64,000 nucleotides of DNA from Bugulina stolonifera (lineage: Eukaryota > Bryozoa > Gymnolaemata > Cheilostomatida > Bugulidae). The position numbers were made by a program, and so were the translations under genes. Each line of letters opens with the position of its first letter. Position 1 is the stretch's first letter. A model generated the notes under the pieces. That model saw only the letters and a program-made list of their open reading frames with translations, made no database searches and was not told the origin of the DNA. Shown here one piece after another: positions 1 to 64,000 of this stretch. Location of the stretch: NCBI GenBank assembly GCA_935421135.1, contig OW285195.1, positions 12,368,391 through 12,432,390 of the forward strand, read 5' to 3'.

Positions 1-3000
1 ATCAATGAAGGATGTGACATTGATATCCAAGATGATACAGTAAGTGAAATCTAGTAGAAACAGTTAGATTGTAGCTGTCACATGCAGTAGTTGGTTCAAG
101 TTAGTGGGTTGAAGCGTTTGCGTGCCAAAACAATCTACCCCAATGTTCAAATCCTGTACATCACATACAAACTCTGTTACCTTATATCGTTAAAGAGTAA
201 ACTTTGCTACTTTTCTTGGAATAACATTGGGAGGCTAAGAATGTGTTTTAATTTGGCCAGAGCTCGTGGTTCCCTACAGATAGGAAACTGAATGACACGG
301 GTTCTATAGCTAGTTTAGCTAGATACGATCAGGCAGTCGGTCTACTTATAAAGTTCCTGTGCCTTCTCTGAAGGGCTGTCCGTTCGAAAAACTGATAGAA
401 TTTTCACAGGTTGTCCTTTTCATGGAATTTAATGCTTAATTCCCACATCAGTCAGTTGACCTGTCTGGATGCCTTGATAACAGTCTATATATAGAATAGG
501 AGAAACCTTGATATAGTCTATATATAGAATAGGAGAAACTAATTTAAGTTAGCAAAAGTTTAAACTGAGAGAAAATAATGGATTGGACTCATAGGCTACA
601 CACAGTCTGTCTGCTCTGTATAAAAAGAGGTTTAATTTTAGAGCGAGCTAATTGTTCTACAGATCCAGCATACTAACTTTCTCTAATTACTATAAATTAT
701 TAGTATAATTCATAGCTTTCTATACTAATGGATAGCTATATTCCTACTTCAAAGATTTGGTTACCTGGTTGATATACTAAATGGCTTGTTTTATCTGTGG
801 CACTATGCATGTTAGTGAAATGCTTTTAATACATTTAATTATTAATCCAATGCTAAACACTATTAACCAAGCATAATGTCAATTTTGCCCTTGAGTCCTC
901 TATCTTATTATGATGATATTGATAGCCTTGAATCCAAGCTTTTCAAAATGGTCAGTAGGAAAGGTTAATTACATGTTGTATGGCTCACATATTCGTATTT
1001 GCAATACTTAGCTTCAGTTCTGAAAAGTATAATGCCAAACTACGCAGACCAAACTCTGAAACTGCTGAACAGACTTGGGAACTAACTCTATTTGAACTTA
1101 CTTAGCATTGTAGTTGTTTTAGGAGTTGTATGCTCTCTACTATAACAACGATATACATGTAATTCACTGTACAGATAATTTACCCCCTTTGGAGATAATT
1201 TTTCTAATACTCATTTCTTCATTGTATGTCTTTAGTTTTGAATTCATGTAGACTTTTCTACCCGCTACAAGATGGCAGCACGCTGGCCAACAAAGTCTAC
1301 CACTTCTAACAGCTCAGATATGGGTGAAGCGCTACGCCTAACTGTCAATTTAAATAAATGAATGATTATGTAACTTCCTGTTGTAGTATGGCAACACATC
1401 CCTACATGAGGCTGCTTGGAACGGCTGGAGTAAATCAGTTGATCTTCTACTGAAGAATAAATCTAATGCATTCATTGCCAACAGAGTAAGTTCAGCTAAA
1501 CATGCTAGAAATAAAAGCACAGGTCCAGATCTAAAAATTAAATCTATTCTGCATAATATTCAAAGTATAACACTGTTCTCATAATATATCAAATGATAGG
1601 CCTATTTGGTTTATGAATCTCCTAGAACCAAGGCTAAGAATATTAATTATTTTGACAAAACTTCGGATAGTGGTATTAGGTAGTTTTCCATCATGTTGAA
1701 TAAAATCAAGAATCGTCTACATAATTATAGGATCTGGCCAGATGTTTATAAACTTCTGCTCTAGAAATTGTCTTGTGGCAGTAGAATTAATTTAAATCAC
1801 CAATGATTAAATTTTAATAGCTTACTATGCAGTTACAAATTATTTTTAAAATGTTTCCTTTAATGCTTACCAAAGTAGTAGTTATGGTTTTAATGGGCTT
1901 GCAGGATATTTACTAATAGGCCGAGATGCTATGCATGGTATACAATCAGTATGCAGTCTCCATAGGCCTACATGCACATAAAAATGTACATGCATAGCAT
2001 GCACAAGGATAGAAAATTTACAGAATTAATATTGTCTGCACCAGGCTTCATATAGACCGGACAACCCTGTTCAATTTTCGAGTAAATTACTTTTTATCCA
2101 CCAAGAAAATATCATGTTTTTCGTCAACCTACTCTCAATATAAAATGAAGGGAACTTGTTCCACCAAGTTTGGATTGAACCTCTTACAATAATAGAAGAC
2201 TACTCACATAATAGAAGACGGAAATAAATTTGGTTTGAACATCGTAGAAGACGGAAATAAACTAATTTGATTAAATGATCAGGAATTAATCTCAGTGCAG
2301 ATTACACCTACTTGTTTCACTGGTTGGTCCTATTTAGTCTTCACTCTGCAGATCATACAGTGACATTTGCACACTCCGTGACAATGTATAAGTCGATGTA
2401 TAAAATACATCATTGTATAAGATGACACTCTCATTATTATCTGTATAAGCTAGTTCACTGGTAATAGGAAGCACATACACTATTCTAAGTGATGCATTTA
2501 CTTTTTGCTATTACATTATTCTAATATTCATCAATTAAATAATAATACTGATGAAGTTAATAACATTATTCACATGCTTGTAGAAGCAACAACTTTTAAG
2601 TTCACAAAATTCTGAAGTGCTGACGCACACACACAGGCTATGAGAGCAACTTCTCACTGGATGTAACATACAATTACGACTTTATAGCCATAGCTGTGTA
2701 TACGTCTACATGACTGTGTCAAGTGAAAGATATACATAGCCTACTATGTTACTTTGGCTTTTGCTGTATATAAATAATGTTAGAAAATGAATAGTATAAT
2801 GTTGGGTGAATATACTGTTTAGGTTTCACTGTGTATGACTGTCTTATAGATAAGGTTTACCAACTGTATTGGGCAAGGCATTGTGTCAACCAGACACTAT
2901 CTAATCTTAACTTAAAACATCAATTATTGATTACTCATAGAATGGTGTTAGAGAAAGGAAATTGGTTGTTTTACTATAATATTATAAAATTAATGAAAAT

Positions 3001-6000
3001 ATAAGTATGATTTAAAAATAATATTGACAGTTGAAATCCTCTTCCAGACAGACATTTTTATTGTATAAGTCATAGCTGTGTAACACCTTGCAGCAAATCC
3101 AATAATGTAGCTTGTGAATCTACAACAAATTTCTCTGTGTTTGTAGGCTGGGTGTACAGCACTCCATCTAGCAGCACAATCTGGGCATAATCAATCAGGC
3201 AGAGCTCTACTTTATGCTGGATGTAGCCCTGATGTTAAAAACAACGTAAGTACATGTACTTTGCTTCATCCAAAACTTGCCTGTCATCCCTAACTTCAAG
3301 TTTCATGATTGCGGTTCAATAAAATGTGTTATGACTCAATTTTAGTCAAAACCTACCAGAACGGAACACATTGCCTATATTATCATTAGACTTTTCTCAT
3401 TCTCAAATTATCATACATCATTTTCTAACCTATATTAATATTGAACGTGATATTATGCAGGGTAGCATTGAATGTCTTCTAAGTGAACTGTAAAAAACAA
3501 ATGTTAGTAGTAGCTTGAGAAAAAACATCATTCGACATTATAGTAAAATATTATTATTACTGGATTTGTTCTCTCTTGAAGCTTAAGTTCCTTTTTTTCT
3601 TTTAGTATGGTGACACTCCGCTGCATACGGCGGCACGATATGGACATGCAGGGATTGCTAGAATACTAATCAGCGCTAGATGTTCCATATCTGTACAGAA
3701 CAAGGTAGATAACTTATTCTTCTTATGAAAGTCTTCCCATTGTGTGCGGTTTCAATTTACGTATTGGTCATGTTAATAGTTATACATAAGCAGCCGTTGG
3801 AATCAAAATTATTATCCCGATATATTTGCATTGATTAACAATCAACTTAATTTTATGAAATTAGCGGGGTGTGCCATGAGTTGGCAATGATGATTACTCA
3901 GTCTTATTTTCCAATTTCAGCATAGTTAATTGGAGTTATTGTCTCATAGTCTCATGCCTCAATAGTTAAAATTTGTGAAAAGCTGAACTATTGAGTTGGG
4001 GTGTGTCATGCAAATCAAACATTGAAATATATATTAATGAAAGTCTTGTAACTAAACCTATTTTAGCTGTATATATAGCTAAATACATATTAGACACCTT
4101 GACTGATTGCCTCGGCTAATCTATTTCATAATTCTAAACTGGAAATATATAATCCTTTGCTGGTGCGTTACATAACTGTCAATTTAATTAGAACTAGTAG
4201 AATATGAACCACAGCATTACCGAAATTGGTTTTGATGTTTGCTAAAATCCTTGAAGTTACTTTCAGATATTGATAGCTTTAGCTAGATTATGGTTTAGAA
4301 TTATGCCTGGCAAAAATTATTATAATTTCAGAGTATTTGAGGATGAAATTGCTACTAAATCCAATTTTAAAACATCAAGTCTACCAAGTTAAACCCGCAA
4401 CAGATTAAACAAGTTGACTAGCTGAATCTATCCAGCTATAGTGTATATTTAATCGCAAACTAATTCAGAGGAGATACAGGGAAGATTTTAGAGAGATAAA
4501 AACTCCAAAACATTTGCGTCAACTCAGTTTTTGAACCACCTCCTCTAAACTTTGTGTTAATAATCCAAAAATCCAAAATTTGATTTTTGTCAAATAACAA
4601 ACTGAACACTACGCATAAATTCCATGTTTGCCTTTTGAGAGAATTCATAAAAAATTAAGATCAGCTCCTCTTAGATGAACTCATGGACTCTCAATATTTC
4701 TCTGTTGTAGAATGGAGATACATCGTTACACATTGCTGCTGCATTCAAACGGAGAAAGATAGCTAAACTCTTGGTAGAGGGAGGAATTAATATTAGACTT
4801 TCCAATAAGCAAGAGGAAACTGCAGTTGACATCGCTCGACGAAAAGAACATCTGTCTATTATAGAAATAATCCATCAAGGGGTTTGTTATTTGATAGTTG
4901 TGCTAAAGCTAATCCCATGGTTCTACCTTTTGCCGGTATCACTTTTCATATCAATATAGAAATGTTGATGACACATAACCATATATGGTGATATCATCAG
5001 GCAGCCAAACAGTCATTTTGCTAATAAAAACGAATATAATACAATTTTTCAAAGATCCTTGGGCTAAAATTAGAAGATTTTATTCTTTTTAATGGTGGTT
5101 CTTTTAGCATGCCGAACCAACTAATGGAGTTCGACTAAGCTACTCAATGGATAATTCCAGAACAACACAGAGCAGCCAATACAGTCAGCAAGCAGGAAGT
5201 AGAGAGACAACTCCTGATGCACGAGATAGTAAGAAGAAATCAACAGGACTTGTCTCGTGGATTAAACGAAAATTTGCTAAAGTAAGTTGATCCAATGACA
5301 AGCACTGGTTTTCGGCATCTTCTTTCAACTTCTTTGTCATACCAATATTCTTGTAGCAACGATGGCCGCTAAGTCAACTCAAATCAACCTTGGTCTTAAA
5401 ATTATCTCAGGACGAGTTTTCCTTGTAGATAGCTTGAATAAAACTTGTCAATAAAGATGTTTATCCAATGAATAATAGTACAGCTAACATTAACTTCCAG
5501 AAGAATTTTATTTTAATCAGGTGTGAAGGTGTCTCCACCATAGCGGAGGCTTTATACCATCAAACATTTCCGCATGTGTATATAGTTGAGGAAAAAGTTG
5601 TTTAAATAACTGTCAGCAAGTTCCCTAACTTTTCAGAAGTATACAGTCTTGTAGTAGTTTAAAAATTGAGAAACTATGTCCATATAGACACTAACTGCCT
5701 GAAGATCATATTTTAGTTACCATAAAACTGGCCTTTTCAGAGTATCAATTTTAATGTATTTTTATTATTTGCAACTTTTATTATGACTATAATTTATGCT
5801 TTTCATAATTATGCAAGTATTTTGCCAAATTTGAATTGCATCATCGAATGAACCTTATAGTATATACTATGTTTTTCGATTAGCACTCTGCTACTAGGCC
5901 GCTGGAAATAACTTTTTGTTGAAATGTTGGGCACCTCCACCAGTTAACTAATTCATTTGCATTCTGATTGTTTTAATAAATGTGAATTAATTTACTTGAA

Positions 6001-9000
6001 GTCATGGAAACTGTGCCCATCAGGGTTTGCCATCTGTTGGCAATAAACCTCGAGACTCTGTTAATAATCTACTGCAGTTGAAATTCACGTAGACAACTTT
6101 TTAAAAATTATTAATAAGCTATTATCTGGCATATGTGTTTCTCTTGTCAACTTACATCCTTTTCGTCAAGTCGCCATAGTGGAACCCTCTCAATCCACAG
6201 AATATACATGTCTTATTATTCGAAACTCGCCAATCGACGAGTTTATTAGCAAATAATTAAACGATTACGTCGTGTTGTATAACATAAATGTCATGTTTGC
6301 AGGAGAAGATCGAGAAGGAACGATCAGCCAAATCTGGGTTAAATGCGACAAAGTCTTTAGATTTTACAGATGGTAACCAAGGCCTCTTCAGTCAGTACGT
6401 CAGGAAACAGGGCTTTGTATCTTATAGAGATCTTGCAGGTGAGTGACAGTGGTTAGTCGAGAATAGTGAAGAGCTTATAGCCTGTAGATATCCGATACTG
6501 AAACCGATGTACATCTATGGTATGGATAATAGAGCCTCTATGTGTGAATTGCATAGCATAGCCTAACTAAAAGAAAAATGTGTATGCAATTTTTTTAAAA
6601 ATGTTGCGTTTCTTGTGTAGAGTAAATTGAATTTAATGACTCTACCTTTAGCCGATGCTCATATTTACTGTATATCAACATAGAAATGCTGATAATACAT
6701 AGCTATATGTGGAGATATCATTAGGAGCCCAAGCTATTATTTTCCAAAACATTAACTTCTTTGCACTTTTTTCCAATTTCTTCCTTTTCATATTTAAAGA
6801 TTTTATATGCTTATACATTGTGACAAATTAAACAGTTGGTATATATATTGAGCTACATGTAAGTAGCTAACAATAAGTATACACTGTAATTTCGTTATGT
6901 TGTACTTGCAGGGAATGTAAGACAAGGACCCGTAGGTTACGTACCAAACTGTCAGTGTGAGGTCAGTAGGTTGAACCCGGGAATGGACACTCATGTTCCC
7001 CACACTCACTATCAGCAAATGAGCTCTAAGGAGAGAATGAGAGAACTTGATATCTATGCTAATCATAGGGTAAGTTGCTGAAGACATCAAACCACCATAC
7101 TGTAAGCATGACAGTATGTACATCTTATAATATTGGCAGTATGTAATCTTGGCGTATGGAGAAGGGTCTAATATTTTTTAGCAAAGGTTTATCAAGCATA
7201 GGATTAACTAGATTGTTAGGAATGCAACTCTGAAGTATTCTTTTGATTAAATAGCATGTCCTTAAGGAGTTATCTTTTCTCTACCAAGAGAGGACAACTT
7301 TCAAATAATATACAAAGTTTTCAACTTTGGATACACAAAATGTTTGTCTATATACATGTACGTGTAATATAAAATGTAATGTCTGCCATTAGATAGTGGA
7401 GTTTTGAAAAAAGCAAACCTTTCAGAATTGAACTAAAATACATAAATATTGTGGTTTAAATTTTATTAAAATAATAATATTATTCTTTCTGAATCACAAA
7501 TGATGAAACTAGTGCCATTCTTCTAATAAATACCTGCACATTTTCTGATCTCTAACTCTGACAGGTCACAAAATATAATCAACACATTTTATGATTCACA
7601 CTATATATTATTTAAAGTTATCTTCTCTTTGTAGAGAGAAGATAACTTCCAATAATGATTTTTTTTCCTTACTCTTCCATGCAATACAATGTAGTTAATA
7701 ACAGGCGTGCACTCCAGCATATGATTTAGTCTAATTTGATGCTTTATGATAAAAACCCGGCTTATTATCACTGTAGATGCGAGGAGGTGAGATGACGGCA
7801 GAAGAGAGAATAAAAGCCGAAAAACAAGAATGTATCGACAGGCTAAAGAGACTCAGTGTACAAGAAAGAAATATATCATCCAAACAGCTTGAAGAGGTAA
7901 CAGTCTCACCATGCGTATACCTTAGTGATGGCCATATTTAAAATATATTTCACACAAATTTAAAGCAACCAAATATTTCATCAGCCAAAAAGTCTTATTG
8001 AAATTTGATCGAATATGGGTATATCAACAACAAACACACTGTCTTTGGGTTCACCATTGCCTTGCAAAACGTTGTAAAATTGAACACGGTTATGAATTCT
8101 AAAACCTATTTCAGCTCCTACATTAGAGCTACATATTTATTTGACGACATGCAATACAGTGTTGCTGTTTATTCAATCATAGGCTGAGAACCTACTGCGG
8201 GAAGACCTACACTCATGGTTGGCAACACAGATATCAGACACCAGGGAGTCAGATCCTTTTGGCTATTCTGTTGGCAGCAAACAGCAAAGATTTGGAGATG
8301 ATTTTGATCATGAGAGAATAGCTAGATATGAGGTATGCAACATAACAATGTAGCAACTATGGAGCAAAGTTTAGCGTGCGAAAGTAACTTAAAACTGTAG
8401 AGAAGTTTCAGTGAACTACAGTACAGTACATCAAGCCTCAGATCTCATGCTTGTGATTGGAGAATGAGGTTCAACGTGTTATTCTATAATAAAGAAGATA
8501 ACTCTGGTGGCATCTCAACAAAGAGCTTTGGCTATGTTAAATTGCCCAATCTGAAAAGCAAAAATAGAAAAGCTGGTAGATATAAGAGTGAATGTGTATG
8601 TCTGTTTTAGACAATGAACTCAGAGAACGTCCTGCCTCCACCCCGATTGTTCAGATCACGGTCAGACGAGACTCTCTCACACTCAGAATATAATTTCCAT
8701 GGCAGAGCTTTTAAATCTAGAGAGGCTGCGATGGAGGAACTGAAAACTCTTAAACATCATGAGGAGGTATGGCTAGGACACTGCAACTTAGCTGTTTCAA
8801 AAAATTTAATATAATGACATCATATAATACAAAGATGGAGCAGGTCGAGAGTTTAAAGATTAAAAATTCTGACAATCGTCATTGTTTCACTATTTCTATG
8901 TTATACTCATGCTGCTGATTCTACATTTACACTCAAATTTGTTGCATATTTTTGCACACAGTCATGCTGAAAAAATACTCCATCTAGATGGATACCTTGT

Positions 9001-11381
9001 TACCTTGTACATACAAGTACATATTACCTGCATATGCTTTCCTGTACCTGTACTAGATCAGACTATACATGTATTGGTGTAGATTTGTTTAGTTACTCTA
9101 AGTTATTGGAATGATTACTTCAACATGTGCTTACATTTATTTTTTTATGTTATATTTATTTTCAGATACGAGAGCGACGTAAACTAATTCGGGCTGGAGT
9201 ACAACTGGAACCTTCAATAAATACAAAGATTGAGAATGCTCAAACTGTAGATAATGAAACCTATAAAACCATCGAAGACAATAAAAAACTCATATCAGGT
9301 TAGTTGGAAATTGAAACTTAATTTAATTGGATGATGTAGAGTTAAAACTGTTTCTAATAGGTACATTTCTATGATTAGAGATATAAGTGTATACAGCCAT
9401 CAAATACTGCTCTGAGCGAATGTAAATCCAGCATGTTAAATCTTTGCTAATAAAGTTTCTGACTTATTTGTTGCTCAATGGAATGACCAGCTGAGGTTGT
9501 AGAGGTCATGGAAATTATAATAGTGCTTCCAATAACAATTATTTTTCTTTAGGATTGTGGATGAGTAGGGAAAATTTAGATGAGGGATTTTCTCGGATTG
9601 ACGCAGGCGGGGAGTCTCCGACGGCACCCCCCAATGACCATATACATAATGCTAGGTCACATATTAATCAGAGATCCGAGTCCTTCGCTGCTAAATCTCC
9701 TAGCAACAGACCTCCAGTAGAACGGGTAGTTGGAAGGCGAGAAAGTGGTAGTACGAGTCCTGAACGTAAGACTGATGAAAAAGCGGCAATGCCGCTAAAA
9801 TCAGCTATGAGACAACCCCGATCATCAGATCGATTAGGAAATAGTAAAACACAACTATACCGATCAAGTAGTTTACCTCGTGACTCCAAAGTAGCTTTCA
9901 AAATAGAAGACAGTTCAGAGGAAAGAAAACCTGTGAAGTCAGTTCGTTATGATGACTCAGTAAAATCTCCAAGAACAACTGAAAATAGACTAACAAGCTT
10001 ATCTTCCCCTCAAGCTGAACAAGTACTATTTCCTGGAAAGCGCGAGGCTCCAATCGGGGGTCATGATGAGAAGTTTTCTGAAAGCTCCAGACCTCCTTTG
10101 CCTAGTTATCAATCAACATCATCTTTTAGACATACATCAACACCACCATTCTCTTCAGTAAACCATAAGCAACTCTACAGTGATGTCAACTCAAACGATT
10201 TGAGAGATACGATTGTAAACACTCGAAATGAGTTACTCGCTCGTAATAAATCCGATGTAATGAAATCTGCTGATATACATACAAGAAACCAACTGATACC
10301 CATATTTGAAGATCCAAACAAAAACAGTCCAAATATCTCTCACCAGAGCATGTCAAATGTGCTACCAAGTAGGCCCAAGTTTTCATCTTCGAGTGACCCT
10401 AGCTCTAACTATTACAGATCTCAGGAGACGCCTCGTCAGCCGGCGCCAAGACAAGTGCCACTGCCGTTTTCTCACTATGCCAATGGCAATGTGCAACACG
10501 TTCGACAACTTAGTCAACCAATCACTGTTGGGCCAACTAGTCAACAATATTCAACTTCCTCTTTACCCCGTCCCCAACGAAGAGCCACTTCTACTAGCCA
10601 AGTAGGAATTCAGAGGCGTGTTCCATTACCAAGTTATGATGAAATACAATCTAGTAGGTCAACGAGATCCCCACAGCATCCTCCACCCAGCTATGTTAAA
10701 ACAGCTACTAACTTTTCAAACTCCAAACCAATTTTACACAACAATGCACATCAACTCTGTAACTCTGAACAATCTGGTACCAAACCAGAAAGAAATAAAC
10801 TTTCGAAAACACAACGCAGGACTTCTTTTCGAGAATCCCCCAATGATCAGACAGCAATTGTAGACTCTACATCAGTCTGCTCAAGTTCAAATCTAGACTC
10901 AGGTTACAGCGGCAACTTCTATGATGGCAATACCAATGGATCACCAACTGAAAAGTCTTGGTATCAGCAGAGCATCCAATCAGCAGCGCTTAAAATGACA
11001 GCCGCTCAAATGATGAACAATCAACGGAATAAAAATCCAAATTTTACACAACCCAATTCATTTGCCCAAAGCAGTACAACTTCAAACACTGCTGTAGCAC
11101 ACCAACCAACAGGTAACGGTGCCATGTTCAATGGACAAATCACAAATGGAATACCTGCTTATGACGCCAGTTCTAGAACGGCAAATAGAGCACCTAACTA
11201 CACAACTCCAAACAGCGCAGTCCGAAAGAACCCATCATTCCACGATGGTTATTTGTACGGCGCAATGCCCAACGGTGCTCCCATGAATGGTATAACAGAT
11301 AATAGAGTTGGCAGCATTAACGGTCCCATCATCCCTCTACCAAAGAGAACTGTCTACTCCAACATGACTAGTGATGTTTAA
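1..11381 (+). CDS. ANKRD6-like: ANKRD6/Diversin-like ankyrin repeat protein, 3' thirteen exons (5' partial)
   Basis: Coding exons read at 1-39, 1387-1485, 3147-3245, 3606-3704, 4711-4881, 5108-5281, 6303-6438, 6912-7069, 7777-7896, 8183-8332, 8611-8766, 9166-9298 and 9553-11381. All introns are GT-AG, phases agree, and they join into 1120 codons plus stop. The first exons each encode one 33-residue ankyrin repeat in 99 bases (GNTSLHEAAW, CTALHLAAQSGH, GDTPLHTAARYGH, then GDTSLHIAAAFKRRK). A basic stretch follows (STGLVSWIKRKFAKEKIEKE), then a segment FVSYRDLAGNVRQGP..NCQCE and a charged helix AEERIKAEKQECIDRLKRL. That order matches ANKRD6 (Diversin), a vertebrate Dishevelled/casein kinase adaptor in Wnt and planar polarity signalling. 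The last exon (609 codons) is low-complexity, rich in Ser, Pro, Asn and Gln, and unlike anything I recall in vertebrate ANKRD6; the protein is also longer than the vertebrate form. The ankyrin part alone would not identify it; the middle segment decides. The start codon lies before base 1. Confidence 0.72.
7264..7303. repeat. short dispersed hairpin, copy 1
   Basis: AGGAGTTATCTTTTCTCT pairs imperfectly with AGAGAGGACAACTTTC after a short loop. It is one of at least six copies in the window sharing the arm GAAGTTRTCYTCTCT. It lies in an intron of the ANKRD6-like gene. Confidence 0.55.
7615..7648. repeat. short dispersed hairpin, copy 2
   Basis: AAGTTATCTTCTCT and AGAGAAGATAACTT form a perfect 14-bp stem with a six-base loop. 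It is in the same intron as copy 1, about 310 bases away. Confidence 0.75.
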
Positions 11382-11700
11382 TCAGATGTTATCTACTACA
11401 CATGTATTCAATGAACATGGTCTCAAGCACGCCACATATTTCTGTTAAAAGCACTACAGTAGTTATTTATTGAAATTTTTGCAACAGTCTAATTTTAAGT
11501 TAAAATTGACAATATATTTTTTATAATCTGTTGCCACCCTCAGCACAGCATCTCCATTAAGTTGTAGAAAGCCTGGAGAATCGAATAACTATAAAGTTTT
11601 TTGTTAACTTAGAAAAGTCGACTTTTGAAGTTGTCTATTTTTTATAATAGTAATGATGTAAATAAAACTGTAAATACTTTTTAATAAAGTAGGATATGAA
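11382..11700 (+). other. 3' UTR and polyadenylation signals of the ANKRD6-like gene
   Basis: AT-rich sequence after the stop codon contains two AATAAA hexamers at 11661-11666 and 11683-11688, either of which could direct polyadenylation. The next gene ends at 12008 on the other strand, so the two genes are tail-to-tail with 626 bases between stop codons. I see nothing else in that gap. Confidence 0.6.
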
Positions 11701-12007
11701 GTTTCAACAACTGTCTCGTTTTGAATAAAAAAATTAAAATGATGGCCTTACATAGCTATAACTAATTTATATCACAAATTTGACTCGATGTACATGTACA
11801 ATGCATATGTACATATATGTATGATAAATTTTGTAAATATAAAATACCTACCATGGTAGCCATTATTACATAATTGGTCAGACAAAATATAAAATTATGT
11901 AAGGTAGTAGATAAGTGCACTGCATTAGCTAAAGTCAAGGAGTCCTAGTCAGATTTCCTGAGATGTCCATGTAAATGTATGAGACTAAATATACGCATTA
12001 TATGCAC

Positions 12008-14750
12008 TCATTTCCATGACTGATCCCATTGTGTACCATTACGTCTGTTGTAGTTATCTACTCTTGTCCCGTAGACCCTGTCCCCTGCCAATGAGTAGTT
12101 AGATGGAGAGGGTTGTCCAGGTAACACACCGCTTGTCGGTCTTACAGTTCTTGGCCTAAAACAAATACATCATCATTTTAATATTTTAAGGGAAATCCAT
12201 GTCAATATCATTGTTAAAATGATAAACTCACACACTTCTTGATTTGTTAGTTTCTCTGTAAATCAAATCTTATTTGAGTTAGCACAACTTATTCTAGACA
12301 AAGCATGTGTTGCATAGCCATCCATTGGATCTAGTCCAGGGTTTTACACATCAGAGAGAATAAATATAACAAACCAAACGCTACTAGCTAGCAAACCTAC
12401 GCAGTAATGAAAGGTATCAAATTGAATTAATTGATTATTGATTTTGGTTTTATTGTGAAGAGTCAACCACAGGACTAGTTATCAATAACTTGATTATTTT
12501 CTCATTTGATTAACTGACAATGCAGGAGTTATCTTCTGTTACCTCTGCTGTTCATCAATCAGTGTCTTCATCCTGCCCCCTCTGTCAAGGGCCATGTTAT
12601 CCTCTCCCCAGACAGTAACTCTAGGGGCTCGTTCGGACAGCCCCAAACACCCATAGTTTGTAATCAGATTGGCCACAGGCTTTCCTTTTATAGAAAAAAT
12701 ATGACCTCATATAAGGTTGAATGACATATTGAACACATTTTGTGAACTAAATAAATTAACGCTAATTTGAGTGAAACTGATATTCCCGGTTTTCAATGCA
12801 TGAGATTTTTCAAATATTCCTGGGAATATTCAAGACATACATATGCTACATAATAAACCTACCTTGATGTCGAGAAGCAATATGCTCAGTTTCAGGTTTT
12901 ACGGTGCGACCACAACGCTTAGGGGACTCTGGCATATTGCTAGCTTCATGAAGTATCATCTCCATTCGCTTTCCTGTCATGTGATCAAAATAAGAGTCAA
13001 TGGATCACATGACAGCTTATCACAATTCTCACAGATTGTTCATAAGCTTACATGTATGTCAATTTACAGCTGTACACACTGCTGCCACAATAATCATACA
13101 TTAAGATAAATTAAATGTTTTTGTCAGAGATTAAGTAGACTTTTAAATACAAATATTCTAGATTTTTAGAGTAATAACGTTGACTAACAGAATGCATAGT
13201 ACAACCAATTAGATCTTAAGTAGTAATATGACCTAAATTAACCTCATACAAATACCTAAATTACCAACCAGTTGGCATGCTTGAGATAGAATAAAAAGTG
13301 CTTGATGAAATTAATTTAAATATATTGGAGAGAAAAATCAGCTTCATATATACAGTTTTGGTAAAACACAGTAAATTAGTTTTAACCTAACAAATTCCTA
13401 CCTTTGTGGGGCACTGCGTTACCCTCTGCAGTACTAGGAACTCCTCTAGGGTGGATCTTCCTCTCAACGGGTAAAGCTCTGTACTCAGAGTCAGTGCCAA
13501 TATACTCCGACATCACACCTGTTGACAAGAAGGGGCATATAGATATAGGGCTATATATTTCTGTTACGCTATGCCCGTAAATATTTTTTCAGACAAGAGG
13601 CAGTCTTTTTCATGTTCTTTTGACATCAACACTAGCCATCTATCTCCCGATTTCACTATGTGCATGTATTATGGAAATATAATTTAAATTTCTTTCAGCA
13701 AAGCCTATTTGAAAGTAGCCAATAAGTAACATGTGCATGTCTTACAGGTAGAGGTTGCATAAATGTACATCTATTTTCAGGCACGCTTTTGTTAATCTGC
13801 AGAGCAAATGCAATTCAGCTTAACAGACGTACCTTTGGATTTTTGTTTCATAGCCTGTGATGTTTCTGAGGGACATGCTCTTGGTGCCGGCCGTGCGGAT
13901 TCGTACCCGGAATTAATGTTCTCTTCAACATTCAGCCATTTGCCCATTGTGCCTAGACAAAAGATACTAATTGGAAATATTCTCATTTTTCTGTGATTAA
14001 TGATAAATAGTAAAATACAATATAATAATATCCGCTAAACACAATTCTTTAACGTGGCTGCCCAATAGCAGAGCTAGTTGGGGGGCCACCACAGATCATA
14101 GAGCTGGATATTAGTACAGCTTGGTATGGCACAGAGGGAAAGCCTTCTGTGTCATTGGCAGGACTCGAACCCATGTCCTTGCAGATAACTCGACCAGACT
14201 CGACCAGAGTGACTAGCGCTAGACCACTCAGCCACCAACACCTATATGTTATATCCATCTATATTATATCTACATGTATGTTGTTTAGAAGGCTGACTCA
14301 AAGTAATATGAGATGGAATATTCTGATTGTACCTTGCCCTTTAATATAATTGGGTTCTGATTGGTTGGTCACTCTCGCACAAGGGCTAGTGTCAAATCCT
14401 TGATGTACATTGTTTTCTGTTTTCAGGAACTTTTCCATTGTACCTTTAGTTGATCGAACTTGATTTGCATGGGATTGATTAGTAAGACGGGTGCATGGCC
14501 GTGCTGAAATATATCTACAAAAGAGTTAATATGGAGCTATATTTAGTAAATAAGAATACATTAACTAATAAAAGTATAAAAAAGTGAGAATAGGCCTACA
14601 ATATAATAGATTATAATTTCACAAAGGATTCAAGTTGGTTTTTACACACCCTGTTGAGACATTGTCTTCCATATTGAATATAGATCCCATGGTTCCTCTA
14701 TTTTTCGCAAGGTTAGCTTCACCTTGATGTGTTATCCTTGAGGCAGCCAT
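12008..14750 (-). CDS. unrecognised repeat protein with GTM-[KGE]-[FWL]-L type repeats, 306 aa
   Basis: Seven exons on the minus strand: 14650-14750, 14333-14514, 13833-13952, 13402-13518, 12863-12973, 12543-12684 and 12008-12155. All sites are GT-AG and phases agree, giving 307 codons including TGA. The start is the first ATG (MAASRITHQGEANL), just inside the divergent upstream region. The N-terminal half has at least three units of about 38 residues built on RGTMGSIFNMEDNVSTGY, KGTMEKFLKTENNVHQGF and QGTMGKWLNVEENINSGYE, each followed by an Arg/Asn/Gln-rich linker (ARPCTRLTNQS, SPCARVTNQS, ARPAPRACPSETS). Later exons carry weaker versions. The C-terminus is polar and Arg/Asn-rich (YGTRVDNYNRRNGTQWDQSWK). 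I see no signal peptide or membrane segment. I do not recognise the family. Repeated short peptides with conserved Arg/Trp occur in ciliary microtubule-associated proteins, but that is only a guess. Gene structure is well supported; function is unknown. Confidence 0.72.
14050..14245 (-). mobile_element. tRNA-derived SINE in an intron
   Basis: On the minus strand a pol III A box (TGGCTGAGTGGTCTA, 14220-14234) is followed by a B box (GGTTCGAGTCC, 14161-14171), with a leader like a class II (Ser/Leu) tRNA and a non-tRNA tail towards 14050. A duplicated CGACCAGACT/CGACCAGAGT run between the boxes makes the spacing too long and irregular for a working tRNA gene. It lies in the intron between exons 2 and 3 of the repeat-protein gene, in the same orientation as that gene. 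End points are approximate. Confidence 0.6.
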
Positions 14751-15715
14751 CATAGAGACTGAGCTTTAAACAGAAATCTGAAAACAACTATAACGCAAGA
14801 ACGAAATAATCTTCAGCTTGAGACTCTTGCTGAAAGACGAGCCAAAATCAGACACTCTCTCCTGCTACGACTTCTCTCGCGTGAACAAAATCACAGGTCG
14901 CTTATATGCGCTTACGATGAACTGACAAAAGAAAGAGCCAGTAATGTGGTAGTAACTAGATTAGCATCTCGTGGTGATCCACCAATCATCTATGCCAAAA
15001 AAGTCTACATACCATAATAGCTTCCTTCTCAAAACTGTAAGAGAATTAAAAATGAATCTCTGACCTGTAGTCATTGATAAACATGTTGATGCACACTGAT
15101 GGAACCAAGTCACACGATGAGTGACACACACTGAAAATATTAGGCTGGCTAAGGATTCGAATTAATGGAGGCATGCCACTTGCTACGTGCTCTAGTATGT
15201 ACTAAAGAAGAAGAGGTAAGAACGTAGTACTAATGTTGTAGACACATTACAGTTAGTGAGTTACTAAAGTCAAAAATTAAGAAAAAAAGGAAGGAAAAAT
15301 CCCTAAATATAACATTATTTATATTTACTAATTACAATCATAATATTTACTGGTTTACATGTAAACTAGTTACCAAAGGGTAAATAAAAAAGTGATTGAA
15401 TAAATGTAATAATATAATAATTATAATTATAATAATAATAAGAATAAATACCCAGTTCTAACAAAAAATCAATTTGAAAGGATAATGTTGTTCTAAGAAA
15501 CATCATCAACACAAGTAGAAAATAATTAAAATACAGCGTTTTCTGCTTATCTCGATCTCATTTTCTATGAATAAAACAGGTAAGTCCTCTTACTCCTTGG
15601 TGGAATAAAACATCAACTACATTCAACCATATTGTGTACGGATATGACGTTTGCGTAGAAACGGTGGAAAGGGAAATAGTTTACTCGCTAAAACTGCTGA
15701 GTTTCCGCTTCCGAT
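14751..15715. promoter_or_regulatory. upstream region between divergent genes
   Basis: The 306-residue protein gene starts at 14750 going left, and the next gene (BABAM1) lies to the right. Just upstream of the leftward ATG the sequence is less AT-rich and holds several CpGs (around 14870-14990), as expected for a promoter of either or both genes. From 15290 to 15560 it becomes very AT-rich without clear elements. No TATA box stands out. A short open stretch with a splice donor at 15163-15213 is discussed under rejected items. Confidence 0.35.
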
Positions 15716-15744
15716 GAAACTGAAAGCGAAATAAAAAGTGAAAG
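15716..15744 (+). promoter_or_regulatory. IRF/ISRE-like element upstream of BABAM1
   Basis: GAAACTGAAAGCGAAA at 15716-15731 is an exact GAAANNGAAANNGAAA array, the binding consensus of interferon regulatory factors. A further GTGAAAG follows at 15738-15744. Just upstream, 15701-15713 read on the other strand gives CGGAAGCGGAAAC, an ETS/IRF-like word. A possible non-coding first exon would end at the donor-like AG/GTAATA at 15831-15838. Binding and target gene are inferred; only the motif is seen. Confidence 0.4.
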
Positions 15745-16227
15745 TCGATTCAAAGATACTTTTGATTTAACCAGTGGTTGATTATTTTACCGAGGAGAGC
15801 TGTGTAAAATATTGCTGTTACTTACTACGTAGGTAATAAGCATTGATTTAAATATGGGTGTCATTGGAAGCAATGAAACCAGCCGATTTCATGTCAAAGT
15901 AAAAGTTGGCAAATCAAATGCTCATGTGATGTGATCGACTGTGATGTGTTGTTATTGTTTTGTTTGTTGAAAACAAATAAAATTCTTCATGTTGAAGCTC
16001 TTTCTTTTTTGAATTTGAGTTTTGGTTCGAGCAATGAATTTAGTTTTAGTTATTTATATTGCTGTTCTGCTTCTATTTCTCTATTTTGACTTGTTCTAAA
16101 TGATTATTATTGGCAGTCAATTTTATTTAAAATAAATGTACTAAATATTGAAATAAAATTGTAATTTAATATTATATTGGTATTATTAAAATTATTATCT
16201 TTACAGCGCAATATCGAATATATATGA

Positions 16228-16437
16228 ATAGTTAGGGGTTTGGCCATTTTCTACATATATAATGTATTTTTAGCAAGGAATTTATCTTTGAGCAGTCAGA
16301 GACTTGTTTCAAATTCATGAAAATAACAGTCAGGGACTGGTATTTCCATGGATTTGAAACAAGTCTCTGACTGCTCAAAGATAAATTCCTTGCTAAAAAT
16401 ACATTATAAATATAGAAAATGGCCAAACCCCCTAACA
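16228..16437. repeat. imperfect palindrome of about 210 bp (foldback element)
   Basis: The left arm (about 16228-16310) and right arm (about 16356-16437) are near-perfect inverted copies, e.g. GGGTTTGGCCATTTTCTA against TAGAAAATGGCCAAACCC and CTTTGAGCAGTCAGAGAC against its complement. The spacer around 16332-16350 is itself partly symmetric. Transcripts would form a long hairpin. The spacer's CAGTCAGGGACTGGTATTT recurs downstream at 16619-16637, linking this palindrome to the adjacent SINE. Confidence 0.8.
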
Positions 16438-16534
16438 TTCTGCAAGGCACAAGGTGGCCATAAATAAGAAGGGTGCCTCGTGTGCAGTTCGCTCAGAGCA
16501 TGTCTGCTGCTCACCGGTGAAGCTTCCTTTTTAA

Positions 16535-16655
16535 GGTTGCTGAGCTGGTGTAGTGGGTAACATGTTCTGTTGACTGTGCTAGGCAATTAGGCGCCGTAGA
16601 GGCCCCGGGTTCAAACCCCAGTCAGTGACTGGTATTTTCATAGATTTTAAACATA
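16535..16655 (+). mobile_element. tRNA-derived SINE head with pol III A and B boxes
   Basis: The A box TGGTGTAGTGGG lies at 16546-16557 and the B box GGTTCAAACCCC at 16608-16619. TTGCTGA (16537-16543) and TCAGTGA (16622-16628) can pair as a seven-base acceptor stem with wobbles. I cannot fold a convincing D arm or anticodon arm between the boxes, so I call it a SINE rather than a tRNA gene. Its 3' tail (CAGTCAGTGACTGG...) repeats the spacer of the palindrome just upstream. Confidence 0.6.
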
Positions 16656-16959
16656 TGAATAGTTATATTTATTATTAATTATTATTGTATTAACTCTTAT
16701 AGGCCTATTTACCTAAAATAAGTAGCCTACTTGATTTTAAAACATACCTTTACTTCTTTGGCTTAAACTTTTCAACTTTTTCTTTGTAGAAAATTGTCAT
16801 TGCCATTGTGTTTTATTATTATGCATGTGTTTTGCTATCTGTGACAAGCATGACATGAAATAGCCTATGCAGATGGTTTTAGGAATCAAAGTGATTAATG
16901 AATGTTGCTTTGAAAATAAATCTATTAGTTTAGAACTATTATGTATATAATAATACAAT

Positions 16960-16990
16960 ATGTTCAAAACCATTTTATGGTTTTGAACAT
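16960..16990. repeat. perfect 14-bp hairpin with 3-nt loop
   Basis: ATGTTCAAAACCAT is followed after TTT by its exact inverse complement ATGGTTTTGAACAT. It lies in non-coding AT-rich DNA upstream of the BABAM1 coding start. No U-run follows immediately, and no function is evident. Confidence 0.75.
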
Positions 16991-17239
16991 TTTGGTTTTA
17001 TTGTGATATTTTAGCTCTAAACATGTTTTATCGAGCACTTTTGCCATTGTTGAAATTTTATTTTATATTAATAATACAATATGTATATATGTTTTGCATA
17101 AATTTTTTATTCTCATTTGCAAAAAACTGACAGTGTGACCAATACAAAAAATTTCAATAAAATCTTGCTTGAAGAAAACCTTTCATTTTGAGTGTGCGAT
17201 TCTTTCTTTACAGTTGACTAATTTTTTACAGGCACAGTG

Positions 17240-20200
17240 ATGGAAATTGATGAAGACTTAGACCTCATGCCTTCTATGCCAATTGACAATTCCTCACTTA
17301 GTAGCAGCACTCCGACTGGTACCACCAGTACATCAGCAGGTACCACCAGTGCATCAGCAGGTACCACCAGTGCATCAGCAGGTACCACCAGTGCATCAGC
17401 AGGTACCACCAGTGCATCAGCAGGTACCACCAGTGCTTCAGCAGGTACCACCAGTGCATCAGCAGGTACCGCTAGTATGTCAGCAGGTACAACCGATGTG
17501 TCAGCCAATCCGGTCAGTATGTCACCCAACTCTACTGGAGATGCACCTCGACCTATTGTCACTCGCAATATCAAAGAAAATATTACCTCCTATAGACTTC
17601 CAGTTAACATAATCTATTCGAATGCTTCGTCCACTGCTAGCTCTACTCCTGAAAAACTTCCGATTATTGTTGCTGTAGATGAAGCAAGTGATCCAGTCAC
17701 GTCCACGACTCTTCATGGTTTGTATCTTCTCTTCTACTTGTAAAGTCTCACATCTGTCATAAAGTCAGCACCCTATCTCTTTCATCAAAATTAAAATTTC
17801 AAACAGATACGGTGAATTGCTTCAATGTAGATGTACTGGATTTCTTATCATTACTTGCCAAAACTTCCTGCTTGCTTGCTATCTGTATGGGAGTTCAAGG
17901 CTTGACAAATATTTGGATCTAATCTTGCATCAAAATGTTATTAATTTATTGTAGATATATTTATTCAATGCAAACATGGTAATATTTTTGTGTCTGCCTA
18001 ACAGTTCTTGTTTGCCACTAGTTGCAGCAAACTCAGATTAGAGAGGAACCTTTCTTAACAAGAAAAAGTTGGAGTATTTTGTATTTTCATTAATTTTATT
18101 CTAGGCCTACTGTGCAAGTGTATTAATGTGTGTGAGTGTATACATGTATATTATTGGTTAATGTTATTTACTGGCAAAAGCATTTTTATTTTTGTCTATG
18201 GTAAGCGTATGTCATTGTTTTATTAGGGTCTGCAGAACTTAATCCAGTGTCACCTCCCTCGCCTCCTGTTCAGAAACTGGCCAGAGTCAACTGTCCAGAG
18301 AAATTAGTCATCTGCATTGACATCTCCTCTGAAATGTACGAGAGGCGGTATCGGGCTAAAGCAGGCACTGCTTTCTCAGGTAGATAATAGAGGTTGCAAA
18401 TATGAACTTGAGTTACAACTCGGCAGCCTTGCTGACTTAATCGTAGAGAATGATTCTCTGTGTTGGTTTTTGAATGGAACTTTCTGACACAACAGAAATG
18501 AGAGAAATCTTAACCTCTAACTTTCTTGCCAACTGATTCTCAGTTTATCTTTACCAACGCAAACATCATAGTATTCATTGGGATATATTCTCAAGTCTGA
18601 TTGTTCTTTCACTTGTAGGGATGGAGATAATAAAGAAAGCGCTCAAGTTATTTATATCCAATAAGCAGGTGATATGTGAGCCAACTAGAAAACACAGTTT
18701 TGCTCTTGTATTGCTATTAGGTAAGTGTAGGTATAGTTAAAGCTTGTAGAACAAATTAGTTTTGAAGGATGTGTGATACTCACACTTAATTTGAGAACCT
18801 CAAACTATTTTTGGTGTAATTTGCATATTATATTATACGTAATATCATCAAATGGTTGTGGTGTTTGGAAAGGTATCTCTAAATATTTCAAAACAAGATA
18901 AAGTAGTACGAGACAGATTTTGTTATTCCTGATATTTTGATGCCAAGCCTGGTATCATCATCATTTTCCTTTGACAATATATATCTAAATACGGAATATC
19001 GAAATATTGGGAATAAAAATTTGTAAAAGTGCATCCGGTACTACTTCTTACGGACACCAATATCTTAAAATTTCAAAATATGGTTTCATTCTACCTAAAT
19101 TTGTTATCGGATGACTCATGGGTATAAGATAATAGATTTGCCAATTTATAATCTGAATGAGCTCTCTACTCAAGTACGTTATTAGACACAGTGTGATTCT
19201 ACTGTATATGACTTACAATATTGAAATATTGTAATATTCAGTTACAAATGTTTGTTCAACACATATTAAAATAGCAGCTATTGTAAATATTATATGTGCA
19301 CATCAATGCCTTGCGTCGAATAGAATTCCCACTATTAGTAGCCTTTACATTGCCTAAACCTTCTCATAAATCGTAGGCCTACATTATTATGTTATGAAAT
19401 TCTCTGCAGTCTATTTATTTTGCACTAGCAGAAATAATTTGAATAGTCTAAATAGTAGGTAAATTGTAATGATCTCATCGTATTATGATGTTAGTTCTAT
19501 TGATTTGTTAGACGAGGCACTGTGGTTGGTTGACTTTACGTCAGATATCCAGCAGCTGTTCGCACAGATAGATAATATAGACAGTCTACAGGAACATGGT
19601 ACAGAGTTTAATATGAGCACCCTGTTTGATACAATACTAGAGAAGGTGAGTCATTGCTTGTCATCGCTTTCTAGGGGTGTATCCTAGGTTAGTTGGTGGG
19701 GGTTCTCTAGGGGTGTATAGGTAGGGTTCTCTAGGGGTGTATAGGTAGGGTTCTCTAGGGGTGTATAGGTAGGGTTCTCTAGGGGTGTATAGGTAGGGTT
19801 CTCTAGGGGTGTATAGGTAGGGTTCTCTAGGGGTGTATAGGTAGGGTTCTCTAGGGGTGTATAGGTAGGGTTCTCTAGGGGTGTATAGGTAGGGTTCTCT
19901 AGGGGTGTATAGGTAGGGTTCTCTAGGGGTGTATAGGTAGGGTTCTCTAGGGGTGTATAGGTAGGGTTCTCTAGGGGTGTATAGGTAGGGTTCTCTAGGG
20001 GTGTATAGGTAGGGTTCTCTAGGGGTGTATAGGTAGGGTTCTCTAGGGGTGTATAGGTAGTGTTCTCTAGGGGTGTATAGGTAGTGTTCTCTAGGGGTGT
20101 ATAGGTAGTGTTCTCTAGGGGTAAGGGGTTATCTAGTGGTGTGTATATAGGGCTGATGTCCTAATTCTCTTGCACAATCACAGACTTTGAGTGTTGAGCT

Positions 20201-23153
20201 TAAATTCACATTCAGGAAAACAATATTAAGAGCATTCGAGTAAAATCAATTGACATTTTAGTAATGTGAATTAGTAATAATATTACTAATTCACATTACT
20301 AAAAGAAGTTGGTGGTGAGAATATCAAAAACATGTTTCTCTTGACAGAGATGCTGAAATGCAATCACCTCACAGATTTTTTAAAACAGCTATCTAGCTGT
20401 CAATACTTTTGCACAGCCTGCAAAAAGCCACAGAGATTTAGGCCTCCTTAATTTTCAAGTATTTCTTTTCACTTGATCTGGGAACACAACTCCAAGACTG
20501 ATCAAGAAAAATATATTTTCAAGAAAACCTTATGTTCCTTCAATTGATAGCCATTTTTCAAATTTCATTTTACTACGATATTAGACTATTGTAATTTATA
20601 GCAGTATTTTATTAAACTAAAAGTAAATTGGAATTTAATAATATTTTAGCTATTTGATAATGGCTTCTCTCAAGTTATTTTTCGATATTTTTCACTGTGA
20701 GATTTCTAAAACTGCTTATCTCTCGGTTGTCTATTTTTCAACACCATTGCATGGAGGTTGGGTTCTAGGATATAACTGCAGTACATGCAATATTTATACA
20801 TTAGCATGCTCAATCAATGACTGCGGGGGTACGTCAATACTGCATGTGTTACAATGTAGGCCTAGATGTGGTGCTACTAATGTTTCTTATTTAGACTTGT
20901 CTACTCTTATACAAAGTTTATTGATCCTGGGAGAGTAACTCCTAAGTACATGCCGCTGTATGTAGCCAAAATCTTTTAAGATTGTAGCATGTGTTTCTCA
21001 ACTTCTTTGTTTTAGGGTTTCGGAAAGTAGAATCCTAATCTAGGATATTGGTACCTGTCATTTTTTGACCAGCCAACCATAGACCCTGGTACATACCCAT
21101 GTATTCCAGCATGATATTACTAACTGGATGTTTATTGTTTCAGGCGAAACCTCCATTGATATCTATAGATGAGAATACTGCTCCACCATATATTGTGAGA
21201 GTTATATTCATATATGGTAGATCTCATTGTCTGCCGATCTTCAAGACTCATGAGTCCCAAGTAAGTGTGATTGCATCCATGTTGTGCTACATTTTCTGCA
21301 TATTTCGTTGTTCATAGACTTGTGATTAGTTAACTAGGCTCCATATTCTCATGAATTCATTCTATTCATAGTTGTCTACTCTTGACCCGCAGCTTCAGTT
21401 TAGATTAATCATGCCTGTGCTTTTTGTTGTGATGCGCAGTTGTCTTCTTGCGTAAATTTTTTCATCCACCAACTCAAGTGATGCGTTTTACTCAAAGCTA
21501 AGTAATAGTTTTGAAATCGAGAAAACTACTACTGCTGATAAGTTTATCATCATATTCCACGAGTCTGACAAAACCTTCCCAGACCTGTTTGAGCTTTCAG
21601 AGTGTTTTAATAAGATGCAGTGTGTTTTAGTGTATTGTGTTTTGATCTTTAGGCTGAAATATGATTATTTACGAGTAACATTTCTTACAACCATTTTAGA
21701 TTACGTCTGCATTGTTCTATTTTAGTGTGTCGTTGTTACCAGTAAGTGATGTTGACCATTTCTTGTTTCAGAATCTGTTAGCTGGGTCTCCGTGCTTCTT
21801 TCTGGATATTCTTTACTTCCACGAACCACCAACAGACCACAATCTGTCTGAAGATATATTCCAGGAGTTGTGTTACCTTGACACACGTGGCCTCTCTTTC
21901 ATATACGACGTTAGTATAATATTATAATCATAGTAATGCACCTTCCGGAGGTTTTTAAAACTTATTTCCTGCTTGGAGTTGATATTTCATTGCTGTTGGT
22001 GTCTATCATAGATTTCATATAAAGACTTTATATTATTATCTCTATGGTGTCTACCCATGGGCGCTCATATCATTGGTTATAATATGGAGTTGTTTTCACT
22101 CAATTTGGAAGAACTAGGGAGGACAACTTCTTATTATATTTGAGGTTGTAGCAATGGGGGTGCATTATGTTATATGCAAGTAGGGGCCTACAATATGTGT
22201 GTTGTGGTCTTTGTTTTAAGGTTGAAGGGTCTATCTGCATAAATGTATGTCACCATTTCCTACTATCTAATACTTGGTGGCATATGTAACACATTATCTA
22301 ATACTTGGTGGCATCCTGTAACACACCATTATGATAATATTGAAGATAAACTTGCCATAATACATGTAGCTATAGCTGTTGTGTGTTGTAACATCAACTG
22401 TAGTGTTGGTAATAATGGAAACTTGTATTTGTGCTTTAGTTCCCAAAGACCCCGACCAAAGTATTTGATGCATTTGCACAGTTACTAGGCCACCCTCTCC
22501 AAAGACCGATTCAGGTAAGGTCCACACACTATGCTAGTTTTGCTGTTTTGTTATTTAGTGTCTTCACGACTTCTTTGATCGATCTGGGTTGCAAATATAA
22601 AATCCCAAAATGACTTCTCGTCCCAAACCTAAAGTGCTATCTAACTGGAATTTTGTTTGGTCAAAGGAAGCCATCCCCAGCTCATCAGCACTCTCTTACT
22701 TCTCCCACGAAAATGAGGATTTAACATCTGGCCCCGCCCAGTGTATCCGTGATAATTTTTCAGAAGTAAATCGAATAATTCATGAGCAAGTTAGCATGCG
22801 CATAAAGTTTAGGTTACAAACACACTAGATGTTTTTGTAATTCACAATGTTTATTTCCATGTTAGATTGGCTGAGTAGCATACTCTGTGCGATTTCCCTA
22901 CACTTATTTTAAAATCATGCCAAGATGTGCACAGGTAATACCAATGATAATAACAGAACGTTGTTAGTATTAGTACTATGCTTCACTGTATCAAATGCTC
23001 GAGATTTTGGAATTGTCTCCTCTTGGATTTGCTTTTTACAAAGAGAGGATAACTCCTTAATGTTGTTCTGTATTTCAACTTTTATTTCAGTCTCAAACTG
23101 GTTATATTCTGGAGCCTCTACCAAGTAGATTTGATGGAGTGGATGCTATATGA
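17240..23153 (+). CDS. BABAM1: BRISC and BRCA1-A complex member 1 (MERIT40) homologue
   Basis: Nine coding exons: 17240-17717, 18227-18379, 18619-18720, 19512-19645, 21144-21260, 21772-21909, 22440-22514 and 23091-23153 are clear, all GT-AG and in phase (eight coding, plus a likely untranslated first exon upstream). The ATG at 17240 begins MEIDEDLDLMP just after an acceptor at 17231, so the 5' UTR is probably spliced. The body has the vWA-like core of MERIT40: VNCPEKLVICIDISSEM, HSFALVLLLDEALWLVDFTSD, PPYIVRVIFIYGRSHCLP, CFFLDILYFHE, LDTRGLSFIYD and LGHPLQRPIQ, in the family order. MERIT40 is the scaffold of the BRCA1-A and BRISC complexes that carry the BRCC36 K63 deubiquitinase. The N-terminal region is disordered with nine GTTSASA-like heptads encoded by a minisatellite; the extreme C-terminus is short (PLPSRFDGVDAI). 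Membership is firm; complex partners are not in the window. Confidence 0.9.
17318..17506 (+). repeat. in-frame 21-bp coding minisatellite in BABAM1
   Basis: Nine consecutive 21-base units beginning GGTACCACCAGTGCATCAGC encode the heptad GTTSASA. The first two and last two units are the most diverged. The period is a multiple of three, so copy-number change keeps the frame. Each near-consensus unit starts with a KpnI-type GGTACC palindrome. Confidence 0.95.
19664..20122 (+). repeat. 24-bp intronic minisatellite in BABAM1
   Basis: About 17 to 18 near-identical 24-base units built on TCTCTAGGGGTGTATAGGTA. The array starts about 20 bases after the splice donor at 19645. The last units share a G-to-T change (GGTAGTG for GGTAGGG), a sign of local unit conversion or recent expansion. 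One strand is G-rich with repeated GGGG runs. Confidence 0.95.
20256..20304. repeat. near-perfect 49-bp palindrome
   Basis: TTTTAGTAATGTGAATTAGT and its inverse complement meet almost without a loop (centre ATA/ATAT near 20279). Its lies in a BABAM1 intron shortly after the 24-bp minisatellite. Such a palindrome can extrude as a cruciform; no coding or RNA function is evident. Confidence 0.9.
23009..23056. repeat. short dispersed hairpin, copy 3
   Basis: GGAATTGTCTCCTCTT pairs with AAGAGAGGATAACTCC across a loop of about 17 bases. It is in the last BABAM1 intron, ending 35 bases before the final acceptor. Confidence 0.6.
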
Positions 23154-24428
23154 GACGGTATTACAGCTCCCCGTGCTAGAGGGCATTGCAGAGTAAGAAC
23201 TAAAGCTACATTACAATCATGGAACTCTGTATAATTTGTGATGTTACATGTATGTTAGGAATTTAGCTTGCCTAAGCCAAGGTCGCTGAGGGTATATTTT
23301 CACGGAGGACAATATTTTGGTCTTGACATTTATCGTGGAATGCGCTATTTATTATTTCTCTGTAATAATTATGTTGGAGGAGATACGGTGCTATTAGTTA
23401 CATGCAATTTTTCACTGGGATACAGTTTTTTGCACGCAGAATCAATACGCATTTCTAACATGTGGAGACGACCACACCGTTTATTTTTTGCAATCATTTT
23501 CTCTATGCTTAGATGTCTTATTATACCCCAACTTGGAGGTACGGTTGCTGATGGAGTTGTTACTTAGATGATAATATTATCAGAATATGTATATCGATAA
23601 TCTAAAATATAACAGGGATTATACCACAATCTTGCATCAATCAAATCATCAGTGCTATTATTTAGTGTTGAGCTGTGTTAATTAGTGAGGTATTTCTTCA
23701 TTAAATAGTCCTCACTTGTTAGATGGGTTAGGGTTTTCTAGGCCATTATAGGGTTTAGCATATTTTGTTGATGAAGAGACGTTTATGTGGAAAAAAAGGG
23801 GTGTGCATATGATAAGAAATGCAGCGTTTCATGCCCTGGGTTCTATACCTTCCAGTATAAGCAGTTGATCATTGAAACTTGGGCTAACTAAATTAGTTAA
23901 AGTGTTTCATTACTTACTAAATTCTAACAGTGGTAGAATTTTGTCACCATTATTTATTATTGTTTAATTAATAAAAATACTGATATGTATTTAAGCTTTG
24001 TAACTATTGCATTGTATCGTAATATCAACCACTAGTGTACTTAGTGCATAGGCCAAAGGGCCAAACAGCTCTCAACAGTTGTACAACATCTCAGCATTAT
24101 TCTATAAGAGAGGTTACACCTGACCGCGTAGGTAGCGGAAATAATACACATATTATGTAAACAGTTGAATTCATGTGTTACCACTGATGGAAATGAGTTG
24201 AACCCACGCACAATAATGATATCATTGATATTAAAAGAACATCAAACGGTTTTCAAAGTGCAAGGGGATTGTTTTGTAGCATGAATAAGTAATCTAAAAA
24301 TATAATTTTAATAATTAATTATTCTACCATCCTGTTTAGGGTATAAAAACATAATATTTCACAACTAGAATGTCTAAAGATATTTGCACGAAAATGCAAA
24401 CTTTGCACTACAAAAACTATCATTGACT
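23154..24428. other. convergent intergenic region, BABAM1 to GPCR 1
   Basis: Both flanking genes end here. AATAAA occurs on the plus strand at 23970-23975 and on the minus strand at 23953-23958, but both are far from their stop codons. A weak pol III B-box-like word (minus strand GGTTCAACTC, about 24193-24202) may mark an old SINE. I see no gene. Confidence 0.4.
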
Positions 24429-27400
24429 TCAACATAGCCTATCCTCAACCAAAATATCTGTCTGCTCTGTTCGTTCAGTGTGCTCCATACCGTTACCTTT
24501 GTGGCTAAGTCTTCGGTTTGCTAGAGCAATCATAGCCTGTGAGTCCGGTATTGTGGCCAAGTCTGTCTCACTTGTTAAAGTCTTACCCCTTATGCAGCAA
24601 AGCTGTTTCTTGAAATGTGTCTTGAAGGATTTGCTCAAGAAGTACAGAGCTATGGGGTTCACGCATCCATTAAAAAACATGAGGCAGGTTGCCACTGAAA
24701 TACAAGAACACCAGCAGTTATATTAAACAAATTCCATGCTGCTATTCTGTCTCTCGGTGAGGGAAATGCACAATGTGACTGTAGAATATAGATTACGCTT
24801 CTTTGAGATGTATTTGTGATATTTCGATATCAGGGCAAAATAAGCAAAATTAATTGCTTTTACAAAATAATGTCAGCTAATGATAACATTAGTTTATATG
24901 GCTTCCAAATAGCATGTTTTCTCTATTCTTATGGTATTATTGCTTTTGAGTACACTTGGTACGGATAGCTCATGCTTTACACACAACACATAACCTAATT
25001 TTTAGACAATCAACCATATCTCTATGGCACATCTATGGGTAACCAATGTGTTTATTATTAGTCTGTAGCACTGCATACTTACCTATTTTGACATAATGGA
25101 TGGTGACTGTATATAGCTGGTTTCCTTTCCCGTAATTTGAATACAAAACGACAATCGCTCGTGGCAACCAGCAGACGAAGAAGAGAGCAATCAAAGCGAT
25201 CATGATGTTGGCAACCTTACGTCTGGTACTAATCTGTTTTATTCTCCATGATGAACTTTCACAAGCTTCTCCAGGAATTCCATGTGAGTTTTTAACCTTT
25301 AAATTTAATTTAAACTAGTAAATTTATTTTATGACTAACTGGTTACTAACTAGGCTTGCCTGGTTAACTAACTGGTTGATGTTGAAAATTTACTATCTTT
25401 TGGGTCAACACAGAATCTATTCTCTCTTGAGACTATTGGTTTTCCTTGTAACACTCAAATCCATTTAGCTCTAAAAGAGATGACTCCCTACTTTGCTTTC
25501 AGTACGTAATATTTTGTAAATAGACAGTTCTATTCTGCTACCCTGGTAATTGCCGTTATGGACAGATGTAACCAATTTGGGCTATATAAGATTAGTACTT
25601 TATTGGCCGTCAAAATAATAAACATTTTGCTGGTAAATGCTTACCATAACATATGCCATCGTTCCGTAGCATACCGTAATTATAATCAGTGGTATAAAGA
25701 AAAAGAGAACCATTTGTGCCATCGAGTGGATCTTGGCGTAGTGAAACCTGTCCCACTCCAGAGGATGAGGATCGCAGTAGTATCTATCCTCGTCTTCATA
25801 GTGGATCTGAAGCATAGATATATAGAGTTAATCACATAAATTCCAAATATTTTCATTCTGATTCAATACTGATTTTCCGTTTTGATGTTTTTAATGCTAG
25901 TGAATCTCAGCTGAGTTTAAAGTGGTTCTTTTACAGATGATAGTTACAAAAAATGCACTTCTCTATATTTCGTTGCTCTTTTAATTCAATACATTTTAAT
26001 TGGAATTCCTAATCTATATTAAACGCTCGATCATTAATGCTAAGATGGCTGCCGTGTACTATAATTTGGTGTTTTCATGGTTATAGTAAATAGCGCTAAC
26101 TGAATGGTTTCATAGAGCATAGAGCTTCAGAGATGTAGTGAGTTCAAACCATGGAAACCCTGTGAACACCTGCTGGCACACGAAAAAAGATCTTCCCTTT
26201 ATATTTTAGAGGTAAGGTAAATTTCTGTTCATTTTATAAGTAGTGTTCCATGCTTTCTTACCAAATGGTAACCAATGGCATCAGGAGTTGCTAGTATAAT
26301 GGAAATGAGCCACACGGCTCCAATCATCACTGTAATACGGGTGGACGGATTCTGCCAGAATCTCAGTGACTGTGATATAACTAGAACTCGGTCTATACTC
26401 AATGCAGTTAATGTGAATATACTCAAACCTAAAACATTAAACGGCATAACTACCACACCAACCTTTCAAGTTAAATAACATCCAGGTAATTATTCTAATG
26501 ATATGTATCCTTGCCACAGAAAAATGTTGTATAAAATACAGCCAAACCTTAATGCCTGTATTCGAATAGCTACTTTGGAAAATATTTAGGTTTTCTGAAG
26601 TAGAGACAGATCTAATTTTTTCAAATTACTTCCCAAGCATGGATAACCAAATTCAATATTGTTGGCCATTTCAATGATCAATCCTAGCGAAAAATATTAT
26701 ACATGTATAATTAATTAAACTTTTAAATAAATATGTAGGCAGGGTATTACTAAAATCTGCCGTAGAGCAAGGCTTGTTCAACAAGGTTTGGACTTAAATA
26801 TCTCGTCATGAAAAATCAAGATAACCTTTATTCCTAAAACCGCAAAGAATACACTCCCGACTAAAAGGTACAACTAATAGACACTCGCTTTTCAAGGCAT
26901 GTAGCCTCCCATTCACTTACCCAATGACAATGTTTTCAGGAAGTATCCTATTTTACACATGGCGGCTCCATACACCCAACCAGGCACTGTGAATATTAAC
27001 CCTGCTGTCGGCATCGAGACAAGATTTAGTAGTATGTCTCCTATTGCCAGATTTACTAGAAAATGAAAAGGTAGCACTAGTATCTGTTACATCAGTGAAG
27101 ATTTAGATGGGAGCAATTTATAAGTTCAGTTATACATAGTACATGTACATGTACCTACATGGACATGTACATGTACCTACATGGACATGTACATGTACCT
27201 ACATGGACATGTAGGTATTTGCAATCATTGTCTCAGTTTCCGATCATTTGCATTGTATTTCGGTAATTGTGCTTAGCTGCCTTTGAAAGATGCACCAATA
27301 CTCAACAAAAAACACCTCTAAACTAATTTTTATCTACATCACCTTCTCCTAGCCTCTCAAGCTTTTCTCAGGGTGCACTGCACCCAAGAAAGAGTAAGTT

Positions 27401-30112
27401 TAACTTACCTATAAACATATTAGGGGCGCTTCTCATGGCCTTATAGCGAACGACTGCACCAATAACACAGCCATTTCCTATCAGTCCAAGTACGACGATC
27501 AGTCCGATGACTATCGGTAGGGCAACAGCTGTAAGTATAAATATTTTACAGTTTCAAACATTAACATGTAGATGTTATCTATAATTATAGATGTACATGT
27601 ATGTACAATGTATATTACAACTGCTGATGTCATAGCCTAATGAACTATCCAAGAATTATTTTAATGCCGTACCATACTCAGCATTACCATAATTGTCCAT
27701 GTTCCAATTTTTGTATTTTGTAAGTTTGACTTCAATGATTTCTGAATGAATAGTACAATTATCAATATACCTCAGTTGAAAATACAGTTTAATAATATTT
27801 GTATTATAAAACCACTCTGGGAGTGTGACGATCTACCTATTATTTCCACTTTCCTGGCAGCATGTGCAATTCTGCATTACAGTAATCCGACAGCATATAT
27901 TTATGACAGCTAACATGATCAGTTGCTGTTTCGAATGAATAACTATGTTTTGTTGTTGTTTTTTATGTAGCAGACTGGCCAGAAGCATCAAGTGAGTAAC
28001 TACATTTGTATTATTTGCATACATTCCAACATGTATTGTCTGTATAAACATTCAATCATTTTGATAATATTTAGTTGTATCCATCATAAACAAAAATACA
28101 GTAGATACAGTAAACATTTTCAACTGTAACAGTAAATAATAGCCATTAGCAGATCTTACTAATATTATTATACTTTGTAGCTTATACTTCTGAAATGTAG
28201 TTGTAGCAATTTGATAATGAAAATGAATAGTAAAACTCAATAGACAAATTCCTTACATAAAAAACATCATAATATAAACAACAAAACGAAATATAATTTA
28301 GTACTATGATTATTAGACTAGGCCCTATGCTTAATTCCTCCATAATCACTATAAGATAGTTGGGTGTGTTTAGATATTATTTTCTCCATCAGAGTTATGC
28401 AAGTGAATACCGGTTATTATTCTTATATTAATATTAATAAGCTAGATCTGTAACTGTACAACATATTTATTACTGATGCGATTTTGATTGTTTGGAGTTA
28501 TTTTCAACGCTGCAATCTTTTGTTTTTCTCTTTTGCAACCTCTCCATCATCATTAACATTTTCAAGATAGCTGCAAAGACCGCAAAGGCTTAGCTTATGA
28601 TTTAGTTTGGTCGCAAAACTGAACCACCCTTACCTTTTTTGTCACACCATGTTAGGTTTAGACTGATTATTTTGTCAACTATCCTCCTCGAAATAGTGTG
28701 GGCATGAACAAAAGTTGGTCAAACGTTACTTATTAAGCTATAAGCAATATTTGTATGCATGTAATATGTTGTATCCCTGACATGTACTGTGTCTATATAC
28801 AGCAATATAGTAGATGATGCAGTACATACATTCTACTTGTGAGTGACACCATCAATTAAGTGCATACATATTTAATATATACTTGAAAATTAAATATTGT
28901 GTTAGATAGTATAAATAAAATGAGCTGAGTAAAGCACTGGTGCAAAAGCACAAGTCCATCTTTGAGTGAAAGGTAACCGCTTTCAAAAAGGAAAAATAAT
29001 GAAATATTTAAACTACGCAAAAAGTTTCAACATGTAAATATATATTCACAATAATTATGCCCTGACAGAAACAAAATGTTTTGTTTTGAAGCATTTTTTG
29101 ATTGATAATAATTATCAGAATCATTTACAATGTAACTAGTAGTAGATAAACTATATTAGCCTGATAAAATATGAAGTCCATACTAGATACATGTACTAGT
29201 ACATGCACATGTAGTAGGTAGGCTATCTATGTAGACAGGAAGCATGTGCAACTGCAATACTTCACAGCGGCTCATAATAACAATAATGATTCCAGGAATT
29301 ATAGTAAAAATTGTAGTAAATTGAGCTGCTGTGTCTAATTCCATGTAAACATAGAATGTAACAGTGTGCTCTCTAATTTGTTGTGACGTTGTGTTTTATA
29401 GAAGATTTGTATTTAAACTAGAAACTCATTGTATGGGCAATTCTCTCGAAACGTTCTGCATTACATGTAAAATAATACAGTGTAGTTATATGATTTCTCG
29501 GATTCAGTTATGTAACAAGAAATATTATGAATGTCATTGCTCTGCTCTAGGTCTTCTTCAACAGATGCAAGTAATAAGAATCGTAAGTTTTCAGTACTTC
29601 TAAAGTATGTAGATGTTTTGAAAATGGCTGATAGGCATTGAATGTGACTATTTAATAGTCTTTGAGGCTAAATCCTTGCTATACAAGTATATTCAAGTAA
29701 AGCTGACCCATAACATTATACAGTAAATATGTCATAATCTCATAAGCTATTTAATTTTGAAATCTGCCAATAAAAACATGTATGTTGTCACACTGCTCAT
29801 TATTTTGGAACTTAGTAGTGTTAGAAGTGAGAGTACTAGAGGGTATATTAAGTATAACCACCTCTAGACTGCGACCTATACACTACAATAAGTACTACCC
29901 TAAAAATACAGGCAGGTGCAGTGTACACACCTCATTTGTTTCACTGCTAACAACTGTTGAATGCAGCACACACCTAAGGCATGCAATGCATCAAATGTAA
30001 AAGTTAACGTATTTTAGTGAGAGTATTAGCACCTACCTAGCTCATCCTCTCTGTAGCTATTCTCCATGGCTGTATAATCATAGTCATAATGCTCAGCTGT
30101 TCCATTCACCAT
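24429..30112 (-). CDS. rhodopsin-class GPCR, bombesin/endothelin receptor-like, paralogue 1 (379 aa)
   Basis: Seven exons: 30037-30112, 27409-27528, 26921-27055, 26262-26428, 25645-25806, 25083-25296 and 24429-24694, giving 380 codons including TGA. The N-terminus is short with an N-glycosylation site (MVNGT) and acidic/Tyr-rich (EHYDYDY). TM1 has GNG (N44), TM2 NLAIGD (D72), TM3 the conserved Cys 99, then SIDRV at 121-125 in place of DRY. Extracellular loop 2 Cys is in RYYCDPHP (about 177). TM6 has FFVCWLP (about 259-265), TM7 CVNPIALYFLSKSFK (from 302), then CC, a likely palmitoylation site. The CVNP-AL-LSKSF signature and FTLTALSIDR are typical of bombesin- and endothelin-type peptide receptors, which couple through Gq at the plasma membrane. 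The ligand is unknown. The paralogue at 39311-46564 has the same intron positions and phases. Intron 1 is about 2.5 kb. Confidence 0.9.
27139..27213. repeat. 22-bp tandem repeat of ACATGTAC palindromes
   Basis: Just over three copies of a 22-base unit (ACATGTACATGTACCTACAT plus GG) lie in an intron of GPCR 1 between exons 2 and 3. The unit is mostly self-complementary. Related ACATGTAC runs recur across the window. Confidence 0.85.
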
Positions 30113-31092
30113 GATGACAAATCAAACTAGGTGCTCTGCGTGTTTGTCTAAATACGTATTATATACTATATTATTATTAAAAGTAACCAAATTCTGAGCC
30201 AACTGTCAAGTGAGCAGATGAAGAAAAATTCAACAAATTATCAAATCAAAACCCATTCTTTGAAGGTCTACACTATAACAGAATCTTGTTTGACTTTTGC
30301 ACGCACATTTGAAACTAGTGTACATGTACATGATGGTTCACAGTATGCAACTCTTTAATCCATGTAAATGTCTAATGCAGACAGTCTTTGAGTCTAAAAT
30401 AAATAGTGTACAAACCTCAAAACAGTTTTTCTGAATCTCTAGTTTTAGCGTCTTATGGGTAATCCACGTTCATTCTAAGTGAATTGAGGAAAAAATATTT
30501 CTTGCAATGTCTTGTTTACGTTTGTGTTTTCAAGTTGAAGAATAACAAATCATTGTAGAATCAGTCATGTCCGATCGATCTGCAGATGATCATATAGCTT
30601 ACAATGTACCCTTCTCCTGTACTTCTTCATATGCATGCAACCTGTATGTGCAAAATGAAAATATGATAATATAATGCCTTGCTCTCACTGCTCAGTACTA
30701 ATTAATGCTAATTAGTAAAATATATCGTTGTTTTCATTATATTGTAAGCATGGCTATAATATGCGTGGTCATACTTGGATTTTGCTAATATTATATATTA
30801 ATATTATAACTATTCTTTTGTACATCTGTAAGTCATTGTTGCTAGATGTATGTCCAACAGATTTTATTCTCTGGGAATGCGTGAATATAATGTTGATATG
30901 AGCCCCTTATACCAGCCTAGTTGGGCAACTTAACGCAATGAGCCGACATGAACACTTATTCTTTCTAAACTCCAATCTTAGACATGTACTTACAATATAA
31001 ATATGGATGTACATATTATGTTAGGGAAATGGAGCACATTATGTGGTGCAACAGGTATACCCTTAAGCTCTACTCCACTGCACTGCCGTCCA

Positions 31093-31109
31093 CCCCCCCC
31101 CCCCCCCCC
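31093..31109 (+). repeat. poly-C tract
   Basis: A run of 17 consecutive C, preceded by CCA. It is a homopolymer prone to sequencing and replication slippage. A second, shorter C run (12) lies near 35096-35107. Confidence 0.95.
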
Positions 31110-34100
31110 AGCTATCGTGATGTAAAAATACAAATTAGTCTAAAAGTTAGTGATGATGATGAAGACAGTCGTAGTTTACTGATCTTAAGATCTTTTTATT
31201 TCACAATTACCATGTATGTCTCATTAGAAATTTAAATGGAAAATAGCATCAGCAATGAAATTGCATTAATAGTTGACTCTAGCAAGTTATTGTACATTTG
31301 TACATATCACTGTACCATGTAGTATTGTGTATTATACTTACATTTTAGACAATAGTATCATTAATATACAATATAGTTACTATGTGTCTTGTAGTACCCA
31401 GTTCTCCTGCCTGTATTGTAAATATTTTCAGCTCTGTATGATGCTAAGATAGTTTAGTAGGCTCTGTGTTTAATGATAATATTTTTGCACTCCTTATACA
31501 TACCTGTACATGCACAATTGTAATATTATTAATAAGGGTAATGCGTTGTAACTGATAAGTTGAAAGTTCACAACCTTTCCAGGAAGTAGAGTAATGACTA
31601 ACTAGTACCCCCCAATCCCAATTGTCAACTACTGATCCAACCACAAAGTAAAATCAAACTCTATCAATTTTTTCTGAGCATTTTCAGTAGTACATTATTT
31701 ATATAGGGCAGAGGACTAACAGCTAATACAATTACTAGGCACTAGGGTATTGTATCTTAATGCTAACTTAATTTTTCTGCTGTCACCGGAATGATTACAG
31801 GGACTTGGTAGGTAGGTACTCTTTATATAAACCAGGTACAATCTTTAAGCTAGTAGCTCGCTACTGAGATGTATCTGAGTAGAGTAGAGTAGCTTTATTT
31901 CAACGATCCACATGTACATGAAAGCCACTATATTGGTTTAGCGGTTTAGCTCGTTGATCTGTTCACGGTGTCTCACACATTCTTGACCTCCACCCAGAGC
32001 ACAGCTGCTGTTCAGACAACTTTTGAATTATCAGGTTCATTAGATAGAATGACTAAATAATGTAGCAACCGCAGGAACAAAATGTATATATGTTTTTCTA
32101 ACCTTTTGTAAAAATTTAACTTTATGCCAGCACCTCCTAGCTCCTTTGCAATGTGTTATACAGTAGGCCTGCCGTTATAGGCCTGCAGACAATATTACTA
32201 AAGCCTATATCACCAAATTCTGGCTTGTACAGGTGCTAGACATCTTGGCATATACCAACCAGGACGAAAAATCACAATAATTTTCCTGGCATAACTTAGC
32301 TAATTCAGTAGGTAAGCAACAGGCCACTTTCACAGTTTGTTTTCAGACTAGTGCTAGTCTCTACATTATGATGACTTGTGTACATCACCATAGTTGTACA
32401 GGTATTATTAACACATAATATTATTGTTTACAGTACAACCTGTGACTGTGGCTATGTAGCTTGAGTTCTAAGCTCTTCAAAGTAATTGGGCTGTGTACGT
32501 CAGAATTTCTTAGCCTAGGTTCTACTACATAGTTAATCGCCAACATATTCACCTACAGGTATAGGATTTGAAGGAGAGCTCAGAACTTTGACTATGTTTT
32601 TATAAACCATTCATGTATGCCTACAGTATAATTATTAGGCTTATTATTAGCAATTATGAATAGATTTGGCTTGTGCCTTGGGGACATGCCCAATTCAAGA
32701 AAAATAATACAAACCTTTCTATTAGATAGTATGCAGCTGACATACTGTGTGCTATAGCACCACCATCCAAGAATGCCGAACCTTTTCACCTATCAACGAG
32801 AAAATTTCTAATACCAGAGAGAAAATAATATAGGACACAGAAAATACTTACCTTTCGTCTCCGATTTTACAGGTATGTAAACCACTAACTTATGCTGTTC
32901 AGCAACCATATCCAGTGTCAAATTGAAAATAAATGTGACAGGATTTCATTAGCTAATTTACTATTATTAAAGGATGAAACCTCACGAAATGTGAAGACAT
33001 TGTTGATACTTATGATTGATCCGATAGGTTTACTGAGAGATTTGTAATTTTCATTTTGGCTCACTGACACTCATATAGTGTTGGATTGTCATGTAATCCC
33101 TTAATATCATTACAATAATACAAAATAATGTGAGCTGTCACTGGATGTACTGTGTCCTGCTTACTGAAAATCATTTGCAGATGATTTAATGACATGTCAT
33201 ATCATGACATACTCCACTCTGACACCTTATCAGTCTCCAAATTATTTCTCCTAGTCATTTATTGAGCAGGAAAATGTTACCAATGCCAAAATAGGGAATG
33301 AACAATGTGTCTGCATGTTACATATCTTATACTGACATTCAATAGTTTTATAAAAACACTTTAAACAGAGTCATGCAAGTTTGCTGTCCTTTCAGCTGAC
33401 AGAATTCTGTGTCTGTCCTGAATACATGTATGTAAAAACTAATTATCAACAAAGTGGTTGACATAACATGGTGGGAATGAGACAGCTCTCTGGTCGAACA
33501 AAATCTACATGACTGTATTACAGCAGAGCCACCTATTCATCATAATATAGAGTTATCTTCTCTCACTTAGTGAATTTTTCCAGAGTTTTTTCACGGCTCC
33601 AAAACTAGTGATACTTTAGTAAAGTTTGCTTCTGGTTGATTCATGTAGAAACAGTCACTAGCAAAAACAAATTGTTTTGCGTACACTATTTATTACCTCA
33701 AAATTTACTGATTTTTTACTTCTGATTTCTGTTTACCACCATTTTACCACCATCCTTGAAGTTATGAATACAACCAGAATCTGTTAGAGTTAGAGGCGGC
33801 AGTGTACACTAACACAAGGACAGACACAATCTAAACCTACATGTAACTTGTGTTTATCCCCAATCAGTTTGAACATCAGAATAGGGTACGAGAGAAAAAC
33901 TTGAAATTTATAATTTAATGTTTGAAAGCACCTGCATAACACCGTCCAATGTGCTATCATTATAAATATATAATATGTTGAGCCTATCCATCCCATCTGT
34001 GATGGAAAGCAGAATATACGCATATTATCTAATGATCAATGTTACAACATACATGGGTGTCAATGGTTCATAGCTGACAATACCTTGTACCCTCTAGTGA

Positions 34101-34743
34101 CATTCTTTACCCTCCTGGGGCTGACCCCACATCCTGGGGTATTGAATGGAAAATCTATACACATATAATAGCATGACACCTTATTTGTTCACATAGCTAA
34201 ACATTGTGAATAACTCTAATATGCTATGATGAAAACATTTACCTGCATGTTTACCTGTACCTTGTTGGCGTCTACATGTAACATCAGGTCTCCATGAACA
34301 AATTTCTTGCCAGTTGGTTCTGTAGCACCATTAGCAGCAGCGACAATAGAATTATATTATATGTTGTTATTGTTATTATTTATACATGCAGACAGAATAA
34401 TTATAGAAAATCATGCAGTAGTTATACTGTAGGCCTGCATGGATAACTATACAATATTATGTTATATTTTATATGGAAGAGTTTGTAGTCATCCTTGTGT
34501 ATAAAACTCATGAGTATAATATTCTTCTAATATAGGATAGTGATGTTTTTATTCTCCTCTTCTTTACTTGAGATTTGTCCCCTCTTAATTTTAGCAGAGG
34601 AGGGTGGGCAATTTCTACATTCTACATGTTATACTGAACTGCAGTTTTTGCTATGATGTATCTCGCTTTGCTGTGAATATACAGTATTGCTAAGGTGTGC
34701 TTTTAGTGATATCTCTGAGCTGCACTGGTGGGGTGTCAAACAC

Positions 34744-34975
34744 TGAAACATGTGCACCTACACGTACACGCACATGTGCAGGTACACATACAGGTGTAGG
34801 TACACGTACACGTATTGGTGCATGAATATGTGTAGGTACACGTACACGTATTGGTGCATGAATATGCGCAGGTACACGTACAGGTCCAAGTACATGTGCA
34901 GGTACATGCCCATGTACACGTACACGTGCACATGCAGGCACATGTGCAGGTGCGCTATGCGTGCAAGTACAAGGA
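34744..34975. repeat. ACACGTAC/ACATGTGC-rich tandem repeat
   Basis: A 230-base array of alternating purine-pyrimidine words (TACACGTACACGTATTGGTG and relatives). A unit of about 54 bases containing ATTGGTGCATGAATATG is present twice (34817 and 34849 starts of that word). All frames are open on both strands because of the periodicity; the reading frames (Cys/Thr or Val/His rich) are artefacts. The alternating sequence could favour Z-DNA. Confidence 0.85.
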
Positions 34976-37900
34976 CGAGAGTCGTGGAGGATTACTAGTC
35001 CCCATGACCTCAATATGACATTCTGCTAGGATTACCCTTATGACTGTGTATAACTGTAAACTTTGTTACATCACCTTAGCTTTAAGGGGAGAGTATCCCC
35101 CCCCCTTAGCATATATAAGCATACAGGCTATGCTTCAGGTCGTTGCTTCTAATGCATTAAAAATGAGTTTTTTTATCTCGATACATGTATTAGTGGTTTT
35201 ACAAACATAGGCTAATACTGCAAATATGCTCTGTAAATTCTGGAAAGATGTTTAATTCTTGCTCGCTGTTAAAAATTTTTAATAGTTTTAAATCGTTTTA
35301 TAATTATGAAGACGATAAAATCTTATTTGTGCTTACCAAATACGTTCAAGGTTTACAAAAGTCCATGTTGTCTACACCTACGTTAATTGCATTCCTTAAA
35401 TTGAATGAGCATTGATTTTCTTCAAATAAATTTGTTGTTGATATGAAGGGAAACTGGCATAGAGTCAAGCATAGGATTCTACTATTGCATCAGGAGACGT
35501 GGGGTTGATAATTAGGTTATACTGAACAAGCATCAGCATGTCCATCTTGAGCTGGTGACGGCGCTCTATTGGCTAAGCGCGTAGTATATACAATGTACAA
35601 GATATGCTACAAATAACAATGCGCTTGATGTCATTGTTGTAGTGAGTTGCGATGACTTTGTTATGTTCCCACTCAAAACACGTAATTCTATTATCTACCC
35701 AGTTTCGAAATTTATTCTTCTTTTTATCATTTCTCTTTGATGAAATTAAAGCAATCAATACAGGCAGAGACCAATATTTCCATTCTGTTGCCTCTTTTTG
35801 GGACGTGACAAAGTAACAAGATTATCTCATACGAAAGAGATTGGCAGCGTCGATGGACTGTAAAAGGCAGTGAAGTGTTAGCTTCAGTGCCTTGACAGTT
35901 ATTGAACACCTAGAACATTCGTTTCATTTAAATGTGCAGAACTATCGTCTGTAATTTTGTATTATATTCAGTTCTATTACTTTGCTTGAAAATTGATTTC
36001 TCAAACTTCTCAATTAAAGTTAACCATTGATTTGGTAATTAAAATGCAACTGTTTAAGTACATGTTGCAGATTAATTATAATTCTCATTAAATTTTCCTT
36101 AGTTGAAGAGTTATAGTACGCTGTTTCAGCTACACGTAAACGCTCAACTGGCATCAGGTTCTATGGCGTAGGCATTAACCACCATTGCAGTACAGGTCAC
36201 TAGGCTTTCCATCTACATTGTACATATTCTTTCCGTAGCTTTTCTGCTGTCATTTCTCGTCTTCCCCTACTGTGCTAATAGTTTTATTTTCTAGTATTCT
36301 ACTAACTTGAAATAAACTTAAGGTAATAATTCCACCAATTGAGAATGCACCAGTGTTGTTCTATATGCGGATGTACATGTATGTCCAGCATACGTGACAC
36401 CTGTTAGTGCTGTACATGTGCAGTATATCATAATGATATTAGTTTATTTATTTTAATACAATACTATGGCCAATAATGTCATGACTTACTAGAATAATAA
36501 ACAAGTGGTTACTAACAAAAATGTCAAAGTAGGCTTATAGCCATTTCTTGAGTAGCCAGCCTGAGGAAGTAGTAAGTAGGGTTTAGGATCTCGCTCTCAT
36601 AGTACATACATGTAAACAGTGTACCATCTCGTTACATCGCAAGATGGTCACAAATTAGCTCTGATAATAATTAACAACTATTTTTGCCTCCGGCATCGAA
36701 AACAAAGCAATATTTTCCTAATTACATTAATTGGTTGATCTATCTTCCCCTGTATATGTATAATAATAACAGTAATGAGATAACGAGAGGGAAATATTGT
36801 TGTAACACTATATGCTGACTGTCTGTATTGTAGCTGCCTCATTAAATCACTGTCAGCCTGCTGAGCTAGGTGGAAAAGCAATTGCAGGGTGCTTTACATC
36901 ATTCAATATTCATCTGAATGACCATCTACTCATATTTTGGTAAGAAGATTTATATGTCAGTTTTGCCAAAGTGTGAAGTTTTATTTTATGTATTGCATTT
37001 TTAGCATGTGTACAAATACTGCATGATATTATAATGTGTGCTGTAAATATATAATCACATAAAACTAATCTTTCTCAAATTCTATTTTTGCACCATATTC
37101 CTTCTCTGGCAGAAATTAATTTTCATGTTTAAACAGTAAAAGCTATTTTCTATAAAAATCAGTTGTACGAAAGGCAGCGACTATTCCAAGTATAAATATG
37201 TGGAGGACAAAGTATGCTGACTAAATAAATAGTGTAAGTAGATGTAAATAATAAGAAGAAGTTGTAGACACATTTTGTTTCCTAATAAAATATTTTGTTT
37301 ATCATCTACAGAGGAAAACAGGATAAAAACAGGAGTGTTATCAAAATATTATGGAACTATAAATGAAATGTTCCTAGAAATTTCCCCACTAACATCTTTA
37401 AATAGACAAGACCCTGCAGGAATACTGGAATTGAATTCGATTTTGTGTTGCTGTTACATTGGCTAATCTCAGTTAATCCTCATAATTGTAGGGAAAACTA
37501 GTTCCTTTGATAAAATTTCCACAGGGAACTCTTACTATGTATTACATCATAACTTCCTCAACCATTTCATTTCCATTGTAAAAACAACACTGCGCCAGTA
37601 CCAGCCAAAATAGAGATGGTTGCATATGCTCAGCTTAATCCTTACATGGGTGTCCCCCTGTGTTTCTTTATTTATTGGAAACACTGACATTAGACGTTAT
37701 ATTATGAAATCCTGCTTTTCAAAATCTTAGTGCTGTAGCGTCAGCAGACAGTAACTTAGTGTACAGCATTTCCTAGTCTGATGAAAGCATGGACAGTTGC
37801 ACATGACATTTTAGCACACTGCAGGGTGCACCAGTGCTGTTACCCACATTTATTATGGAACTATTGAATAATTTCACATTAATTAGTTTCTGGAAAACCC

Positions 37901-38137
37901 CATCCTACTGTGTAGCTAATGAATTCAAACTAGAACGAAATTATCTCTGCTTCGCTTAGTCTTCTGGTTTCATTTTCAAATATAGACAATAATGCCAATG
38001 GTAAAATAGTTGAACCACTGATCTGTAGACACAGGTCCATGCATCATGCTTCGCCTGTGGAAAGGAAGTTATCCCACTTAGAACCCAACTTCAACTTCAC
38101 TCAACTTCTAAAGCTGTGTTTACATCTGGAGATCTAG

Positions 38138-38236
38138 TAGGCTTACCAACTCAAGTTTTGGTATCCCATTCAAAATGTACACCCCACCCAAATTCTGAAT
38201 TTACCTGATTTTCATCAGTAGAACTCGGCAAGCCTA
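38138..38236. mobile_element. 99-bp MITE-like element related to the hAT-type MITE at 59772
   Basis: TAGGCTTACCAAC at the left and its imperfect inverse (CTCGGCAAGCCTA) at the right form terminal repeats. Read on the minus strand the interior (GATGAAAATCAGG, AATTTGGGTGGGGTGT, ACCAAAACTTGAGT) matches the element at 59772-59914 over most of its length. No target-site duplication is visible, so this copy is older or truncated. Confidence 0.7.
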
Positions 38237-39310
38237 CCATCCAGTGATACATCGTCAGTGACAAATCACCTGTGTAAACATACACATAGCTTTCAGGAGA
38301 TTTTATAGCTTCACCACAAAATCTCAGAGAATAAATTTAGACATTTTTTGCTTATATTGGGAGATTTTTGTTGAAGAAACAAATCACTCAATCTAAACAT
38401 CCCATCAAAAACATACGCTACAGTAACAAAAATTAAAATAAAAACAACAATAATCTAGCTTCCTTGAACATGAAGCTAAACTAAATATATTCCAAGGCAC
38501 CAGTTTCTCTGAATATTTAATTAACGTCCTTCTACATGTCCAAATGCATGGCTGATATAATTATGTTATTTACATAAACAGCACAGCTTAGGAATGAGTG
38601 TGCTTTGTAATGTATTATTTGATGCTGTAAAACTATAATTAAATATCCATAATAGTATTTTATATTGACAGTAGATCACTTGTATGGATTGGAATTTTTA
38701 CCATTTTTTCGTCAAAATTGTATGCGATTCAATGATATATTATCTTGGCAATATCTCAGAACCTATATATTATTTTAAGAGTAATTCTTATAAAACTATA
38801 ACATCAAGTTTGATTTTACAAAATTAGCTAGAGCGTAGCAAATTGAATAAGATAAAACTTTAGTTAAACTACTTTTGGTTTTACAAAGTTTTGATTTCTG
38901 TGGTTCAACTTATAAAGGGACTGGATGTATGGATCATTTCCAGCTATGGTTTTGTATTAGCACACCTAAATTTTCTGAGAAAATCAATAAAAAAGCACTT
39001 GAATCACTGTAACTAAATACAGTGGCTGCTATCACTCAGAATTTTTAAGTATATCTATTTTATGATCTACTACAACTATGTACTGTATTTACTGTTATGT
39101 GCAATGCGTAAGTGTGTGCTACTACATAAACATTATTTATTTAGTAGACAATTGGATACCATAGTTGTAGCAGTTGTTGTAAAATGATACACATTCGAGG
39201 AGACTGGTAAATTCCTGTATATCTTGATGTCTTTACAGGGTTGAGATGTATAGTGCATCTTCTTCTTCTATCTGTCAAGACACGTTGAAGTCTATTGGAC
39301 AATATTAATC

Positions 39311-42300
39311 ATGAACAACTCAACAGTGGGAGAAGTTCCTGAGGTGCAGAAAATAGAGGGTGAGTTAGTAGCTTATATTTTTCTTGTAGTATTTAAAATT
39401 TGGTAGTCTACATGTACATGTATGTGTCGACATAATAATTTCCCACGTAACAGTACAAGTGATGTACAAATAACATAGCGTAAAGTGAAAGCAACGTAGC
39501 GTACAAGTGATATGATGTACAAGTAATGTAGTGTAGCCTCCAAGTAAGGTGTCAGTGATTAACCTGATAAATCATTGTTCAAATGTCACGGAGTCTATTA
39601 GTCAAGACTCGTTTTAGTGAAGTTGCATTGAATCACGTAGCAACTTACTCAAGTCCTGCCTTACTCAATGATCAGTATTATCCTAATCAAGTTTTAATTG
39701 GTCGTCCAACTGGAACCATGTTCGGTCATGATCATGGTATACTCAATCAAGCCCATTAATACTCAAGTCATACTTGATGACGTTCAAATCAAGTCACTTT
39801 TCTCAAGTCTTGGCTTAAATATATATCTTTCATGGGCTTAGGTCACACCTCCATTTATTATATACGTACATGTACATACATGTATTTAGGAGATCAGTTT
39901 AGTTTCTTCTTGCTTCTAATATTGGTCACATGGGTTCATGCAGCCTGTGCTCTCAGTATAAAATATAGCCTGTACTCCCAGTATAAAATGGATTGTGCTG
40001 TACAGAACCTTCTGTAGATCGGATGTGACATCAAGCATATTCCTTCATTTATGGAAATAAGTGAAGGAACTGATGAGATACTCTAGACTAAAAAATTTGG
40101 TGATTTAAAATTTAAAATTAAATAATTAGCTTTGCTGCAGTCAAGTTTCTGCTTCGAGTATCAAACCATGACCAAAGACACGATGCATGAATACACTGTA
40201 TGCCCTAAAACTACCAGTGTGATTAAGTATAGTACAGTAAATTCTGCGTGACTTGCAATAATGTAAGTGCCTGGACCCTGCAATCAGACTGGAAGTGCTA
40301 TGTCTAGTTGTTAATATACCTTGCAAGTCACTATGTTTGAGTAGTTGCTATGGCCAATTGTTAATGTTAGAGATATGATGATTTAAAGAAAAAACATGTT
40401 CTTTATTTCTTTTTAATCCCACAAGCAATTTTATAAATTTCTATCTAATCAAACTTTCGCTGTATTTACGAGCATTCTTTCTCCTGCACTAGTATTCACG
40501 CACTAGCGTTCATGTACTAGTATATCATACATGTGCAGTCAGGATAATTATAGACAGGAAAATATGGCGATGGAAAATTGATGGTCTGTAATGAGTAAAT
40601 TAGCAGTTCTTCAATCGCACATGTATTTAGTTATTCAATAATTGCTGTATATTCCACATATTTGCTGAAATATAATAACTACAATATGTATCCTACACAC
40701 AATATGTTGTGTGTAGGTATATTTATATATCCCTCGGTTGTGAGATTTTCTTCTGCTGCCTTTAATTACAACTGCGTGTCTATGGAAATATTCTAGGACT
40801 ATAAAGATTAATAATAATTCTAATAAGTATTGTAGACTGTGTCCCTCCCTAGTGACTTGAATTTGATATTTGGCTAAACTGCTATATCGTTGCATTGCAG
40901 TGTATTTGAATAGAAATGTGTGTGGAGGTATATGAAAATACTGATTCCGCGATAAAGCGATTGACAGATGACTAGAATATAAAATTAGCGCTAAAAATTG
41001 ACATTGTATTTGTTTTAGCTTTCAAGCGTTGTAAAAATTCTAACGACAGTTGGACTATGCGCAATACTGTTGGTCCATTTCTCAATTATTTGTTATTTAA
41101 TACAATTATGCTACTTTTAACCATGTTATCCAAGTCATTTAGCAGTAGACCAGAGTTTTTTCATTTGCTTAAACTAATTTCAAAACCTTCAGTGTAGACA
41201 ACATCTACATGCATCTGTGCATTTGTTGGAACTGGAACATGGAATGGGGTTCATCATGCGATGTGCCAACTATTTTATACAAGTTTATAAACTAGATAAA
41301 TCTAGTGATAATATGAGTACGCTTTGCAGTCATTTGTGAGTACATGTTCGAGGGTGTCGAAAATATTAAACTCAAGAGAATCTGAAAAAATCTACAAGAC
41401 GTGATAAGAGATTACACAAGTGCATTTCAATCTTTTAGAGATTGACTAAAATCTCTGATTTCAAAACGATTTGTTAGCAAAGCGATTACAAGATATCAAT
41501 TTAACATAAAAACAGTTGTAGACATCCTGCTATTTGATACATGCAGCTAAAATCAGACAAGAAAAGCAAAAATTCCACAAAGAAAAAGTTTTAACCAATT
41601 ATATGTTGGTATCGAAATTCGAAGATCTGCATGTGAACCTACTTTTTATACCACAGGTTATCACACAGCTTCGTTCTTACATAATTGTTTTTGAGGCACA
41701 AGGATGAAGTTGCATTAAGAAATGAGAAGACAACTTCTCCTGCAAATTTTGAAGCAGAGCTATGCTATGTAACATTGCACCAAGTTCGAGACCTACAGGC
41801 TCTTCGCGATACATTAAATCGTGTTTTCCAAAATAATATCTATAAACAAATGTTATTTTTCTCCCACACATTAATTAGATGATTCAAAATGTCTATCAAA
41901 TTGGCAACAGTTGCAGGGTTTTAATTGGATGTATGAATTATTGTACTAGCTGACACAACTATGGTTATCCGTATGCACTAAGTATGTTCCGTACAAAATA
42001 TTATTTTGCATTCATACATGTACATTGTATGTATTATAATAATATTTATGGTTTATGAATTCTGCTTCATCTGTTACTTTCTTGTGGCGACACTGTATCT
42101 TGCACCAACAAAGTTACAATAACAAACACTGAACACAGCTACATATCGTTTAATCCTGCAGACAGAGTGTACTAAGATATGATGCGCCTTGATTTTACCT
42201 TAATAGCTTCTACAGTGTACTTTATGGTATGCATAGTGCCCTACTACTCTACATTGTCTGTGCAAATTCTCAGTCATTATAATATGCGTAGATGATTGTA

Positions 42301-45300
42301 ATATTGCATTGATCTGCATATAATATCTGGTTCTTCTAAAGCTGTAAAACAGTCGATAGTAATCCTTGTAATTAAATATAATGTGCAATTTGTTTTTAAA
42401 TCAATCTTTTCTCTACGATAAATCTAAGTGCAAGCCTAGTACTAGATGTAACTATGTCTTTTCCTACATATTGTAATGCCGGCTTGCATATACATATATA
42501 TAACCTACATGTACGTGTAGATGAAGATGTACATGTACAGCTACATATACATGTACATCTTACATGTAGATGTACATGTAGATGTACATCTACATGTACA
42601 TCTACATGTAAGATGTACATGTAGATGTACATGTAGATGAAGGTGCTTTGGCACTCAACATTCAAAAGTCAGTAGCGTTACGTTGGTAGTTTCATTGTAT
42701 AACGTTGTGCTACTTTGTATGCTTACAGCTATCGTAGTACCCATAGTTATCGGACTGATAGTTGCACTTGGACTGGTAGGAAATGGATGTATCATTGGTG
42801 CAGTACTTCGCTATAAGGCTATGAGAAGTGCCCCTAATATATTTATAGGTAAGTGTGCATATGTAGATGTAGACGGGCAAAAAGAAGAAAGCTCTACGTG
42901 TGTATAAATACATATTTCTGAGGAATTTAGATGTTTAATATTACATGTATATTGTAGTGTTAATACATGGTACATAGGATAAAGCAGTAGCTGCAGAATC
43001 AGCGGCCCTATAGCCTACCTGTAGCCTAGCCTTATCATGTCGGTTGTGTTTTTCTCTTTTGAGTTTTGAGGCTATTAGAAAATCCGACTATTACTATATT
43101 GTGACTTAATTCGAGCAGCCAAGAATTTTTGTTCCACAGGCATGCTTTTGCTATAACACATTTATTCCAAGTTTCTATTTGCACTCATTGTAAACAACCA
43201 TACAGACGAACTACACACTGTAGGTTGATCTTCTGAATAGGAAGTTGTCCTCTCTCTTTACATGAAGATTAAATAGAGAGAAAAGAGAGGATGACTCCAC
43301 GGTATAACTAGTAGTCATTGAACCTCATGATTGTAAAACACTCTTTGGTCAACCACAAAGAAATTTCTCATTATAGGTCAGCAACTTCAACTTGAGGATT
43401 GCTTTGAACATTTTGGAATTTTGTATGAAGTTATCATTCTCATTCGGAATAATTACTCAATCTTTGTTTTTTTAGTTAATATAGCAGTTGGGGACATAAT
43501 TCTGAATGTGATATCATTTCCGACTGGCGCACTGAATTACAGCCTGGATAGCTATGTGTATGGAGCAGCATTCTGTAAAATAGGCAATTTTCTCGCCACA
43601 CTGACGTTAGGTACGTGCAGCACTACCTTAACTTCTCAGTTTAGTTACAGGTTTTGGTTTTTTTAATTCTATTTTTAACATGGATGGGATCTAACACAAT
43701 TTTTGCATTCTATTATCAATCCTGTGAGAGAAAGACAAGGATATTGTTAAAGTAAAATTTGTGAATGGGCTTCCATCTTGCATTTTTAGCTATTCTTTTT
43801 GTTGGCATATTGTTGTATGCAACTCTACTGCTGATTTTAAAATTGAGAAATTAAAATACGATGAATACAGCGACTGACTCAAATTTCACAAAATTGACTG
43901 TTAGGTTTAAATTACCTACCTTTGTATTAAAATCCATTCTTTGTACAACAAGTGTGAAAGTAAAGTGTAAATAAACTGCTTGTTATAGATGGATGTATAT
44001 GTGCAATGATATTCATCACAGTACAACAATGCATAACCCTGGATCAAAGCCATTGTTTAAAATTTTTATAATTCCAATTACAATTTCCATTGTTGGAAAC
44101 TATTTTAGTTAGCTTTTTCATGGCTAGAATTGGGGTTTTGTTTATTTACCCGAATATTGCATATTTTTATTAAATATTGTAGATGCAGTATCCAAGTAAA
44201 ATAATATAAGATTATTCATTTATTTTATAGATATAATAATCTTTCATACATGTAGATGTCACCATGTCTATGGAAAATGTATCAAAGTTACTGTGTGCTA
44301 AGTTTAAATTTCCTTTTAATAAATTGCTGTACTTACTAAATTGATTTTGCTCTAGATTGTTATATTTTAGGTTTGAGTATATTCACTCTCACTGCTCTAA
44401 GCATAGACCGAGTCCTAGTTATATCTCAGTCACTTAAACTCTGGCAAAAAGCCACCACCCGCATTATAACAATGGTGGTAGCAGTTTGGATCCTGGCTAT
44501 ATTAGCAGCTATTCCAGATGCAGTCAGTTACTATCTGGCTTCACATGTAAGTAAAACAGGTCTGTTTTTAGGTGTAAACACAACGGCTGATTCCAAAAAT
44601 ACAGGGGATGAGCCTTTTAGAAATTTCAATTAGACTCGTGTATGAAGTCATCTTGCAGAATTGAAAAAATAAGTATTAGTATTTTTTATAAAACCTGTTA
44701 CTAGTGCTTGACTGTCAAAGTGAACTCAACATATACAAAAGAGCCCTACACTAGAATACTCAGTAAAGATTCTAAGTGTTCTCTCATTTTTAACAGGCCT
44801 TAGCACAAATGCTACTACCCCAGCCAGGAATCGCAGTAAGGGTTCTGATTACATGTATTGAAATATCAAATATTAAAATATCTTGCTTGAAATTTCTAGG
44901 AATATGATGGTGTTGTAACTCTAGCATGTCGGCCAGCTCCACCAGAGTGGCAGAATGAAATGAACTACATGGATGTGTATTCAGTGGTGTATATTATCCT
45001 CTTCTTCTGTATCCCGTTTGTTATAATAGCCATATGCTATGGAGTTATGGCATACGTTATGGTAAGTCTGTTCAATTCTCAATTCTTAGTACACACTAAA
45101 TGACTTTAATGTGAAGTTGTTTCCTCGTCTATATTTTGAAGAAAAGAGAGGACAACCTTGCGTTGTAATCAACAATATAATGTAGTTCTAAGCTTCTATG
45201 GCGTACATGTTGAACCTTATTGCTCACAGAACTGTACTACTCTATCTATTTATTGTGGTTAGCTTGCAGCTTCACTGTTGTAATAGCAATGTTATGCAAT

Positions 45301-46564
45301 ATGATGTACAAATTGGTGCAATTTTGAGTAAAATAATAATAAGCAAAGTCAGAAGCCTGATGAAAACCATGAGTAACCCAATTGTTACAAAGGAGATAGT
45401 GCGTAATTAAAATCTCCATCCTATAAGAAACATGTGACAGAGTATTGGGTATTTTTTGTGATGTTAGGCAAATGTTACATAATATTATTACGCATTGTTT
45501 CATAGGTCAAAAGTTCACACAATCTACCAGGAGAGGGAAGTGAGAACTGCACATGGAGACTCAAACAAATTAGAATGAGAAAGAAAGTTGCCAAAATAAT
45601 GGTGGTTTTAATTGTTCTTTTCTTCATATGCTGGTTGCCTCGCAGCGTGTTAATCATATATAAATTTCATCATCCTAATTTCATCTGGACCTTGAAATAT
45701 ATGCACGCTCAGATATGTAAGTACCACATCTATATGTATACAGCATAATGTAGATTATTTTGTTTCAATGTTAGTCAAAAACATTCGATTCCCTTTTTAT
45801 ATTGAACAGAGAGTCTTTTTAAACAATTATTCGAACATGTCAAATAAATTGTTAGGAGATTTTTTGATGGTAAAAAATGCAATATAGTAGGTGTCCTTGT
45901 GACCTTAGTTTCACACAGAGTTGACTCTTGCTAAGAAATTTATGATTGTCTCCTGGCGTATTGTACCGAAACAACAAGCCTTGAGCCTATGTCAATGAAT
46001 CTGTATCAGCCAATCGAAAATGAAAACCTCAACTTTCATACTCAGCCTAGGCCACTTGAAGAGGGTGGCAAAAACACAATTCCTATATCCAGCCTGCGTC
46101 ATTCAGTTACAATGTTAGCAGTCAAACTAGTATGGTACAGCATATGCTCATGGTTTGCCTACTGCACTTATTGAAATATAAATTTGCTTGTAGCCATGCG
46201 GGCACTACACAACTCCCTCCAAGCCAAGTAGTTGGTGATTATTGCGCGATTGGTTGCTACTATAACTATTTCAAATGTTGTATGTGTCATGTGTGTATAC
46301 CATAAATGTTTCATTGTAATTTTAGTTGCGTTGGTTCTGGCGGCTGCTAACGGCTGTGTAAACCCCATAGCTCTATTCTTTCTAAGCAAATCATTCAAGA
46401 CTCACTTTAAGAAACAATTATGCTGCGGGAGAAAAACTCTACCGTCCACTGAGTCTGATCTAGGTACAGCCCCTGATGACCATCCAATGTCAAAGTTACT
46501 CAAGTCTCGGCATCGTGGAGATCAAGCAGAAGAAACAGATGTTACCGCTCTCGATCAAGCATGA
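39311..46564 (+). CDS. rhodopsin-class GPCR, bombesin/endothelin receptor-like, paralogue 2 (363 aa)
   Basis: Seven exons: 39311-39359, 42729-42848, 43476-43610, 44371-44546, 44900-45061, 45506-45716 and 46326-46564, giving 364 codons including TGA. The first exon MNNSTVGEVPEVQKIE has overlapping N-glycosylation sequons and ends in phase 1. Key motifs: GNG in TM1, NIAVGD in TM2, Cys in YGAAFCKIG (TM3), SIDRV replacing DRY, loop-2 Cys in LACRPAPPEW, FFICWLP in TM6, CVNPIALFFLSKSFK in TM7, then KKQLCC. Exons 2, 3 and 5 are exactly the same length as in paralogue 1 (120, 135, 162), and all phases match, so they arose by gene duplication. The extracellular parts and C-tail (ending ETDVTALDQA) have diverged most, suggesting different ligands or regulation. 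Intron 1 is 3.4 kb. The ligand is unknown. Confidence 0.9.
42511..42640. repeat. ACATGTAGATGT palindromic array
   Basis: About 130 bases made almost only of ACATGTAC, ACATGTAG and their complements, arranged as one large palindrome centred near 42590. It lies in intron 1 of GPCR 2, ending about 90 bases before the exon 2 acceptor, so its transcript would form a long hairpin near a splice site. Confidence 0.85.
43240..43298. repeat. short dispersed hairpin, copy 4
   Basis: GGAAGTTGTCCTCTCTCTTT pairs with AAAAGAGAGGATGACTCC across a loop of about 20 bases. It lies in an intron of GPCR 2, upstream of exon 3. Confidence 0.65.
45113..45159. repeat. short dispersed hairpin, copy 5
   Basis: GAAGTTGTTTCCTCGTCT pairs imperfectly with AAAGAGAGGACAACCTT. 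It lies in the GPCR 2 intron after exon 5, within 60 bases of the donor. Confidence 0.6.
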
Positions 46565-48985
46565 AATGCTACAAGAACACTAGCTCTAAAGACTTCTCCA
46601 ATTCCACCATGGTTATATGAGAAGTCCCTTATGTGCAAGCAATATACTTTAAGACTATTTAATATGATTTCTGTGACCACCCATCATTGTAGATTGTAAT
46701 AGCAACATTTTTTACACTAACTTCAGAGCTCTCAGCCAGTGTATGACTTGATTCCAAATGATATTACACACATCACACTTTTGCTATCTCTATTCACTAA
46801 GTATATGTATATGTAGGAGTATGTTTTCTAGCATTCATATGCAATGGAACCACCCCTAATTGGTGTAACAACCTTATTTAATACACATGATGTTTGTTTG
46901 AGTATGTTCTGCCTTAGCATTAGTGTAGGCCTATGCATGTATTATGATATGATGATATACATGTGCATGATATTTATAATCTGTAAGCTATAGTGTAGTA
47001 ACTTCATGAATTGTTGACAATCAGCTATTTCGTTATTAGTCAACTGGCTCCAGCTGAAACCCTTCTTGTGTTGAACTAAATATACTTTATACTATAAGCC
47101 TGCAAATATTTTTTTTGAAAAGTCACAAAGCTGAGCAGCTATTACATATGCACACGAGTACATGTATGTGTAACACAACTACTACTACTACTACACCTTC
47201 TGCTTTTACAACTAATACATTAGTGGCTACCCAAATTACTGTAGCTCTATTGGCCTGTTTTCCTAGAGGCTTCTAGACTGTGTATGTGCAGGTTGTTGTA
47301 TCTGTATCTGTACTGAAGGCTAAAGCTACTTTGAGATGCCACTCATGTTACAGAGGTTAGTAAGAACACTACACCTAGTAAGTTGATGCTATATAGTAGA
47401 TAGGCCTAGCTGCTTTATTATTTAGTATTATAGGAGTTATTCTCTCTTACACCCACTTTTTAGATTACAGCCATATGAAGCTTTTAGGGGATAATTATGT
47501 ATAGCTAGCTACAATAATTCATGTATTTTATACACATTATTGCACCATAGCTTATTCACAGGCTGCTATGTTTACTAACATACTTATAAACTTTTTGATT
47601 TCTATATTCAGGGGATTGACAAACAAAAAGAGGATTCCCAGTTTGGTGACCTTATAGCCCAATATTTGTAAGTCTCTTTATATATTTAATATATCAACTT
47701 GAATCTCATGGTAGTGTTAGACCGAGAGTGTAGGTAAACAGCTATCTAACTTGAAAAAGAACATCATCGACATGTACTCTTCTTTCAAAGCTATAATCTA
47801 TAAGTCACAAGAGCATTCATTGGTTAACTCTACTGTTATGAAGCAATTAATTGGCTGACCACTCCATTCACAAGCATCATCTTCTGCAGTAATGCCAGAA
47901 AATCTTTACCCTTGCATGTCACTCCAGCCTCCTCAACAGCCTCTCTGAATTTAGCATGGAAGCAACTCCATATACGACTAGGTTGCATTTGTTTTCATTT
48001 CATAACTACATACAATAGAGATATACACGTATTATCTGTAAATCAAAGTAATGGTGCAGTTCTATCAATAATGCTAATCATCTATAACAAACAACATTAT
48101 ATTTTCCTTTATATACAAGTGCATTGTAGATTAGAACAAAATATTGAAATACATGTAGAAAGCAGTTGATGTAGAATTATGAGCGAAGGGAGGGGTGTTT
48201 TCTCTGGAAACATCATAGATAGGTTATTAGGTAAGATGAATTCAAATACTACATGTACAAGTACTGTTGATACAACTATCATGTGCATTGCAGTATTATG
48301 CGTGCATTTTCATTCCTGTTTGCTTGTCTGCTCAGGAGTCCACAAACTGTATGTTGGAGATCAGTTACTGATGATCTATGCACTCATTAGATCAGAATAA
48401 TTATACACTTCTATAGGAGATTGTTATAGCCTAAAGTTGTCTTATCTTTGAATGATGGAGAAGACGATTCCTTTACTCTTGCTAATATTAATTATTCCTA
48501 TAAAATGATTATTATTCAGAGCTTCCAGAGACAGATGATACTCGACTCGGTTGGTGATTGAATCTATTTATATAGCCTCAGAGACTTGACCAGCTTCAGA
48601 AACAGGTAATGGTGCATCTAGTTTTCACTGTTACTCCATGACTTACAAATAAGCATGGAATCTTGACTCATTAGTTTTCTTCATAAGTGTACAACTGTAG
48701 AGAATACTGCAAGATTTGAGTTTGGTTACAAGTAAACATAGTTTTCCTACCTTGACCAATAGTTTCCATAGAAACCAGTAAGTTCATGAGAGAGGAACAT
48801 TCTAACTCTGTACAGTAGGTGGTGCACAGAAACCTACTCTAATCCTTTCCGGCCTTGATTAAAATTGGAAATTATCACATTTGTGTAGTTTATTACTTGA
48901 GTACATGTATAAATACTATTTACACTGTTAATGAACCACCATATATTTTGATGCTGAAGTTGTTCCTCACTTACCGACAGGTCTG
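46565..48985. other. intergenic sequence after GPCR 2
   Basis: AT-rich sequence without a recognisable gene. No AATAAA was seen close after the GPCR 2 stop, so its poly(A) site is unplaced. A short open stretch between a possible acceptor and donor at 47612-47669 is discussed under rejected items. Confidence 0.4.
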
Positions 48986-48989
48986 CAAA

Positions 48990-49667
48990 GCTCAAAGAGA
49001 AGTTCAACACATAGTGGGATTAGTACAGCAGCACCACATAGCAGGACTAGTAGAGCAACACCATATAGCGGGACTAGTACAGCAGCATTACATAGTAGGA
49101 CCAGTACAGCAGCACCATATAGCAGGACCAGTACAGTAGCACCATATAGCAGGACCAGTACAGTAGCACCATATAGCAGGACCAGTAAAGTAGCACTGCA
49201 TAGTAGGACCAGTAGAGCAGCACTACATAGTAGGACCAGTACAGTAGCACTACATAGTAGGACCAGTACAGTAGCACCATATAGCAGGACCAGTAAAGTA
49301 GCACTGCATAGTAGGACCAGTAGAGCAGCACCACATAGCAGGACTAGTAGAGCAACACCATATAGCGGGACTAGTACAGCAGCATTACATAGTAGGACCA
49401 GTACAGCAGCACCATATAGCAGGACCAGTAAAGTAGCACTGCATAGTAGGACCAGTAGAGCAGCACTACATAGTAGGACCAGTACAGTAGCACTACATAG
49501 TAGGACCAGTACAGTAGCACCATATAGCAGGACCAGTACAGTAGCACCATATAGCGGTACTAGTACAGCAGCACCACATAGCAGGACCAGTAAAGTAGCA
49601 CTGCATAGTAGGACCAGTACAGCAGCACTACATAGTAGGACCAGTACAGCAACACCATAGAGCGGGA
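48990..49667. repeat. 27-bp minisatellite with 297-bp higher-order units
   Basis: About 25 units of 27 bases built on AGCACCATATAGCAGGACCA with GTACAGT. Unit variants recur in fixed order: the variant series starting CACCACATAGCAGG at 49032 appears again at 49329, exactly 297 bases (11 units) later. This is higher-order structure, made by duplication of a multi-unit block. Because 27 is a multiple of three, a 239-codon frame stays open on the minus strand. Confidence 0.95.
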
Positions 49668-49969
49668 CCAAAGAAGCAATGGTCAAGTTGAGAAAGATAT
49701 CGATACATGTACAAGAGACAAACCGCTAGTTTTATTGTAGCAGACTAGCTGCTCACCCAACATCAGCTATCTTTTCACGAGATGGTCTTTTTACTGCAAA
49801 AGGCTGAATAAACAAGGATGAGCAATGAAATTTTCAATTTGACCTTTATAACAATATAATGTGCTATAATATGGCTTGAATAATATACTAACTTCTAAAA
49901 TATGAATGATAATTATTACTTTATATCGAGACCTGCTGGATAATATGACAACCCCAAATAAATCTAGAA

Positions 49970-50310
49970 AGGATTGAGAAGCACAAGTACAGCAAGCAGT
50001 AGTACTGTGTGTGGTACTTCATGCGCATTGCTGGTTGCACACATGCACATGACCAGGTTTGACACAGTTTGACAGAGTGTCAAGATTTATTTGAATTAAA
50101 AAAGAACCTCTGGCATAGCTGGGAATTGAGTGTTCCGTCAATTGTGCCACTCTGACACCCTTAAAAATGCAATGTGCTATTTGTTAGCTCATCAATAAAA
50201 ATATAAAAATAGGGTTTAGACTTACATGTACATGTAACAATGCAGTAAGCTTGCTGATGCCCTTTTGTCAGCACTGACACAGTTGGGAGTTGAAACCACA
50301 GACTCGAGAT
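49970..50310 (-). mobile_element. SINE-like dispersed repeat, copy 1
   Basis: The block starting GAGAAGCACAAGTACAGCAA is homologous to 51780-52260. On the minus strand it contains a degenerate tRNA-like head (GGGTGTCAGAGTGGCACAAT, near 50143-50162) and a B-box-like GGTTTCAACTCCC near 50286-50298, with an A-rich segment ATCAATAAAAATATAAAAAT shared between copies. Both boxes are decayed. Confidence 0.6.
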
Positions 50311-50616
50311 TATTTATGGTATTGCACTTACATGACTGTAGCAAACTATCTTTATGTAATATACATGTACTGTGTATGGATCATTCCCAATAGTTACTTC
50401 CTGTGATATAGTTATGTAAAAAATTCATAAATAGAAACAGAAACAAGAAACATTGTTGGTATTTCGTGTCACATTTACATTTATTATAATAACACAATAA
50501 AACCGTTGATTGCACAAAAATATATAGCCAGGTTATTTAACTTTATAATGGTGATAGGGTATCCATGGGAACCATTGTGTTAAATCTGGGGAACTCCGGC
50601 TTGGGTGCAATTAAAG

Positions 50617-50765
50617 TACATACAATACAATACAATACAATACAATACAATACAATACAATACAATACAATACAATACAATACAATACAATACAATACAA
50701 TACAATACAATACAATACAATACAATACAATACAATACATACAATACAATACATACATACATACA
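50617..50765. repeat. (ATACA)n microsatellite
   Basis: About 24 to 26 uninterrupted pentamers of ATACA are followed by mixed CATA/ATACA units. A pentamer keeps all frames open on both strands, so the open frames here are artefacts. Confidence 0.97.
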
Positions 50766-50768
50766 TAT

Positions 50769-51570
50769 AATATATACTGAGGTCTCTGGAATAGAAATTA
50801 ATAGTTGAATGGGTGCTGTAAGCTTGAAACACATTCTAGGGGACTCTAGGCTTTATTTATAAAAGCCTCAACAAATTTTCAAGGAGGCTATGATTTCAAA
50901 ATATTTGGTTGGATGGGGGTGTCCAAGGGGTGCCCAATGAGCATTTGGATCACAGCCTACAGTTGCCCCCAGAAAACATGAATTTTGACAATAAAAATAC
51001 ATAACTATGAGAAAATAGTGAAATAAAGCTGTAGACTAAGTTCTTAATGGAAAAATTAACATTTACTTTTGAAAGCCCCTATAGGGACACAGCAATACAA
51101 TTTGAAAAGGTTTAAAACACACTCTAAGCTACACTTAGAAGTTTTCAATAAAGCCTACAATATTTATACTAAGGTCCACAAAATAGAAATTATTTGTTGT
51201 AAATGGGTGCTGTAAGCTTGAAACACAGTCTAAGGCACTCTGGGCTTTATTTAGAAAAGCCTCAACAAATTTTCAAGGAGGCTATGATTTCAAAATATTT
51301 GTTGGAAAGGGGCGTTGCTCAGTGATGGTGTAGGCTGACATTTGGATCACAGTCTACAACTGCCCCAGAAGCACAATTTTGGCAATAAAAAAATAATGAA
51401 ATGAAGCTGTAGACTCAAATCAAAGTTTAGCTTTAGAGTCCTCTATTATAGGGACGCAGCAATAAAGTCTGAAACTGTCTGAAACACACTCTAAGCTTTA
51501 TCTATAAATTTTCAAGGAGGCTATGATATCAAAATATTGGTTGGAAGGGGAAGGGGTGGGGTGACCAGTG
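50769..51570. repeat. tandem repeat of roughly 0.36-0.39 kb, about 2.3 diverged units
   Basis: Shared landmarks recur in order: GGGTGCTGTAAGCTTGAAAC at 50809 and again near 51206; TTTTCAAGGAGGCTATGATT at about 50875, 51272 and 51507; TTTGGATCACAG at about 50944 and 51341; AAGCTGTAGACT at about 51027 and 51403. The last unit is partial. Units differ by many substitutions, so the duplication is old. I recognise no family. Confidence 0.8.
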
Positions 51571-51779
51571 AGCCTGAGTTCTAGTCTGATCCAAGATGTT
51601 AGAAAGTAAAGTTCATATATCTTTAGCATGAGGCAGCTGCCCAATCTACTGAAACAGCAACTAAATTATAATTCCATTCTATTATAATGTTTCTAACATG
51701 TATTTGTTCAGTCTTTATTTACCCTGATGTTATATGCTAATCCTGCATGGATATAATTTCAAGTAGGCCTATAATATGA

Positions 51780-52260
51780 CTGAGAAGCACATGTGCAGCA
51801 AGCAGTACTCTGTAGTAATTAATTCATTCATTTTGCTGCCACACTTTGGTAGTTGATAATTATGTCAACAAGCTGTTGTGTTGTGAACAAGTAGAGCAGA
51901 GCCAAAGATTCTGCCTTTGAAAACACAAGTCCTTGTCAAACTATTTGGCATTTTGCAAAATAAATCAACTGTCTAAGCCTATAGAACATGCAGCCTCTTC
52001 TTTAAAAGCTGAGAGTCTATCAGCTGCGCCACTCTGACATACTTGAAAGCACAAAGTGTTATTTTTATGTGCTGTTTGTTAGGTCATCAATAAAAGTATA
52101 AAAACAGGGTAAAGACTTAGCAATGCCCTTTTGTCAGTCCTGCCACAGCTGGGAATTGAACCCCGGACTCTATATTGAGAGCCGAGCATTCTATCAACTG
52201 TGCCACTCTGACACCCTTGCAGCTAAAATGTGTTATTTGGAGGTGCTATTTGTCACACCC
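51780..52260 (-). mobile_element. tRNA-derived SINE cluster, copies 2 and 3
   Basis: On the minus strand the best copy has head GGGTGTCAGAGTGGCACAGT (about 52197-52216), A box TGGCACAGTTGATA, and B box GGTTCAATTCC (52152-52162). A second degenerate head lies near 52010-52045 and a second copy of the ATCAATAAAAGTATAAAAAC segment near 52085-52104. The start GAGAAGCACATGTGCAGCAA matches 49970-50310. The two blocks flank the microsatellite and tandem repeat as direct repeats. Confidence 0.65.
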
Positions 52261-52399
52261 GCAGACAATGGCTAGTTGTATAGTTGACATTATATAGGTC
52301 AAGTTGGAATACTATTAATTCTAGTAACCACTACCAACATACACAGATTATTACAATGAAATGCAGGAGATCCACCGCTGATCTATTCTCTATTCTACA

Positions 52400-52431
52400 G
52401 CCACCACCACCACCACCACCACCACCACCAC
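52400..52431. repeat. (CCA)n microsatellite
   Basis: Ten or more CCA/CAC trinucleotides in a row in intergenic DNA. Confidence 0.95.
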
Positions 52432-52538
52432 AAGCAACGCTGTTTCAGTTTTATCAATGGATTTGAGCATACTAGCGCGTTTATGTACATGCATGCACAA
52501 TACGCCAAATCATTGTTCTTGTTTAAATATTTAACCGG

Positions 52539-52544
52539 TTTATT
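52539..52544 (-). other. polyadenylation signal of the chromodomain gene
   Basis: AATAAA on the minus strand, about 255 bases after the predicted stop codon of the chromodomain gene. It is the first exact hexamer I find downstream. Confidence 0.45.
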
Positions 52545-52798
52545 TAATAAGATACAGTGTATATAGTAAGTTAAACAGATATACAAATCTACTAAAATAT
52601 AAATCTAACACCGAATATTGTTATATATTATAGTCATGCAAGAGTACTGGCACTGTAGATTAATAATACAGAATATTATACATGATTCCTGATTAATGTA
52701 AAGTCCTGGTTGAATAATGTGATGAGTTGTATGAGCTATGGTTATATTCAGGAGTTGTGTCATCTTGTCGATGGAGTACCTGGTGAGACTGTCTTTAG

Positions 52799-55700
52799 TC
52801 AGATGCCATTCTGTGGAATAAAATATCACACAATAACATCCATAATCTAATTGGGTATTATTGTATAAATCATGAAATAATTTGATGAATGATAAATACC
52901 TTGTAAAAAAGATCACATTATAAAAAAATTTTTCTGCAAAGTATCAGAGCACTTCTAGTCCTACTAAAAGGCTTTAACTTATGTTACACCAAATCAGTGA
53001 TTAGGTCTTTGCATAGATGCATATCATTTGACAATAAAATTGAGTTTTTAGCAGACGATTATCTTTTGACTGAACTGGTAAGTAAAATGAACTGCTATAT
53101 TAGCAGGAAATATCTGTATCATCCAGGTATTTAGCAGTGCATGTATGTTACATGAGTACATATGACTAGGAAACTAACCTTAGCTTTATATGCCAGAAAA
53201 ACATCATTCCCAACCAAATGATGCTCGGGTTCCCATGTGTGATGTCTCTTGTTAGGCCAACCCTTCCACTTGACTTTGTACTGGTAGCTGCCATCTTTAT
53301 TCTGTAGCACAAGATACACCACATTTCTTATTTATACAATCCATGAACTATTAATAGGATAAACCTAAATAGGCTAAGTGTCCTAATTTGTACAATGAAG
53401 TGCAGACGACTCCAAAGCTGTGACCAAACACAACATTGGTTATGGGATTTTGCCAGTTGGACCACCACTATTAGACCTGGAGTTGTTGTCACTTTCTATG
53501 AAAGAATACAGGATCAGCTGCATGAAGATATTTTTACTGCTGCTGGCCAGTACACTTTTAAAAATATTCTTCTATTTTATCCTGTACTATACTATAACAG
53601 TGCAGCCTATCTATGGTGCTAAGTTTAAATACAGAAATGGGGAGTGCTCATTTTAAACACTAGCTAATACATTGTTGACTTGCTGACAGGCAAAGAGAAA
53701 ACAACTCCCATCAGAGTAAATCTAAATAAATAATTCCATTCACTTCCACCAGGCACTCTCCAATAATTAGATACACTACAAAGGTGTCATCCCCCTACAT
53801 CTACTAGTTTCCGCTCATTTATGAAAATTTAATATAGAAATTCAGCTTTTAATCGATGACACACTTTTTAGTAAAGTTTTCTCGAACTTGGAACAGATAG
53901 GGAGTGACTACAGGGGAATTATCTGGGTAACACAAAGTTGGGAAAAGTTGCTTGACATTGGGTAGCGGGATAGTGGTCAGACAAAGTGACAGGTAAATAA
54001 ACAGACTAGGAGAGGAAAATTTCTTCCTACCATCAATAGCTTATGGCGACCATACAACGAATCGCTATTAGAGACATACCTTTTGGTGCATGAGAATGGC
54101 GACAGGTATACCTTCCATAGTCAAATCGGAATTTTCTTCTTTGACTGTAACTAGACCATAAAACATGTATTTGTGATTTTACCTGCAGTTTATCGCATAA
54201 CACGAGCAATAAATAAAGTGAGAATATTTATTTTCGAACCTTGAGCTAGCACTCACAAGATTTTTTGCTATGAGGAACCAAAACAAATTATATGCATGTA
54301 AAGTCAATCACATGAACCAAAGTGCAGGAATCATAGGAGAGAATATTATAATGGACTAGAACTTACGCTTTCTCTTCCTTGGTCGGCCTCTGCGACGGCG
54401 AGTTAAAGTAGGGGGCACAGGTGGTAACGCCATCGAGGTCATCGGAGAAGGTAGAGAAGTTGATGCGACGGAGCTGGGTATCACACTGGAAGTTACAGAG
54501 GCTGTGGACACAGCAGAGGCTGATAAAGGCACTGAGGGTGTAAGGGGTGGAGATAGAGACCGACACATAGTGTATTGAGCTGAAACCTGCGGACAGACAA
54601 CGTATTCAGTCGAGAGCGGTGGGCATATGATTGGAGATATTGGCATAGCCCAACTAATAATAGGTGGGACATATACCGAAGGTGAAGTTACAGCTCCAAA
54701 CGATGTCAGTACAGATGAATTGGGATAACAGCCAGAGTCAGCAAGTGAAGTTGGCAAAGGGCCATTAATAACTGGGTGGGAAGTTGTTTCCGCGACCAGT
54801 GGCTGGGGGAGATTTGAGGAGACTGTTGCAGTAGGAGGAGAATGAGCAAGTGCGGACTTTTGCCCAGGCTTAGGCTGTTTAGAGGGAATGGCTGGTGCTG
54901 GTAAAGTAGTACTTAGGTCAGATGGGGGTTGGTATTTTAAAGGAGTGGAGGGTAGTGGTGATGAGCTAATAAAAGGGACAAAATCTGGTACTAAAGTTGT
55001 GCTGGATGTGCAGAGGGATTGCTGGCTAACCGAGGGAACAGGCAGAGTCAATGGTGTGATCGATGGAACCGACATAGTCGGGGCCAGAAGAGTGACTGAA
55101 GAAGCTGACAAGCTTCTGGTCGATGAGGTGATTGATGAAGCAGGCGAAGTCAGGATCTGGGTGGAGGTTGATGAAACAGATAAGGTTGGGCTGAGGGGAG
55201 TGGCGCACGAGTTAGCCTGCCAATTGGGCAGGCATGATGTAGAAACGGCAGGAGAGTACCTGCCAGAAGTCATAGAGACAGAGCTTATTTGAGAAGGAAG
55301 AAACTGACTCGTTGGTATGCTCGAGGAAGCCGATTTAGGAGGACAGATGACAAGATGAACAGCAGAAGGAGCCCGATTCGCAGAAAGGACAGGTAGTGAA
55401 GAACAGACAGTTGTGCCAATTGAGGTTGTTGGCAGAGTGTTAACCAAGGTAGACGGTGGTGGACAGTTTGAAGGAGGGAATGCAGGTGGGCGAATAATAA
55501 CATGTAAAGAACCGGGCTGTGGGATAACAGAAATAATAGGGGAGGAGGAAATTTTAGATGATATCTCCTGGCCCATATGTGTATTTGATGGTAACTGTGA
55601 GACGGTAGAAGTAGGACTGCAAGTTGGTTGGCAGATACCACTTGTAGCGGGCACAAGGTCTGAGGGTGTCGGTTGAAAGTTAGTGATCATAGTAGAACTG

Positions 55701-58286
55701 GATAAAACTGGTGGTTGTGTACTGTGCATGAAGGGAGCTGAAACGGACATGGGAGCAGCAGCCTCAGCTGTTCCAACTGTAGGAACGTTGGTGAGGTCTA
55801 GGGGGTCAATAGGAGCAATGGAAGCAACAGAAGTGCTGGATAAAACTGGTGACTGTGTGCCATAGGAAACTGGAGCCGAGAGAAATGTGGGAACAGCAGA
55901 TACAACTGTTCCAACTGCAGGAAGTTTAGTCTGGTCAAGTATGCAAGTTGAAACGGTAGGATCAACTTGAAGACTTCCAGGAGTAGTATATGGGACTGGC
56001 CCTCCTTCAGAGAATCTAGGGGAGGACAAACTACATATTGGTCTAGTGTACAATGCTGAAGCACCCAGAGAAGTAGTTGGAGCAGGTGGTGAAGTCGTCC
56101 AACTGGTCAAGGGAGTAGTGGAGGTTTCCATTGTATTAGAAACAGTAGATGATTGTAAGGAATGGATTGAAGGATCAGGAAGTGGGCTAGTCGATGGTGG
56201 TTTGAGTTGGGCTGTGGTATGAGGAGACTCGGATTGCGTGCTGGAGGGGACTGAACGAGTCTGACATGAGCAACTAGACTTGACAGAGGAAGATGCTGAT
56301 ACTTTTCCCACTTTTCGTTTGTCTTCTAGAAACAAAATTTAACTTCAATTGCATTATACCTCATATACATACATGCATGTAATACAAATAGAAAGTAAAG
56401 CTTGATATAATTATGAAGCCATATTGACTGCAAGTACGCTTATGTAGTAGCCTATTTATGCTTAATCACAACCTGGATAAATGGTGTTACATTCTTGTAC
56501 TGTCTATGAGTAAGTTAAGGTCCAATGGTAATTTTATTAAAGGATATACTGCTGTGGAAAACAAGAATTCTTACGTTTTTCTTTCAGCAAATCAATAATT
56601 GAAGTCATATGACGATTCAGTTCGTCGTCTTGAGTTACTCCTTCTGTTACTTTAGTTACACGTCCATCGCGTATTGCAACCATGGCAACTTTAAAACCAG
56701 CACCGTTTGCAAAAGCTGCCTAAAATGAACACAAGGTAGCAAATAAAAATAAAAGATGGCCTACAAGAAAGAATGGTGTGACAATTTATGCCAGTTACAG
56801 CAAGTAAAACAATCAGCAAGCTTTGATTTGGAAAAAGCCATTTGACTCAAATGTTTCACTAGTAGCAGATAACTTACTAGTTCCTTGAGGCGTTGGACAA
56901 TGTAACAGGGACCTCTTTTGATCGATTTTCCCCTTTCTTTACTTTTTAGCAGACGGTCAGCTTTATACTTCTTAGTATCAATGACCCCTTCTGAAATACA
57001 TGCAAGGTCTTGAATTTCCATGAAAAATTTCAAATAGCAAAACACCAATGGAAACACACATGCTTCAAAGAGTAATAAATACAATGGACCCGTAGAAATA
57101 TGGAGTCCTTTCATTTAGCTACCATGACAGTGCCGACGTACATCCTCAACATCATAATGCCGTGTAACAATGACCAAATAAGGCTCACAGTGATCAGCAA
57201 TGCAATTAGCGTATCCCTAAGGTAGTACCAAAGTTGGTTTCGAAATACTGGAGTCTGCTCTAAAATATTGTCAGAGCTAAAAGATATTGTGAGCTCTGAG
57301 ATAAATTTAAGGAATCGATAGCACCATGTGTCCCTGATAATGATAGCTTATTCCACACAAGGGAACTTACCACATCTGCGACATTTCTTCTGATTAACCC
57401 GCACCTTGAAGCCGCATGTCGGACAGGGCTTTGTGAAAACTACATAATATACAAAGAAATGGTGCATAAAATGATAGTGAATAGATGCTTAGATTGCTCA
57501 AGAGGCAGACTCACCATCTCACATGTGAACGGAAACTACTCATAGAAAAATGGAATAAAATAATTAGTTTTAAGCTAGAAATACAGAGAGTGTTGCTGGG
57601 CAGGCAAGTTTGACATTAGTAAATCCCACTGAACCCAACCAATGCCTATTCGGCAGTTAGATAATACTGAATATTTTAAGGAATCAAAAAAACAGTTGAC
57701 TACACATAAAGGGCTACCGAAAACATTAGGATTATTTGTTGAAGAGCAAATTTCATTAATAAATTTTATCTACTTACTACAATCCGAACATCTCTTGAGA
57801 GGCTTCCCTGTTGGTCTCAGTTGAACGACTGGTTTGGAGCATGTAGTACATGCTAACTGGATTGTGGGAGCTATCATGAAATAGAAAATATTTGTAAATA
57901 AATACATTCAGAACATAGTTAATTTGGTATAAATTACCATAGAAATGAAGTGTGCATGTGCAAAAAGGTAAACAAAAAACAATTCAAGGCAAAATTCGGA
58001 GAAAAACAATTCCAATTTATGTCGGTCTATAACTTGACCAAATGACGGAAACCACAGAGTACCATAGGCTTCCAGATAGCAACATATTATTCCAGACAAC
58101 ACTATTGGATGGTCTACCAGGACAATGTATAGGTTATGCTTTATAGTTAGACCGAGGCTAAAGTCTGATTGTGTAGCCTACAACAAGATTCAGTCCTGGA
58201 TATATAGTAGGCCTGCTTAGTCACGCTCGCTCTTCCGTAAATGTGATTGCAATGATAACATAAAGCTACTTACCGTGAGCCTCCAT
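52799..58286 (-). CDS. zinc-ribbon / Ser-Thr-Pro-rich / AT-hook / chromodomain protein, about 890 aa
   Basis: Minus-strand exons: 58274-58286 (MEAH), 57778-57870, 57371-57439, 57123-57216, 56878-56990, 56575-56719, 54367-56325, 54080-54150, 53179-53301 and 52799-52810 (ends NGI, TGA). Domains in order: a zinc ribbon CX2C-X16-CX2C (CTTC...CSDC), a second CX2C-X10-CX2C (CPTC...CRRC), a Cys/His segment (CIADHC...RRHCH), a basic-hydrophobic segment (KSIKRGPCYIVQRLKELAAF then GFKVAMVAIRDGRVTKV), a 653-codon Ser/Thr/Pro-rich exon, an AT-hook (RRGRPRKRKRK) and a chromodomain (VAILMHQK, YKVKWKGWPNKRHHTWEPE). The chromodomain retains KWKGW and TWEPE, so methyl-lysine binding in the nucleus is likely. 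All junctions are in phase except 57371/57216, where phase 1 meets an exon needing phase 0; a small exon may be missing there, or the exon is alternative. The family is not recognised; a lineage-specific chromatin regulator is my inference. Confidence 0.7.
55683..56010 (-). repeat. internal duplication of about 45 codons in the Ser/Thr/Pro-rich exon
   Basis: Protein segments LPAVGTVVSAVPTFLSAPVS..TQSPVLSS and VPTVGTAEAAAPMSVSAPFM..TQPPVLSS align along their length, so part of this exon grew by tandem duplication. Confidence 0.7.
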
Positions 58287-59097
58287 TAGTATTAATACAC
58301 TATTATACACGGGCGATATTCTGGTCAACTCTGCTGTTATTCTGCAGCTACCTGGTGCACAACCCTGTTGGTGCCTCTAACCACTCCTGATCTAAATTAA
58401 CACAGAATCATATAGGCCTATACCAAAGGGTGATGATTTATATCTAAGTATGCATAGATGTGAATAGATTCCAATAGGCGTAGGTAACATACATGCAAAA
58501 ACACATCGTGCTAGACGAGCAAGGCAAAAGCAGATTGTGTTAGATGTATACAGGTGCCTTGAAGCCTTTGATTCAAACCCTGGTGGAGAATGGGTTACTA
58601 TCAGTTGTGGAGATGCCATCATCGACCTACTTATAAGCAGGATGGTGTGGTGGCTAACTTGACGTTCACAGGTTCAAGTCCCACACATTTCTGACGTAGA
58701 AGGTCAGATAAGCCCTTCCACTTAGAGAAAATGTGATAACTTATCAGTGGCAGAATGCACAACAGCAACCAAAAATGGTGATATAATAATAGATAATGAC
58801 GAATAAGTTCCTTCCAACAACAATGTTATTATAGACCAAAGGGTATCAGTAGGGTATGCATTACCAAACTCAATTGAAAACCATTGCCACTTGCTTTAGA
58901 TTCAAAGATTCATTTAATTATAATAACTATCATTATAGATAGACCTATAGATCCAACTGCAAATACCGCGCATCATTAGGCCTGTGTACCTACGATTATA
59001 TTGTGGTGATACGGATATTTCTGAACTCACATTGTGTAAACATGATTTAACTTAAAAATTGAAAGCTAAAAGAATTATAATATTAGTATTACAATCA
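58287..59097. other. upstream region of the chromodomain gene
   Basis: The promoter of the minus-strand chromodomain gene should lie just above 58286. A pol III B-box-like GGTTCAAGTCC at 58671-58681 with a TGGTGTGGTGGC word 30 bases before it could be a SINE relic, but the spacing is too short for a clear call. No gene is seen. Confidence 0.35.
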
Positions 59098-59733
59098 AAA
59101 TAAAACTATAGTTAAAGTAGAAAGTTTCAAATACCTGGGTTGTCTAATACAAAGTGATGGGAAATGTAATAGAGAAGTGAAGAAGAAAGTGCAAGCTGAG
59201 TGGAATTCTTGGAGGAAAATCTCAGGAGTATTGTGTGATAGAAGAATAGCGCCGAAACTCAAAGGAAAGATTGACCAAATTGCGGTGAGACCAGCTACGA
59301 TGTATGGATTAGAAACGCTGGCATCCACCAAGAGGCATGCAGGTAGGGGAGTTGGAAACAGCAGAAATAAGCATGGTACGTTTTGCACTGGGAGTGAATA
59401 GATTGGATAAAATTAGAAATGAAAGGATTTCAGAAAAAGTACGAGAGGCGAGACAACGGTGGTTTGGTAATGTGTTGAGGAAAGAGGAGAATTATCCACA
59501 TTGTAGGAAAGAAAATGCTTAAATTGGAAATACCAGGGAGAAGACGCAGGGGTAGACTGGGAAGAAGACACAGGGGTAGACCAGGAAGAAGACACAGGGG
59601 TAGACCAGGGAGAAGACGCAGGGGTAGACTGGGAAGAAGGTATATGGATGTGTTAAAAGGCGACATGAAAGCAGCAGGAGTGACCATGGAAATGGCAGAA
59701 GACTGGAATGAATGGAAGAGTAGGATCCAGTGA
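59098..59733 (+). pseudogene. non-LTR retrotransposon reverse-transcriptase C-terminal fragment, frameshifted
   Basis: Frames in succession encode FKYLGCLIQSDGKCNREVKK..SGVLCDRRIAPKLKGKI..VRPATMYGLET, then LGVNRLDKIRNERISEKVRE..RWFGNVLRKEENY, then PGRRRRGR..MDVLKGDMKAAGV..WKSRIQ. This series is the well-known C-terminal end of LINE endonuclease/reverse-transcriptase ORFs. At least two frameshifts (near 59340 and near 59512) break it, and the catalytic palm with its Asp pair is missing, so the copy is 5'-truncated and dead. Element ends are not defined. Confidence 0.85.
59533..59645 (+). repeat. 24-bp tandem repeat within the LINE fragment
   Basis: Four to five units of GGAAGAAGACACAGGGGTAG plus a four-base variable end encode RGRPGRRH-like octads. 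LINE tails of this type normally have one short Arg-rich RRRGRP stretch here; this copy has expanded it as a minisatellite. Confidence 0.85.
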
Positions 59734-59771
59734 GGCGATCCGAATAGGAACAAAGCCGAAAGATGATGATG

Positions 59772-59914
59772 CAGGCTTGCCAAGTTCGACTAATGAAAAT
59801 CAGGGAGATCCAGTATTTGGGTGGAGGGTGTCCATTTTGGGTGGGGTGGGGTACCAAAATTTGAGTGGAAAATCAGGGAGTCTCCTGCGGAATCAGGGAG
59901 ACTTGGTAAGCCTG
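59772..59914. mobile_element. 143-bp hAT-type MITE with 8-bp target-site duplication
   Basis: Terminal inverted repeats CAGGCTTGCCAAGT (59772-59785) and ACTTGGTAAGCCTG (59901-59914) match at 13 of 14 positions. The element is flanked by TGATGATG on both sides (59764-59771 and 59915-59922). TIRs starting CA and 8-bp duplications are typical of the hAT superfamily. The interior is GGGTGG-rich and non-coding. A relative is at 38138-38236. Confidence 0.85.
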
Positions 59915-60192
59915 TGATGATGATCATAGCTAAAAATTTACTAATAAATAACTAATTTATAACCATGTTTATTAATTATGTTTGTTGGCATGCATATGCC
60001 ATGGCTTAATATAAATATTATTATTATATCATTTAGGTCAATTTGAATTTCTATTTTATATAAATTTAATTATATAATTCTTATTAAAATATTAACAAGT
60101 ATAATAATAATAGAAATAGGCCTGTGTATATTTACATTTAGTTTAATGCTTGATCTAATCATTAAAGATTGATTTTACTAGAAGATTGGTGG

Positions 60193-60565
60193 CATACTTG
60201 CCAAGGAAGCAACAGCAAACAATCTGTTCTTGTCTCCTCAAAATCCCTAGACAAGTACCAAAATTCCTGGACATAGTTTGGGTGTCTATTGTATTAATTT
60301 GAATAAAGATTATTTCTCAGGACCATCAAATTTGAAGTTATTCATTCTAATGTCATTCATATTGACCTTCAGACCATTTCCTTCAATGTAAATGATTCAT
60401 CTGAGGTTGTATCTGGTATTTTATGAGGTTTAATAACATTCCCACCATAGATGAAAATCAGGACGGCTGGAAAATTAGTTAGTAGCAATTTGGTAGAAAG
60501 TACAAGTAGGGACATGCACAAAAACCAGGAGTGTCCTGACAAAACCTGGGCACTTGGCAAGTATG
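60193..60565. mobile_element. 373-bp non-autonomous DNA transposon with 13-bp perfect TIRs
   Basis: CATACTTGCCAAG (60193-60205) and CTTGGCAAGTATG (60553-60565) are exact inverted repeats. Their core CTTGCCAAG is shared with the MITE at 59772. No target-site duplication is recognisable. The interior has no coding capacity. Confidence 0.65.
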
Positions 60566-60798
60566 GTTACCTGTCGAATTACCTGCCGATTTTATCATCT
60601 CACTAGACCACCCTAGAGGGTAGAAGGGGTGTGCCGCATATGGTTCATGGGTTAATCAGTTAGCGGACAGTATTCATACTATGGGGATATGTGTTTGTCA
60701 GTATTGACTGAACAGGACTGTCTAGCCTGACTGTGTGTAGGTTGCGGTTGTAGGCCGTTCAGTTAGTACTCTTGGGTTGGTTCCAATCGCCATATCTC

Positions 60799-61600
60799 TT
60801 ATAGTCCTTGGTAAAAACTATTGAGATACCGGTTGCTGTTTGCCCCTACTGACCGGGGGAGCCACAAGGACTGGGAGGGGATCTGTACCGTTTCCACTGT
60901 TGGCTGGGCCAGTAGATCATCATATGCCTCGCTGAGAGCAGGGTGTTGCTCTTCCTTTTCCAGAATCCGCAGTAGAAGTGCTACCCTGTGATTCTTTCTT
61001 CTCTGGTCTAGCGGTTGTAGCTCAAGCTTGATCATGGCTGCCTCAACATCTCCTCGACCTTTGATGTTACAAATAAACCGTACAGCTGTGACGTGTATCT
61101 CTTCAAGGTCAGTTATATCTTTCTTACTCGATGGATCCCATGCGGCGCTGGCGTACTTCAGGTGAGGTAAACACAGGGCTTTGTAGGCAACGAGTTTTGC
61201 GCGTTCAGGGGCCCAGTATAGTGCACGCTTTATCAGACCCAGTTGTCTCCTAGCATCTAGCACCTTCTTTGCAATGTGGCTGTCAAACCTGCAGTCTTAT
61301 TGCAGTATCACACCCAGGTATTTAGTCGAATCAACATGGTCCAGGACTGATCCATTCCTTGTACTCCGGTGTATTTCCAGTAGAGTTGAAGCTTATGATC
61401 TTGCTTTTGGATATGTTAAAGGACATGCCTTATTTGTCTGACCAGGCGCTAAGTGAATCTAGGTTTTTCTGAAAACTCTGACAGTCATCAACTGTGCATA
61501 TTTCCTGGTAAACGAGAGTGTCATCTGAAAACAGAGCCCATGAGCAGTCAGGCAGATCGTTTATGAAGATTAGAAATAGAATCGGTTGATTGATAGACGA
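60799..61600 (-). pseudogene. non-LTR retrotransposon (jockey/CR1/L2-type) reverse-transcriptase fragment, broken
   Basis: On the minus strand it reads ILFLIFINDLPDCSWALFSDD (near 61590-61510), then DSLSAWSD, an in-frame stop, MSFNISKSKIISF, further stops/frameshifts, then an intact 154-codon stretch with LDARRQLGLIKRAL, LVAYKALCLPHLKYASAAWD, LEEIHVTAVRFICNIKGR and a C-terminal LPRSVGANSNRYLNSFY. These are the palm (FADD-type box, here FSDD) and thumb of a LINE reverse transcriptase. Sequence homologous to the fingers stops abruptly near 61600, indicating 5' truncation. Dead copy. Confidence 0.88.
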
Positions 61601-62491
61601 GCAAAATTAAACTCAATAATTATGTTTAAACTGATTAATCATATATTCATTTCTCGTTGTGAGTTGGATTAGGCCAAAATTTATTTTCATTTTTGATGCT
61701 TTGGGTGAACCACAATGAACACGTGCGCTGTTCAAAACAATAATTGTATCGTTATTTGGGAAAATCCTTTGCCGTTAGATTAGCCTTAGAATCAACGGTA
61801 GTTTAACTACGATCGCCACACCCTAATGTCTGTTATTACGTAGCACAAGTTTGTTTCGAAACACAGTCTCTGCTGAATATTTGTAGCCTATCAAGTCCTA
61901 GAAATGAACAATTATAATACTATAGTGGCCAACATCACATTACTGTCTTTATTACGACCGATTCTCTTAGTCTATTTTAAAGGTTTCGTTTTAGGTTTCG
62001 CTTTCACTTTGCAAATGACGAACGTGATGATTAGTACAAGTACCACGATGAACACTCAGTAAGCGATTGATTATAATTAGAAATTGTCCTCTCTCATTTT
62101 GTCTTCTTGAAGAAGATAAATTGAGAGAGGACAACTTCTAATTATGATGAATAGCTTAGGACTATGACATGTTGTAGTCATGTACAATGTACATTGATTG
62201 CACTCTTGTAGTTGTACACTGGCTGGAGAGCAGTGACTGCAAGGTGTTAGTAGGTTTGTTTGGTTGAGGTACGGGTAGATGTAGCAATGTTAATTGCTTA
62301 TGGTTATACCATACATCCACCTGTCAACTTCATCTGGTGAAAAAAGGAGACTCGCCATTTAGGTGGTGGTGGGTGCACTATTTGGGTGGGGGTGGGTGCT
62401 TCGTTTGGGCAGGGTAACAATATGCTGCTTAAAATATCAAGTTGTGTAATTATAATACCTAATTAATATTGATGACATTGTCCATTCAATA
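61601..62491. other. intergenic sequence between LINE fragment and hAT element
   Basis: Contains the longest copy of the dispersed hairpin (62072-62147) and a GGTGGGTG-rich patch at 62360-62412 that weakly recalls the interior of the MITE at 59772. No gene is seen. Confidence 0.4.
62072..62147. repeat. short dispersed hairpin, copy 6 (longest)
   Basis: ATTAGAAATTGTCCTCTCTC pairs with GAGAGAGGACAACTTCTAAT, and the outer TATAAT/ATTATGA extends the arms to over 25 bp. The loop region (TCTTCTTGAAGAAGA) is itself a small palindrome. It is intergenic. Confidence 0.8.
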
Positions 62492-62499
62492 CAATTTAG

Positions 62500-63600
62500 C
62501 AGAGTCGGGTCCAAGTCGACTTGCAAGTCAACAAGTCAAGTCATTTCTAAAATTTTGGAGGCAAGTCAAGTCCAAGTCAAGTCAGTGCTGCCTCAAGTCA
62601 AGTCAAGTCAAGTAATTTCTAAAATTTTGAAGGCAAGTCAAGTCGAAGTCAAGTCAGTGCTGCCTCAAGTCAAGTCAAGTCAAGTCAGCTGTCATGCAAG
62701 TCGCAAGTCAAGTCAAGTCAAAGTCAAGTCAAGTCGAAATGCAAGTCAAGTGGAAGATAACTTCAAAAAATTTTACATTTTTCAAAACATCATTTTTTTC
62801 TTTTAGTAGGCATTCCAATCCATGAAAAACCTATGCCAAGGTGTAGTAGGGCATGGACATGTATGTGATGCAATCATGGTAAAGAACTAGTCTATATAAG
62901 TAGTATTATTGGCACTACGGTCGAGACTGGTCATATAGTATTATATACTGTATATTGTAATGGTGATGCAGTGTTACATAGCGTATAAACAGCACATGGT
63001 ACAGCAAGGAGTGTCCACTGGCCAGTCCTGCAATTTAACTCTAGTAATTACTGCACGGCACATTGTATTCACTACTTACAGTCTTACACCCCACCTACAT
63101 TGTATGCTACACTTACACTACTTGCACTGTGTGTACTTGTGACTATGCATTGTCGTTGTGTAGTCTCACGTACGTACACACAGCTTAGATAGTGCCTGAA
63201 GTGTGTACCCTCATAGCTAACCTTGATATACTCTGAGTGCTGCTAGTAGCACTGATCTAGTAAAAATGATAATTAGGTAGGCAATTGAGACCTTTTTTCC
63301 ATGTTGGCTAAACACTGTACAAAATTTTTATTTGCCAGATTGACTTGGCAAAACCCAAGTCAAAATCACAAGTCATTCCTGTGTCCAAGTCAAGTCAAGT
63401 CAAGTCACATTGATGTGCAAGTCAAAGTCAAGTCAAAATCACAAGTCATTCATGTGTCCAAGTCAAGTCAAGTCAAGTCACATTGATGTGCAAGTCAAAG
63501 TCAAGTCAAGTCAGCAAGTTGGCAAGTCCAAGTCAAGTCGACTTGTGACTTGACTTGACTTGGCAAGTCAAGTCAAATCTATGACTTGGACCCAGCTCTG
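62500..63600. mobile_element. 1.1-kb non-autonomous hAT-type transposon with AAGTC subterminal arrays
   Basis: The left end CAGAGTCGGGTCCAAGTC and the inverse of the right end CAGAGCTGGGTCCAAGTC match at 16 of 18 positions. CAATTTAG flanks both ends (62492-62499 and 63601-63608), an 8-bp target-site duplication as made by hAT transposases, and the CAGAG start also fits that superfamily. Inside each end lie hundreds of bases of CAAGT/AAGTC repeats (62513-62755 and 63350-63575). The middle (62760-63340) is unique and non-coding; no transposase is present. Confidence 0.9.
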
Positions 63601-63608
63601 CAATTTAG

Positions 63609-64000
63609 GTACGTTATGTTCACAGACATTTTTGAGCTGTAGGATAATAATTCAGAACATTTTCTCTACCAAAGGAGGGTGTGCAATAGTTATTATTACA
63701 GCCCAGACCAGACACGTTGATCTCCTTTTCAAATAAAACCAGTACTTCTCCTTGCGGACTGTTGGCTGCGTAATCAATATGAAGACATTGTATAAGTATA
63801 ATAATTATATTATACTAAATATGGGACTTTGGCATAATAAACTCCATGCATGTAGAATAATTCTACTGTAATAAACTAACCAATTTTACTTCCCGCTATT
63901 AATCTCAGGTAAGAAGCCAGGATCTAAGGAGATTTGCATTTTTTCTAAATTGGGGTGGGGAAGGCACTTCACCAATGGCAAAGTATTATATGAGGCACAG
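63609..64000. other. window end, no supported gene
   Basis: About 120 bases at 63650-63770 are open in two overlapping minus-strand frames, but neither has recognisable content. Nothing else is seen. Confidence 0.35.

What the first reader, a model, noticed from the sequence alone, without database searches (positions are those of the whole stretch)
52799..58286. A possibly undescribed chromatin protein: two zinc ribbons, AT-hook and C-terminal chromodomain in one chain
Seen: CX2C-X16-CX2C and CX2C-X10-CX2C modules, a 653-codon Ser/Thr/Pro-rich exon, a canonical GRP AT-hook and a chromodomain with KWKGW..TWEPE, in ten exons. Known: chromodomains with these residues bind methyl-lysine and AT-hooks bind the minor groove. 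Inference: a chromatin reader that bridges DNA and histone tails by a long disordered linker. I know no family with this order of domains.
Basis: partly seen in the sequence, partly recalled or inferred. Interest (0 to 1): 0.75.

Follow-up and report, generated by a model that had tools for sequence, protein, structure and literature searches.

The report
Unfamiliar chromodomain gene family in animal
The gene looks real: it joins two small zinc-binding modules, an unrecognised domain, a long floppy stretch, a DNA-gripping motif and a histone-reader-type domain, and three sister loci in the same animal genome keep the same order, so it belongs to a small chromatin-protein family that we could not match to a named one and whose role is untested.

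Summary
On the minus strand, 58286-52799, nine exons (not ten) join through GT-AG sites into one frame of 865 residues: two C4 zinc-ribbon-like modules, a basic domain with no Pfam match above cut-off, a 653-codon Ser/Pro/Thr-rich exon, an AT-hook and a C-terminal chromodomain (Pfam 1.9e-11). Three other loci of the same genome (C1:25.85, C9:0.105, C5:0.245 Mb) carry all seven recognisable exon types in the same order; in the three loci modelled, six introns agree in phase, which speaks for one gene. Seven further places hold fragments, two of them tentative. This looks like a small birth-and-death gene family. Two corrections: the AT-hook lies about 13 residues before the chromodomain, so the long linker separates the zinc/core module from an AT-hook-chromodomain unit; and the focal chromodomain lacks the first aromatic of the methyl-lysine cage (Gly811), which two paralogs keep, so methyl-lysine reading by this gene is doubtful. 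Nothing matching the N-terminal module appeared in Pfam above cut-off, PDB, or three searches of 5.8 billion predicted proteins, but no eukaryotic proteome collection was on hand, so novelty is provisional. A MADS-box idea was tested and not supported.

The parts
58274..58286 (-). exon 1, start codon (MEAH..)
   Evidence: donor GTAAG, phase 1
57778..57870 (-). exon 2, first zinc-ribbon-like module CTTC-X16-CSDC
   Evidence: four cysteines invariant in three members
57371..57439 (-). exon 3, second zinc-ribbon-like module CPTC-X10-CRRC
   Evidence: three of four cysteines invariant; weak profile match to ribosomal L40e, E 0.015
56878..56990 (-). exon 4, core domain part A, basic, predicted helical
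   Evidence: single-sequence AlphaFold2 of this exon alone: two helices, pLDDT 62.8
56575..56719 (-). exon 5, core domain part B, AAxAxGA motif, predicted two strands and a helix
   Evidence: single-sequence AlphaFold2 of this exon alone, pLDDT 72.5
54367..56325 (-). exon 6, 653-codon Ser/Pro/Thr-rich linker ending in the AT-hook
54368..54400 (-). AT-hook RRRRGRPRKRK (residues 787-797)
   Evidence: Pfam's AT_hook not listed at E<=10
54080..54150 (-). exon 7, chromodomain first strand (..MEGIPVAILMHQK)
53179..53301 (-). exon 8, rest of chromodomain (KVKWKGW..TWEPE..)
52799..52810 (-). exon 9, NGI and stop codon
52543..52548 (-). possible poly(A) signal ATTAAA, 251 nt after the stop
   Evidence: may be chance

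Best explanation
A single gene encoding an 865-residue, probably nuclear, chromatin-associated adaptor. Its AT-hook and adjacent C-terminal chromodomain probably act as one nucleosome-binding unit (minor-groove contact beside a histone-tail groove). The N-terminal double zinc ribbon plus core domain probably binds a partner protein or nucleic acid, tethered by a roughly 650-residue, probably disordered linker. It belongs to a small family in this genome with gains and losses. Shown: sequence-level gene structure, domain content, family, past protein-level constraint. Inferred: expression, nuclear location, DNA contact, partner binding. Methyl-lysine reading is likelier for the C1 and C9 paralogs, whose aromatic cage is complete, than for this gene.
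For: Frame runs through eight canonical introns. Chromo E 1.9e-11, 3.1e-9 and 1.6e-7 in two paralogs; nearest solved chains are CBX7, then CDYL2, Polycomb, CBX2. Exon order: 7 of 7 exon types in each of C1, C9:105k and C5:245k (for C1 and C9 the queries came from those loci, C5 is the independent case). Intron phases 1,1,0,1,1,0 agree in focal, C1 and C9 models; the following phase-0 intron agrees in focal and C9, in C1 as a donor only. N-terminal modules score 23.6-40.5 standard deviations above 500 shuffles. Third codon positions differ at 0.68-0.73 against 0.41-0.47 at positions 1+2. AT-hooks next to reader domains add DNA contact in CBX proteins and BRG1 (PMC6222470, passages).
Against: No expression data; splice sites chosen by eye. 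Gly at the first cage position (Pfam alignment). The youngest pair (C9:105k, C5:245k) shows 9 nonsynonymous and 2 synonymous changes on 435 and 120 sites of seven exon pieces, no sign of constraint, and C5 has lost a zinc cysteine. The focal chromodomain scores higher against two other chromodomains of the genome (L004 36.2, L003 29.6 bits) than against its own family (25.8-28.1 bits), so it may have been exchanged or evolved at another rate. Zinc ribbons below Pfam cut-offs. AT-hook not shared by the modelled paralogs.
Confidence: 0.6

Rival explanations
1. The focal chromodomain no longer reads methyl-lysine; the AT-hook-chromodomain unit binds DNA or RNA only, and histone reading is left to paralogs.
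For: Gly811 at the first cage position, while C9 has Tyr-Trp-Tyr and C1 Tyr-Trp-Phe (sequences; readers typically use 3 or 4 aromatics, PMC13068663, passages). GRP hook in the focal gene and not in the C1 and C9 models.
Against: W833, W836 and TWEPE are kept; the alignment of the short exon 7 part is uncertain (Leu817 is the alternative), and the first strand of chromodomains can order on peptide binding (recalled).
Confidence: 0.4
2. A family of decaying genes: the focal locus is an accidental survivor without function.
For: Seven fragment places, two tentative; no constraint visible between the C5 and C9 copies.
Against: Focal frame open over 2.6 kb of coding sequence; third positions diverge more than positions 1+2 in all three pairs; 28 of 54 residues identical in focal and C1 use different codons.
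Confidence: 0.12
3. Two adjacent genes, one with zinc ribbons and one with the chromodomain.
For: No transcript data; exon 6 is long and low in complexity.
Against: Same exon order at four loci including the focal one, matching phases in the three modelled, frame continuous across every junction.
Confidence: 0.04
4. The chromodomain, or the whole gene, derives from mobile elements: the genome holds many integrase-type frames with a chromodomain.
For: By my count about 128 of the 150 rows sit in open frames of 339-395 aa. The C1 chromodomain scores slightly higher against the element copy L007 (28.1 bits) than against the focal one (25.8 bits), and the focal one scores 25.0 against L007.
Against: The focal chromodomain scores best against the non-element-like L004 (61% over 23 residues, 36.2 bits); the element copies read (L005-L008) lack the TWEPE motif; the family has introns and few copies. 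Only five other chromodomains of the genome were compared.
Confidence: 0.08

Closest known systems
Polycomb/CBX proteins (CBX2, CBX7)
   Same: Chromodomain is nearest to CBX7 in PDB (2.8e-9); CBX2 has an extended AT-hook just C-terminal to its chromodomain (PMC6222470, passages).
   Different: There the chromodomain is N-terminal (recalled) with the hook behind it; here it is C-terminal with the hook in front. Zinc ribbons and core domain are not part of CBX proteins (recalled). No CBX-specific Pfam domain listed at E<=10.
HP1 family
   Same: Chromodomain; gene gain and loss resembles that described for Drosophila HP1 genes (PMC3380853, abstract).
   Different: No chromoshadow domain listed at E<=10; different N-terminus.
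CDY/CDYL proteins
   Same: Chromodomain similarity (CDYL2 5.3e-8).
   Different: No crotonase domain; chromodomain C-terminal instead of N-terminal (recalled).
Double zinc ribbons and the ribosomal L40e ribbon
   Same: Spacing C-X2-C-X10-C-X2-C; weak profile match to L40e E 0.015; Pfam DZR E 0.012-0.83 for focal and C1 pieces.
   Different: Below every Pfam cut-off; different protein context.

Membership tests
Chromodomain superfamily (Pfam Chromo) | Score above Pfam cut-off 25.1 bits | tested here: met
   44.2 bits focal; 37 and 31.5 bits in C1 and C9
Methyl-lysine-reading chromodomain | Three-aromatic cage | tested here: not met
   Focal G811-W833-W836, counted from the Pfam alignment that starts at A815 = profile position 5. 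C1 and C9 have all three aromatics. Binding itself not testable here
HP1 family | Chromoshadow domain | tested here: not met
   Only Chromo and Zn_ribbon_3 listed at E<=10 for the whole protein
CBX/Polycomb | N-terminal chromodomain and C-terminal box (recalled) | tested here: not met
   Chromodomain exon ends three residues before the stop; no such Pfam row
CHD remodellers | Tandem chromodomains plus SNF2 helicase (recalled) | tested here: not met
C4 zinc ribbon | Two CX2C knuckles per module, conserved | tested here: inconclusive
   Spacing and conservation met: 7 of 8 Cys invariant in three members. Pfam cut-offs not reached; C5 copy lost one Cys
Zinc binding | Metal bound | not testable with these tools
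   needs purified protein
AT-hook proteins | GRP core with basic flanks | tested here: met
   RRRRGRPRKRK; no Pfam AT_hook row at E<=10; DNA binding not testable here
MADS box | Profile similarity to SRF/MEF2 | tested here: not met
   hhalign score 6.7; at least 15 of 40 column shuffles of the MADS alignment scored higher (9.6-14.2); SRF-TF over the genome did not list the family

The most novel reading that the evidence does not exclude
A previously undescribed, lineage-restricted, fast-turnover family of chromodomain proteins defined by a new N-terminal module (double zinc ribbon plus a new small alpha-beta domain), possibly germline or heterochromatin factors that turn over as Drosophila HP1 genes do, with one member that traded methyl-lysine reading for AT-hook DNA binding.
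Probability: 0.3. Interest if true: 0.6.

Novelty: new variant of a known kind. Interest (0 to 1): 0.4.

Why it matters
If the family is expressed and functional, it adds an unnamed N-terminal domain to the modules joined to chromodomains, and it offers paralogs in one genome with and without a complete methyl-lysine cage and with and without an AT-hook: a ready comparison of histone-based and DNA-based targeting.

Tried and rejected
MADS-box reading of exons 4-5 (basic start, helix, two strands, helix): not supported. The genome's own MEF2 and SRF plus MEF2A as a three-sequence alignment scored 6.7 against the family core, and at least 15 of 40 column shuffles scored higher (sources). SRF-TF searched over the genome found MEF2 and SRF exons and not this family. 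The family alignment is shallow (Neff 1.7), so a remote link is not excluded.

Relatives outside this genome: three protein searches. One viral-contig scan: 7 pattern matches, none a relative. The genome-contig collection was not scanned. None of these is a eukaryotic proteome collection, so the negatives are weak.

Papers: four searches aimed at this architecture listed nothing that describes it, judged from titles and abstract starts only. Searches were for background.

Rows dropped: tblastn rows above about E 1e-4 were taken as chance, apart from L023 ch3 (0.008), which lies in order behind a better row. Over the whole genome the fragments at C4:7.22 and C3:3.97 Mb score only E 0.07 and 0.05, hence tentative. 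A core-like stretch at L073:9536 (E 0.016) was read and no gene was evident. A plasmid search with the neighbouring LINE-like fragment found nothing and says nothing.

No fold search was made from such small models.

Full report
What is there. Splice sites were picked by eye to keep the frame; no transcript was available. The longest open frame in the region is 660 codons, against a maximum of 227 in 300 single-base shuffles. Exon 6 is 48.9% G+C in a 36.1% window, with C at 52% of second codon positions, as a Ser/Pro/Thr-rich coding exon would show.

Domain tests. For the whole protein Pfam lists at E<=10 only Chromo (1.9e-11, residues 815-854) and Zn_ribbon_3 (1.2). For the N-terminal piece it gives Zn_ribbon_3 0.016, DZR 0.47 and DZR_2 0.9; for the core alone RED_C at 0.13, all below cut-off. 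The C1 core gives nothing and the C9 core UQCC3 0.026 and Acetyltransf_3 0.14, below cut-off. Nearest solved chromodomains are CBX7 (2.8e-9), CDYL2, Polycomb and CBX2 among 47 distinct sequences at E<=0.001. The focal N-terminus alone matches no PDB sequence at E<=10; a profile of three members lists ten, best ribosomal L40e's zinc ribbon at E 0.015 over the second module.

The family. Searches of the window's own genome (235 Mb, 27 contigs) with core or N-terminal queries found further loci. Three have all seven recognisable exon types in the same order: C1:25.845-25.850 Mb (L021), C9:0.103-0.107 Mb (L048) and C5:0.244-0.248 Mb (L075) (the C1 and C9 queries came from those loci themselves, so for these two the call only restates the gene models). 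Models for C1 and C9:105k give intron phases 1,1,0,1,1,0, equal to the focal gene; the next intron, phase 0, agrees in focal and C9 and, as a donor whose exon was not located, in C1. C1 and C9 have one more intron, phase 2, inside the chromodomain, which the focal gene lacks. The first and last exons of C1 were not located. Both paralogs have a low-complexity linker exon (396 and 447 nt) and a chromodomain above Pfam's cut-off. Seven of eight zinc cysteines are invariant across three members; the eighth is kept in focal and C1 and shifted in C9. Pairwise N-terminal scores lie 40.5, 23.6 and 24.5 standard deviations above 500 shuffles. Fragments lie at C2:3.31 Mb (two), C2:9.22, C3:4.78 and C11:5.86 Mb, and tentatively at C3:3.97 and C4:7.22 Mb; those at C2:9.22 and C11 contain stops in the matched stretch.

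Selection. Among focal, C1 and C9, third codon positions differ at 0.68-0.73 and positions 1+2 at 0.41-0.47; 28 of 54 residues identical in focal and C1 use different codons. So the protein was held while silent sites drifted. Against this, the young pair C9:105k and C5:245k differs, over seven exon pieces with linker and tail left out, by 9 nonsynonymous and 2 synonymous changes (435 and 120 sites), including loss of a zinc cysteine in C5; that pair is not visibly constrained.

The chromodomain's origin. The focal chromodomain scores 36.2 bits against another chromodomain of the genome (L004) and 29.6 against L003, but 25.8-28.1 against its own family and 25.0 against an element copy (L007); C1 and C9 score 55 bits with each other, and C1 scores 28.1 with L007 (five non-family chromodomains compared). 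It may have been exchanged, or C1 and C9 may have diverged faster. The shared phase-0 intron at the same place favours common descent.

Mechanism. The hook ends at residue 797 and the chromodomain profile starts at G811, so they probably act as one nucleosome-binding unit, as hooks beside reader domains do in CBX proteins and BRG1 (PMC6222470, passages). The roughly 650-residue linker separates this unit from the zinc-ribbon/core module, whose ligand is unknown. Methyl-lysine readers typically use three or four aromatics (PMC13068663, passages). C9 has EYFV..W..Y and C1 MYHV..W..F; the focal gene has Gly811 (or Leu817 if exon 7 is aligned by the shared PV motif), W833, W836. I read this as loss or weakening of methyl-lysine binding in the focal protein, perhaps offset by its AT-hook. 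This is inference.

Core domain. Exon 5 alone is predicted as two strands and a helix (pLDDT 72.5), exon 4 alone as two helices (pLDDT 62.8); both are single-sequence models of fragments. The topology recalled MADS boxes, but profile comparison gave no support.

Organism. Not named. It has MEF2 and SRF, 72 nuclear-receptor zinc-finger matches and 90 homeodomain matches, exon by exon, which fits a bilaterian animal (recalled: sponges have very few nuclear receptors).

Novelty. In Pfam, PDB, three protein searches and four paper searches nothing with this order appeared. None of these covers eukaryotic proteomes properly, so I call it a new variant of a known kind: a chromodomain protein with an unfamiliar partner module.

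Noticed in passing
G000 genome-wide, e.g. L007, L008: By my count about 128 of the 150 rows of the chromodomain search lie in open frames of 339-395 aa with near-equal scores; two read look like integrases with a C-terminal chromodomain (Polinton/Maverick-type by recall).
   Followed up: partly
59087-59733 +: Fragments that look like a non-LTR retrotransposon reverse transcriptase (by recall); the tail holds a 24-nt tandem repeat (59532-59639) coding repeated RRxRGRPG, AT-hook-like motifs.
   Followed up: partly
60799-61296 -: Open frame of 165 aa that looks like a second reverse-transcriptase piece (by recall).
   Followed up: no
49008-49670: 27-nt minisatellite, 24.6 copies, open in frames on both strands.
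   Followed up: no
50620-50765: ATACA array, 30 copies.
   Followed up: no
G000:C2:20.84-20.88 Mb and C3:20.34-20.41 Mb: Runs of neighbouring homeodomain matches and of nuclear-receptor zinc-finger matches respectively, suggesting local expansions.
   Followed up: no
G000:C5:243-251 kb and C9:101-109 kb: Duplicated segment near two contig starts: 95.6% over 2.5 kb, 98.1% over 1.9 kb, 91% over 0.57 kb, carrying two copies of the family.
   Followed up: partly
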